Below, in pieces: positions 1 through 44,696 of a DNA stretch of 44,696 bases; the first letter of the stretch is position 1, and every line of letters starts with the position of its first letter. The notes beneath the pieces were generated by a model. That model worked only from the letters and a program-made list of their open reading frames with translations. It did not search any database and was not told the origin of the DNA. This DNA comes from Bdellovibrionales bacterium (lineage in GTDB: Bacteria > Bdellovibrionota > Bdellovibrionia > Bdellovibrionales > UBA1609). Location: the NCBI GenBank assembly GCA_019695175.1, contig JAIBAM010000023.1, positions 1 through 44,696 of the forward strand, read 5' to 3'. The position numbers were made by a program, and so were the translations under genes.

Positions 1-489
1 TCTAAATTCTGTTAAAGTCAGATGAACCATTTCATTATTTTGAAAAACTTGATGGGATTTTAAATCAATAACTAAACCACCCACTTCCAATCTTTCCTTT
101 TCCTCAGTAAAAAAGTCAGCTCTTCTTCTTAAGACGGCTCGTATCCGAGCCGCAAGTTCTTTAGCGGAGAATGGTTTGACGACATAGTCATCCGCACCGA
201 ACTCCAGAGCTGAAACTTTATCCTTTTCATCTGACAATCCGGTCACCATAATTAAACCTAGGCTTCTCCATTGAGGTTCACGTCTTAAAGTTCTTAAAAT
301 ATCCAATCCAGACTGATCTGGAAGTCGATAATCAATCAATACCGCTTGGGGGCGGTATTTCTCCATAACGACTAAAACATGGTCGGGATTTTGAACCGCT
401 TCAACCTGAAAGCCCTCTTCCTTTAAAACTGTGGTCAAATAGTCACAAACGTCTATCTCATCATCGATGACTAATACTCTTTGTTGCAT
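1..489 (-). CDS. OmpR/PhoB-family response regulator (partial, runs off the left edge)
   Basis: The reverse strand reads 163 codons from an ATG preceded by a strong AAGGAG about 4 nt upstream; no stop is reached before the window edge. The receiver domain is complete: it starts MQQRVLVIDDEIDVCDYL, has the phospho-acceptor Asp in VLIDYRLPD, the Thr of MVTG, and the Lys of VVKPFS. After about residue 120 the linker leads into the beginning of a winged-helix output domain, ending within LTLTEFR, the usual start of the PhoB/OmpR DNA-binding fold. It should be a DNA-binding transcription regulator controlled by a sensor kinase, but no partner kinase is visible on this side. It is divergent from putA, with about 280 nt between them. 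Regulation of putA by it is possible but not shown. Confidence 0.9.
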   Translation of the reverse strand, partial: MQQRVLVIDDEIDVCDYLTTVLKEEGFQVEAVQNPDHVLVVMEKYRPQAVLIDYRLPDQSGLDILRTLRREPQWRSLGLIMVTGLSDEKDKVSALEFGADDYVVKPFSAKELAARIRAVLRRRADFFTEEKERLEVGGLVIDLKSHQVFQNNEMVHLTLTEFR

Positions 490-649
490 AACTCTCCTTG
501 TGCCATCTGTTGTTGTTATAATTAATTTAGCTAAAGACACTTCTAAATCTTCGAATAGATTCCAAACCAGAGCGGGACAACTCTTGCAAATTGATCCGTT
601 ACATGGTTCATAGTCTCAAAAATATTTTAAATAGGTATCATGGACCCTT

Positions 650-678
650 TTAACAATAACTTAATATAAAGGTATACT
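650..678 (+). promoter_or_regulatory. Probable sigma70 promoter of putA
   Basis: TTAACA at 650-655 (5 of 6 matches to TTGACA) and TATACT at 673-678 (5 of 6 to TATAAT) are separated by exactly 17 bp. Transcription would start near 685 and give a leader of nearly 90 nt before the putA start. No clear operator was recognised in the leader. The rest of the 490-772 gap holds no gene that I can see. Confidence 0.55.
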
Positions 679-772
679 TACCGTCTTTGATGGACAACAA
701 AGATTCGCATTTGTTGCTTCTTTTCTTGGCTCATAACTTATTCTGACCCGTACTTTAATGGAGTTTAATAAT

Positions 773-3769
773 ATGGAAACAGTTTCATCAAATGATCCCC
801 AAAAGCGACCTACGTCTGTACTCGATGAGAAAATTCTGAGTCAAGGACAGGCGATATTTAAAGCTATGGAATCCGATTCAAAATCCATTTTTAATAAGGA
901 TTGGTGGTACGGCCGTATTATGGATTGGAGTATGAAAAATGAACATTTTAAAACACAGATGTTTCGCTTTGTTGATGTTCTGCCGTACCTCAGCAATCAT
1001 GCTGAAGTTGCAAGACATTTGAAAGAATATTTTAATGACAACGGAGGGGAAGAACTTCCAAGTATTTTTAACTTTGGATTGGGTTTAGGTTCTTTAGCGC
1101 CAGGTTTTTTAGCTAACTCAGTTAAAAAAAATGTCGAACAAATGGCAAAAATGTTTATAACTGGTGAATCTCCTCAGGCCGCCGTTCCCTTGCTTAAAAA
1201 AGCCCGTAAAAACAAAATTTGTTTTACAGCAGACTTATTAGGTGAAGCCACTTTATCAGAGGAAGAAGCTCTCGAATATCAGCGACGGTATTTAGATTTA
1301 ATTCAGGAACTCGCAAAAGACTCCCAGACTTGGGAATCTGTAGAGTTGATTGATCAAGATGAGAGCGGACCCCTCCCAAAAGTGAATGTCTCCGTTAAAG
1401 TCACAGCTCTTTACTCTCAGATTAATGAAGCCGCTTGGGAACAAAGTTTAGCTATTTGCAAAGAAAGATTGCGTCCCATTCTCTCCATAGCAAAACAAAA
1501 TAACGTCTTTATAAATTTAGATATGGAACAGTATGCCCATAAGGATTTTATTTTAAAATTATTTACAGATCTAATTTCAGAGCCAGAATTTCGTGATTGG
1601 AAGAATGTGGGAATTGTGATCCAAGCCTATCTTCGGGATTCAAAAGAAGACGTTTTAAAGCTTGGTGCCTTTGCCAAAAAAAGAGGGGTTCCTTTTACGG
1701 TGAGATTGGTGAAAGGGGCCTACTGGGATTATGAATTGATTTCAGCAAAACAAAATGGTTGGCCTATCCCAGTATATACAAATAAAAAAGAATCGGATGC
1801 AAACTATGAGGATTGCATGAATTCACTGTTGGATTTTTATCCCCATGTGAAGTTAGCCATTGGTTCCCATAATGTGCGTTCCATTGCTGCCGGACTTGTG
1901 GCTGCAAAGGAAAGAAACATCCCTGGGGCAGCTATTGAAGTGCAAATGTTATTTGGAATGGCTGAACCCATCAAAAAAGCTTTAGTCCAACTGAATTACC
2001 GAGTCAGAGAGTATGCGACCATAGGTGAGCTCATTCCAGGGATGGCTTACTTAGTAAGAAGGCTTTTAGAAAACACTTCCAATGAATCTTTTTTGCGTTC
2101 TAAGTTTGCTGAAAATGTCAGTGTGGAAAAATTAATGGAAAACCCAAATGTGAATTTGGTTCCGTCGGCTGCGGAGCCTGTTTTAGATGAGCTTTTCTAT
2201 AACGAGCCACCCTTAGATTTTGCACAAGAAAAAGTACGTAAGAGATTCCAAGAGGCCTTACAAAATATGGAAAAGAAGCTGGCCAAATTGGAGATCCAAC
2301 CCCAGATTAATCGGCAAAGTCTCAAAACTGATTCTATTTTTGAGAGAGAAAATCCTTCCCATCCCAGTCAAAGGGTCCTTAGAGCCCATATGGCCGGAGT
2401 GAAAGAAGCAGAACTGGCGGTTCAAACTGCAAAAAAAGCTTGGCCCTCATGGAGTCGAACTCCAGCAGAAGAACGGGCTCAAATTATTGAGCGAGTCGGC
2501 TCTTTATTGATTCAGGAACGTTATGAACTTGCTGCCCTTGAAGTTTTTGAAGTTGGAAAACCATGGGGTGAGGCCGATGCAGATGTCACTGAGGCTATTG
2601 ATTTTTGTCATTACTATGCAAAGGAAATGCGCCGACTGAAACCCTTTCGCACTGGCCGCGCTCCAGGAGAGCACAGTCTTTACCAGTATCAAGGCCGAGG
2701 GGTTGTAGTTGTTATAGCCCCTTGGAATTTTCCTTTAGCTATACTCACGGGAATGGTAACTGCAGCCCTTGTAACAGGAAATTCTGTTCTTATGAAACCA
2801 GCAGAACAAAGCATGGCTATAGCTTCAGAGCTCTATCGCATTCTTTTGAAAGCAGGTGTTCCACCAGAGGTGGTTTCATTTTTGCCTGGTAGAGGTGAAG
2901 AGGTCGGGGCTTATTTAGTAAATCACGCTCAAGTCGATATGATTGCATTTACCGGCTCCAAGTCTGTGGGGTTAAATATTTTGCAACAAGCAGCCATTGT
3001 TCATCCTGGACAGCGACAGATAAAGAAATGCATTTTGGAACTTGGCGGAAAAAATGCCATCATTATTGACAGCGATGCGGACTTAGATGAGGCCGTCGAA
3101 GGTGTTATTTACTCAGCCTTTGGATTTTCAGGACAAAAATGTTCGGCCTGCAGTCGCGTGATTGTTTTAGAGAGTATCTATGATCGATTCCTAAATCGAT
3201 TGATTGCCGCGGTTAAAAGTCTCCCTATTAGTTTTGCTGAGGATCCCAAATCCTATATGGGACCTGTTGTTGATGAGGAAGCCTACAATCGATTAAAAAT
3301 GGTGATAGAGAAATCCAGTCAAAACGTAAATGAATGTGGCCAGCTCATTTACCAAGCCGAAGTTCCTCGTGAAGGTTATTTTATTCCTCCTACAATTTTT
3401 GCTCATGTCCCGCCCCAATCGAGTTTGGCACAGGATGAATTTTTTGGTCCCCTTTTAGCGGTCATAAAAGCAAAGGACTTGGAAGAAGCCCTCACCATTG
3501 CGAACAACACGATCTATGCCCTTACCGGGGGACTTTATTCCCGAAGTCCTGCCAACATCAGTAAAGTAAAAGAAACTTTTGAAGTTGGAAACCTCTACAT
3601 AAACCGCGGAAATACAGGGGCCCTTGTGGAGCGCCATCCCTTTGGCGGTTACAAAATGTCAGGGGTTGGGAGTAAGGCGGGTGGACCAGATTACTTACTC
3701 CAATTTATGGAACCACGTGTGGTTACAGAAAACACGCTTCGTCGCGGGTTTGCACCGGATTTAAATTAG
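773..3769 (+). CDS. putA: Bifunctional proline dehydrogenase / L-glutamate gamma-semialdehyde dehydrogenase
   Basis: PutA oxidises proline to pyrroline-5-carboxylate with FAD and then to glutamate with NAD+. The N-terminal half is the proline dehydrogenase barrel, with RLVKGAYWDYE and the closing motif YLVRRLLENTSNESF. The C-terminal half is an aldehyde dehydrogenase: APWNFPLA, then ELGGKN with the conserved Glu, and the catalytic Cys in GQKCSACS. From the 773 start these are Glu756 and Cys790. At about 1,000 residues, with no N-terminal ribbon-helix-helix, this is the short PutA type that does not act as its own repressor. An ATG five codons upstream (758) has no ribosome site. ATG 773 has GGAG 9 nt upstream, so I prefer it. 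The gene converges on a histidine kinase with only 19 bp between stops. Confidence 0.96.
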   Translation: METVSSNDPQKRPTSVLDEKILSQGQAIFKAMESDSKSIFNKDWWYGRIMDWSMKNEHFKTQMFRFVDVLPYLSNHAEVARHLKEYFNDNGGEELPSIFNFGLGLGSLAPGFLANSVKKNVEQMAKMFITGESPQAAVPLLKKARKNKICFTADLLGEATLSEEEALEYQRRYLDLIQELAKDSQTWESVELIDQDESGPLPKVNVSVKVTALYSQINEAAWEQSLAICKERLRPILSIAKQNNVFINLDMEQYAHKDFILKLFTDLISEPEFRDWKNVGIVIQAYLRDSKEDVLKLGAFAKKRGVPFTVRLVKGAYWDYELISAKQNGWPIPVYTNKKESDANYEDCMNSLLDFYPHVKLAIGSHNVRSIAAGLVAAKERNIPGAAIEVQMLFGMAEPIKKALVQLNYRVREYATIGELIPGMAYLVRRLLENTSNESFLRSKFAENVSVEKLMENPNVNLVPSAAEPVLDELFYNEPPLDFAQEKVRKRFQEALQNMEKKLAKLEIQPQINRQSLKTDSIFERENPSHPSQRVLRAHMAGVKEAELAVQTAKKAWPSWSRTPAEERAQIIERVGSLLIQERYELAALEVFEVGKPWGEADADVTEAIDFCHYYAKEMRRLKPFRTGRAPGEHSLYQYQGRGVVVVIAPWNFPLAILTGMVTAALVTGNSVLMKPAEQSMAIASELYRILLKAGVPPEVVSFLPGRGEEVGAYLVNHAQVDMIAFTGSKSVGLNILQQAAIVHPGQRQIKKCILELGGKNAIIIDSDADLDEAVEGVIYSAFGFSGQKCSACSRVIVLESIYDRFLNRLIAAVKSLPISFAEDPKSYMGPVVDEEAYNRLKMVIEKSSQNVNECGQLIYQAEVPREGYFIPPTIFAHVPPQSSLAQDEFFGPLLAVIKAKDLEEALTIANNTIYALTGGLYSRSPANISKVKETFEVGNLYINRGNTGALVERHPFGGYKMSGVGSKAGGPDYLLQFMEPRVVTENTLRRGFAPDLN

Positions 3770-3788
3770 ATTTTTAAATTATTAAAGT

Positions 3789-5249
3789 TTATTTATGAAG
3801 ATAAATATCTACTTTTGCCCCTAGGGGGGGATCGTTTTGTGTAAGATTTGAAACTTCAATTTTTCCTCGATGGGCTTCACAAATTGTTTTCATAACAACA
3901 GAACCAAGTCCAATAGAAATACGACCCTCTGTTTTATTATCAAGATTTCTTGTGGTTCGGCGATTTCCAAAATTATTTAAAGCCTCCACAGAAAAACCCG
4001 GGCCGTCGTCGACAATGCAAATGTGCACCTTGTCTGAATTCACATTTACAGTGGTGGATATTTGATTTTTTGCAAATGAAGATGCGTTTTCAAAGGCGTT
4101 GCGAAAAAGACGTCGCAACAAGTAGAGGTCCCCATGAATCAGAACAGGGTGTTCAGGAAATTTTTGTACCAGATGAATCCTTCTCCCCTTGTGTTCATTT
4201 CTGAGGACGCAGTCATCTGCTTCTTCTGCAATTAATTGGTTTAAAACGATGGGAGGACGTTGGGAGGGGTACAATGGTTCTTGTATTTGAGCTAAAAATA
4301 GTAAATCTTCGACCAGTTTTTCAAAATAATTAATTTCTTTTCGTGCGAGACCAAATAATTCCTGTTGAATTTCAGGTTTGAGTGTATCCCTTTTGTAATC
4401 CAGGGTTTCATTTAAATTTTTAAGTGAAGCTATTGGAGTTCTTAAATCATGGGCTAGTTCTTGAAGTAATTGGGTCCTTTTTTGGTCAATACTTTTTAGG
4501 TTGTTGACCAATTGTTCAATTTCATCAGCCATAAAATTGAACCGCTCCATGGCCCGACCAAATTCGTCTTTTCGATGGATGTGGAATCTGGCTTTAAGAT
4601 TTCCCTTGTGAAGCTCTGCAATCACTCGATCGGCTTGTTGCACACCATTTTGTACGTGTTGATAAATGATCGCAAGGGCTGTGCCGACACCAAGCAATAA
4701 AGAGATAATTAAGGAGCCTATGCCGATAAAAGGGAATAGAGGTCCTAACCCTTCTTTGGGAGGAGACATTCGCGAAGGACTGATAAGTAAATAATAATTA
4801 GGTGTACCACTGAGTTTGACCAAGACGCTGGGTTTTTGTGGGGGAGGTGGTCCTGGAGGAGCAAACGGCAGAGGAAAATGTGGGCCTCTATGTTCTTGCG
4901 AGGGAATAGAAATAAAATCATAAGCTAAAGAGGGCTTGGTCCACCGGCTCCAATCTAAAGGTGAGCTTTTGTTTTCTGGAAATAAAACCTGACCTTTTTC
5001 ATTAAATAAAAAAAAATTAATTTGAGGGAACTGATTGTTCCAAGAGGAGAGTTCTTTGAGCGCTGCAATTTTGTTTTTAGGGTTCATACGATCGATGAGT
5101 CGAGCGAAATAAATCGGAGGTGGAAATTCACGATTGGGTCGCATGGCTTCCATCAGAAGAGAAACCAGAAAAAACCCAAGAAAAACAAAGACACCAATGA
5201 GGGCAGATGCCATTAAAAAATATTTTTGAAATAATTTTTTTGGAATCAT
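3789..5249 (-). CDS. Membrane sensor histidine kinase
   Basis: This 486-residue kinase has a first membrane helix at about residues 11-35, a periplasmic region of about 130 residues, a second helix near 170-195, a HAMP linker, then HisKA and HATPase_c domains. The phospho-accepting His is His267 in ELAHDLRTP. ATP-binding boxes are visible as RNAFENAS (N box), DDGPGFS (G1) and IGLGSVVMKTI (G2). The periplasmic part carries a Pro-rich stretch (HFPLPFAPPGPPPP) that resembles no sensor domain I can name, so the signal is unknown. Its ATG overlaps the stop of the response regulator by 4 nt, indicating translational coupling and a cognate pair. Two secreted-protein genes lie upstream in the same orientation and may belong to the operon or its regulon. 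Confidence 0.92.
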   Translation of the reverse strand: MIPKKLFQKYFLMASALIGVFVFLGFFLVSLLMEAMRPNREFPPPIYFARLIDRMNPKNKIAALKELSSWNNQFPQINFFLFNEKGQVLFPENKSSPLDWSRWTKPSLAYDFISIPSQEHRGPHFPLPFAPPGPPPPQKPSVLVKLSGTPNYYLLISPSRMSPPKEGLGPLFPFIGIGSLIISLLLGVGTALAIIYQHVQNGVQQADRVIAELHKGNLKARFHIHRKDEFGRAMERFNFMADEIEQLVNNLKSIDQKRTQLLQELAHDLRTPIASLKNLNETLDYKRDTLKPEIQQELFGLARKEINYFEKLVEDLLFLAQIQEPLYPSQRPPIVLNQLIAEEADDCVLRNEHKGRRIHLVQKFPEHPVLIHGDLYLLRRLFRNAFENASSFAKNQISTTVNVNSDKVHICIVDDGPGFSVEALNNFGNRRTTRNLDNKTEGRISIGLGSVVMKTICEAHRGKIEVSNLTQNDPPLGAKVDIYLHK

Positions 5250-5914
5250 ACTTTCTCCAGTCGATATCCAAGTCCATAGACCGATGAAATTTTAATCCCG
5301 TTCACTCCTGATTTTTTAAGCCGTGATCGTAAGTGACTTATGTGAGAATCAATGGTTCGATCGAAGATTTCTCCATCCTTACCAATTTGTTGAATTAAAT
5401 ATTCCCTATTTATAATTACGTCTGGTTTCTCTACCAGAGCGAGAAGAATGTCAAATTCTCTTCTTTGGATGTCAACCGTGGTGTCTTTGAATCTAACCAC
5501 TCGCTGATCCACAAGGATCAGTAGATCTCCCCAGCGAATTTGATTTTCTCTTAAGTGGGGTTCGCGTAGAGTGGCTTTTATACGTGCAAGAAGTTCTTTG
5601 TTGCCAAAAGGTTTTTTCATGTAATCATTAGCACCCCGCTGAAGTCCTTCAACAACTGAATCTTCATCCGTTTTTGCGGTTAAAATTATAATGGGCAAAC
5701 GAGATCCTTGCTCTCGAACAGTTCTTAAAAAATCAAAGCCACTTCCATCAATAAGCCCCAGATCAAGAATTGCTAATGAGAGTTTTTCTTTGTGGTTAAT
5801 TTCAAAAGCAGATTTTAATGAATTGGCCCAAAGAACTCGGTACCCTTCGGACTCAAGATTGACTTGAAGCCCTCGTGCTATTGCGGGATCATCTTCAATT
5901 AAAAGAATTGTCAT
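5246..5914 (-). CDS. OmpR-family response regulator, partner of the adjacent kinase
   Basis: This 222-residue two-domain regulator has a receiver starting MTILLIEDDPAIARG, with acidic pocket Asp8/Asp9, phospho-acceptor Asp51 in LAILDLGL, Thr in ILTAK and Lys in YMKKPF. The winged-helix domain includes RREFDILLAL, RTIDSHISHLRSRL and VYGLGYRLE, which is typical of OmpR/PhoB. AAGGAG lies 6 nt before the ATG. The stop overlaps the kinase start by 4 nt (ATGA). The upstream secreted-protein gene ends 42 nt before the start. Targets cannot be read from the sequence. Confidence 0.94.
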   Translation of the reverse strand: MTILLIEDDPAIARGLQVNLESEGYRVLWANSLKSAFEINHKEKLSLAILDLGLIDGSGFDFLRTVREQGSRLPIIILTAKTDEDSVVEGLQRGANDYMKKPFGNKELLARIKATLREPHLRENQIRWGDLLILVDQRVVRFKDTTVDIQRREFDILLALVEKPDVIINREYLIQQIGKDGEIFDRTIDSHISHLRSRLKKSGVNGIKISSVYGLGYRLEKV

Positions 5915-5956
5915 AAAAGCTCCTTAAGCCTTTGTTCGTAAATTCTGGGTTTTCTG

Positions 5957-7129
5957 TTAACGTCCATAACCGGTGAAACCATATCGAAAGTTTGGCAAAT
6001 TAAGGCTTAAACTACCACCATAATGAAAAGGTGAACTTATTAAAGAAGGTCGTGATGATGGGGAGCGATAAAATGGAAAATAGGAGCCACTGGTATAAAA
6101 ATTATTTGGTGAATTAGGGTATTGATTATAAATATTTCCCATAGTTCTCATCGGGAAAGAACTACTCCCGTACCTATTGAGAAGGGGGAGCGTTGAGTTC
6201 ATGGCACTGGCGCCGTACATTGGAAATGAGTTAAAGATTCCTCCTCCTGAAATTTCGTTGTTTCCATATCCACCATAGAGTGTACCAGAAAAATTTCCCA
6301 TGGCAGATAGATCCAATGGGGAATTCATTCCTCTGTTGGCCATTGGTCGAGCTCTTGTTCGGATTCCTTCCTCTGAATCCTCTTCATCTTCTTCAGGAGA
6401 AGCTCTGCGTGTTAATGAACCTCTTGAGAGGTTTCGATTCCTCTCGCCTTGAGAATTGTTAGAGGGGTCAGGTCCTCTGGAAAGTTTTTCTTGCTGTTTT
6501 TCAAGGGTGATCCTGAGATTTCTAACCTCCTCTTGTAGTTTTGCTACGGAATCTGTTTGTTGTTGGCAAGTGACACAGAGGGTTCCTTCGGGTTTATTAG
6601 GGGTTGAATTTAAATTATTTTTTTGAAGAGTGACTTTTGCGGATTGAATTTCAATAGAATTGCAGTTTTCTTCTTTTGAATTTATATCCAATTTAATTGA
6701 AAAATTATTTTTGTATTTTTTATCTTTTGCAAGTTCTTCCAATGAAACACACTTCTCTCGAGAAGCATTTTCATCACGACAATTATTTTGGAAGTCGCTA
6801 AGACACTTGAGTCCATTTTCAGAAAGTTCATTGATGGAAAATACGACGTTGTTTTCGGTGGAACAGGTCAGTTGGATGGATATTTTGTCACGACAATTCT
6901 GAGGGATTCTTCCTGTCAGTTGAATAGAATTATTTGCATTGTTTCGCACCGGCTTGAGTCCACTCACATTAAATCCTGGTGGATTTAATGTTCTAGACTC
7001 TTTTCGATCTTGAGGAGGAGTAGTTCTAGGTGGGCGCATAGGTTCATTTTGAGCTTGGCTCACTAGGGGAACGAAAAATAAAATAAATATGAATTTGCCT
7101 CTGAATTGATTTTGCCATTGGGGTGCCAT
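5957..7129 (-). CDS. Secreted Cys-rich protein with coiled coil and Gly/Tyr/Ser-rich tail
   Basis: I do not recognise the family. The 390-residue product has a signal peptide (FIFILFFVPLVSQAQ, probable cleavage after residue 26) and a Pro/Arg-rich linker. Residues 55-180 carry about nine Cys and look like two related beta-rich units, each with NCR.. and ..CxS elements. A heptad-like coiled coil follows (VAKLQEEVRNLRITLEKQQ), then an acidic Glu/Asp stretch. The last 120 residues are low complexity, rich in Gly, Tyr, Asn, Ser and Phe (for example GGYGNNEISGGG). This suggests an exported envelope or surface protein. AAGGA is placed 7 nt before the ATG. It sits between a smaller secreted-protein gene and a response regulator/kinase pair, all in one direction, so it may be co-regulated with them. 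Confidence 0.75.
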   Translation of the reverse strand: MAPQWQNQFRGKFIFILFFVPLVSQAQNEPMRPPRTTPPQDRKESRTLNPPGFNVSGLKPVRNNANNSIQLTGRIPQNCRDKISIQLTCSTENNVVFSINELSENGLKCLSDFQNNCRDENASREKCVSLEELAKDKKYKNNFSIKLDINSKEENCNSIEIQSAKVTLQKNNLNSTPNKPEGTLCVTCQQQTDSVAKLQEEVRNLRITLEKQQEKLSRGPDPSNNSQGERNRNLSRGSLTRRASPEEDEEDSEEGIRTRARPMANRGMNSPLDLSAMGNFSGTLYGGYGNNEISGGGIFNSFPMYGASAMNSTLPLLNRYGSSSFPMRTMGNIYNQYPNSPNNFYTSGSYFPFYRSPSSRPSLISSPFHYGGSLSLNLPNFRYGFTGYGR

Positions 7130-7276
7130 AAAAAAATCCTTATGAATTAAAAATTTAAGGTTTCAGCCCTAAGCCCTTCGTTTTTAGTTAAAGATTTAGG
7201 GTGGTTTAGGGCCGTAACGGAGTTTTCACTTCAGCTATAATAGGGTTCAAACCTCTTATAATGTCGCTTTTGGTAA

Positions 7277-7579
7277 TTATTTAGAACTGTCGTTATAATT
7301 GTTTAAACTCCTATCTTGGTGGGGGCCCGAAGGGGCCATCATACCCTCTCTGGGTGGTGGAGGTCTGTGATCATGATCTGGAGGAGTGATTCCGCAAGCA
7401 TTAAAGGCGCTCTCCATCTCTTCTCGAGTGGGCCGGGGCCCTTCTTGGTCTGGTTTCCCGATTTTAGATTCCAAACAAGATTTTTGTGCTTCAGTGATTT
7501 CGGGTCGTCGGGGCTCAGCTGAACTCACTGTAGAATAGTTTATGAGACAGAGAACGAGTGTAATGGGTTTAATTTCCAT
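7277..7579 (-). CDS. Small secreted protein with two Cys and a His/Pro-rich tail
   Basis: The longest frame starts at 7651, but GGAGG sits 5 nt before an internal ATG at 7579, and the protein from there begins with a clean signal peptide (MEIKPITLVLCLINYSTVSSA). I therefore annotate 100 residues. The mature part has a short helical segment with two Cys (KSCLESKIGKP and ESAFNACGI), probably a disulfide-closed helix pair, followed by a disordered tail with DHDHRPPPPREG. No family is recognised. The His/Pro-rich tail resembles in composition the Pro-rich periplasmic loop of the kinase encoded three genes downstream. A periplasmic accessory to that sensor is conceivable but unproven. Confidence 0.7.
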   Translation of the reverse strand: MEIKPITLVLCLINYSTVSSAEPRRPEITEAQKSCLESKIGKPDQEGPRPTREEMESAFNACGITPPDHDHRPPPPREGMMAPSGPHQDRSLNNYNDSSK

Positions 7580-7907
7580 GGTTCCTCCATTGGTTATTGT
7601 TTTGGTTCCCTTGGGTTGTATTTTTTGCGGCCATTCAGGAATGGATCTCAAGATTAGGATCCACTATAAATGATGAGTAAATATGGAAAATTTAAAAATT
7701 TTTAAATATTTGAAATTTAAAATGATTTTCCTGTAGTGAAAGGTAAAGTCTAAAAGTGATTCAACTACAGGTAAAGACGCTTCTTAAAAAATTCAAAAAA
7801 ATACAAAAGATGTTTATATTTTTAAAAAAACTTATTTTGTTGCAATTATGCTTGCTTTAAGAATTATTTGGCTTCATTTTTCAGGATCGATTACCAAGGA
7901 GAATTCA

Positions 7908-8684
7908 GTGATTTTTTTTGAAAATAAAAGTGGTAGTATTAAATATTTCATTTCTCTTATTTTTTTTGGAATGGTTTTTTCTTCTTTAGCCCATGGATTT
8001 ATTAATATAGAGGAAGTTCGCAGAAAGTCTGGCTCTGGGTTGGGTGTTGTGGGGAAAACCAACATGAACTTAGGGGGGCAAGAAGGTAATTCGCAAAAAT
8101 TTGGTGGAAGCGCATCTACCTTAAATATTTATGAACATTCCAATTCAGAATATTTGTTGCTTCTCGACTATAAATTAGGCGTTTCTTCCGGAAAAACTGA
8201 CACTAACAATGGTCAGATGCATTTTCGTTATACTTTGGAGCCAAAAAATGAATTTTCTTGGGAATTTTTTTTACAGTTTGAATTCGATCAGTTTCGGCAA
8301 TTAATAAATCGAGATTTATTTGGGCTCAATTTGCGTCAACGTTTGATTCGAACTAAGAGTCAGAGCTTGTATTTAGGATATGGTTCCTTTTATGAGTTGA
8401 ATGAGTACGAAATTAACAGTACTTATTTTTGGCGTGCCAATATTTATCTATCTTATGTGAATCAATTGGTGAAACAGGTTTCATCTTATTTGACAGTTTA
8501 TTACCAGCCCGCTTGGGATGAATGGAGTAACTATCGTTTTCAGCTTCAGGCGGGCGTGAGTTCTGAAATCCTATCAAATTTATCTTTGAATATTCAAATA
8601 TCAAGAGCAACCGAAAGCCATCCTCAAAAAAACGTAAAACCATCAGACTTTATCTATTCTTCAGGTCTCACTTTGTCTTATTAA
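7908..8684 (+). CDS. DUF481-like outer-membrane protein
   Basis: The longest frame begins at 7848, but AAGGAG at 7896-7901 is followed 6 nt later by GTG 7908, giving a 258-residue protein with a proper signal peptide (YFISLIFFGMVFSSLAHG). The mature protein starts FINIEEVRR and consists of alternating amphipathic beta strands ending in an aromatic residue (SSGLTLSY), as in outer-membrane barrels. The pattern of about ten strands with Tyr/Phe girdles, and the Gly-rich start after the signal, resemble the DUF481 (YdiY-like) family. That assignment is by pattern only. Spacing to the next gene exceeds 300 nt, so it is probably transcribed alone. It is divergent from the small secreted gene upstream. 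Confidence 0.72.
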   Translation: MIFFENKSGSIKYFISLIFFGMVFSSLAHGFINIEEVRRKSGSGLGVVGKTNMNLGGQEGNSQKFGGSASTLNIYEHSNSEYLLLLDYKLGVSSGKTDTNNGQMHFRYTLEPKNEFSWEFFLQFEFDQFRQLINRDLFGLNLRQRLIRTKSQSLYLGYGSFYELNEYEINSTYFWRANIYLSYVNQLVKQVSSYLTVYYQPAWDEWSNYRFQLQAGVSSEILSNLSLNIQISRATESHPQKNVKPSDFIYSSGLTLSY

Positions 8685-9021
8685 AAAATTATATCGGAAC
8701 CGACCAAGTCAATTTTAATTAAACAAAATACTCATTTTGAAACGATCAGATTTTTTTAATCTTTGAAAGATCATTTTGAGATTTTTTTAAAAAATAAATA
8801 AAAACAATTGTGTATCATGTTTAGCCATATGTAAAGATTGTGTTATTTTTTTTAAAAAAAACCATTAATATTAATTTAATAAACCCATCGATAGGAAATC
8901 TCCAGTCACTACAGAGAAAGAATCACTCTCCAGAAGAGATCACCAAAAGGGATCGTAAGAATTTATAACTGTTAAAGTTTTGATTTATAAAAAGAGAAAA
9001 TGAAACAAAAAAGAGTGAAAA
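8685..9021. other. AT-rich intergenic region before the first propeller lipoprotein
   Basis: These 337 nt contain no credible ORF. They are extremely A/T-rich apart from a more mixed patch at about 8885-8965. A weak stem (AGATT, five T, AATCT, near 8748) lies past the DUF481-like gene. I looked for a c-di-GMP (GEMM) riboswitch and other common riboswitch cores and saw none. The promoter of the downstream gene must lie here, but there are too many AT hexamers to choose one. Confidence 0.5.
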
Positions 9022-11976
9022 ATGGAAAAAAAAATGAAAAATGAAAAAAGTAAAAATATAAAAGACTTTAGAAAAAATAGTTACCTAAAAATGTTCGTCA
9101 AACTGAAGAACAGAAAAGAATTTTCTCAGTTTACGGTTTTTTTCTTTCTCTCGTGTATTTTTTTTACTTATAACAATTGTTCGCAACAAGGAAATCAGTT
9201 CGCCACTTCTGATAATGTACTTAATAGTCTCAAAGAACCCTCTGTCGTTATTGAAGATGGAAAAACCGCGACCCACAACCGACTTATTAAAATAAACTTG
9301 GTTAACTTTAATCAAGAAATTCGAGGACTGCAGTTTAAAGCTAAAAGCATGAGGATTAGTTTGGCAGACCAAATTGATTCTGCATCGTGGATACCTTTTA
9401 AGGAATCCTTCGTTTTGGATTTAAATAATCACTATTCGAGCGATGGCAACAAAGATGGTTATAAAAATATTGTGGTTGAAGTGATTAACGAAGATCAAAC
9501 CTCAATTACGGTAAAAGGATCTATTTTACTCGATACTCTTCCTCCAAAAATCACTGGTAAAGGACTTTTGGTTACGGGTTTAAAGAGCGGACAACTCTAT
9601 AACAAAGGAACTGGGGTTGTGTTGGACTGGGATGCAGAAGATCCATCTTCTCCATCGGGTGCTAGCAGCGGTTTGTCTAATGAAGAAGGATTGAGTTTAG
9701 CTTGGTCCTCTTTGGGTGATTGTAGTGAAAATAATTTAAAAGATAAAACCCCTTGGGTTCCTTTTTCTAAATCAAAGCAATTCGTTTGGCCTCAGTCGAA
9801 TTTGTTAGAAACATTTTTTATTTGTATTTCAATTAAAGATATTGCAGGCAATAGTTCGACCATTTTGTCGCAACCAATGAGTTCCGTTTGGGGAGTTTAT
9901 GGCGGTGACAACAATCTTGGGAATGGTGGAAGTGTATTGGCCCCAAATGTGCGTTTTTCATATCCGGCTAGGATTGCTGCAGATTCCAAGGGACAAATTT
10001 TTGTCTACGACAATTATGTAAAAACATTTAGAACCATAAAACAGAATGGAATTATAGAACATTTTGTTGGAACAGGGCTTAATAGTGGACCAACAGAAGG
10101 TAACAATGTGGCTTCAGTTTCTATAAATTCTGTATCCGGAATAGATTTTGATTCCAACGATAATCTTTTCTTTGCTGGTGGAAGTGGAGTTTGGATGATA
10201 GAGCGTAATTCTACGACTGGAGCTCCTGAGAGTTTTACTAGGCTTTATAGTGGTGATTCTCATGGGGTCGTGATTAAGAAAGACTCTTCGGGTGATGTTC
10301 TGTATTTCAATCAATATACTAATATCGAAGCCGGTCAAGATCCCTCTACGGCCCACTCGTATATTTTTAAAATTAGAATTGACGAACTCATTCAGTTACG
10401 AAAGACTCTTGGGAAAATTCCAACCTATGATTCATTGACCAAAAACTACGTTGTTGTTGGGAATGGATCCATTAATCTCTCTACCAACGTGCCAAAATAT
10501 GGAGTTGCCTATGATCCATTGTCAACGCCTATTGGTTACATTCAAGGCATGGGTTTAACTGATAATAATGATCTTTATTTTGTGACTTCTGGGGACGGCT
10601 TAGGTCGTGGTTTTGGTAGTTTGTCGCTTCAGGTACTTAAACAAAGTGATTCAGAACCAAAAGTGTATTTGTTAGCTGGGGGAGAAATTGATTGGAGATG
10701 GGGGATTACACCGATTGCCATGGATGATGAATTACACTTGATTCTCACTGGGGCAAAAGGATTGGTTCGATATAGGATTGATAATCTTATTTTACCTTTG
10801 ACAAAGGGTCTTACCAAACTTCCCGTTCCAAATGACATAAAAGAGTTTAGTTTTTCAACAGCAGTGATTTCAAAAATAAACAATGAAAGTCTAGAAAGGC
10901 CTCTTATTTTAACGGCGAATGCAAGTGCAGGTCAGATTGTGCAAGTGTCACCAGATTTTCTTTCTACAAATAGATTTGGCAGACCTCTTTTTAATGAATT
11001 TGATGTTGATGCTCAAAACTCTATTTTAGGGAATCCAGCTGCCATTAGCGAAGATTCTCAAGGGAATATTTATATATTTGAAACGCTAAATAATATTATC
11101 AGAAAAATAACTCCTAATAATGAAATAAAATTATTCGCGGGTCAGCCTGATGGTGTTTCATCCCCTATCGACTATGGCAGTTCTTATCAAAATTTAGTTT
11201 TTTATGGTGGATCTTATGAATATGATCATCGGTTTCAAATGGCTTTCGATGAAAGCAAAAATATTATTTATTTAGGAAATGGTAGCAATCACTCTATTAA
11301 TCAATTTAAACTGAATGACAATTCCTATAATAACATTGATCTCAGTACAAAAGTTCTTGATCCTTCCATTCCCGAGACTTGGCCTGTGTATGGTTTAGCT
11401 ATCGATAATTCGACTATTGAGAGTAAATTATGGGTCTATAGATACAATCGTCTTTCACCCAATGGAGCTATGGGTATGGAACTCAGTGATTTGGAAGCCA
11501 ACTTGCCTAAACAAAGACAATTGTTTGGAAATCAAAATGTGGGAGCACCTGATTCTCAATTTATTCTGGAACCCTTACTTAAAGGGGTGAATAGTATGGC
11601 CTTAGATAAAAATGGTACTCTCTTTTTTGTGAGTAATGGTTCCTTGTGGAAATTTAATTCAAATGGACTTAAAAAAATTGTAGCCAGTGGAGTGAGTGCA
11701 TCTTCCATTGTAACAATAAATGAAAACGCGCTCACTCATGTAGTGATAGGTAATTCTAATATTCTTAGGCATTACGTTGTGGATGCAAGTGATAAGGTCT
11801 CAACCAATGAAACCCTTTGTGTTCCAGGATCTTTCGTTAACAATCCTGGACAGATTGTGGTTTCACACGATGGTAATTTGTTGATTGCAGATACAAATAA
11901 CAACAGGATTTTAAAGTACTATATTCGAAATCAGAACGGAGATTTGCAATTTGTAAATTCCAGCTCCTGTAAATAG
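9022..11976 (+). CDS. Large NHL-type beta-propeller lipoprotein, paralogue 1
   Basis: The 984-residue protein has a long basic N-terminus, a hydrophobic signal segment and a Cys at about residue 53 (TYNNCSQQGNQ) that fits a lipoprotein anchor, although the residues before it are not a textbook lipobox. Residues 75-290 resemble two Ig-like modules (VEVINEDQTSITVKG; LAWSSLGDCSENN; ISIKDIAGNSS). From about 300 to the end there are NHL/beta-propeller repeats, for example ARIAADSKGQIFVYDNYVK, AISEDSQGNIYIFETLNN and VVSHDGNLLIADTNNNRI. Four or more such blades can be picked out. Members of this fold bind ligands or partners at the cell surface, but the target is unknown. AAGAG lies 6 nt before the ATG. 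A second copy begins about 320 nt downstream. Confidence 0.85.
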   Translation: MEKKMKNEKSKNIKDFRKNSYLKMFVKLKNRKEFSQFTVFFFLSCIFFTYNNCSQQGNQFATSDNVLNSLKEPSVVIEDGKTATHNRLIKINLVNFNQEIRGLQFKAKSMRISLADQIDSASWIPFKESFVLDLNNHYSSDGNKDGYKNIVVEVINEDQTSITVKGSILLDTLPPKITGKGLLVTGLKSGQLYNKGTGVVLDWDAEDPSSPSGASSGLSNEEGLSLAWSSLGDCSENNLKDKTPWVPFSKSKQFVWPQSNLLETFFICISIKDIAGNSSTILSQPMSSVWGVYGGDNNLGNGGSVLAPNVRFSYPARIAADSKGQIFVYDNYVKTFRTIKQNGIIEHFVGTGLNSGPTEGNNVASVSINSVSGIDFDSNDNLFFAGGSGVWMIERNSTTGAPESFTRLYSGDSHGVVIKKDSSGDVLYFNQYTNIEAGQDPSTAHSYIFKIRIDELIQLRKTLGKIPTYDSLTKNYVVVGNGSINLSTNVPKYGVAYDPLSTPIGYIQGMGLTDNNDLYFVTSGDGLGRGFGSLSLQVLKQSDSEPKVYLLAGGEIDWRWGITPIAMDDELHLILTGAKGLVRYRIDNLILPLTKGLTKLPVPNDIKEFSFSTAVISKINNESLERPLILTANASAGQIVQVSPDFLSTNRFGRPLFNEFDVDAQNSILGNPAAISEDSQGNIYIFETLNNIIRKITPNNEIKLFAGQPDGVSSPIDYGSSYQNLVFYGGSYEYDHRFQMAFDESKNIIYLGNGSNHSINQFKLNDNSYNNIDLSTKVLDPSIPETWPVYGLAIDNSTIESKLWVYRYNRLSPNGAMGMELSDLEANLPKQRQLFGNQNVGAPDSQFILEPLLKGVNSMALDKNGTLFFVSNGSLWKFNSNGLKKIVASGVSASSIVTINENALTHVVIGNSNILRHYVVDASDKVSTNETLCVPGSFVNNPGQIVVSHDGNLLIADTNNNRILKYYIRNQNGDLQFVNSSSCK

Positions 11977-12042
11977 ATTATAAAATCTTTGGAGTTTGTA
12001 TCCAAAGTACTGAATTGACTGATAAGTGATTGGTTGAGTCAG

Positions 12043-12059
12043 TCCGATGAAAAATCGGA
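12043..12059 (+). terminator. Possible terminator after the first propeller lipoprotein
   Basis: TCCGAT-GAAAA-ATCGGA is a perfect 6-bp stem with a 5-nt loop, 66 nt after the stop. Downstream is A/T-rich, with five T at 12071-12075, but the T run is not adjacent to the stem. A second, overlapping inverted repeat (GACTGA 12017-12022 with TCAGTC 12039-12044) could form an alternative structure. Confidence 0.4.
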
Positions 12060-12130
12060 AATAAAAAAATTTTTGATTACAAAAAGTGTGCTCAGATATG
12101 TTTTTAGTGTCTTATTTTGAGATGAATCCC

Positions 12131-12229
12131 ATGAAAAAAATTTATATAATAAAAATATTTATAGTTGTCTCAACTTTGTTCAGTTGTAAATATTTTTATA
12201 ACGTTATTTCGAAATTTCGGTTAACCTAA
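12131..12229 (+). CDS. Possible very small lipoprotein (32 residues)
   Basis: ATG 12131 opens a 32-codon frame reading MKKIYIIKIFIVVSTLFSC and then 13 more residues to TAA. The basic start, hydrophobic core and LFSC lipobox with Cys19 form a convincing lipoprotein signal peptide, better than those of the two large neighbours. The mature part (KYFYNVISKFRLT) is short and basic. The ribosome site is poor (GAG about 10 nt upstream), and an in-frame ATG lies at 12122. It lies between the two paralogous propeller genes. It may be an entericidin-sized lipoprotein, a decayed gene or chance. Confidence 0.35.
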   Translation: MKKIYIIKIFIVVSTLFSCKYFYNVISKFRLT

Positions 12230-12294
12230 AATTAAGTAATAACCATTCATCGAAAGTACTTCATCTATTGTTTTTTTCTAAAAAAGAGTATGAA

Positions 12295-15216
12295 ATGAAA
12301 AAAAATATAGATAATTATAAATTAGATTTTGTTTTAGAAGGTTTAAGGAAGAGAAAGGAAATTTCTCAGTTATTGGTTTTTACTTTTTTATCCTGTGTAT
12401 TTTTTATTTATAACAATTGTTCTCAGCAAGGAAATCAATTTGCAACTTCCAATGAAGTCCTCAATGGTCTTAAAGACCCCTCCATTGTCATTGAAAGTGG
12501 TAAGCCTGCAACGAATCAAAGGTTAGTTAAATTGGATTTAATTAATTTTAATCAAGAAGTTCGTGGCATTCTTTTTAATGCAAAGAGCATGAGAATTAGT
12601 TTAGAGGATCAAATAGAAAAGGCGTCATGGGTTCCATTTAAAAATTCCTTTATCTTAGATTTAAATGATCATTACGCATCTGATGGATCCAAAGATGGTT
12701 ACAAAAATATTGTGGTTGAAGTGATTAATGAGGACAAAACTTCAGTTACGGTCAAGGGTTCGATTTTACTGGATACACTACCTCCAAAGGTTGTACCTAA
12801 AGGATTGTTGTCCACGGGACTTAAAAGTGGACAACTTTTCAGTAAAGGAACTGGCGTTAAATTGGAATGGGAAGCTGATGATCAACCCTCTACTTTGGGA
12901 TTAAGTAGCGGGTTGTCGAACACAGAAGGGCTTAGTTTGGCTTGGTCCTCTTTGGGAGATTGCAGTGAAAATAATTTAAAAGACAAGACTTCCTGGGGCC
13001 CTTTTTCTAATTCTAAAAACTTTGTTTGGCCACAATCTAATTTATTAGATACATTTTTTATTTGTATTTCAATTAAAGATGTTGCTGGAAATATTTCCAC
13101 TGTTTTATCACAGCCAATGAGTTCGGTTTGGGGTGTTTTTGGAGGGGATAATAACGTTGGTAATGGAGGAAGTTTGCAGGCACCCAACGTCAGATTTGCA
13201 TACCCTACAGAAATTGCAGCTGATTCCAAGGGTCAAATTTTTATTTTTGATAGTTATCTAAAAACAATTCGTACGATTAAACAAAATGGGGTGATTGAGC
13301 AGTTTGCGGGTAACGGAAGAAATTCCGTTCCTGTTGAAGGAAGTGATGTGGTCAATATTCCTATTAATTCAATTTCTGGAATGGCATTTGATTCAAATGA
13401 TAATCTTTATTTTGCAGGCGGTAGCGGAATCTGGAAGATCCAGAGAAATGCATCCACAGGTGCTGCAGAAAGTTTTACTAAACTTTATAACGGAAATACA
13501 GAAGAGCTTATTGTTAAACAAGATACTACTGGGGATACTATATATATTAATCAATATACAAATATTGAAGCAGGAAGTGATCCAACTACAGCTAAATCCT
13601 ATATTTTTAAAATCAAGATTAATGAATTAGTTCAACTAAGAAGTCAGTTAGGTAGTGTTCCAAAGGACAGCGATCTACTGAATAAATATGTTGTGGTAGG
13701 GAATGGTTCGGTTTCACTAACAAGTAATTCACCCAAATTTGGTGTGGCCTATGATCCTTTATCGACACCTATAGGTTATGTTCGGGCTATGACATTGGCC
13801 GACAATGGGGACTTGTATTTTGCAACAGGTACAGATGGATTAAATCGAGGTTTTGGTAATTTTACCTTACGAGTTTTAAAACAAAGTGATCCAGAACCCA
13901 AAATTTATATGGTGTTAGGCGGAGATGTTAACTGGAGATGGGGTTTAACAACCATAGCAATGGGCGGTGAATTACATTTGATAGCGTCAGGAGTCGAAGG
14001 ATTGTTGAGATTACGCATTGATGATCTCCAATTTCCATTGTCCAAAGCTCCTACTAAGCTAACTGTTCCCAGCGGGATTAAAGAAAAAAGTTTCTCTACT
14101 GTTGTTATTACAAAAGTGAATAATGAGGTTTTAGACAAACCCCTTATTCTAACTGCCAACGCAAGTTCTGGTCAGATTGTACAAGTGTCGCCGGACTTCA
14201 CCACAACGAGTAGATTTGGCCGAGCCCTATTTTTAGAATCAGATACTGACGCCCAGAGTGCTGTTTTGGGTAATCCTGTGGCAATTAGTGAAGACACTCA
14301 AGGGAATATCTATGTCTTTGAGGCTTTAAATAATGTGATTCGAAAAATATCTCCCAACAACCAAATCAAACTATTTGCGGGGCAGCCAGATGGTCTTACT
14401 ACGCCGATTGATTACGGTAGCCCTTTGCAAAATTTGAGGCTCAATGGGGGTGATTATGAGTCTGGATACCGATTTCAAATGGCTTTTGATGAAAAAAAGA
14501 ACATTATTTATTTAGGTGATGGCATAAATCATTCCATAAACCAATTGAAACTTAACGATTCGACCTATAGTAAACTGGATTTGACCACATCGACCCTTTC
14601 CAATGGCAATCCAGACTCATTTCCTGTCTTCGGTTTAGCCATTGATAATACGGCTTCGGATACGAAGTTATGGGTTTATCGAGCCAACAGATATTCACCC
14701 TACGGAGCTGCGGGAATGGAGCTCTCCAACCTTGAAGGTAGTTTGACGCAAAGACAGCTGTTTGGGAATCAAAACATTGGTAGTCCCGATCCCAATTTTG
14801 TTATTGATCCTTCTCTAGGAAAACCTGAAAGCATAGCCATTGATAGTGCGGGTTTACTTTATTTTGTAAATAACGGTTCATTGTGGAAATATGGTAAATC
14901 ATTGGGGTTAAAAAAATTAATCAATGGGGGACAGAACGCGACTTCACTTGTTGCTATTAATGAGAATTTAGTCACTCACATTGTTTCTGCTAACTCCAAT
15001 ACTCTTAAACATATCTCTTTCGATGCCTCGGATAAAGTTGTCACAAACGAAACTCTTTGTGTCCCCGGTTCATTCGTGAATAATCCAGGTCAAATGATAG
15101 TTGCCCATGATGGGAATCTTCTTATTGCTGATAGTAATAACAATCGTGTTTTAAAATATTATATTCGTAGTGCGAGCGGTGGTCTTCAATTTGTGAATTC
15201 CACATCATGTAAATAG
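12295..15216 (+). CDS. Large NHL-type beta-propeller lipoprotein, paralogue 2
   Basis: The frame is open from a TTG at 12268, but AAAAAGAG at 12281-12288 points to ATG 12295, giving 973 residues. The protein matches the upstream neighbour over its whole length: signal segment with IYNNCSQQGNQFATS, Ig-like modules, the propeller blades and the same C-terminal block (ETLCVPGSFVNNPGQ ... NSTSCK). The two genes align at a constant offset of 3,240 bp with only tiny compensating indels. Most nucleotide differences fall in third codon positions, so both copies appear to have been kept under purifying selection since an old duplication. The N-terminal basic region is 11 residues shorter than in copy 1. 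The ligand is unknown. Surface localisation is inferred. Confidence 0.86.
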   Translation: MKKNIDNYKLDFVLEGLRKRKEISQLLVFTFLSCVFFIYNNCSQQGNQFATSNEVLNGLKDPSIVIESGKPATNQRLVKLDLINFNQEVRGILFNAKSMRISLEDQIEKASWVPFKNSFILDLNDHYASDGSKDGYKNIVVEVINEDKTSVTVKGSILLDTLPPKVVPKGLLSTGLKSGQLFSKGTGVKLEWEADDQPSTLGLSSGLSNTEGLSLAWSSLGDCSENNLKDKTSWGPFSNSKNFVWPQSNLLDTFFICISIKDVAGNISTVLSQPMSSVWGVFGGDNNVGNGGSLQAPNVRFAYPTEIAADSKGQIFIFDSYLKTIRTIKQNGVIEQFAGNGRNSVPVEGSDVVNIPINSISGMAFDSNDNLYFAGGSGIWKIQRNASTGAAESFTKLYNGNTEELIVKQDTTGDTIYINQYTNIEAGSDPTTAKSYIFKIKINELVQLRSQLGSVPKDSDLLNKYVVVGNGSVSLTSNSPKFGVAYDPLSTPIGYVRAMTLADNGDLYFATGTDGLNRGFGNFTLRVLKQSDPEPKIYMVLGGDVNWRWGLTTIAMGGELHLIASGVEGLLRLRIDDLQFPLSKAPTKLTVPSGIKEKSFSTVVITKVNNEVLDKPLILTANASSGQIVQVSPDFTTTSRFGRALFLESDTDAQSAVLGNPVAISEDTQGNIYVFEALNNVIRKISPNNQIKLFAGQPDGLTTPIDYGSPLQNLRLNGGDYESGYRFQMAFDEKKNIIYLGDGINHSINQLKLNDSTYSKLDLTTSTLSNGNPDSFPVFGLAIDNTASDTKLWVYRANRYSPYGAAGMELSNLEGSLTQRQLFGNQNIGSPDPNFVIDPSLGKPESIAIDSAGLLYFVNNGSLWKYGKSLGLKKLINGGQNATSLVAINENLVTHIVSANSNTLKHISFDASDKVVTNETLCVPGSFVNNPGQMIVAHDGNLLIADSNNNRVLKYYIRSASGGLQFVNSTSCK

Positions 15217-15346
15217 ATTCTGAATTTAAAAAAAATAGGTTGAGAGCAAAAATTATTTTATTATTAACCTTAGTGGTTTTGAATGAATCCTTTTTTTAAC
15301 AACTTCATCTTGATTTTATCTTCAAAAAAAAGGTAAGAGTTCCCCT

Positions 15347-15375
15347 GAGGGCTTGTTTGTAGGGAGCCTTTTTTT
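15347..15375 (+). terminator. Terminator-like hairpin abutting the next gene's ribosome site
   Basis: GAGGGCT (15347-15353) can pair with AGCCTTT (15365-15371), a stem of seven pairs including two G-U. The T run covers 15369-15375. Immediately downstream comes a run of G and the start of a secreted-protein gene at 15390. It may end transcription from the propeller gene or act as an attenuator. Confidence 0.4.
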
Positions 15376-15389
15376 GGGGGGATCGGGAA

Positions 15390-15794
15390 ATGAAAAAGTC
15401 TTTTTTGCTTTTTTTAGTAGGATTTTTTATAGTCTTAAGCAATTTATCATCTGTAGGGGTTGCTCATGAAGCAAAGTCTGATGGAAACTTTTGTTGGTCT
15501 GTAGAGGATCGTAAACTCACTCTTGCCTTACAAAAAGCATATAAAAAATGTATTTATAATTATTTCTCCAGTGATTATCAATACAACAATCTTTCCTATA
15601 GTATTTGGGCGGATGCGGCTCTCAATGCGCAAGTACGACGGTTTACTGATGCGGATCGCGGAATCGATTATTGTGAAAAGCTTTACCCTTCAGAACAGAT
15701 TCAACCCCCCAATATTAAAAGAAACATTTGTTTTGCTGCCATGGCAGATTTTATGAATGAACTTTATTTAGTCTTTCCAAAGAAAAACCAATGA
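15390..15794 (+). CDS. Small secreted four-Cys protein
   Basis: The 134-residue product has a classic signal peptide (MKKSFLLFLVGFFIVLSNLSSVGVA, then HEA). The mature 109 residues are mostly helical by pattern, with four Cys (FCWSV, KKCIYN, DYCEKL, NICFAA) that could make two disulfides, and conserved-looking Trp/Tyr positions. I recognise no family. A G-rich ribosome site (GGGGGGATCGGGAA) precedes the ATG, directly after a terminator-like hairpin. Expected location is periplasm or outside the cell. A second unrelated Cys-containing secreted protein follows 340 nt later on the same strand. Confidence 0.72.
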   Translation: MKKSFLLFLVGFFIVLSNLSSVGVAHEAKSDGNFCWSVEDRKLTLALQKAYKKCIYNYFSSDYQYNNLSYSIWADAALNAQVRRFTDADRGIDYCEKLYPSEQIQPPNIKRNICFAAMADFMNELYLVFPKKNQ

Positions 15795-16134
15795 TTTGAG
15801 TCAAAATGGTGTATTTGTCAGACCAGTGAAAATTTTTTTATTGAATAAGCAAGGCGCTTTGGTTCAATCATCAGCAGATCTATTCATCGATTTCCTATGA
15901 GGAAATGCGTCGGCATGTTTTTACTCAAGATCTTTCGTGAAGGTACCTATTTCAATAACGTAATTCCTATGAGTCAATTCGTAACGAGATCGTGGCAAAA
16001 ATTTGGCAGCCTTTTTGAAGGCTCCGGTTCATTTTGTGACATTAATTGTTACTGTGGTGCATTTTTTGCAAAAACTGTTTTTTGCCTTGATTAGCAATGA
16101 ATTATTAGAGTTCTACCTAAATATGGGGTAAAAA
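15795..16134. other. Intergenic region without a convincing gene
   Basis: A 65-codon frame (15897-16094) crosses this stretch but has no ribosome site, no signal peptide and no familiar motif, so I do not call it. One perfect hairpin, AGCCTT-TTTG-AAGGCT at 16008-16023, is not followed by a T run. The promoter for the 16135 gene probably lies in the second half. Confidence 0.45.
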
Positions 16135-16779
16135 ATGCAAAAATTGACCACAAATTTTATAGTTTTAAGTTGCTTAGTGGCGGGCTGGGCGATCCTCCCA
16201 GAAATGGTGATGGCTTTTGGAACTGTTGCCAAATATGGGAGCCCTTACAATTGCTCCTGTAAAAGCCGTCGTGGCACACCTATCGCCTGTGAAACTGGGC
16301 GCGAAAGTCATGAAGTGGCTGATGAAGGGATGCCTAATTTTTCCTTTGCAGCCTACGTTAAAAAGAATGATTCTCCTTCTCCTTCTCCTTCTCCTTCTCC
16401 TTCTCCTTCTCCTTCTCCTTCTCCTTCTCCTTCTCCTTCTCCTTCTCCTTCAATGGTTTCGTTTCCTAAAAACGCCTATGTTTATGTAGAAAATAATTAT
16501 GTTGATGAATGTATTATCCCCAGTGGCTCTAGCTTAAGTCTAATTTTATCGAAAGAAGGAAACCCCTCTTGTGAGCAGCATAATGGTAATTGGAATTGTA
16601 ATATCAATTTTACACTTCCAGAAGAAAGTAAAACAGGCACTGTTTATCCATGCAATGATAAAGGGGAGAGGGTTGGGATGTTCAGTCCCTATATACCAGT
16701 TTGTCGAGAGGGAACCGTTGTCATTGAGTTGCCTGACCCAGAAAAATTTCAAGGGATATTTGGTACAGTAGTCCCTTGA
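16135..16779 (+). CDS. Secreted two-domain protein joined by a (Ser-Pro)13 hinge
   Basis: The 214-residue product begins with a signal peptide (IVLSCLVAGWAILPEMVMA). An N-terminal domain of about 50 residues follows, with three Cys (NCSCKS, IACET). Residues 80-106 are thirteen perfect Ser-Pro dipeptides plus a Ser. A C-terminal domain of about 105 residues has five Cys (DECIIP, PSCEQH, WNCNIN, YPCND, PVCREG) and beta-strand periodicity. The hinge is encoded by a pure 6-bp tandem repeat. No family is recognised. A rigid Pro-rich spacer between two small disulfide domains suggests an extracellular or cell-wall-spanning protein. GGGG lies about 6 nt before the ATG. It converges on a zinc-ribbon gene pair 41 nt downstream. 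Confidence 0.75.
   Translation: MQKLTTNFIVLSCLVAGWAILPEMVMAFGTVAKYGSPYNCSCKSRRGTPIACETGRESHEVADEGMPNFSFAAYVKKNDSPSPSPSPSPSPSPSPSPSPSPSPSPSMVSFPKNAYVYVENNYVDECIIPSGSSLSLILSKEGNPSCEQHNGNWNCNINFTLPEESKTGTVYPCNDKGERVGMFSPYIPVCREGTVVIELPDPEKFQGIFGTVVP
16371..16450 (+). repeat. Hexanucleotide tandem repeat (TTCTCC, about 13 copies)
   Basis: Eighty bases of uninterrupted TTCTCC units encode the Ser-Pro hinge of the surrounding gene. Because the unit is 6 bp, gain or loss of units changes hinge length by two residues without shifting frame. The tract is all pyrimidine on the coding strand, a sequence type prone to slippage and to triplex formation. Confidence 0.97.
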
Positions 16780-16820
16780 TAGTAGTCATCAATAAATGGG
16801 ATGGCATTATAATTTGGAGT

Positions 16821-17000
16821 TCAAAGTGATTTTTTTAACTCTAAAAGTCCTAATTCCCCACTATGAGTTATGTTCATATTGAAGTGTTTGAGAAAGCTTT
16901 TTCCCGCAAGAGGCTGACAATGGTCACAGTAACTCACACTTACATTCTTGATAACCCATGGTCCAATTTTACCTTCGGGTACTGTGGTACTAAAGCCCAT
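16821..17000 (-). CDS. 59-residue CxxC protein overlapping the upstream zinc-ribbon gene
   Basis: ATG at 17000 opens a 59-codon frame ending TGA at 16821: MGFSTTVPEGKIGPWVIKNV, then a CDHC motif, and ends ELGLLELKKSL. The start lies inside the last codons of the zinc-ribbon gene, in the +1 frame, with an 11-nt overlap. The content looks coding, with a CxxC pair like that of its neighbour. Either it is a translationally coupled second gene, or both frames are one protein (zinc ribbon, membrane helix, second CxxC module) split by a one-base change near 16990. Skipping the C of GGGCTTTAG would join GYYG to FSTTVPEG. Confidence 0.5.
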   Translation of the reverse strand: MGFSTTVPEGKIGPWVIKNVSVSYCDHCQPLAGKSFLKHFNMNITHSGELGLLELKKSL

Positions 17001-17214
17001 AGTAACCTCCCAGTAGAGCAGTGAGCAGAAAAGTTGTAAATGTTACTAATTTTGCTTTGGAATTTTTGGAGGCCAAACTGTAGCTCTGGTAACAATGGCC
17101 GCAAATAACTTGTTTTCCCACGAACATATTTGCGGTGAGAGGGCCATTGCAAATACGACAAAATTTCTCTCCATCATTGATTCGGACTTCAGTGTTCAAG
17201 AAAAGTCTTTTCAT
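16990..17214 (-). CDS. Zinc-ribbon protein with a C-terminal membrane helix
   Basis: The frame runs from a TTG at 17238, but the first ATG is 17214, giving 74 residues; neither has a good ribosome site. Residues 19-42 hold FCRICNGPL and VICGHCYQS, a CxxC-x16-CxxC zinc ribbon. The end is a hydrophobic helix (KLVTFTTFLLTALLGGYYGL). Such small tail-anchored zinc-ribbon proteins are common but functionally diverse. An almost perfect 12-bp inverted repeat lies about 35-65 nt upstream. The stop overlaps the start of a second CxxC frame (see 16821-17000), so this may be the front part of a longer original protein. Confidence 0.55.
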   Translation of the reverse strand: MKRLFLNTEVRINDGEKFCRICNGPLTANMFVGKQVICGHCYQSYSLASKNSKAKLVTFTTFLLTALLGGYYGL

Positions 17215-17247
17215 GTTTTGAATTTTATAAACTCTCAACGAGGGCGC

Positions 17248-17280
17248 AATATTGCAATAAACAAGCCATATTGTAATATT
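17248..17280 (-). promoter_or_regulatory. 12-bp inverted repeat, candidate operator or hairpin
   Basis: AATATTGCAATA (17248-17259) and TATTGTAATATT (17269-17280) are inverted copies matching at 11 of 12 positions, with a 9-nt spacer. The repeat lies about 35 nt upstream of the zinc-ribbon ATG on the minus strand. It could be a binding site for a dimeric regulator. It is not followed by T on the minus strand, so it is not an obvious terminator. Confidence 0.3.
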
Positions 17281-17379
17281 AATTTTTAAAAATTTTTTGC
17301 TCCATCTTAATTAGAGGGTAGTAACTTCGAACAAGAGCTCAGACGAGCCATTTGCAATTTTATAAAAGAACAAAAGCAT

Positions 17380-19461
17380 TTAAAAGCTGACAGTAATAGA
17401 TTGAGTGTTTGGGAGTATATAACCGATAACGTTTGTTTGCGTCCATCCCTGTGTGGAGTCACATTCTAAGGCGTTAACAGTGAAAAGATCTCTTCGTTTT
17501 ATGTTTCCTGGATAGAGATCCATGGTGCGATGACAAGTGTAAAGAGGAACTGTTCCGTTGAAATTTTGTTGAAAGGCGTACCCTAACTGAGACTCTTGGA
17601 TTGCCCCATTGGGACAAGTATTTATTCCTAAAACGTGTTCCACACCATTATTGCATCTAAGTACTTTATTAAACTTGGATGGGATGAATTCTGAAATATC
17701 CTTGGCCTGAGCTGCGGTAATTTGAATGGATTCGATTAAATACATTTGTTGGGTTTGCAAGGCATAGCCTTGAGAAGTTCCTTCAGAGGGACTTATGGAA
17801 TACAGATAGGATGCAGTAGAAGAATTGGATAAGCGATAAATAATCGTTCCTTTAAGCATTAACTTTAGGGATTTACATTTATTTTCAAAAAATACCTGAT
17901 CAGTTTTACATATATTGCAGGAGGGGTAATTGAGGGCTCCATTTGTACAAAGGGGATTTTCTTTTGCCATGATGGGCAGATAAAATTCACCAGTGCTTAT
18001 TAATAAGTTTTTAAGCTCTTTGGCTGGAGAAGTTCCATATATTTGCACTTTCCAACCAGAGTATGTTTTTTTTATTTCATCAGAAAGTGGAATCTGAAAA
18101 CGATGGTTTTTACCTGGAGCCTGACACATGGATTCTATAATTTGAGCATCATTTGAACTTCTATCCGCCAGATAACTGCCTAAATTTTTTTGAGTTCCTT
18201 CAGGGGATACAACATATAAGTCCACATTTATAGATTCAGAGTGTCCGGTCAAACAACTCCAACCAATAATTTCTGAGGAGCTTACCGAATCTGTATAACC
18301 AATTATTTTTTCGGGTCCTAGATCGGTATTCATGTTTAAGCTGAAGAAACCCCCGTAGAGATCCCATTTTCCCCAAGATAAATTACTGGTCAGATTAAAG
18401 GGGGCACCATAAGCCACTAGTATTTTCTTTTGATCGTTACCCTCCAAGTGGCCCAGGGGATTTGAGTCAAAACCTACATTATGGGAAAAATCGGGAAAGC
18501 ATTGTGAGTCACAGATAATTTGTGCCTCTCTCCAGATAAGCCCATCTTGGGATGTTCTAAATTTAAGCGCAGAATTTAACTCATGAGCAGGCTCGATGTA
18601 GAGCATGACAAACCTTTTGCTGTACGGATCGTACTTAATATCGGGTGAATGAATGTTGAGGTCGCACTTTACAGGAGTCGACCAATTGACACCATCCCTG
18701 CTGGTACGTTTATAGATACTTTTTTTTGGTTTTTCTTCCGCGGTATCGTCGATATAAAACATAACCAGTTGCCCGTCCACAACCATTACGGATTGTTGAC
18801 CGGCACCATACCATTCATTGGCTCCACCGCCTTTTTTAGGGTGCATGGGTTTGATGAGGATTTTTAAATCAGCGTTTTTAGTTGGGTCAATCCAAGCATT
18901 GGTAGGGGACAATTTTAAATAGGGTCCGGTTAGGGATGGGGCACGAGCCACATTTATTGTAGTTCCAAATTCGGAATAGATCGCGGAATAGTATAAATAA
19001 TAAAAATTTCCGTCGCCGCCATTATATTTTACAACAGACGGATCACATGTTGCCGTATCTGTAGAAGGAGTTAGGACGACCTCTGGAGCAGTCCAATGCA
19101 AACCGTCGTCGGATTGAATTAATTTTATAGAATCAATTCCCCCAGACTCTGCGTGGGAACAATAAAAGGCGTACCATCGTCCATTTTCTTTTAGGATGGA
19201 AGGAGCATAGGCATATTTATATTCATTTCTGGGTTGTTGGGAGAATAAATTATTTAAACCTTCAAGTCCAATAGCTTGAGAAGTGAGATTTATTTCACTT
19301 TGGAACTGATTGTAACTTTCATTTGGAGCTGTACTTGAAACACTGGGAAAAGAAGATTGTTGGGATTTAAATAAAGAGTTGGAACAGTTTTGAAAAACAA
19401 AAGCCAGCCCAAGGAGACAAGCAAATCCACAAAGCATCCATTTGAATTTTTTTACTAACAT
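17380..19461 (-). CDS. GH43-like five-bladed-propeller lipoprotein with lectin-like tail
   Basis: The 693-residue protein starts with a signal segment ending VFQNCSNS, the same Asn-Cys-Ser ending as the propeller lipoproteins at 9-15 kb. Residues 80-375 have the repeated pattern of GH43/GH32-type five-bladed propellers (YAPSILKENGRWYAFYCSH; TCDPSVVKY; SPDIKYDPYSKRFVMLY). Residues 385-500 (IIGWSCLTGHSESINVDLYV ...) resemble the Ig-like domain with a GWxC start found in sugar-related enzymes. The tail after about 510 is Cys-rich, with a pattern like DUF5648 lectin-like repeats (VPLYTCHRTMDLY; TQGWTQTNVIGYIL). This suggests glycan binding or cleavage at the cell surface. Catalytic residues cannot be assigned with certainty. 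It follows the ABC exporter genes on the same strand after 159 nt. Confidence 0.68.
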   Translation of the reverse strand: MLVKKFKWMLCGFACLLGLAFVFQNCSNSLFKSQQSSFPSVSSTAPNESYNQFQSEINLTSQAIGLEGLNNLFSQQPRNEYKYAYAPSILKENGRWYAFYCSHAESGGIDSIKLIQSDDGLHWTAPEVVLTPSTDTATCDPSVVKYNGGDGNFYYLYYSAIYSEFGTTINVARAPSLTGPYLKLSPTNAWIDPTKNADLKILIKPMHPKKGGGANEWYGAGQQSVMVVDGQLVMFYIDDTAEEKPKKSIYKRTSRDGVNWSTPVKCDLNIHSPDIKYDPYSKRFVMLYIEPAHELNSALKFRTSQDGLIWREAQIICDSQCFPDFSHNVGFDSNPLGHLEGNDQKKILVAYGAPFNLTSNLSWGKWDLYGGFFSLNMNTDLGPEKIIGYTDSVSSSEIIGWSCLTGHSESINVDLYVVSPEGTQKNLGSYLADRSSNDAQIIESMCQAPGKNHRFQIPLSDEIKKTYSGWKVQIYGTSPAKELKNLLISTGEFYLPIMAKENPLCTNGALNYPSCNICKTDQVFFENKCKSLKLMLKGTIIYRLSNSSTASYLYSISPSEGTSQGYALQTQQMYLIESIQITAAQAKDISEFIPSKFNKVLRCNNGVEHVLGINTCPNGAIQESQLGYAFQQNFNGTVPLYTCHRTMDLYPGNIKRRDLFTVNALECDSTQGWTQTNVIGYILPNTQSITVSF

Positions 19462-19620
19462 GGAAGTTCCTAAGTTTAAATTTAGAAGTTTTGATCGTTA
19501 AAAATGGAGTTTTCAAATTGGTTATCAACTAAATGATATCATTGAAGTTCTGGGGCGAAAAGTCTGAGGGGTATAAAAATATCAAAATGAGTCACAAAAA
19601 ATTTAGTGGCTCTAATTATA

Positions 19621-20427
19621 TTAGCTACTTGCAGAGCTATAATAAACCAAAACTTTTTGCCACATTTTTTTGGTAAAAAAGAAGAGTATAAGACTAAGGA
19701 GAGGACCAGCAAAAAACATCCATAAAGAGATTTCTTCCACCAACATACGTGAAGGAACGCTGGCAATAAAACCGACAGGGACAAAACTTAGTACTAACAA
19801 ACGAAGCCAATAAGGGTAAAAGGAATCGGGGCGAAGGCCCAAGCGATAAAGCTGATACCAAATATAATTTATTGATTCTGCATTAATGAAAATAATTGCT
19901 AAAAGAGCAAAGGTGAGTCTGCAGGAATAAAGTATAATTTGTGAACAAGGAATACCAATGAACAACAGTAGTAAAAACTTCCACCAGGGAACCGTTGGTG
20001 TCAGCTGCTGCGTGGTCCATATCAAATAAAGAAATGTCAAAGCAAGGTTTAATAAGTAGGAGCTATTTTGTTTTTGGAGTGTAACCATGAATTGGGAATT
20101 AATAGGTTTTAACAGAAGAAAATCCAATTCTCCCCGTCGGACTTTGGTAGAAAGACGTTCAAAGTTTTCATGAAACAATACCATCCAAAGAGCATCGGCA
20201 AAAAAAAGTGTGGCAAGAAAAACTCGAGCCGTCGGTAGGTTCCATCCAGATATTTGTGGCATTCGGTAAAAAAGTACTTCAAAAACACTGGCTTGGGCGA
20301 GATACCATAAAATATCTGTGACAATTTTAATGATTAGGTTGAACCTAAATTCCATGTCTGAAATTAAAGAGACTTTAAGTAGGGCCCAGTATATTTTTAC
20401 ATATTTTTTAATCATTTGGATTTTCAC
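19621..20427 (-). CDS. ABC-2 family permease (COG3694-like)
   Basis: The 268-residue product has six hydrophobic segments. Two family-like patterns are present: LRRGELDFLLLKP-type (here VRRGELDFLLLKPINSQF) and the closing FYPYWLRLLVLSFVPVGFIAS. These fit the DUF990/ABC2_membrane_6 permeases that work with COG4587 and COG4586 partners. It would form half of the membrane channel. The start is GTG 20427; an ATG four codons later (20415) is an alternative, and neither has a clear ribosome site. The second permease ends 50 nt upstream. The substrate is unknown; members of this set export hydrophobic or envelope-related compounds in the cases I know of. Confidence 0.82.
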   Translation of the reverse strand: MKIQMIKKYVKIYWALLKVSLISDMEFRFNLIIKIVTDILWYLAQASVFEVLFYRMPQISGWNLPTARVFLATLFFADALWMVLFHENFERLSTKVRRGELDFLLLKPINSQFMVTLQKQNSSYLLNLALTFLYLIWTTQQLTPTVPWWKFLLLLFIGIPCSQIILYSCRLTFALLAIIFINAESINYIWYQLYRLGLRPDSFYPYWLRLLVLSFVPVGFIASVPSRMLVEEISLWMFFAGPLLSLILFFFTKKMWQKVLVYYSSASS

Positions 20428-20477
20428 TTCCCATCATTTGACCCTCCCTTAAAAGAGATCCTGTTTTATGAGCAGGA

Positions 20478-21263
20478 TTAAGCGCCTGTACCACTATATT
20501 GTTGCGTCCCCTTTTTCCAAACTAGATGACCTAAAGTTCCAAAAAAAATCAAAGCCACAGTTGTAGAGGTAAAACCCCGAAGGACCAGGGAGCTGTCGAC
20601 GCGTCCTGTGAGATAACCTACGGGAATATAGACTCCACTGGCAAAAGGTAGGTTTAATAAATAATATTTATATGGATCTGGGATTAAATCCAAAGGGAAT
20701 AGTTCACCAGACAGGACCCAAATAACAATGTTTTTTGCCATGGGGATGGCGTGGACTCGATTGTAAAAAAAGGCTAAGGCCGCCAAGGTGAACCCCATAG
20801 TATAGACCAAAATAAGATAGTAGAACACTAAAGCCAAAGCCAAGGGAAGACGAAGTAGGCTAACTTGAAAATGGATCAAACTACATACACCAATCGGCAC
20901 AACAAAAGAGAACAGGGTGCATAGAAATTTGTAACCCATAAATTGGCCTAAATAAAATTCATAAAATGAAATAGGTCGTGTTAAAATTGCGTTGACTCGG
21001 CCTGAGTCAATTTCATCAATCATTAAAAAATCATACATCCATGAGATCGAAATTCTTGCAAAAAAAGCAGCCCATAGAGCGTAGGCTAAATAAGATTCAG
21101 GAGAAAATCCATTGAGTGAACTATTTCCGGTGCTTTTAAAAATGGACCACCATAAGGTCACTTCAATGGCAGCCGAAGTCACGGGCGATAAAAACACATC
21201 ACTAAAAAAGTTAATGCGATATTCAAATTGAAATTGGATGGAAAGTTTTGCGGCTCCGAGCAT
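20478..21263 (-). CDS. ABC-2 family permease (COG4587-like)
   Basis: The open frame extends to a TTG at 21302, but ATG 21263, with GGA about 8 nt upstream, gives a 261-residue protein beginning MLGAAKLSIQFQFEYRINFF, the normal start for this family. Six membrane helices are present, with the motif IDSGRVNAILTRPISFYEFY after helix two. Its start lies inside the ATPase gene (41-nt overlap), so translation is coupled. Together with the second permease it should form the heterodimeric channel. A small hairpin (ATCCTG/CAGGAT, 20458-20478) sits at the stop codon. Confidence 0.84.
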   Translation of the reverse strand: MLGAAKLSIQFQFEYRINFFSDVFLSPVTSAAIEVTLWWSIFKSTGNSSLNGFSPESYLAYALWAAFFARISISWMYDFLMIDEIDSGRVNAILTRPISFYEFYLGQFMGYKFLCTLFSFVVPIGVCSLIHFQVSLLRLPLALALVFYYLILVYTMGFTLAALAFFYNRVHAIPMAKNIVIWVLSGELFPLDLIPDPYKYYLLNLPFASGVYIPVGYLTGRVDSSLVLRGFTSTTVALIFFGTLGHLVWKKGTQQYSGTGA

Positions 21264-22251
21264 CTTTTTCCAAAAACTGACGCATGACTTCTTCAAAATC
21301 AACCTCTTCCAATTTTAAATTTTGAATTTGAACTGATTTAAATAATTTTTCTAAAATGGGTCCGACTCTCGAATGATCTACTTCCAGCTCTACAAATTCG
21401 TCCCCTTGCGAAAGAAAAGTTTCATGATCCAAAGTTATATTGTCTTTAAGAGGGGACACAAATTTAACAAATATTTTTTGTTTTTGCTCAGCCTGATCAA
21501 TAAAGCCAGACAAACTCCCGTCATAGACAATTTGCCCCTGACTCATCAGCAGCAAGCGTTGGGCTAATTTGGCAATATCATCCATATAATGGCTGGTGAG
21601 AATGATGGTGGGGCGATAGGTTGAAACGTAATGAGTTAAAAAAGTACGAATAGTGTTTTGGGCTACAATATCTAGTCCAATGGTGGGTTCATCTAAAAAA
21701 AGTAATTGTGGATGATGTAAAAGACTTCCAATAATCTCCATTTTCATACGTTCCCCTAAAGAAAGTCTTCTGAGTTGAACGTGAAGCAGATGGGTGCAAT
21801 TTAGTATCTCCGCTAATTCATGCGTCCATTTTTTTGTTTGGGTGTGATCCAGATCATAGATGGTAGTTAGAAGATCAAAACTATCTGCAGCGGGAATATC
21901 CCACCACAATTGGTTTTTTTGTCCTAATAAGATGCTTATTTTTTTTAAAAATTCATTTTTTCTTTCCCAAGGAATAAAATCAAGAACCCGGGCTTGTCCG
22001 CCGGTGGGGGTAATAAGTCCACTTAGAAGCTTTAATAAAGTGGTTTTCCCGGCACCATTGGCCCCAACGAGTCCTATAATTTGACCACTCTCAATGGTAA
22101 GATTTAGAGGAGCCAAGGCTATTTTGTATTCATAATTTCTACGAAATAAGCCAACAAGGGATTGTTTTAATCCTTCTGGTTTTAGATAAGTCTGGAATTT
22201 TCTCGTAAGGTTTTCCGTCTGAATTACGAATGTCAAAGGGGTAAACTCCAT
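21223..22251 (-). CDS. ABC transporter ATPase (COG4586-like)
   Basis: The 342-residue nucleotide-binding protein has Walker A GANGAGKT at residues 63-70, signature LSLGERMKME (the LSLGER form usual in this subfamily), and Walker B LLFLDEPTIGLD followed by the switch His in TSHYMDD. A C-terminal extension of about 100 residues after the core matches the longer COG4586 type. It powers export through the two ABC-2 permeases encoded directly downstream; the first overlaps it by 41 nt. The RND gene ends 72 nt upstream, and a hairpin lies between. This may therefore be a separate transcript or an attenuated continuation of the efflux operon. Confidence 0.92.
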   Translation of the reverse strand: MEFTPLTFVIQTENLTRKFQTYLKPEGLKQSLVGLFRRNYEYKIALAPLNLTIESGQIIGLVGANGAGKTTLLKLLSGLITPTGGQARVLDFIPWERKNEFLKKISILLGQKNQLWWDIPAADSFDLLTTIYDLDHTQTKKWTHELAEILNCTHLLHVQLRRLSLGERMKMEIIGSLLHHPQLLFLDEPTIGLDIVAQNTIRTFLTHYVSTYRPTIILTSHYMDDIAKLAQRLLLMSQGQIVYDGSLSGFIDQAEQKQKIFVKFVSPLKDNITLDHETFLSQGDEFVELEVDHSRVGPILEKLFKSVQIQNLKLEEVDFEEVMRQFLEKDARSRKTFHPISI

Positions 22252-22289
22252 CGGTTATAAATTCATCTTAAAAATCTGAGTGAAATCTT

Positions 22290-22311
22290 GGAGAGCCTAT
22301 CCAGGCTCCCC
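22290..22311 (-). terminator. Hairpin between the RND gene and the ABC exporter
   Basis: On the minus strand GGGGAGCCT, loop GGAT and AGGCTCTCC form a 9-bp stem with one G-U pair, 13 nt past the RND stop codon. The following AAGATTTCA is only modestly U-rich, so termination may be partial, with read-through into the ATPase gene. Confidence 0.45.
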
Positions 22312-22323
22312 CTCAAGGGCGAA

Positions 22324-25300
22324 TTAGATTTTTACTGGTGCTTTTTTCTGCAATCGAGAAAGCAGTAAGTAAACACATGGGACTATAAATAAAGTAAGTA
22401 GAGTTGAAACTAAAGTTCCCCCCACGATGGCTGCAGCCATAGGGGATCGAGTTTCTGCTCCTGGGCCTAATTCCATCATGGCTGGAAGTGCAGCGACAAT
22501 AATTGTTATTGAGGTCATTAAGATCGGTCGAAGCCTCAATGGACAAGCTTTTAATAGAGCTTCCCGTGCGCTAAGACCCTCGTCATCACGTAGTTGGTTG
22601 GAGAAGTCGACGAGCATAATGGAGTTCTTTTTGGCGATTCCCATCAATAAAATAAGTCCAATCATACTATAAACATTGAGTGATTTTTCGCTGACCCAGA
22701 GTGCAAGCCAAGCTCCGCTGAGTGAAAAGGGAAGGGCTAACAACACTGTAAAACCATGGATAAAACTATTAAACTGCGATCCTAAAATCATATAGGCGAC
22801 AATAAGACCGAGCCAGAGTGCAAAACTGAGGCTACTAAAGCTTTCACCAAAAGTTTTAGAGCTCCCACTGAGAATTAAACTATATCCCTGGGGAAGATTT
22901 TTTCTTTCTTCTTCAATGGTTGAAATCAGTTCCGCTTGGGATGATTTTGGACTGATATTAGAATAGATCGTAATGGATCGTTCCCGCTGTTGTCTTGTAA
23001 TGGAAGCAAGACTTGTTTTTTCTTGAACCTCAGCCACATCACCTAAGCGGATAAGTTCACCACGATTATTTCGAACTTTTAAATCTAAAATGGTTTTAAA
23101 ATCATTGATATAAGGGCGATCTACTTTGACTCTCACATCAATGCGTTTTCCAGATTCAGTAAACCTAGCCACTCTTTCGCCACCAACGAGAAAACTCACT
23201 GCATTTGCAATATTATTAATACTTACCCCCAACTCTCCTGCTTGATTTCTTTTTGGTACAATACTGAGTTCTGACGAACCTTCGTCTAAGTTTGTATCTA
23301 CATCCATAAAGCGAGGATCTGCTTTAAATTTTTTTTCAAAATCTCTTGCGAGCTTAATGAGTTGTTCCCAATCGGGACCGCGAATGCTGAACTCAATGGG
23401 AAATCCCCGTCCTCCACCAAAGGATCTTGCTGATAAGTCCTGAAGAACAATTCGCAATCCATTGATTTCTTTTAAGGACATGCGGACTTTTGCCATAACT
23501 TCTTGTTGACTCAGTTTTCTTTCCGACCGGGGAGTTAAGGTCACAAAAGACATGGCCGTATTCACCTGACCTCCATTATTTCCTCCACCCCCGATGGATA
23601 CAAAGTATCTCGAAATTTCTGGAACTTGACCGAGACGATTTTCAACTTCTTTAACTAATCGATCCGTGAAGTCAATGGAGGACCCAACGGGAGTTTGCAT
23701 GCGAATAATAAAAAGCCCTTGATCTTGTACAGGAATAAATTCCTTCTTGATTACTTTTAATAAAAAAGCACTCATAACGAACAGAACGACTCCGCCGCCT
23801 AGGAAAAGGGCTTTATGATCGAGGGTCCAATGCAGAGTTTTTCCATAAATGACGCTGAGGCGATCCATCCAGCGATCCACAAAACGTCCCTCTTTATGAT
23901 GTTCTTCCATAAATTGGGAACATCGCATGGGAGTTAAGGTGAGGGCCTCCAAAAGTGAAATGGCGACAGCAAGGGAAATTGTAATGCCAAACTGAAGGAA
24001 AAATTTCCCAATAACACCATCCATAAAGGCGATGGGGAGGAAAATCGCAATAATGGCGAGGGTTGTCGCCAAGGCAGCAAATTGAATTTGTTTGGCACCA
24101 TCAAGGGCGGCTTGAAATCGACTCTTTCCCATATCTCGGTGACGAAAAATATTTTCTAGAACCATGATTGCATCATCGACCACGATTCCAACCGCAAGAG
24201 TAAGGCCAAGGAAAGTAAAGGTGTTTAGGGTAAATCCAAAAAATTTAATCGCGATGAGAGCCCCGATTATGGAAGTTGGAATGGCCATAAGCACGTTAAA
24301 AGTGGCACTCCATGAGCCTAAGAAAAATAAACAAACAATGGCAGTTAAAAGACCTGATAAAATTAATTCGAATTCTAATTCATGCACAGTTTCACGAATA
24401 AATTTAGTTGAATCAAAATTGACCCCGAGACGTAATTTTTCAGGTAAGGAGCTTTTTAAGGACTCCATCTTAGCAAAAATGCCATCCGCAATTTCAACGG
24501 CATTGGTCCCACGTTGTTTTCTTATACCCATCCCAATAGCGTTTTCACCCATGGCTCGAACTTTTCGGCGCACGTCTTCTAGACCTGACTCCACTCGGGC
24601 CACATCCCCTAGTCTCAAAGGAGAGTAAATCGGAGCCCCACCTCGTTTGGCGATCACAATACGGCCCAACTCCTGAACTGTTTTTGCTTCGCCGATCACT
24701 CGTAAAACGTATTCGCGATCTTTGCGTTCTAGAATACCTGCTGGTAACTCCACATGTTCCGATCCAATAGCGGCAACGATGTCATCCACAGAAAGCTCAT
24801 ACTTTGCCAACAACTTAGGATTAATCCAAACTCGAATGTTAGGCTCCAAATAACCGCCAAAAAAAACTTCACCGACGCCTGGAACCAATTGGAGTTGGGG
24901 AATAATTTTGTCTCGAGCATAAATCATAAGGTCTCTTGGGGTACTGTCACCACTGAGAGCCAACCATAATATAGGTTGGTCTTCAGGATTGGATTTGCTG
25001 ACAATGGGGGGGTTAATGTTTTTAGGGAGCCTTCCCCCGAGTTGGGCTAATTTACTTTGTACTTCTTGTAGAGCCACATCAACATTTCTGGAGAGGTTGA
25101 ACTCTAGAGTGATGTTTCCTGTTCCATAACGAACTGAGGATGAAATATCTTTTAAACCTTCTACACCCATCAAGGCATTTTCAATGACATCCACAACGTC
25201 GCTTTCCATGATCTCCGGGGAAGCACCATCTAATTGTACGCCCACATTGACAGTTGGGAAATCTACATCGGGAAGTTCACTGATCCCCAGTTGCTTAAAA

Positions 25301-25383
25301 GAGATCAGTCCAAATAAAATTAAAGATGCCATAAGCATCCAAGCAAAAACAGGTCGTTCAATGGAAATTTTTGATAAATTCAT
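22324..25383 (-). CDS. RND-family efflux pump inner-membrane transporter (AcrB/MexB type)
   Basis: The 1,019-residue protein has the full AcrB layout: first helix in the N-terminal 30 residues, porter domain (PEIMESDVVDVIENALMGVE), helices 2-6, a second periplasmic half and helices 7-12. Helix 4 carries the proton-relay pair Asp403-Asp404 in GIVVDDAIMVLENI, equivalent to AcrB Asp407/408. The docking and porter loops look complete. AGGA lies 7 nt before the ATG. A TolC-like gene ends 19 nt upstream, so the two are co-transcribed. No membrane-fusion (adaptor) gene is adjacent or elsewhere in the window, which is unusual because the pump needs one. Substrates cannot be inferred. Confidence 0.95.
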   Translation of the reverse strand: MNLSKISIERPVFAWMLMASLILFGLISFKQLGISELPDVDFPTVNVGVQLDGASPEIMESDVVDVIENALMGVEGLKDISSSVRYGTGNITLEFNLSRNVDVALQEVQSKLAQLGGRLPKNINPPIVSKSNPEDQPILWLALSGDSTPRDLMIYARDKIIPQLQLVPGVGEVFFGGYLEPNIRVWINPKLLAKYELSVDDIVAAIGSEHVELPAGILERKDREYVLRVIGEAKTVQELGRIVIAKRGGAPIYSPLRLGDVARVESGLEDVRRKVRAMGENAIGMGIRKQRGTNAVEIADGIFAKMESLKSSLPEKLRLGVNFDSTKFIRETVHELEFELILSGLLTAIVCLFFLGSWSATFNVLMAIPTSIIGALIAIKFFGFTLNTFTFLGLTLAVGIVVDDAIMVLENIFRHRDMGKSRFQAALDGAKQIQFAALATTLAIIAIFLPIAFMDGVIGKFFLQFGITISLAVAISLLEALTLTPMRCSQFMEEHHKEGRFVDRWMDRLSVIYGKTLHWTLDHKALFLGGGVVLFVMSAFLLKVIKKEFIPVQDQGLFIIRMQTPVGSSIDFTDRLVKEVENRLGQVPEISRYFVSIGGGGNNGGQVNTAMSFVTLTPRSERKLSQQEVMAKVRMSLKEINGLRIVLQDLSARSFGGGRGFPIEFSIRGPDWEQLIKLARDFEKKFKADPRFMDVDTNLDEGSSELSIVPKRNQAGELGVSINNIANAVSFLVGGERVARFTESGKRIDVRVKVDRPYINDFKTILDLKVRNNRGELIRLGDVAEVQEKTSLASITRQQRERSITIYSNISPKSSQAELISTIEEERKNLPQGYSLILSGSSKTFGESFSSLSFALWLGLIVAYMILGSQFNSFIHGFTVLLALPFSLSGAWLALWVSEKSLNVYSMIGLILLMGIAKKNSIMLVDFSNQLRDDEGLSAREALLKACPLRLRPILMTSITIIVAALPAMMELGPGAETRSPMAAAIVGGTLVSTLLTLFIVPCVYLLLSRLQKKAPVKI

Positions 25384-25402
25384 AGTTTGTCCTAAGGTTG
25401 GC

Positions 25403-26758
25403 TCATTTTAAATTGCTATAAAGTTTTACCAAATCAAGGCCCATAATTTGTCTTACCTGCAAAAGGGAAGTAAATACTGTAAATTGACTTTGTATGAGTA
25501 ATTTTTCTGAGTCATAGCGTGTTCTTTGCGCGTTTAGAACATCCTGACTCGAAACAACTCCTAGTTTATAGCCTCGATTCGCTAGCTGCAAAGCTTGTTG
25601 TCCTTGTTGGGCCGCCTTTTTTGCGACTTCAAATTGCTTACTGCTATTTTTAAGTTCTAGAAGAGCCGACTCTAGACTTTGCTGAACTTGCTGGCGAATT
25701 AAATCAAGGTGGTGGGTTTTTCCCTGTAAGGCCTCCATTTGGGCTTTCTTTTTAGAAAAACTGGAAAATCCGGAAAAGATGGGAATGGTTAGGTTTAGAC
25801 CAATGGAATAATAGTTGGAATTGGATTCGACCCAATGGGCGCTGTGTGGAGACTGATACCCCCAATTGCCAATAAGATTTAAACTTGGCAGGTCCTCTGC
25901 GTTTTGTATTTTATTGGTGTATTCCTGTTGCATTTGACCCATTTTGGCGAGCAGAATTTCAGGGTTATTTTCCTCAGCTGTTTGCCATGCGATACTCAAT
26001 GCAATGTCGTTACCGTCTAAATTTTTTAAAGGGTCTGAAATCACTTCCAAGGGTTTATTTCTATTTTCAGAAAACCCAATTAAATGTCGCAAGTTAGACT
26101 CTGCTGTTTCCCCATCTTGAGTGACTTTGTTGATTTCAACTTCAGCTAAACTTAAATTTACTAAAGCCTGCAGTCGATCCATGTCACGAGCTCGACCAAT
26201 TGTTTCATAATGGGTCACCGTATCCACATAGGCTTTTAGAACGCTATAGTGTTGGGTTGTTAACTCTAAAATTTGTTTGGATTGAACGAGTTGCGTGAAA
26301 GTTAGAATTAAATTTTTTACCGCTTGCTGTTGGGCTAAATAAATCTGAATTTTTGCTGACTCCTCGGCCAGAGATAAACTTCTAATTCCATTGGTGAACT
26401 TTCCTCCCGTGTAAAGAGGTTGGACCAGTTGCAGAGCCATATCATAATTGTGCAGAGAAGATGTGGGCAGCGAACTTAACCGGGAGGGCTTTTTTTGATA
26501 GTTATCAATCACGACGGTGTTTAGTTGTGGTAAAATTTGTCGCTCTGCCATTTGAGTCAGAGCTCTTTGTTGTCTCGCATTGGCTGTCGCTTCTTTAATT
26601 TCGTGATTGGTGTCTAGACCCAAGGAAATAATCTGACCCAGGCTATATTTGTTCTGGGGGGTTTGATTTTTAAAAAACAAAATTTGTTGACTTGAAGTGT
26701 TGTTTGGAGTCTGAGCAAAAACTCTAGCGATAGCCAATAGTAGCCAAAGGAGTAACAT
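25403..26758 (-). CDS. TolC-like outer-membrane efflux channel
   Basis: The open frame begins at a TTG (26776), but GGGAGGG lies 7 nt before ATG 26758, giving 451 residues starting with a signal peptide (MLLLWLLLAIARVFAQ). Two OEP repeats are visible. Each has a long amphipathic helical pair rich in Gln/Ala (NARQQRALTQMAERQILPQL; KKKAQMEALQGKTHHL) and the characteristic GYKLGVVSSQDVLNAQRTRYD near the end. It should form the trimeric outer-membrane and periplasmic duct for the RND pump encoded 19 nt downstream. The gene is the first of the operon. The upstream 212-nt gap to the DUF4105 gene contains no adaptor. Confidence 0.92.
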   Translation of the reverse strand: MLLLWLLLAIARVFAQTPNNTSSQQILFFKNQTPQNKYSLGQIISLGLDTNHEIKEATANARQQRALTQMAERQILPQLNTVVIDNYQKKPSRLSSLPTSSLHNYDMALQLVQPLYTGGKFTNGIRSLSLAEESAKIQIYLAQQQAVKNLILTFTQLVQSKQILELTTQHYSVLKAYVDTVTHYETIGRARDMDRLQALVNLSLAEVEINKVTQDGETAESNLRHLIGFSENRNKPLEVISDPLKNLDGNDIALSIAWQTAEENNPEILLAKMGQMQQEYTNKIQNAEDLPSLNLIGNWGYQSPHSAHWVESNSNYYSIGLNLTIPIFSGFSSFSKKKAQMEALQGKTHHLDLIRQQVQQSLESALLELKNSSKQFEVAKKAAQQGQQALQLANRGYKLGVVSSQDVLNAQRTRYDSEKLLIQSQFTVFTSLLQVRQIMGLDLVKLYSNLK

Positions 26759-26968
26759 CAATCGACCCTCCCTCAATTTTTTGTTGCGCTATCGTACATT
26801 TATTATTTTTTGTTAGCAAGTGGGGGGGGAAGAAATGAAATTAAATAATTTGAAGAAGATATAAAATTTTAAAAAGCAACAGGATCAAGCTTTTCTTGGA
26901 AAGGATGTATTCCAAAATAAATGTCTACCAAATCTGGGATATCACCCCGTCCTTAGGACCTTCCCGGT

Positions 26969-26985
26969 CGATAATTTTCTTATCG
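26969..26985 (-). terminator. Small hairpin after the DUF4105 gene
   Basis: CGATAA and TTATCG form a perfect 6-bp stem with a 5-nt loop, just past the DUF4105 stop at 26989. There is no adjoining T run, so it is at best a weak terminator or an mRNA-end stabiliser. Confidence 0.3.
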
Positions 26986-26988
26986 TAA

Positions 26989-28977
26989 TCAAAAATAATA
27001 ATAAAATCCAAGGCTCTTAATATCATTTTCGTATTCCGCCGCTAAAGCCCACTTATTGGCAAATGATTTTCTTAATTTAACCTCATAGGTCTCGAATTTA
27101 TTCATGTTAATGGGAAACTCTTTAGAATAAGATGCCATCAAACTAAAATCTTCAGAAAATCGAGTCAATAAACCTATCTCGGCTCCGGGAGACCAAAGAT
27201 AATAACCTTTTTCCATTTGGGAACTATACCTTGCTTCCGCGACACCCAGTCCCCACAAATAATGTTTTATATCTCCGGTCGAAAATCCAACGGAAACTCC
27301 CGCTTTCATTTTTGTACCGTAAAGAAGACAACCTTCGATCTCATTCCGGCAATTCTTATTTTGACGATCAGCTCCGATTTCAACTCCCCACGAAAACTTA
27401 CGATCGTAGAAATTCAAAGGATTTAAATTAAAAACACGAAACAAATTAAACTTGTTTAAATAATATTTATTATCATTTACAAAAAAGAGAAAGTTAAAAA
27501 ATTCCAACTGCGAGTTCTTTGGCAATCCGTAGGATGGATCCAACAAATCATGAAGCGCAAATCGATATCCAAAATAATACTGATTTCTTTTTTCAGTTCC
27601 CAACAGACTCCAACGAGAGGATCCATGTGACTTTGCAGGGTCTTCTTCGTCTTCTGTTTTAAATTTCAACTCAGGCGTAACGAAGTTAACTTGAGCTCTT
27701 TTATTAAGAAGCTCTTCCTTAATTTTAAACTCAGAGCTTTTTGTGTCCATAATTTGTTTTGAATACTTCAGGTCTAAATAATCCAAAGCCGCATCAATCT
27801 TATGGGCTGATCGGTCGTTGTGCTGATCCTCCAAAACCGAAAAATCTTTAGTATTAAGGATATATTTTTTTAAATCATTTTTTTCACTATCATTTAGCCT
27901 ATCAAGGCGAGCTAAAAATATTTTGCGAAGGCTTGGACGGAATTGAACCTTTTTAATTAAATCAGGCTCGTAAAACAAGGCTTTCAAAGAGTCAGAAGGA
28001 ATAACATAATTAAATGGAACTTTATCTGACAAATGGAGTCGAGGGGCTGCCGCTTCTAAAACTGTCAGCATGTGAAATGCGCAGTTTTGAGTAAAAAAGA
28101 AATAGCGATAGGTGTGAGATCCAACCTCCCACATATGAAGCGATAACATGTTCACTTCGTCTTGAGTTAAATTCAACTCATAAGACCAAAGATCGCGAGC
28201 TTCAAAATCATTGTATTCGCGCACCTTGTAGTAATATGGCATGTTCGTCCAACTTCCAGTAAAGCCACCGACCAGCCCTAAAAAAGCGTATAAAAATCCA
28301 TTAGAGGTTGTAACGTTAGCAGCATAGCTCAGACCATAATCCAAAAGTTCATGTTGAACGGCTAAGTTAGACTTGCGTTGCACTCGAAAGAAGGTATGAC
28401 CGAATGCAGAGCCCGGACTGTCAGAGTAATAAGAGGAAAAGACAAAATTAACTTTGGCAGCATCAAGTGCCTGGAGAAAAATATATTGATATGTACAATT
28501 AACCCTCGGAAGCTGTTTCCAGATTGCTGATTGTGACCCTAAGTTTTGACGTAAAAATTTTAATCGCGCTGGAAAACGACAAATCGGATGTTGACTGTGA
28601 TCTAAGAGCTTCTCGCCAACCTTGTATTGAGACTTGTGAATTGGCGGGTCAATTTGTTGGGCATAAACTTCGGGTTTTATAAAAAATGAATAGACCGTAG
28701 CGGATAATTCCGATTGATTTTTAAAAAGACCTTGCGCTAAGAAAAATCCAGAATCAACAACCTGAGATGATTTAACACCAACAAGATTCCGCTCTATATG
28801 TAAAAGCTTCTGCCACTGACGAGACCTTTCCAATCCATTAACCTCAGCTGCGTTAATGAGCTGTTGTATATCGGCCTTAGAAAGGACAATTTCAATTTTT
28901 TCCGTTGACGCCGACAACGCATGAGAATTGAAAAGCCCAACAATTGGTAAAAATAAGAAAATCCCAAAAATTTTCAC
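26989..28977 (-). CDS. DUF4105 protein with C-terminal beta-barrel-like region
   Basis: The 662-residue product has a signal peptide (IFLFLPIVGLFNSHALS). Residues 180-310 carry the DUF4105 core: SPGSAFGHTFFR with His194, LLDYGLSYAA, and YRYFFFTQNCAFH with Cys299, the likely catalytic His and Cys of a papain/NlpC-like fold. DUF4105 proteins of Bacteroidota have been reported as lipoprotein N-acyltransferases (Lnb); this is from memory, and activity here is inference. After about residue 465 the protein becomes beta-rich with alternating aromatic strands and ends in FYYYF, as outer-membrane barrels do. This may therefore be a thiol enzyme tethered to or inserted in the outer membrane. It is the third gene of an operon after two DUF3015 genes (53 nt from the nearer one). 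Confidence 0.83.
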   Translation of the reverse strand: MKIFGIFLFLPIVGLFNSHALSASTEKIEIVLSKADIQQLINAAEVNGLERSRQWQKLLHIERNLVGVKSSQVVDSGFFLAQGLFKNQSELSATVYSFFIKPEVYAQQIDPPIHKSQYKVGEKLLDHSQHPICRFPARLKFLRQNLGSQSAIWKQLPRVNCTYQYIFLQALDAAKVNFVFSSYYSDSPGSAFGHTFFRVQRKSNLAVQHELLDYGLSYAANVTTSNGFLYAFLGLVGGFTGSWTNMPYYYKVREYNDFEARDLWSYELNLTQDEVNMLSLHMWEVGSHTYRYFFFTQNCAFHMLTVLEAAAPRLHLSDKVPFNYVIPSDSLKALFYEPDLIKKVQFRPSLRKIFLARLDRLNDSEKNDLKKYILNTKDFSVLEDQHNDRSAHKIDAALDYLDLKYSKQIMDTKSSEFKIKEELLNKRAQVNFVTPELKFKTEDEEDPAKSHGSSRWSLLGTEKRNQYYFGYRFALHDLLDPSYGLPKNSQLEFFNFLFFVNDNKYYLNKFNLFRVFNLNPLNFYDRKFSWGVEIGADRQNKNCRNEIEGCLLYGTKMKAGVSVGFSTGDIKHYLWGLGVAEARYSSQMEKGYYLWSPGAEIGLLTRFSEDFSLMASYSKEFPINMNKFETYEVKLRKSFANKWALAAEYENDIKSLGFYYYF

Positions 28978-29030
28978 TTTTGGGATTTTAAAGGACTCAT
29001 ATTTAATTTACAACTAAATCAGAAGCGAAA

Positions 29031-29552
29031 TTAACCTAAATGTTGGCAGCTTTTTGCCAATTCAGGATTTGCTAAAATTGCAGTAATAATACCATCAGTT
29101 ACTTCAGTTACTGTTGCGCCAGAAGTAAAGATAGAAGTGTAGCTAGACTTCAAAGTAACAGCAATTTTGTTTGAACTAGCTGTGCAACCCATATATTGAC
29201 CGATCGCTGCTACAGACTCACCTTGTCCACGAGCGATGTCACCTTGAACCCGTGAACGATTAACCATGATAAACTGATCCATACGAGAAGCAACTTCTGC
29301 AGTCGGAGAATCAACACAATTCAAAGTTCCAGAACTGATCCCGAACATTTGATTCGACCAAGACCCATTTGTCGTTGATGCAAAAATCTGAGCGCCTCTT
29401 TTTCCAATAAGAACAGAGCCAAGGCCGCAACCAGCGATTCCATATTGTCTATCAAATTTTTCAGACGGATTATCTTTAGGTTGTGATGATTTTTTTTGAG
29501 CAAAAGCAAAAGTTGAAATAACAGTAAGTAATGCAATAATTAATTTTTTCAT
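29031..29552 (-). CDS. DUF3015 secreted protein (second of the pair)
   Basis: The frame is open to 29588, but AGGA lies 8 nt before ATG 29552, giving 173 residues with signal peptide MKKLIIALLTVISTFAFA. The mature part has the DUF3015 hallmarks YGIAGCGLGSVLIG, SSGTLNC, RGQGESVAAIGQYMGC and a C-terminal KSCQHLG. Four Cys probably form two disulfides. It shares this architecture with the preceding gene, from which it is separated by 17 nt, so they are tandem paralogues. The family is periplasmic or secreted, of unknown role, and is often found near DUF4105 genes, as here. Confidence 0.87.
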   Translation of the reverse strand: MKKLIIALLTVISTFAFAQKKSSQPKDNPSEKFDRQYGIAGCGLGSVLIGKRGAQIFASTTNGSWSNQMFGISSGTLNCVDSPTAEVASRMDQFIMVNRSRVQGDIARGQGESVAAIGQYMGCTASSNKIAVTLKSSYTSIFTSGATVTEVTDGIITAILANPELAKSCQHLG

Positions 29553-29569
29553 TTGTGTTATCCTATTAA

Positions 29570-30019
29570 TTAACCAACTGTTGCACATGATTTTTGAACT
29601 GCATCGTTTGATTTGATAGCTTCAAAAACCTGCTTAGGTTGTGTATGACTGAAAATCTTTTTGTAGTTAGTTTTGAATTCACCTTTAACTGAGTTCTGAC
29701 ATCCCATCAATGTGATCAAACCGTCAAGAGTCTCACCCTGTCCACGAGCTGCGTCAGCCTTCAAAGAAACCATATTTGTCTCAATATAATTCAGCTTCGC
29801 AGAATAAGACCCTTCTTCAAAGCACCCAGAAGTTCCCGAAGTGATTGCAGAAGTTTGTGGCGAAACAATTCTGTTTAATGTAGCTGCCACGATTTGAATT
29901 TTGCCTGGTTGATCTTGGAATACCAATGAGCCGAGACCACAACCGGCCATACCGTAATGATTTGCATGAGCTTGTGACAGAATGAAAAATACTGTCAAAG
30001 TAGCTAACTTTCTAAGCAC
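29570..30019 (-). CDS. DUF3015 secreted protein (first of the pair)
   Basis: The longest frame starts at 30061, but AAAGGAGG is 5 nt before GTG 30019, and translation from that GTG begins with a perfect signal peptide (LRKLATLTVFFILSQAHA). The 149-residue protein carries HYGMAGCGLGSLVF, SGTSGC, RGQGETLDGLITLMGC and a final KSCATVG, matching DUF3015. The four Cys line up with those of the next gene. It is the first gene of the DUF3015-DUF3015-DUF4105 operon and is divergent from a small secreted protein gene at 30171, with about 150 nt for both promoters. Confidence 0.86.
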   Translation of the reverse strand: MLRKLATLTVFFILSQAHANHYGMAGCGLGSLVFQDQPGKIQIVAATLNRIVSPQTSAITSGTSGCFEEGSYSAKLNYIETNMVSLKADAARGQGETLDGLITLMGCQNSVKGEFKTNYKKIFSHTQPKQVFEAIKSNDAVQKSCATVG

Positions 30020-30170
30020 GTTTGCCTCCTTTATATCGTTATAGATTGCGCTAACTGCCATTATTCTAATATTTTGTCTATTTTTCTTTTATTTTCTTAA
30101 AATTTTTTTTCTTTGACTGCTGTTAGTCTAAATATCAAACTGAAAAAAATTTTTAGAGGATAAAACTTCC

Positions 30171-30428
30171 ATGAAACAGTTTTTTATTATTTCAGCAATT
30201 TTAATGGGATCATTTGGTTTGATGGTATCATTTGGCGCAATGGCAGAAAAACAAAAAGAGGTCAGCAAAGATGACATGCGCTGTAGCAAAGTGAGAGGGA
30301 AAAATCTAGCAGAAGTTAAAGAAGAGTTGGTCGATATGTGCAACTTAAACAAGCCCTTCTCTATGTCACTTTCTCAAATACTTAACGATGAAACATATCT
30401 TTATTGCTGCCACAAAAAAAATAAATAG
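30171..30428 (+). CDS. Small secreted four-Cys protein
   Basis: The 85-residue product begins with a signal peptide (MKQFFIISAILMGSFGLMVS, cleavage probably after AMA). The mature part of about 60 residues is Lys/Glu-rich with four Cys (MRCSKV, DMCNLN and the adjacent pair YCCHKK). GAGGA lies about 11 nt before the ATG, slightly long. No family is recognised. It is divergent from the DUF3015/DUF4105 operon and might serve the same envelope process, but nothing in the sequence proves it. Confidence 0.65.
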   Translation: MKQFFIISAILMGSFGLMVSFGAMAEKQKEVSKDDMRCSKVRGKNLAEVKEELVDMCNLNKPFSMSLSQILNDETYLYCCHKKNK

Positions 30429-30512
30429 TGATTAAGTCGACCTTTTCAGCCTCTTTTATTATGTAGATAGATTATGTTTAAACACATATCCAATATGGTT
30501 TGGGTTCACTAA

Positions 30513-30663
30513 ATTAAAGCAGATTTAGGGAAAAATGATAATCTCTTCTTCGTTGATGGAACTCATCCCCAACACAGTTCCACACCGGCCCTTAGTGCTG
30601 CTTTAAAAATGGGTAACAAAAGGAGTTAAAAAAACTGTTAGAAAGCGTTTAAATCCATTGTAG
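30513..30663 (+). pseudogene. Remnant of an IS630-type transposase (frameshifted)
   Basis: Frame one from 30513 reads IKADLGKNDNLFFVDGTHPQ and then HSSTPALSAALK. From 30610 the next frame continues WVTKGVKKTVRKRLNPL and stops at 30661. Joined, this is the central DDE-transposase block of IS630-family elements: the FVDGxHPxH acidic motif, then a Trp-x-x-Lys-Gly segment and a basic RxRLN motif. A single extra A in the A run at 30604-30608 explains the shift. Only about 50 codons of a normally 300-plus residue protein remain; no start, terminal inverted repeats or target duplication were seen. It fills most of the gap before the hydrolase gene. Confidence 0.7.
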
Positions 30664-30674
30664 AAGATTGTAAA

Positions 30675-31673
30675 ATGCAAAATGTAAATCAATTATTAAT
30701 GCAAAAGTTCGAATCAAAATTGTCCATACTTAAAGGATTGAAAGGGATAAATTTTTTTATTTTTTGCGCATTCGCAATGGGATGTACACACCTATTGTAC
30801 CCGGCAATTCGTCATCCCTTTGTCGACTCAACAAAGTTGCGACCTACACCCTTACAAAAGGTTATTCCGGTGGAAAACTTTATGGGGGGGGGAGCCTTCG
30901 ATGCAAAACCTCTATTCGCGGGATCCGACGGAGAACTGCATTCGTGGTTTTTTCCCTCTCAAACCTCTAAGCGTCGGGGACTTGTTTTGCACTTTCATGG
31001 CAATGGTCAGAATCTTACAACACATTTTATATTTTTTATGTGGGTCATCTATAGTGGTTATGACTACATGATTTTTGACTATCGTGGCTACGGTGCTAGT
31101 TCAGATGACTCAGCCACTCCAGTTAAAACAGTCCAAGATGGTATGACTATGCTTAAATATGTCAAAGACAATAATCCTGGAGTTCCAATCATCGTCGTCG
31201 GACAGAGCCTGGGTAGTAATGTTTTGGTTCGTGCTCTTCAAGAGTTAAATACTCAGAAGGCTCTCCAAAAATATCTACCTGATATGGTTGTTTTGGATTC
31301 ATCTTTTTTGTCCTACCAACAAGCAGGCTCATCCGTATTGTCACAAAGCTGGTTCTTATATCCCTTAAAGCCATTTGCTTATTTAACTCTAAATGACACT
31401 TGGTCTGCCATTAAAAAAATAGACCAAACTCCTTCAATTCCCGCATTGTATTTCCATGGGGTTAAAGATCAGATCATTCGCGAAGAGCTCGGCAATACCA
31501 GTTTTGAAAAGTGGCCCGGGCCTAAAGCCTTCGTCGAAGTTCCGGGGGGTCATATTTCTGCTTTTACTGATCCAGAATCAGTCAAAACCAGTCGTCTCCA
31601 ATTTCTCTCTTGCTTTGAGTCCGTTATAAATAAATCAAAGAACTTCGCTACTTGCAAAGAGAGTAAAAATTAG
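30675..31673 (+). CDS. Alpha/beta-hydrolase lipoprotein
   Basis: The 332-residue protein has a hydrophobic segment ending FAMGC, so Cys37 is a plausible lipidation site. The hydrolase fold is clear: oxyanion strand LVLHFHGNGQN, YDYMIFDYRGYGASS, nucleophile elbow VGQSLGSN with Ser178, acid Asp in FHGVKDQI, and the His of VPGGHISAF. It most resembles the BEM46/YfhR-type serine hydrolases; the substrate is unknown, perhaps an ester or lipid in the periplasm. The ribosome site is poor. ATG 30699 would be an alternative start and would still keep the lipobox. The gene starts 12 nt after the transposase remnant, so its original promoter may have been displaced. Confidence 0.85.
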   Translation: MQNVNQLLMQKFESKLSILKGLKGINFFIFCAFAMGCTHLLYPAIRHPFVDSTKLRPTPLQKVIPVENFMGGGAFDAKPLFAGSDGELHSWFFPSQTSKRRGLVLHFHGNGQNLTTHFIFFMWVIYSGYDYMIFDYRGYGASSDDSATPVKTVQDGMTMLKYVKDNNPGVPIIVVGQSLGSNVLVRALQELNTQKALQKYLPDMVVLDSSFLSYQQAGSSVLSQSWFLYPLKPFAYLTLNDTWSAIKKIDQTPSIPALYFHGVKDQIIREELGNTSFEKWPGPKAFVEVPGGHISAFTDPESVKTSRLQFLSCFESVINKSKNFATCKESKN

Positions 31674-31865
31674 ATCTTAATCAGTATGTTAATCCGCCAA
31701 GAGAGATTTGACCGATGGGGGTTGGGGATTTAATTTAGAAAAATTTTGTCAAAATGTAGAATCGTTGACTTTGGTGTGACGCCATTCGAGTGATTCTTCA
31801 ACAAGAACGCGAAATACAATTTCCAGTGCAACTTTCCTCCATTATGTTTACAAGTTGTTCTCGGG

Positions 31866-32678
31866 TTAAGGTTTTTCCTTAATTGAGCGTCGTCGAATCA
31901 AATGTTCTGATTTTTTTTCAAGCAGCCATTCTTTGGATAAAACCTCTTTGCAGCCGCGAGGGCTCAGAAAAACGTAGGAACCTTTTTTAAGTCGCCCTAA
32001 GTCGAATAAGCCAATGGCCGTTCGTTTTAATTTTTTAACGTCCAGTCCCACTTTTTCAAACATTTTTCGGACCTGGCGATTTCGCCCCTCTGTAATTACA
32101 ATCTTTACCCAGCCATATTTTTTTGAGCTTCCTAGGGTTATTTTTTCCACATGTAATGCGGTTGCTTTGCCTCCGGGAATTGTAACCCCTCTTCTTAGTT
32201 TATCCATTTGGAGCTGAGTGGGGAAAGCATTTAACTTGGCCAGATAGGTCTTCGGAATGGCTGTTTTAGGGTGAGCCACTTTTTGTGCAAAGTCACCGTC
32301 ATTTGTAAGAATAAGAAGCCCTTCAGTGTCCCAATCCAGTCGTCCTACAGGATAAACTCTCACTGGGAGGTTTTCTAAAAAGTCAGCCACGGTTGGGCGA
32401 CCCTCGGGATCTGACATGGAAGTCAGAACGTTTTCTGGCTTGTAAAAAGCCAGGTAAAGTAATTGTTGTACGGGTTGAATGGGTTTTCCGCTCAGGGTGA
32501 CTCGATCTCGAGCCGGGTCTACTTTTGTTCCAAGTTCATAAACTGTTTTTCCATTAATCTGGAGCTCGCCGTTGGCAATGAGTTGATCTGCTTTACGTCG
32601 ACTTGTGATGCCACTGTCTGAAATATACTTATTAAGTCGAATTTGCTGCTTTTTTACACTTTTGAATGGTTTATCCAT
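31866..32678 (-). CDS. RsuA/RluB/RluE-family rRNA pseudouridine synthase
   Basis: The 270-residue enzyme isomerises a uridine in ribosomal RNA. Residues 13-60 are an S4 RNA-binding domain (RLNKYISDSGITSRRKADQL). The catalytic domain has the family signature VGRLDWDTEGLLILTNDG with catalytic Asp115, LAFYKPENVLTS near residue 75, and EGRNRQVRKMFEKVG. A basic C-terminal tail of about 35 residues extends beyond the core. RluB is the likeliest subgroup, but RsuA or RluE cannot be excluded without alignment. Its start overlaps the end of the upstream unknown gene by 25 nt, so the two are translated together. Confidence 0.9.
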   Translation of the reverse strand: MDKPFKSVKKQQIRLNKYISDSGITSRRKADQLIANGELQINGKTVYELGTKVDPARDRVTLSGKPIQPVQQLLYLAFYKPENVLTSMSDPEGRPTVADFLENLPVRVYPVGRLDWDTEGLLILTNDGDFAQKVAHPKTAIPKTYLAKLNAFPTQLQMDKLRRGVTIPGGKATALHVEKITLGSSKKYGWVKIVITEGRNRQVRKMFEKVGLDVKKLKRTAIGLFDLGRLKKGSYVFLSPRGCKEVLSKEWLLEKKSEHLIRRRSIKEKP

Positions 32679-33631
32679 GATTCCTGATTTTGTGAGGCCT
32701 GTACGGCGGATATGAGACTGAATTCCACATTTGTTACCAAGATGGTGAGGAGTTTGTCATTAGGAAAGATATTTTTTAAAGCGGCTTTACTTTTTTGTAT
32801 CAGGGAGGGGGCTAGCCTTCGGCCCTCAGGGTGGTTTTGACTTAGAAGGTGTTCCAGTCTTTCCATTTGTACCACGAGGTCTTTATAATAGGGATCACTG
32901 TGGGGATTAATATAGTGTCTTTCAATTCTTTTCAGTCCATAAAAAAGTTCTGAATGTTGATGGAGGTGTCCTAAAGTGAGGTTTTCAAATTTTTGTAAAA
33001 GGTGACTTCTTACCAAAACTCCCTGGCAGCCTTGCTCTGTTATTTTAAAACAAGCCGAAGTGGTCATTGGGCACTCAATGATCTGGATTTGGTCGGCAAC
33101 CAATTCCAGATCCATGGTGTATTTTAAATCAGTGACAGGGCCCCATAAAGTTAGTTTACCATCATGAATTCTAGCCAAGCGATTGAAAACACGAATTTCT
33201 AGGCCACCTCCTTTTCTTAAGGTAGCAATAAGACCTTGGCTTTCAGAAATTAAAGTCACTTTTTGACGATCTCCAGAATCCAGAGAGGGTTCCTCTTTTT
33301 GTCGAAGTAGGAACTCGAAGTCTTGATTGAAATCTAAACTCACCAACTGATGGAGATGGGGAAACATAATTTCTGAAGAAACCAAAGATGTGTTGGTTTC
33401 TTTTAAGAATTTATCTAAATCCTGTTGTACGGATTCCCCCAATTGTCGTGTTTGAGTTTGCCAGTAAGGATAATTGATAATAAATGAAAAAAAGTTATTT
33501 AATAATTGGGGATCTAGAATAACCTGAGGTTCGGAGTAGACTTTAAGGTAATTTAAAAAAACTTGGCGATAGATTGATTTTTGAGGATCTAATTTCGTGA
33601 GAAAATGAGTTAACTTGGTGACAGAGCTCAT
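32654..33631 (-). CDS. Conserved-looking cytoplasmic protein of unknown function
   Basis: I do not recognise this 325-residue protein. It has no signal peptide or membrane segment. The N-terminal 120 residues are helical; residues 125-215 look beta-rich (LISESQGLIATLRKGGGLE, IRVFNRLARIHDGKLTLWG). A C-terminal helical part follows. One short Cys pair region is present (IECPMTTSACFKITEQGC), without a metal-site pattern. The 25-nt overlap with the pseudouridine synthase suggests a role linked to ribosome assembly or RNA, but that is inference from position only. It is divergent from a coiled-coil gene, with about 115 nt between. Confidence 0.72.
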   Translation of the reverse strand: MSSVTKLTHFLTKLDPQKSIYRQVFLNYLKVYSEPQVILDPQLLNNFFSFIINYPYWQTQTRQLGESVQQDLDKFLKETNTSLVSSEIMFPHLHQLVSLDFNQDFEFLLRQKEEPSLDSGDRQKVTLISESQGLIATLRKGGGLEIRVFNRLARIHDGKLTLWGPVTDLKYTMDLELVADQIQIIECPMTTSACFKITEQGCQGVLVRSHLLQKFENLTLGHLHQHSELFYGLKRIERHYINPHSDPYYKDLVVQMERLEHLLSQNHPEGRRLAPSLIQKSKAALKNIFPNDKLLTILVTNVEFSLISAVQASQNQESWINHSKV

Positions 33632-33746
33632 CTGCTAACGATAGATTATATTTAGAGGGTTCGTCCAGATAATTATGATAAGTTGTTTTGTATAACAGCC
33701 TAGAGTCAAATGGGACGATATTTATTCTAAAAAAGTGAGGGGTCGA

Positions 33747-34262
33747 ATGAGTCGAGAATTAAATTCAGATTTTTTTCCTGAATCCACTTCCAAATCTACT
33801 CTGAATTTAACTCACAAAGAGAGTTCATTTAGTGCCCCCTCTTTTCATGAAGAAGATTTTAAACTTTTAGTTTCACAAATCGATTTTTTAAAGAAAAAAT
33901 TTAAAGATCAAGAAAATCGTTACGAAACATTAAATACTCGGTTAACGGATTTTACCAGTGCCATCAAATCAAAGTTCGAACGACTGACTGGAGTCTCCCA
34001 GCGTCTTGAAGAAATGACAAAGTTAAGTCTGCAAGATTTAGGACACAAATACACTCAGCTTTTCAGCAAAGTAAATGAAAGGAAAGTGAGTGATGCCAAA
34101 ATTCAGGAACTTGTGGATCGACACAATCAGCTTATTCAATCTTTTGAAGTTCGAATGAACCAGTCCCAAAAGTTAATTGCAGAACAGGAAATGCAGTTAA
34201 TGGCTTTGCGTTCTGAACTTAAAGAAGCACAGCGAGAAATGGCGCGACTTAAAAAAATTTAA
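33747..34262 (+). CDS. Cytoplasmic coiled-coil protein
   Basis: The frame is open from GTG 33735, but GAGGGG lies 4 nt before ATG 33747, giving 171 residues. After a Ser-rich start of 35 residues, nearly all the rest shows heptad periodicity with Lys/Glu/Gln (LLVSQIDFLKKKFKDQENRY; LIAEQEMQLMALRSELKEAQ). There is no signal peptide, Cys or recognisable enzymatic motif. Such proteins are often structural or adaptor components. It has no close partner: the next gene starts about 190 nt later on the same strand. Confidence 0.7.
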   Translation: MSRELNSDFFPESTSKSTLNLTHKESSFSAPSFHEEDFKLLVSQIDFLKKKFKDQENRYETLNTRLTDFTSAIKSKFERLTGVSQRLEEMTKLSLQDLGHKYTQLFSKVNERKVSDAKIQELVDRHNQLIQSFEVRMNQSQKLIAEQEMQLMALRSELKEAQREMARLKKI

Positions 34263-34455
34263 ATTGTAAACCCTTGTTTGGCAAGATTGCAGCTTGAGAA
34301 CCTATTTTCCTATCAATTCATCAATGCAAACCCATCACTGTAAATAAGTTAAACATTATTTTTCAATAAACTTCAGTTTTCTTGAGCGTTTTCTGTAGGT
34401 TAGCTTTCTTTTTGCCAGGCTAAAGTCCAGGTCTTTTTTTGCCGATCCTTTCATC

Positions 34456-35793
34456 ATGAGACAAACTAGCAGTGATGAAAAGCCTCGTCCTAAAAATAAA
34501 CGGAGAAAATATTTATCCCGATTGTTTTGGAATTTAATGGACTGGCTTCCAAGTGGTTTAAGACAACGGTGGGTCAGGGGTATTTTTTCTTTAGATTATA
34601 AACTTCCATCTAACATTGTTTTTAAGCGCGCTGAAAGCTTTGATGAATTTGAACAAGCTTTTAAAGTGATTTATGAAAGTTACAGAGATTTGGGGCTGAC
34701 AAAAGAAAATATTAATAAAATTCGTGTGACTAAATATAATGCTTTACCTTCAACTACACTTTTAATTGTTAAAGAGGGAAATGAAGTCATTGCGACCATG
34801 TCGGTTGTCGTAGATTCCCAATTAGGATTACCTATTGAGGAATTGTGGGACATAACGGAATTACGTAAGAAAGGGACACGACTAGCTGAGGTTTCCACAT
34901 TAACTATAAAAAAAGAGTGGCGATCTCAAAGAGGAAAATTGCTTTTTCCTCTTTGTAAGTACATGTGGGAATATAGCTATAGATTTTTAGGCGTCGACAT
35001 ATTGATTGCAGTCACCCACCCTCGTGTGGCCCATTTTTATACTGATATTCTTTTGTTCAAGGAAATTAAAAGCCAGGAAAAATTAGTTAAAAAATATGCC
35101 TCGGTTGAAGGGGCTTTAGCAAAAGCGCAGTATCTTCAATTAGGTGAAAATACTTATAATGAATGGAAACGAATTTACCAAAACACTCCCCATGAAAAAA
35201 ATATTTATCATTTCTTTGTAAAAACAAATTTTGTTAATTTTAAGTTTCCAGAGAAGAATAATTTTATTTATGGAATGAGCTTCATGACACCAGCACAATT
35301 GGAGCATTTTTTTCTCAATCAATGTAATGTTTTAGATGATCTTAGTGAAAGCGACCGTCTTGCTTTAGCCAATCTTTATTTTCTTGATAAATATCGCTCT
35401 GTATTAGGAATTAAAAGTACCACCCCTGGTGTGTTCGACCGCAAACATCCTAGATTTGATGTTTTAGGTCATGTGCGATTATTTCATGAGGAAACCGGTT
35501 CTTTATTAAGAGGATCCATGTTGGAGGCCTCGCGGGAAGGATTAAAAGTCAGACTTCTGAATGATCTACCTTTATTGAAAAGAGGGGACGTGGTTAAGCT
35601 AAATGTGGAATTATCTCCTACGACAAAAGTACAACTTCAGACTGAAGTTAAATGGGTGCATGACCAGTACTCCCGTTTGGGTCTTAAAATTATTGTGCCT
35701 TTACCATTCGAGTGGAGGGAATTTATTGATTATCTAGAATCTCAGCTTTACGAAAAAGCCAGCTCGACAAAAGTCGCAAATCGTATCGTTTGA
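34456..35793 (+). CDS. N-acyltransferase-like (FeeM/GNAT type) protein with C-terminal PilZ domain
   Basis: The 445-residue protein has two parts. Residues 50-250 look like a GNAT-fold N-acyltransferase of the FeeM/autoinducer-synthase type (FKVIYESYRDLGLTKENI; LAEVSTLTIKKEWRSQRGKL; DILIAVTHPRVAHFYTDI). Residues 325-435 are a PilZ domain. It has the RxxxR motif as Arg329-Arg333 (RKHPR) and, in the second motif, Glu357-Ala-Ser-Arg-Glu-Gly362 where Asp or Asn is usual before x-Ser-x-x-Gly. PilZ domains bind cyclic di-GMP, so acyl transfer may be controlled by that messenger. The N-terminal 30 residues are strongly basic. The ThiF-like gene starts 46 nt later. The ribosome site is weak. Confidence 0.8.
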   Translation: MRQTSSDEKPRPKNKRRKYLSRLFWNLMDWLPSGLRQRWVRGIFSLDYKLPSNIVFKRAESFDEFEQAFKVIYESYRDLGLTKENINKIRVTKYNALPSTTLLIVKEGNEVIATMSVVVDSQLGLPIEELWDITELRKKGTRLAEVSTLTIKKEWRSQRGKLLFPLCKYMWEYSYRFLGVDILIAVTHPRVAHFYTDILLFKEIKSQEKLVKKYASVEGALAKAQYLQLGENTYNEWKRIYQNTPHEKNIYHFFVKTNFVNFKFPEKNNFIYGMSFMTPAQLEHFFLNQCNVLDDLSESDRLALANLYFLDKYRSVLGIKSTTPGVFDRKHPRFDVLGHVRLFHEETGSLLRGSMLEASREGLKVRLLNDLPLLKRGDVVKLNVELSPTTKVQLQTEVKWVHDQYSRLGLKIIVPLPFEWREFIDYLESQLYEKASSTKVANRIV

Positions 35794-35839
35794 TTGCAGA
35801 TGCTTTTTCTTCTGTACCAGCTCCTGTCACAATAAACGT

Positions 35840-36712
35840 ATGGAGAAATGGGATTATAATAAAGCTTTTTGTAGAAATCTAGGGTTGATCAGCCCAGCAG
35901 AGCAAGAAAAAATTCGAAGGACAAGAATTGCTATCGCGGGTATGGGCGGGGTGGGTGGTGTGCATTTGATCACACTTCTTCGTCAAGGTTTTGAAAAATT
36001 TAATTTAGCCGATTTTGATACTTTTGATTGGTCCAATTTCAATCGTCAATATGGTGCAGAAACCTCATCTGTTGGTAAAAACAAGTTGGATTGGATGGCC
36101 CAAGTTGCAAAACGCATCAATCCAAATGTTGATTTAAATTTATTTGCTGAACCTATTGATGAAAAAAATGCCGCACCTTTTTTAAAAGACTGTGAAGTTT
36201 TGGTGGATGGAATAGACGCTTTTGCTGTAGCAGCTCGACGTGCTGTCTTTATGTATGCTCATCAAAATAATAAATATGTAGTCACTGCAGCCCCCATGGG
36301 GTTCAGCACCTCCTGGTTGACTTTTAGTCCTCAAGGAATGGATTTCGATTCCTATTTTGGCATAAGAGATCATCAAACCCAAGAAGAAATGTTTATTCGG
36401 TTTATGTTGGGCCTTTCCCCTAGAGCGCTTCATTTCCCTTATATGGATCTTAGCTATGTGAACTTTAAAGAACATCGAGGTCCTTCGAGCATGATTGCCT
36501 GTCAATTGTGTTCCGGGGTTTTATCAGCTGAAGTGGTAAAAATTGTTACGGGTAAAGGTCAAGTTCGGGTGGCTCCCTATTATCAACAATTTGATGCATT
36601 TAGAAATTGTTTAAAAAAGGGAAGAATGATTGGCGGATCAATAAATCCACTGTTTAAGTTAAAATTATTCATTTCAAAAATAAAACTTAAACAAATTTTA
36701 TCAAAAGATTAA
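35840..36712 (+). CDS. ThiF/MoeB/E1-like adenylyltransferase
   Basis: The 290-residue protein has the Rossmann glycine motif AGMGGVGG (residues 34-40), the acidic strand LADFDTFDWSNFNRQ with Asp58, Asp60 and Arg69, a Lys in SVGKNKLDW, and VDGIDAFAV. These are the ATP and substrate sites of ThiF/MoeB/E1 enzymes, which adenylate a C-terminal carboxylate. The usual pair of zinc-binding CxxC motifs is not present; a single CxxC (IACQLCSGV) lies in the helix before the C-terminus. No ubiquitin-like or ThiS partner is encoded nearby, so the carboxylate substrate is unknown. It lies between the acyltransferase-PilZ gene and a nitroreductase-like gene only 3 nt downstream. Confidence 0.9.
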   Translation: MEKWDYNKAFCRNLGLISPAEQEKIRRTRIAIAGMGGVGGVHLITLLRQGFEKFNLADFDTFDWSNFNRQYGAETSSVGKNKLDWMAQVAKRINPNVDLNLFAEPIDEKNAAPFLKDCEVLVDGIDAFAVAARRAVFMYAHQNNKYVVTAAPMGFSTSWLTFSPQGMDFDSYFGIRDHQTQEEMFIRFMLGLSPRALHFPYMDLSYVNFKEHRGPSSMIACQLCSGVLSAEVVKIVTGKGQVRVAPYYQQFDAFRNCLKKGRMIGGSINPLFKLKLFISKIKLKQILSKD

Positions 36713-36715
36713 TTT

Positions 36716-37789
36716 ATGAAAATCAATTCTCAAGTAATCAAGCAATTAGTTGGAAAATCGCTCTTTTACCCGTCGGGGGATAATGCTCAACCTTTTAGGT
36801 TTTCTATTCAGAATCAAGAAAGAGTGGTGGTCTCTTATCTTGAGGAAAAAGCTCGACACCCGCTCAATGAACAATGCATTGCAAGTTGGATGGCGCTAGG
36901 TCATTTTATAGAAATTTTAAGTCTCCATGCACAGAGTGTAGGCCTTGATTTAGAAATAAAAATCAAAGAACAAAAACAAGACTCTGCTTGGGTGGAAATT
37001 TTTTTTAAAGAAGGAGTTCAGCCCTTAAATAAGCAAAGAAAATTTATACATGAACATTTAGATTTGCGAACTACAGATCGGAGGCCCTATCTTAAGAAGT
37101 CGCAACTCAGTCAAGTCGACATTGAAGAGCTAAAAAAACTCATTGAGGTGTCTGTTGAGCTGGAGTTTTTAAATCCTGTTGTTCAGGATTGGGTCGTACA
37201 TCTTTTGAAGGTCGAAGAGCTTGCTTGGAAATGGTCCGAACTGGCTTTGTCCACATTTAAATGGGTCACGCTCAAACCCATGAAAGAGGGTATGCCGTGG
37301 AAAAATTTAAACGTACCATTTTGGATGGTTCCTTCTTTATTTGCGTTTAAGAAGTTCCCTGCTTTTTATAGGTTGTCATCAGCCTTTGGCGCCACAAAAA
37401 TCAATAAACAAATTTTGGCTCACCAACTCTCCCATACTTTGGCCCTGGGATTTTGGAAAATTAAAAGTCCTCAACCTCAAAATTATATTGCCCTGGGTCG
37501 TTCCAATTTAAGGGTGTGGACTTGGTTGAACGCCCATGGTTTTGGATATCAACCTATGACTTTAGGGGTTTTGCCGAGTTATATTTTAGGTCAAGGGTAT
37601 ATCTTAGAGTCATGGCCCAGCCCATTGGTAACATTGTTAAAAGAGACTAAAAAACTTTTAGGGCGATGGATTGAAAATCCTCAACAGGTGATTTGGAGTT
37701 TTCGAACAGGTGGAATAGATCATCCTCTTCCACAAAATCAAAGAACCCTCCGTCTTTTTGAAGATGAAGTTATTGAAATTTTAGATTAA
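36716..37789 (+). CDS. Nitroreductase-like flavoprotein
   Basis: The 357-residue protein has an N-terminal motif SLFYPSGDNAQPFRFSIQ, like the SxxNxQPWxF of FMN-dependent nitroreductases, and LDLRTTDRRPYLKKS, like their RRSxRxF region. The middle is divergent and longer than the usual 200 residues. The C-terminal GWxxQ-type segment appears as LNAHGFGYQPMTLGVLPSYI. It should bind FMN and carry out a redox or dehydrogenation step. It starts 3 nt after the ThiF-like stop, so coupling is likely. ThiF and nitroreductase domains also occur together, sometimes fused, in Rv1355c-like proteins, which supports a joint reaction here. The substrate is unknown. A long 8-bp repeat follows the gene. Confidence 0.78.
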   Translation: MKINSQVIKQLVGKSLFYPSGDNAQPFRFSIQNQERVVVSYLEEKARHPLNEQCIASWMALGHFIEILSLHAQSVGLDLEIKIKEQKQDSAWVEIFFKEGVQPLNKQRKFIHEHLDLRTTDRRPYLKKSQLSQVDIEELKKLIEVSVELEFLNPVVQDWVVHLLKVEELAWKWSELALSTFKWVTLKPMKEGMPWKNLNVPFWMVPSLFAFKKFPAFYRLSSAFGATKINKQILAHQLSHTLALGFWKIKSPQPQNYIALGRSNLRVWTWLNAHGFGYQPMTLGVLPSYILGQGYILESWPSPLVTLLKETKKLLGRWIENPQQVIWSFRTGGIDHPLPQNQRTLRLFEDEVIEILD

Positions 37790-37829
37790 AAAAATTTAGT
37801 TATTTTTTTGGAAAAATATCCGATTAAGT

Positions 37830-37909
37830 TTTTCTACTTTTCTACTTTTCTACTTTTCTACTTTTCTACTTTTCTACTTTTCTACTTTTCTACTTTTCTA
37901 CTTTTCTAC
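37830..37909. repeat. Tandem repeat (TTTTCTAC), ten perfect copies
   Basis: Eighty bases consist of exactly ten copies of an 8-bp unit, between the convergent ends of the nitroreductase-like gene and the LiaF-like gene. On the minus strand the unit is GTAGAAAA, and its TAG closes the LiaF-like frame inside the last unit. Copy-number changes would leave both proteins intact. The array puts TAG stops in all three minus-strand frames every 24 nt. Confidence 0.97.
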
Positions 37910-38446
37910 TACGGAAAGGGTGCCAAAAACAATGTTCGCATCTACATTAAGGGTAAATTGGGAATTTTCCAAGGCCAAGTCGGAATTGTAAACACTACTC
38001 CCAAATCTGCTTAAATTACTATTGGGAAGATTTGTGTCTGCAAAAACAGCATTCGTATGAAGTCGTAGGGGAGTGTCTTTTTTTATGATCAAACGGGTTT
38101 CCCCAAATACAGTGTTCATGGAAATAGTCGTGCTCCCTTTTGAAAGATCTAGATCACGCAAATCCAGCTCCGAATCTCCAAAAACAGTGTTGTACTCTTT
38201 GTTTTCCTTACCTCTATGGAGGGGAGAGTCCATATTTAATTTAAATTGGGAACTACCAAAAAGGGCCTCGTTTGTTGTTGTCACTTTTTTAAGGTGGAAT
38301 CCAAAAGAGTTAAATAGAATTTGTATACCAAAATAGAGCAAACTTAGAGCAAAAAGTATTCTGAAAATGGGAATGGCAAACCCAAACAGTGAATTTAGAA
38401 AAAAAATAATCCCAGAACCAATTAAAATAAAACCTAAATAATACAT
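37898..38446 (-). CDS. LiaF-like membrane protein (cell-envelope stress type)
   Basis: The frame is open to a TTG at 38494, but GGGGAGG lies 8 nt before ATG 38446, giving 182 residues. Two membrane helices come first (YYLGFILIGSGIIFFLNSLFG; IFRILFALSLLYFGIQILF). About 120 residues of short beta repeats follow, with recurring VFGDSELDL / VFGETRLII / VFADTNL / VFGTLSVV turns, the pattern of LiaF/DUF2154-type C-terminal beta-helix domains. LiaF-like proteins inhibit envelope-stress kinases in Firmicutes; the role here is unknown. The stop codon lies in the 8-bp repeat array. The gene is downstream of rpoD in the same direction, with hairpins between them. Confidence 0.75.
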   Translation of the reverse strand: MYYLGFILIGSGIIFFLNSLFGFAIPIFRILFALSLLYFGIQILFNSFGFHLKKVTTTNEALFGSSQFKLNMDSPLHRGKENKEYNTVFGDSELDLRDLDLSKGSTTISMNTVFGETRLIIKKDTPLRLHTNAVFADTNLPNSNLSRFGSSVYNSDLALENSQFTLNVDANIVFGTLSVVEK

Positions 38447-38495
38447 TGGATCTACCTCCCCTTCTCTTTTTTCTTGAGTTCCTCTTGGATGCAAT

Positions 38496-38527
38496 TTCTC
38501 TGAAAATCTGAAAAGATGTTCAGAGAA
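38496..38527. repeat. 8-bp perfect inverted repeat between rpoD and the LiaF-like gene
   Basis: TTCTCTGA (38496-38503) and TCAGAGAA (38520-38527) pair perfectly, and inner ATCT/AGAT extends the stem. On the minus strand it lies between the rpoD stop and the ribosome site of the LiaF-like gene. A second weak stem (TGCAG/CTGTG, about 38543-38558), directly followed on that strand by seven T, lies closer to rpoD and may be the rpoD terminator. Confidence 0.45.
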
Positions 38528-38574
38528 TCTTTATAAAAAAATCACAGTTGTAGCTGCATTATTATCATAAAAAT

Positions 38575-40401
38575 TTATTCCATGAAGGATTTTAATTTTC
38601 CTGATCGACTGGGGTGGCGAAGTTTGCGTAGGGCTTTAGCTTCAATTTGACGAATCCTTTCCCGAGTGACATTGAAGTCTTGTCCAACTTCTTCCAAGGT
38701 GTGATCACTTTCTTCTCCTATGCCAAATCTCATGCGCAGAACTTTTTCTTCCCGAGCTGTAAGAGTCGATAGAACTCTTCGGGTTTGTTCCGCGAGATTC
38801 AGATTTACGATGGCTTCAGAAGGATTGATTACTTTTTTATCTTCAATAAAGTCACCTAAATGTGAATCCTCTTCTTCACCTACAGGAGTTTCAAGACTAA
38901 TAGGCTCCTTTGCAATTTTTAGAACCTTCCTGACTTTATCTACAGGCATGTCCATTTTTACGGCAATTTCTTCAGGAATAGGCTCACGACCCAATTCTTG
39001 GACAAGGTAGCGTGAAGTGCGCATTAGCTTGTTAATGGTTTCAATCATATGAACAGGAATGCGAATGGTTCGTGCTTGGTCCGCAATAGCTCTGGTAATT
39101 GCTTGCCGAATCCACCAGGTGGCATAGGTAGAAAACTTATAGCCACGACGGTACTCAAATTTATCCACGGCCTTCATTAGGCCGATATTTCCCTCTTGAA
39201 TTAAATCTAAAAATTGCAGGCCTCGATTGGTATATTTTTTGGCAATGGAGACAACAAGACGAAGATTGGCAACAACCAACTCACTTTTTGCTTCATCCGC
39301 CTCGCGCTCACCCTTCCAGATAGCTGTATAAGTGTCTCGGATCCATTCAAACTTCATTTCGGTTTCTTGATGCAGACGATCCACACGCTCCTGCGCATCT
39401 TTAGCTAAAAGAAAGTGGGATCTGAATTGACTAAAGTTGAGTCCAGTCTCTTTCTGGGCTTTTTGGGCTTCACTATCATTGCTTTCAATGGCTCTGTATC
39501 GAGACTGAAGGTGAACGATATCCTTGGAGAATGTTTTGGTGACAGCAGTTTTGACACGTTTTCTGAGCTCTTGCATTCTGCCCACAAGGTTTTTGAACTT
39601 AATTACAATACGATTAATTGTTTTTCGATTGAAATTAATACTTTCAAAATTAGCCATGAGCTCCTTGTTAATTTCAGTCAGCTGAGCACTCGCAGCGAGC
39701 GATTCCTTTGAATTAAGTTGGGCTTGGTCTCGCAGCGTTGCAAATAAGTCCTTGGCTTTTTCCTGGTAGTTTTTAACATGTCCGATAAGGTCATTGATCT
39801 TTTCAATGTATTCTTGCTCATCGTATTGGGTTTCTTCGTCTTCCAGACCGCGAAAGATTGATTTTACTTTAATGCGACCCTCAGCCAAACGTTGTCCTAA
39901 TTGGATAATTTCATTAGTGCCAATCGGTGACATAAGAATTGCGCGCACAATTTCCCGTTCTCCAGCCTCGATCCGACGGGCAATTTCCACTTCCCCTTCA
40001 CGGGTTAGTAAAGAAACACTTCCCATTTTACGTAAATACACCCGGACAGGGTCATTGCTTTTGGTGTCCTCACTGGCCTCGTTTTCTTCTTCTTCGTCTT
40101 TTTCTTCTGCGTCTGGATCGGAGAGATAGAACTGATCGTCCTCACCCTCTTTCTTATTTTCTTGGGAGTCTGAAATAATTACACCATTGACTTCCAAGGC
40201 CTGCATGAGGGTGTCAAGGACACTTGGGGCGATAATTTCAGCGGGGAGCAGTTCATTAATTTCTTCAATTGTTAAAGCTTCTTTTTCCTTAGAAATCTTT
40301 ATAAATCTTTGAATTTCCTCACGAATCATCTCTTCCTGTTGAGTCAAAGAAAGCTCTTTTAAGGATGAATTTTGTTTATTTTCTGAAGTGTCTTTAGTCA
40401 T
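38575..40401 (-). CDS. rpoD: RNA polymerase primary sigma factor (sigma70)
   Basis: The open frame starts at a TTG (40437), but CGGAG is 9 nt before ATG 40401, giving 608 residues. Region 1.1 is present ([20 protein letters not shown]), then an acidic linker ([20 protein letters not shown]) and region 1.2 ([20 protein letters not shown]). A non-conserved insert precedes region 2 ([20 protein letters not shown]), which recognises the -10 element. Region 4 has the helix-turn-helix [20 protein letters not shown] for the -35 element. This makes it the housekeeping sigma factor. Its ATG overlaps the end of dnaG by 8 nt, within the classic rpsU-dnaG-rpoD arrangement. Confidence 0.98.
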
Positions 40402-42313
40402 TGTTTTGTTCTCCGTTATTAGCTTTTTTAGACTCAAGGTTTTTGTTTAAAAGATGTCGATCTCTATGTATATTCATAATTCGTTCCAAATCTTCCTGTT
40501 GATCTAAAGAATTTTGGCCACGCAAGTTACTTCTTAAAGTTTTAGCCTGTAAACGCAAACGAGCCTCTTTTACTTTCTTAATACAGTCGGTTATTAACTT
40601 GGTTGCATCAGGCTCCTTGATCTCTAAAAGGGGAGGCTTTAGATGGAGGCATAAAGGTTCCTGGGGGTGGACTTCGCCGATCAGGTCAGATCCTAACCTA
40701 TCAAATTTACTAAAGTTTTGTCCAAGTAATTGCTGAGCCCGTAAGAACACTTGTTTGACTCCTTCATGGCTGAGTTGGTCTAGGACATCTTCATTGAGGA
40801 TCCTATGGAAGTACTCTTCTTTCACTAAAGCCATATTAATTAGATAAAGCTCTGATGTTGGAGCTCCCATTAAACTGACTTTTGTGACCACTGTTTCTTT
40901 TGGATTCTGCGGGAGCTCAGGGGCTGTTTTAGTTACGATAGGGGTCATTTGTGGACTATTTTTGGCACCGCTCAAATCAGTAGCTATACATTGTTTTACC
41001 CAAGCTGGAGTTTCACCAATTTTTTCTGCAAGTTCAGAAACGTAGAAATGTTGTAATCTTTTGTCAGCGCAAGCTAACAAAATTGGTGAAATTTTATCCA
41101 GTAAATTTATTTTTTCTGCTGATTGCCCCCGAAAACCCAAAAGAAACTGGTCCAGTACAAGTAAAAACAACTCTGGTGCAGAACGCAACTGTTTTTCTAA
41201 ATTTTGCTTACCATACTTTCTTAAAAAATCATCCGGATCTAATTTTTCCGGCAGACGAAGACCCTTTGGAATTAAATTTTGTGATAACAAAAGGGGAAGG
41301 CTTCGTTCCATAGCTGTTTGACCGGCCTCATCTCCATCAAATACGACAAAAATGTTTTTAGTGTATCTTTTTAAAAGGCGTGCATGTTCTTGGGTCAAAG
41401 CCGTTCCCAGCGTGGCCACCACTGCTTTAAACCCAGATTGAAACAGCTGAAGAAAATCCATATAACCCTCAACCACGATGACTCGATCCTCTTGGCGGAT
41501 GTGTTTTGCAGACTCATTAAGGCCATAAAGAGTTTTGCCCTTATGGAAGACTTCCGACTCTGGGCTATTGAGATATTTGGGTTGGGCATTGGGGTCAAAT
41601 ACACGACCGCCAAAGCCGACAATTTTACCTGTGGGCAAAATAATTGGAAACATCAGTCGGTCACGGAAAACATCGTAATAGTCTTCTGGGGTACTTTTGG
41701 AGTGAGAGTTATTGTTGGATTTACGACTTCGAATCAAACCTAAGGCCTCGGCTGAAGAATGCGGTACAGAGAGTTTTAATAAATGGTGAGTCAGGGCTTC
41801 CCAATCATTGGGGCTATAGCCAATATGAAAGCGTGTTGTTGTTTCCTCATTTAATCCGCGTTCTTTGAGATAATTGACCACATGCGGAGGTTTTTTTTGT
41901 ATTTGAGTTGTGAAAAATTCCAAGGCCAGTTGATTGATATGGTAGAGGGTGTGTTTGGAGTCCTGGGTTGAATCTGCTGACCCTTTATTTTTTGTAGAAA
42001 AAGAGTTTAAAGGATCTTTTTTGGGCAAAGGGATTCCGGCCCTTTGGGCCAAGAACTCAACGGCTTCCGGAAAATTCAAGCCTTGAGCTGACTCCAAGAA
42101 ATGAAAAATATTCCCGGCCTTTTTACAACCAAAGCAATGGTACATTTGTTTATCTTCGTTCACTGAAAAGCTGGGTGTTTTTTCCATATGGAAAGGACAA
42201 AGACCCACAAAGCGACTTCCACCAGATCGACGAAGTTGAGTGTGGGACATCACAATATCAACAATATTGTTAGCCTCTCGAACTTTATCAATAAATGAAG
42301 AAGGAAATATCAT
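40394..42313 (-). CDS. dnaG: DNA primase
   Basis: The 639-residue primase synthesises RNA primers at the replication fork. The N-terminal CHC2 zinc domain has Cys39, His42, Cys60 and Cys63 ([23 protein letters not shown]). The catalytic core starts near residue 120, and the Toprim domain has [11 protein letters not shown] and VFDGDEAGQ with the metal-binding acids. The C-terminal part, which binds the DnaB helicase, is present but divergent. AAGG lies 5 nt before the ATG. It overlaps rpoD by 8 nt and follows yqeY after 146 nt, part of the macromolecular synthesis block. Confidence 0.97.
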
Positions 42314-42459
42314 GGTGCCTTATTTAATCAGCATTTTATCAGTGATGTTTTTTTGTTTTTAACAATTGAATTTTCCGTTCAGCTAATGCCAAAAGCTTCT
42401 GGCAAGTTTAAGAAACCAAGGATGGTAAACTCGATTGCAAAGAAAACAAAAATCTAAAT

Positions 42460-42924
42460 CTATTGAATTCCCGACGGTGAACTTAACTTAGATTTTACAA
42501 TTTCACTAATTTGTCTACTATCTGCAGTTCCTTGAGTTCGATTTTGAGTTTCTTTAATAACCTGTCCCATTTGCTTGATGCTCGACGCTTTTAAATCTTG
42601 AATTACATTTTCAATCACGTTTACCAATTGTTCCTGCGTCAGTTGAGCTGGTAAATAAGACTGCAGAAGAGCGAGCTCAAACTTTTCTTTATTTACCAGG
42701 TCTTCACGTCCGGCTTGGGAGAATTGTTCAATAGAATCTTGTCGTTGTTTGATCAATTTCTTGATGACGTTCATTATTTCTGCATCTGAAATTGGCTGAG
42801 GTCGTAGTTCAATCTCTCGGTTTTTAACCGCAGCCTGAAGAAAACGAATGGCACTTAGTTTTTCAACTTCCTGTGCTTTCATTGCTGATTTCAAATCCTC
42901 TAGAATTTTCTCTTTGAGGCCCAT
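42460..42924 (-). CDS. yqeY: GatB/YqeY domain protein
   Basis: The 154-residue protein matches YqeY over its full length: N-terminal helix LKEKILEDLKSAMKAQEVEK, AIRFLQAAVKNREIE, VIKKLIKQRQDSIEQFSQAG, LLQSYLPAQLTQEQL and the C-terminal GQVIKE segment. YqeY resembles the tail of the amidotransferase subunit GatB, which contacts misacylated tRNA; its own function is not firmly known. AAGGA precedes the ATG. It often sits beside rpsU and dnaG, as here, with the order rpsU-yqeY-dnaG-rpoD. The long gap to rpsU is ORF-free and highly structured. Confidence 0.95.
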   Translation of the reverse strand: MGLKEKILEDLKSAMKAQEVEKLSAIRFLQAAVKNREIELRPQPISDAEIMNVIKKLIKQRQDSIEQFSQAGREDLVNKEKFELALLQSYLPAQLTQEQLVNVIENVIQDLKASSIKQMGQVIKETQNRTQGTADSRQISEIVKSKLSSPSGIQ

Positions 42925-42934
42925 ATATTCCTTT

Positions 42935-43300
42935 ATGAAGTCGTTATGAGTGAATATTTCAATTCTGGCTAGGAGTCCCTATATCGCTGCCGGCTTGAAA
43001 ACCAGAAGGCGAGCGACCCCAATCAGAACATGTTCGGATACCCTAGCTTAAGTTGCTGCTGGTTTGAAAACCGAAGGGTAAGTCATCTTACCTAGATTAT
43101 CCCTGAAACTTCACCTCGGTCGTTACCAGTCTGCAATAGTCCTTACGTTATTGTTTTCAGTTGGTGCTGTAGTTGTCTAGCTCGCAGTTTCTGCTTTTAC
43201 TTCGATCACCAAGTGTTTTCACTTCGCTTAGATTAGAGCCTGTTTGCGCAGACTCTAATCTAAAGCATCCCCGGCCAAGCTCTCACAGCTACAGCCGATG
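42935..43300 (-). ncRNA. Candidate structured RNA between rpsU and yqeY
   Basis: These roughly 370 nt have no usable ORF, look less AT-rich than neighbouring spacers, and contain many hairpins. The strongest is TTAGATTAGAG (43228-43238) with CTCTAATCTAA (43253-43263), a perfect 11-bp stem with a 14-nt loop. Others are AAGTG-TTTT-CACTT (43211-43224) and GGTAAG-TCAT-CTTACC (43077-43092). Two related stem-loops, 42984-43016 and about 43047-43082, share an 18-nt core (42986-43003 and 43055-43072) differing at two positions. There is also a palindrome, GAACATGTTC. I tested by eye for tmRNA, RNase P, 6S, SRP and tRNA features and found none. The minus strand is assumed because flanking genes are on that strand. 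It may be an independent RNA, a long leader of yqeY or an operon processing element. Confidence 0.4.
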
Positions 43301-43309
43301 AACACAAAC

Positions 43310-43507
43310 TTAAGGAGTAAATCTCTTGAGTTTTTTTGCAACTCTTTTCCGTGCCGCAATGGATTTCTTTTTAAGCCGAACACTAGGTTTTTCAAAGTGT
43401 TCACGTTTTTTTACCTCGGAAAGAATGCCAGATTTTTCACAAGACTTTTTAAATCTTCTAAAAGCCTGTTCAAAACCCTCGCTGTCGCGTATTCTTATTA
43501 AAGCCAC
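43310..43507 (-). CDS. rpsU: 30S ribosomal protein S21
   Basis: The 65-residue basic protein matches bS21: the start [20 protein letters not shown], the segment [20 protein letters not shown], and the Lys/Arg-rich end [17 protein letters not shown]21 binds the 30S platform near the anti-Shine-Dalgarno end of 16S rRNA and is needed for initiation on many messages. The start codon is GTG, with AGGTG 8 nt upstream. It heads the rpsU-yqeY-dnaG-rpoD block on the minus strand. The promoter should lie in the divergent region 43508-43678. Confidence 0.96.
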
Positions 43508-43678
43508 TAAAATTCACCTGCCTTCCCAAAAGGATGAATATATAAAGAACTTTAATAAAATATTCCACCTAATTTTGCGTTATTGAATGTTTTGGGCAAA
43601 TCCGGACAAACTATTGTGACTTTTTATGTCGGGGTTGTGTTCTGAAATCATAAATCCAAAATTTTGAGGAAACTGGTA

Positions 43679-43789
43679 TTGGAAAATGCTTCGTCACAGC
43701 CTAACTTTCCTGTGATACCTATGACACCTGTGAAGCCTATGAAAGTGATGAAGCCTATGAAAGTGATAAAGGGTGGCGAGAATTATTGA
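43679..43789 (+). CDS. Possible mini-ORF with hexapeptide repeats, in frame with tadA
   Basis: GAGGA (43666-43670) lies 8 nt before TTG 43679, which opens 36 codons ending TGA at 43787. The second half reads PMTPVK, PMKVMK, PMKVIK, three hexapeptide repeats encoded by an 18-bp DNA repeat, then GGENY. The frame is the same as that of tadA, so the TGA alone separates it from the longest tadA frame (GTG 43793). It may be a short leader peptide, a decayed N-terminal extension or chance from repeat expansion. Confidence 0.3.
   Translation: MENASSQPNFPVIPMTPVKPMKVMKPMKVIKGGENY
43714..43767 (+). repeat. 18-bp direct repeat upstream of tadA
   Basis: GAAGCCTATGAAAGTGAT occurs twice back to back (43732-43749 and 43750-43767), and a degenerate third copy precedes it (43714-43731, GATACCTATGACACCTGT). 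The unit is a multiple of three and lies within the mini-ORF, where it gives hexapeptide repeats. Confidence 0.9.
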
Positions 43790-43819
43790 AGTGTGGCGAT
43801 AAATAACTGGAGTGAAAAA

Positions 43820-44380
43820 ATGGGGTCAAACAAGAAAATAAAGGGTGAAGACACTTTGCCACTAAATTCTTCTGTGACATTAGATTTATCCCATCAAGTA
43901 TTTACTACAGAAGATGTTTTTTGGATGGAAAGGGCCATTCAACTGGCCCATCAAGCAGCACTTCAGGATGAAATACCGGTAGGAACTATTATTGTTCGAG
44001 GTTCAGAAGTTATTGCGGAGGCCCATAACCTGAAAGAACAAACTCAAGTTGCAACCCATCATGCTGAAATCATCGCCATTGAGAAGGCGTGTCAAAAACT
44101 GGGTCAATGGCGACTCACCGGATGCACTCTTTATGTCACTTTAGAACCCTGTCCTATGTGTGCGGGTGCTATTGTGAATGCAAGGATTCCTCGAGTGGTA
44201 TTTGGCGCAAAAGATCCAAAGTCAGGTGCTGTTAAGACCTTGTACCAAATATTAAATGATCCAAGATTGAATCATAGATGTCAGGTGGTGAGCGGGTTAT
44301 TGGAGACTAAATGTGGTAGTCTTCTGTCTGAATTTTTTCTGAATAAAAGAAAACGTTCAAACCTGGACAGACCCGATTAG
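43820..44380 (+). CDS. tadA: tRNA adenosine(34) deaminase
   Basis: TadA converts A34 to inosine in the anticodon of tRNA-Arg(ACG). The frame is open from GTG 43793, but GGAG lies 7 nt before ATG 43820, giving 186 residues. The zinc-deaminase motifs are complete: HHAEIIAIE with zinc ligand His81 and catalytic Glu83, and EPCPMCAGAI with Cys111 and Cys114. The core starts near residue 34 (WMERAIQLAHQAALQDEIPVG) and ends with the usual CGSLLSEFF. The N-terminal 30 residues are an unconserved extension. A repeat-containing mini-ORF in the same frame stops just upstream. A tRNA-Ser gene follows about 100 nt downstream. Confidence 0.95.
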   Translation: MGSNKKIKGEDTLPLNSSVTLDLSHQVFTTEDVFWMERAIQLAHQAALQDEIPVGTIIVRGSEVIAEAHNLKEQTQVATHHAEIIAIEKACQKLGQWRLTGCTLYVTLEPCPMCAGAIVNARIPRVVFGAKDPKSGAVKTLYQILNDPRLNHRCQVVSGLLETKCGSLLSEFFLNKRKRSNLDRPD

Positions 44381-44484
44381 TGTATGGTACCGAATCTGTT
44401 TTAAAAATTAAACTTGAAATGTAATGTAATGTAACGAATGTACCGTGTGTACCGTGAGTTTTGTCTAAGTTGATTTTATCTAGT

Positions 44485-44576
44485 GGAGGGTTGGGAGAGT
44501 GGTTGAATCCGCTCGCTTGGAAAGCGAGTTAGCCCCTTAAAAGGCTACGCGAGTTCGAATCTCGCATCCTCCGCCA
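44485..44576 (+). tRNA. tRNA-Ser (anticodon GGA)
   Basis: A complete class II tRNA: acceptor stem GGAGGGT pairs with ATCCTCC (one G-U), discriminator G and an encoded CCA at 44574-44576. The anticodon arm CTCGC-TTGGAAA-GCGAG shows anticodon GGA, reading UCU/UCC. The long variable arm TAGCC-CCTTAAAA-GGCTA is typical of serine tRNA, and the T arm GCGAG-TTCGAAT-CTCGC is perfect. It lies on the same strand as tadA, and no gene is visible in the remaining 120 nt of the window. Confidence 0.98.
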
Positions 44577-44696
44577 ACTATGTCCTTGACCAGCAGCAAC
44601 CTTAATTTCACCTAACACAACCGCAGATTTCCTCAGCGAATACTTCACTCTAGCTCCAACGAGTACGCCTAATTGTCGGTTCGAAGATAGCTCAGT

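Follow-up and report, generated by a model that had tools for sequence, protein, structure and literature searches.

Gene organisation

The window analysed here is a stretch of 44,696 nucleotides from a Bdellovibrionales bacterium (GenBank assembly GCA_019695175.1, contig JAIBAM010000023.1). Three open reading frames follow one another on its plus strand, at positions 34456–35793 (445 amino acids), 35840–36712 (290 amino acids) and 36716–37789 (357 amino acids). The gaps are 46 nucleotides between genes 1 and 2 and 3 nucleotides between genes 2 and 3, coordinates that agree with an earlier note made from the sequence alone. That note read the three genes as one locus encoding a FeeM-like acyltransferase fused to a PilZ domain, a ThiF-type enzyme and a nitroreductase-like enzyme, and these calls are upheld by profile searches and by structural models of proteins 1 and 3. 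The enzyme assignments for the three genes are strongly supported. Promoter-like and terminator-like sites were no more frequent than in shuffled sequence.

The N-acyl amino acid synthase

Gene 1 (34456–35793, plus strand, as are all features below) encodes an N-acyl amino acid synthase (NAS) with a C-terminal PilZ domain, an architecture referred to here as NAS-PilZ. The FeeM acyltransferase domain covers amino acids 67–208 (34654–35079) and matches the Pfam profile with 112.7 bits (E-value 1.8e-32, cut-off 27). It is followed by a conserved linker (amino acids 237–315, 35164–35400), helical in the model, which matches the family profile in 36 frames of the regions from relatives, window included. 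The PilZ domain (amino acids 329–417, 35440–35706) is found with 32.9 bits (8.3e-8, cut-off 22.5).

The structural model of protein 1 has a pLDDT of 78.3 and a pTM of 0.79. The earlier reading depended on an acyltransferase at the N-terminus, and the best structural match of the model is FeeM (2G0B, Z 18.9 over 181 residues), followed by AHL synthases (BjaI, 5W8C, Z 15.8). A phmmer search with protein 1 alone matched no solved structure; the profile of the NAS-PilZ family did match one, and aligned Glu145 (34888–34890) with the catalytic glutamate of FeeM. Mutation of the counterpart of this residue in Nas354 shows that it has an essential role (PMC4897644).

Conservation was assessed over 34 NAS-PilZ relatives, whose identity to protein 1 ranges from 19 to 37%, with a mean column identity of 28%. 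The FeeM domain is recognised by Pfam in all 34 and the PilZ domain in 22 at E≤0.01. Residues A59, Y76, T114, E145 and R333 are invariant, and M1, P98, G124, P126, S359, G362 and W420 are nearly so. A 643-residue frame (L064) was rejected as a new fusion: its assembly is fragmented, and the frame is a NAS gene that has been disrupted.

The ThiF-type enzyme and the flavin oxidase

Gene 2 (35840–36712, plus strand) encodes a ThiF/E1-like adenylating enzyme, proposed from its profile matches to be an ATP-dependent cyclase of the type of TyzB and the N-terminal half of OxzB. It matches ThiF in Pfam with 156.6 bits (7.8e-46), and with 382.7 bits against a cut-off of 266 it is a formal member of the NCBIfam family NF006077 (PRK08223). 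It also aligns with the NCBIfam model of the Rv1355c (TrzS) family (1.3e-13). The scores for the ThiF and MoeB equivalogs lie far below their cut-offs: 77.5 of 275 bits for TIGR02356, 54.8 of 377 for TIGR02355 and 71.3 of 266 for PRK05690. Residues R12, R69, K82, D123 and D126 are invariant, and we take them to correspond to the ATP-binding arginines, lysine and aspartates of MoeB and ThiF. ThiF and MoeB have two CxxC pairs, for zinc; the window protein has a single pair. The absence of a ThiS or ubiquitin-like partner was also borne out, there being no separate plus-strand gene for one among the trio (open reading frames of at least 30 amino acids).

Gene 3 (36716–37789, plus strand) encodes an Acg-like flavin-dependent oxidase of the nitroreductase superfamily, a proposed desaturase of the type of TyzC and the C-terminal half of OxzB on the evidence of profiles and a model. 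The description of protein 3 as a divergent nitroreductase proved apt: its Pfam score of 13.9 bits is below the cut-off, yet the AlphaFold model (pLDDT 82.9, pTM 0.87) has the fold of Acg (2YMV, Z 27.6 over 298 residues; the runner-up structure scores 14.5). Two families, PRK14851 (4e-19) and Rv1355c (7.6e-13), align with residues 2–283 through their C-terminal parts. Acg is also the closest structure to the oxidase domain of TrzS according to the authors who described that protein (PMC12856293).

Gene neighbourhood in other genomes

The survey of related genomes covered 58 genomes, with genome sizes rounded for the estimate of chance. With the window excluded there are 38 strong FeeM genes, and 15 of them have an oxazolone-type ThiF or nitroreductase gene no more than 5 kb away, where about 0.5 would be expected; counting the window, the figures are 16 of 39 and 0.55. 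The neighbourhood on which the earlier note rested its proposal thus recurs in related genomes, far above chance, and this supports the operon reading.

Sixty regions fetched from relatives were read for gene content. The NAS-PilZ, ThiF and nitroreductase genes occur together, whole or partly broken, in five of the relatives: G005 (L066), G009 (L079, where the contig end truncates the NAS-PilZ frame), G036 (L092, with an interrupted frame), G045 (L099) and G057 (L103, with a ThiF-nitroreductase fusion and a weak PilZ domain). These sets are scattered across the phylum and differ in gene orientation. About half of the NAS-PilZ genes of the relatives have no ThiF or nitroreductase gene in the fetched region; many of these genes are on short contigs.

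A scan of GTDB contigs with the ThiF protein, in a close alignment, gave at least 80 loci, 81 with the window added. Among the matches listed, window included, a nitroreductase is fused to ThiF or lies within 4 kb in 66 of the 81 loci, and a FeeM-like acyltransferase lies within 4 kb in 38. Most of the listed loci belong to Pseudomonadota and Planctomycetota, and the others include Nitrospirota, Thermodesulfobacteriota and Bdellovibrionota. A NAS-PilZ gene is present in six of the 81: the window and loci from Halobacteriovoraceae (L129), Bdellovibrio (L169), Paucibacter (L147), Parvibaculum (L157) and Rhodocyclales (L188). The PilZ domains of L129 and L188 score over the Pfam cut-off and that of L169 just below it; those of L147 and L157 are absent from the Pfam output and were found by the NAS-PilZ family profile. 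Complete sets are found in other Bdellovibrionota, Paucibacter, Parvibaculum and one Rhodocyclales genome, so the combination is unique neither to the window genome nor to its phylum.

In a tree of FeeM domains the NAS-PilZ sequences fall in one part, which holds 39 of 61 rows with support of 100/97; the bootstrap is unsettled and the finer branching is open to change. Single-domain NAS of Planctomycetota and betaproteobacteria are in the same part of the tree. The PilZ label needs seven changes on this tree, at least two of them by well-supported branches. The three NAS-PilZ sequences from Pseudomonadota form a single tight group (100/99) amid those of Bdellovibrionota, which suggests transfer.

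Relation to known systems

The acyl-oxazolone pathway consists of a FeeM-like acyltransferase, a ThiF-type enzyme and a nitroreductase-like enzyme, and is represented by OxzAB, TyzABC and TrzAS (PMC10404671, PMC12856293). For the trio of Mycobacterium tuberculosis there is biochemical proof: acylation by TyzA, ATP-dependent cyclisation by TyzB and desaturation by TyzC with O2 give C12:0-tyrazolone (PMC10404671). TrzA and TrzS carry out the same chemistry with tryptophan as substrate, the last two steps being performed by TrzS, a ThiF-FDO fusion (PMC12856293). The window has the features of such a cluster: a synthase of FeeM fold, a ThiF gene beside an oxidase gene, and an Acg-like monomeric flavin oxidase. 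Like OxzAB of Pseudoalteromonas rubra and TyzABC and TrzAS of M. tuberculosis, it groups an N-acyltransferase of the FeeM/AHL-synthase fold with a ThiF-type cyclase and an Acg-like oxidase; their acyltransferases are described without PilZ, whereas that of the window is a NAS-PilZ protein, and the product of the locus is predicted from its genes.

The metagenomic NAS-PilZ proteins Nas343 and Nas354 were reported in 2016 as producing N-acyltyrosine (PMC4897644). They share with protein 1 an N-terminal FeeM-like domain, a linker, a C-terminal PilZ domain, a length of about 400 amino acids and the catalytic glutamate, which Nas354 requires to make N-acyltyrosine in Escherichia coli (PMC4897644). 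Their authors propose regulation by c-di-GMP and place the genes outside any biosynthetic operon (PMC4897644), whereas in the window genes for a ThiF-type enzyme and a flavin oxidase come after the NAS-PilZ gene. As cited in PMC4897644, NasP is another NAS under a nucleotide second messenger; by that account its messenger is cAMP and its activation experimental, whereas control of the window protein would be by c-di-GMP and is predicted.

Clusters of NAS, ThiF and nitroreductase genes, in which the NAS is NasY, are also known from Stieleria, Thalassotalea and Massilia (PMC12479983). The genes are clustered as in the window, those of Thalassotalea and Massilia with gaps below 10 bp or overlaps. 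Unlike the window they have no described PilZ domain, the Stieleria clusters include methyltransferases, and the products are dehydro-N-acyl tyrosines (PMC12479983).

The earlier note took FeeM-type synthases and ThiF/nitroreductase pairs each to be known, and knew of no system uniting them with a PilZ domain. For the acyltransferase, ThiF and nitroreductase genes such a system had already been published; for their union with PilZ no description appeared in the literature found. PMC4897644 was the only paper found on NAS with PilZ, in a search that covered few subscription journals, and an earlier description is possible. No paper was found on ThiF, nitroreductase and PilZ with N-acyl amino acids, again in a search covering few subscription journals. 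A known pathway and a known fusion are joined here in one operon, an arrangement that is recurrent and appears to be undescribed.

Proposed pathway and its product

We infer the reactions of the three enzymes from their characterised relatives. Protein 1 would N-acylate an amino acid, probably one with an aromatic side chain as in tyrosine, and take the fatty acyl group from acyl-ACP or acyl-CoA. Protein 2 would use ATP to adenylate the free carboxylate, and the amide oxygen would close a five-membered oxazolone ring. Protein 3 would introduce an alpha-beta double bond with FMN and O2. The earlier suggestion that the locus makes an N-acyl amino acid derivative is supported. We think it reasonably probable that the operon makes an acyl-oxazolone, or a closely related dehydro-N-acyl amino acid, and that c-di-GMP gates its committed enzyme.

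The end product may be an open dehydro acid, because the producers of stieleriacine, kyonggic acid and thalassotalic acid have the same NAS, ThiF and nitroreductase and no oxazolone was observed in them (PMC12479983). The ThiF step would then be transient, or the ring would reopen to give an open-chain N-acyl dehydro amino acid of the stieleriacine or thalassotalic acid type. Against this, OxzAB, TyzABC and TrzAS all have a ThiF-type enzyme and yield oxazolones (PMC10404671, PMC12856293), and we hold an open-chain product to be possible rather than probable.

The PilZ domain and c-di-GMP

In the window the RxxxR motif of PilZ is held as RKHPR (amino acids 329–333), and the [D/N]xSxxG motif as EASREG (amino acids 357–362), in which the serine and glycine are retained and glutamate stands in place of D/N. 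R333 is the last residue of RxxxR, and S359 and G362 form SxxG. Across the alignment of 34 relatives R333 never varies, and S359 and G362 are each kept in 90% or more. Of the four positions best conserved in the PilZ part (R333, S359, G362 and W420), three belong to the c-di-GMP signature. RxxxR is complete in 26 of the 34 relatives and [DN]xSxxG in 26, with ExSxxG, the variant of the window, in four more. The C-terminal part of the protein 1 model resembles c-di-GMP-bound PilZ domains of YcgR (5Y6G, Z 12.0) and Alg44 (4RT1, Z 11.6), and Foldseek also matched the PilZ domain of BcsA (4P00). The domain therefore probably binds c-di-GMP, as judged from its motifs and modelled fold.

The PilZ domain could instead be a module for folding, dimerisation or docking (for example of an acyl carrier protein or the ThiF enzyme) that does not sense c-di-GMP, within the same pathway. 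PilZ domains that bind no ligand exist, the window copy has the glutamate in its motif, RxxxR is incomplete in eight of the 34 relatives and SxxG is absent from four rows. In E. coli, Nas354 showed activity although c-di-GMP was not supplied on purpose (PMC4897644). The residues conserved in the PilZ part, however, are mainly those of the ligand signature, and the nearest folds are the c-di-GMP-bound PilZ domains named above. We consider a non-sensing module rather unlikely. The tuning by c-di-GMP put forward in the earlier note is thus supported by a signature conserved across the family and weakened by the ExSxxG variant of the window copy; the control itself we infer from signature and fold.

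If c-di-GMP is sensed, its binding to PilZ would make the first, committed enzyme more or less active, which would let c-di-GMP set the flux so that lipid output tracks the messenger. The binding, its sign (activation or inhibition), the amino acid and the chain length are matters of prediction. Four GGDEF proteins are encoded in the window genome, so c-di-GMP can be made in this host; together with several other PilZ proteins they show that the host has the messenger system. The first whole-genome scan for the PilZ family missed the domain of gene 1, which is over the cut-off by hmmscan; this is a limit of that scan.

A c-di-GMP neighbourhood was considered as a general trait of oxazolone loci and is not supported, with only about four plausible GGDEF-like open reading frames near the 80 listed ThiF loci from other phyla. 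The link between c-di-GMP and oxazolone loci is drawn from the PilZ fusion and from the published M. tuberculosis locus, in which rv1354c and rv1357c, two genes for c-di-GMP turnover, flank trzAS (PMC12856293).

Remaining alternatives

The three genes could be neighbours that serve separate pathways, NAS-PilZ making N-acyltyrosine alone and the ThiF and nitroreductase proteins acting elsewhere. This would suit the half or so of NAS-PilZ genes without a nearby partner, and Nas354 yields N-acyltyrosine by itself (PMC4897644). We regard it as quite improbable, as the genes are linked in 16 of 39 cases, where 0.55 would be expected, and stay linked despite varying orientation, the reactions fit in series and genes 2 and 3 are 3 nucleotides apart.

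A role of protein 2 as a sulfur-carrier or ubiquitin-like activating enzyme in a cluster for cofactor synthesis, suggested by its place in the ThiF superfamily, was rejected as very improbable, the protein lying far under the ThiF and MoeB equivalog cut-offs and over that of NF006077, with one CxxC pair instead of two and no adjacent gene for a small carrier protein among plus-strand open reading frames of at least 30 amino acids.

Significance

The role of acyl-oxazolones has been called unresolved (PMC12856293), and the 2016 work on N-acyl amino acid synthases did not settle what their PilZ domain does (PMC4897644). One operon unites both questions. In Bdellovibrio, c-di-GMP controls the choice between predation and free growth (PMC3271064). 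More speculatively, c-di-GMP might in Bdellovibrionota directly switch a diffusible acyl-oxazolone released as a signal or weapon, with lineage-specific expansions placing several gated pathways in a cell; this extension is tentative. Gating of the first step by c-di-GMP would make oxazolones an output of signalling through this messenger, and the proximity of trzAS to c-di-GMP turnover genes in M. tuberculosis would gain meaning.

Copies and domain arrangements in related genomes

NAS-PilZ proteins are encoded at several distinct loci in each of two related genomes (G007 and G018), an expansion that spans the fetched regions L069–L078 and L082–L089. FeeM has 11 matches in G007 and ThiF has 14 in G018, some of the expansion matches in these genomes being fragments. 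The window's own genome contains a second FeeM-like gene, which is more distant and lacks a PilZ domain (G000:C47:14270–14680, 35.7 bits).

Another PilZ-acyltransferase arrangement is found within the same taxonomic order, where PilZ lies in the N-terminal half of the chain and the C-terminal half carries a FeeM-like domain. These PilZ-first proteins are 462–506 amino acids long (regions L109:4149–5582, L111:5770–7212, L112:4840–6357 and L113:211–1596), and in the FeeM tree they fall on a separate branch.

Genomic setting and tandem repeats

The operon adjoins the housekeeping gene rpoD (38575–40437) and an ORF for a putative DnaG-like primase (40394–42313), which together span 38575–42313. 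It does not lie on an evident mobile element, and the GC content at the operon, 35–40%, is similar to that of the flanks.

At 16371–16451 the hexamer TTCTCC is repeated in tandem without mismatch (13.5 copies). Another perfect tandem repeat, of the 8-bp unit TTTTCTAC (10.1 copies, 37830–37910), is located just 3' of the flavin oxidase gene, with which a LiaF-like ORF (38494–37898) is convergent. Because the stop codon of this ORF lies inside the 8-bp array, changes in repeat copy number could alter the C-terminal end of the LiaF-like protein.
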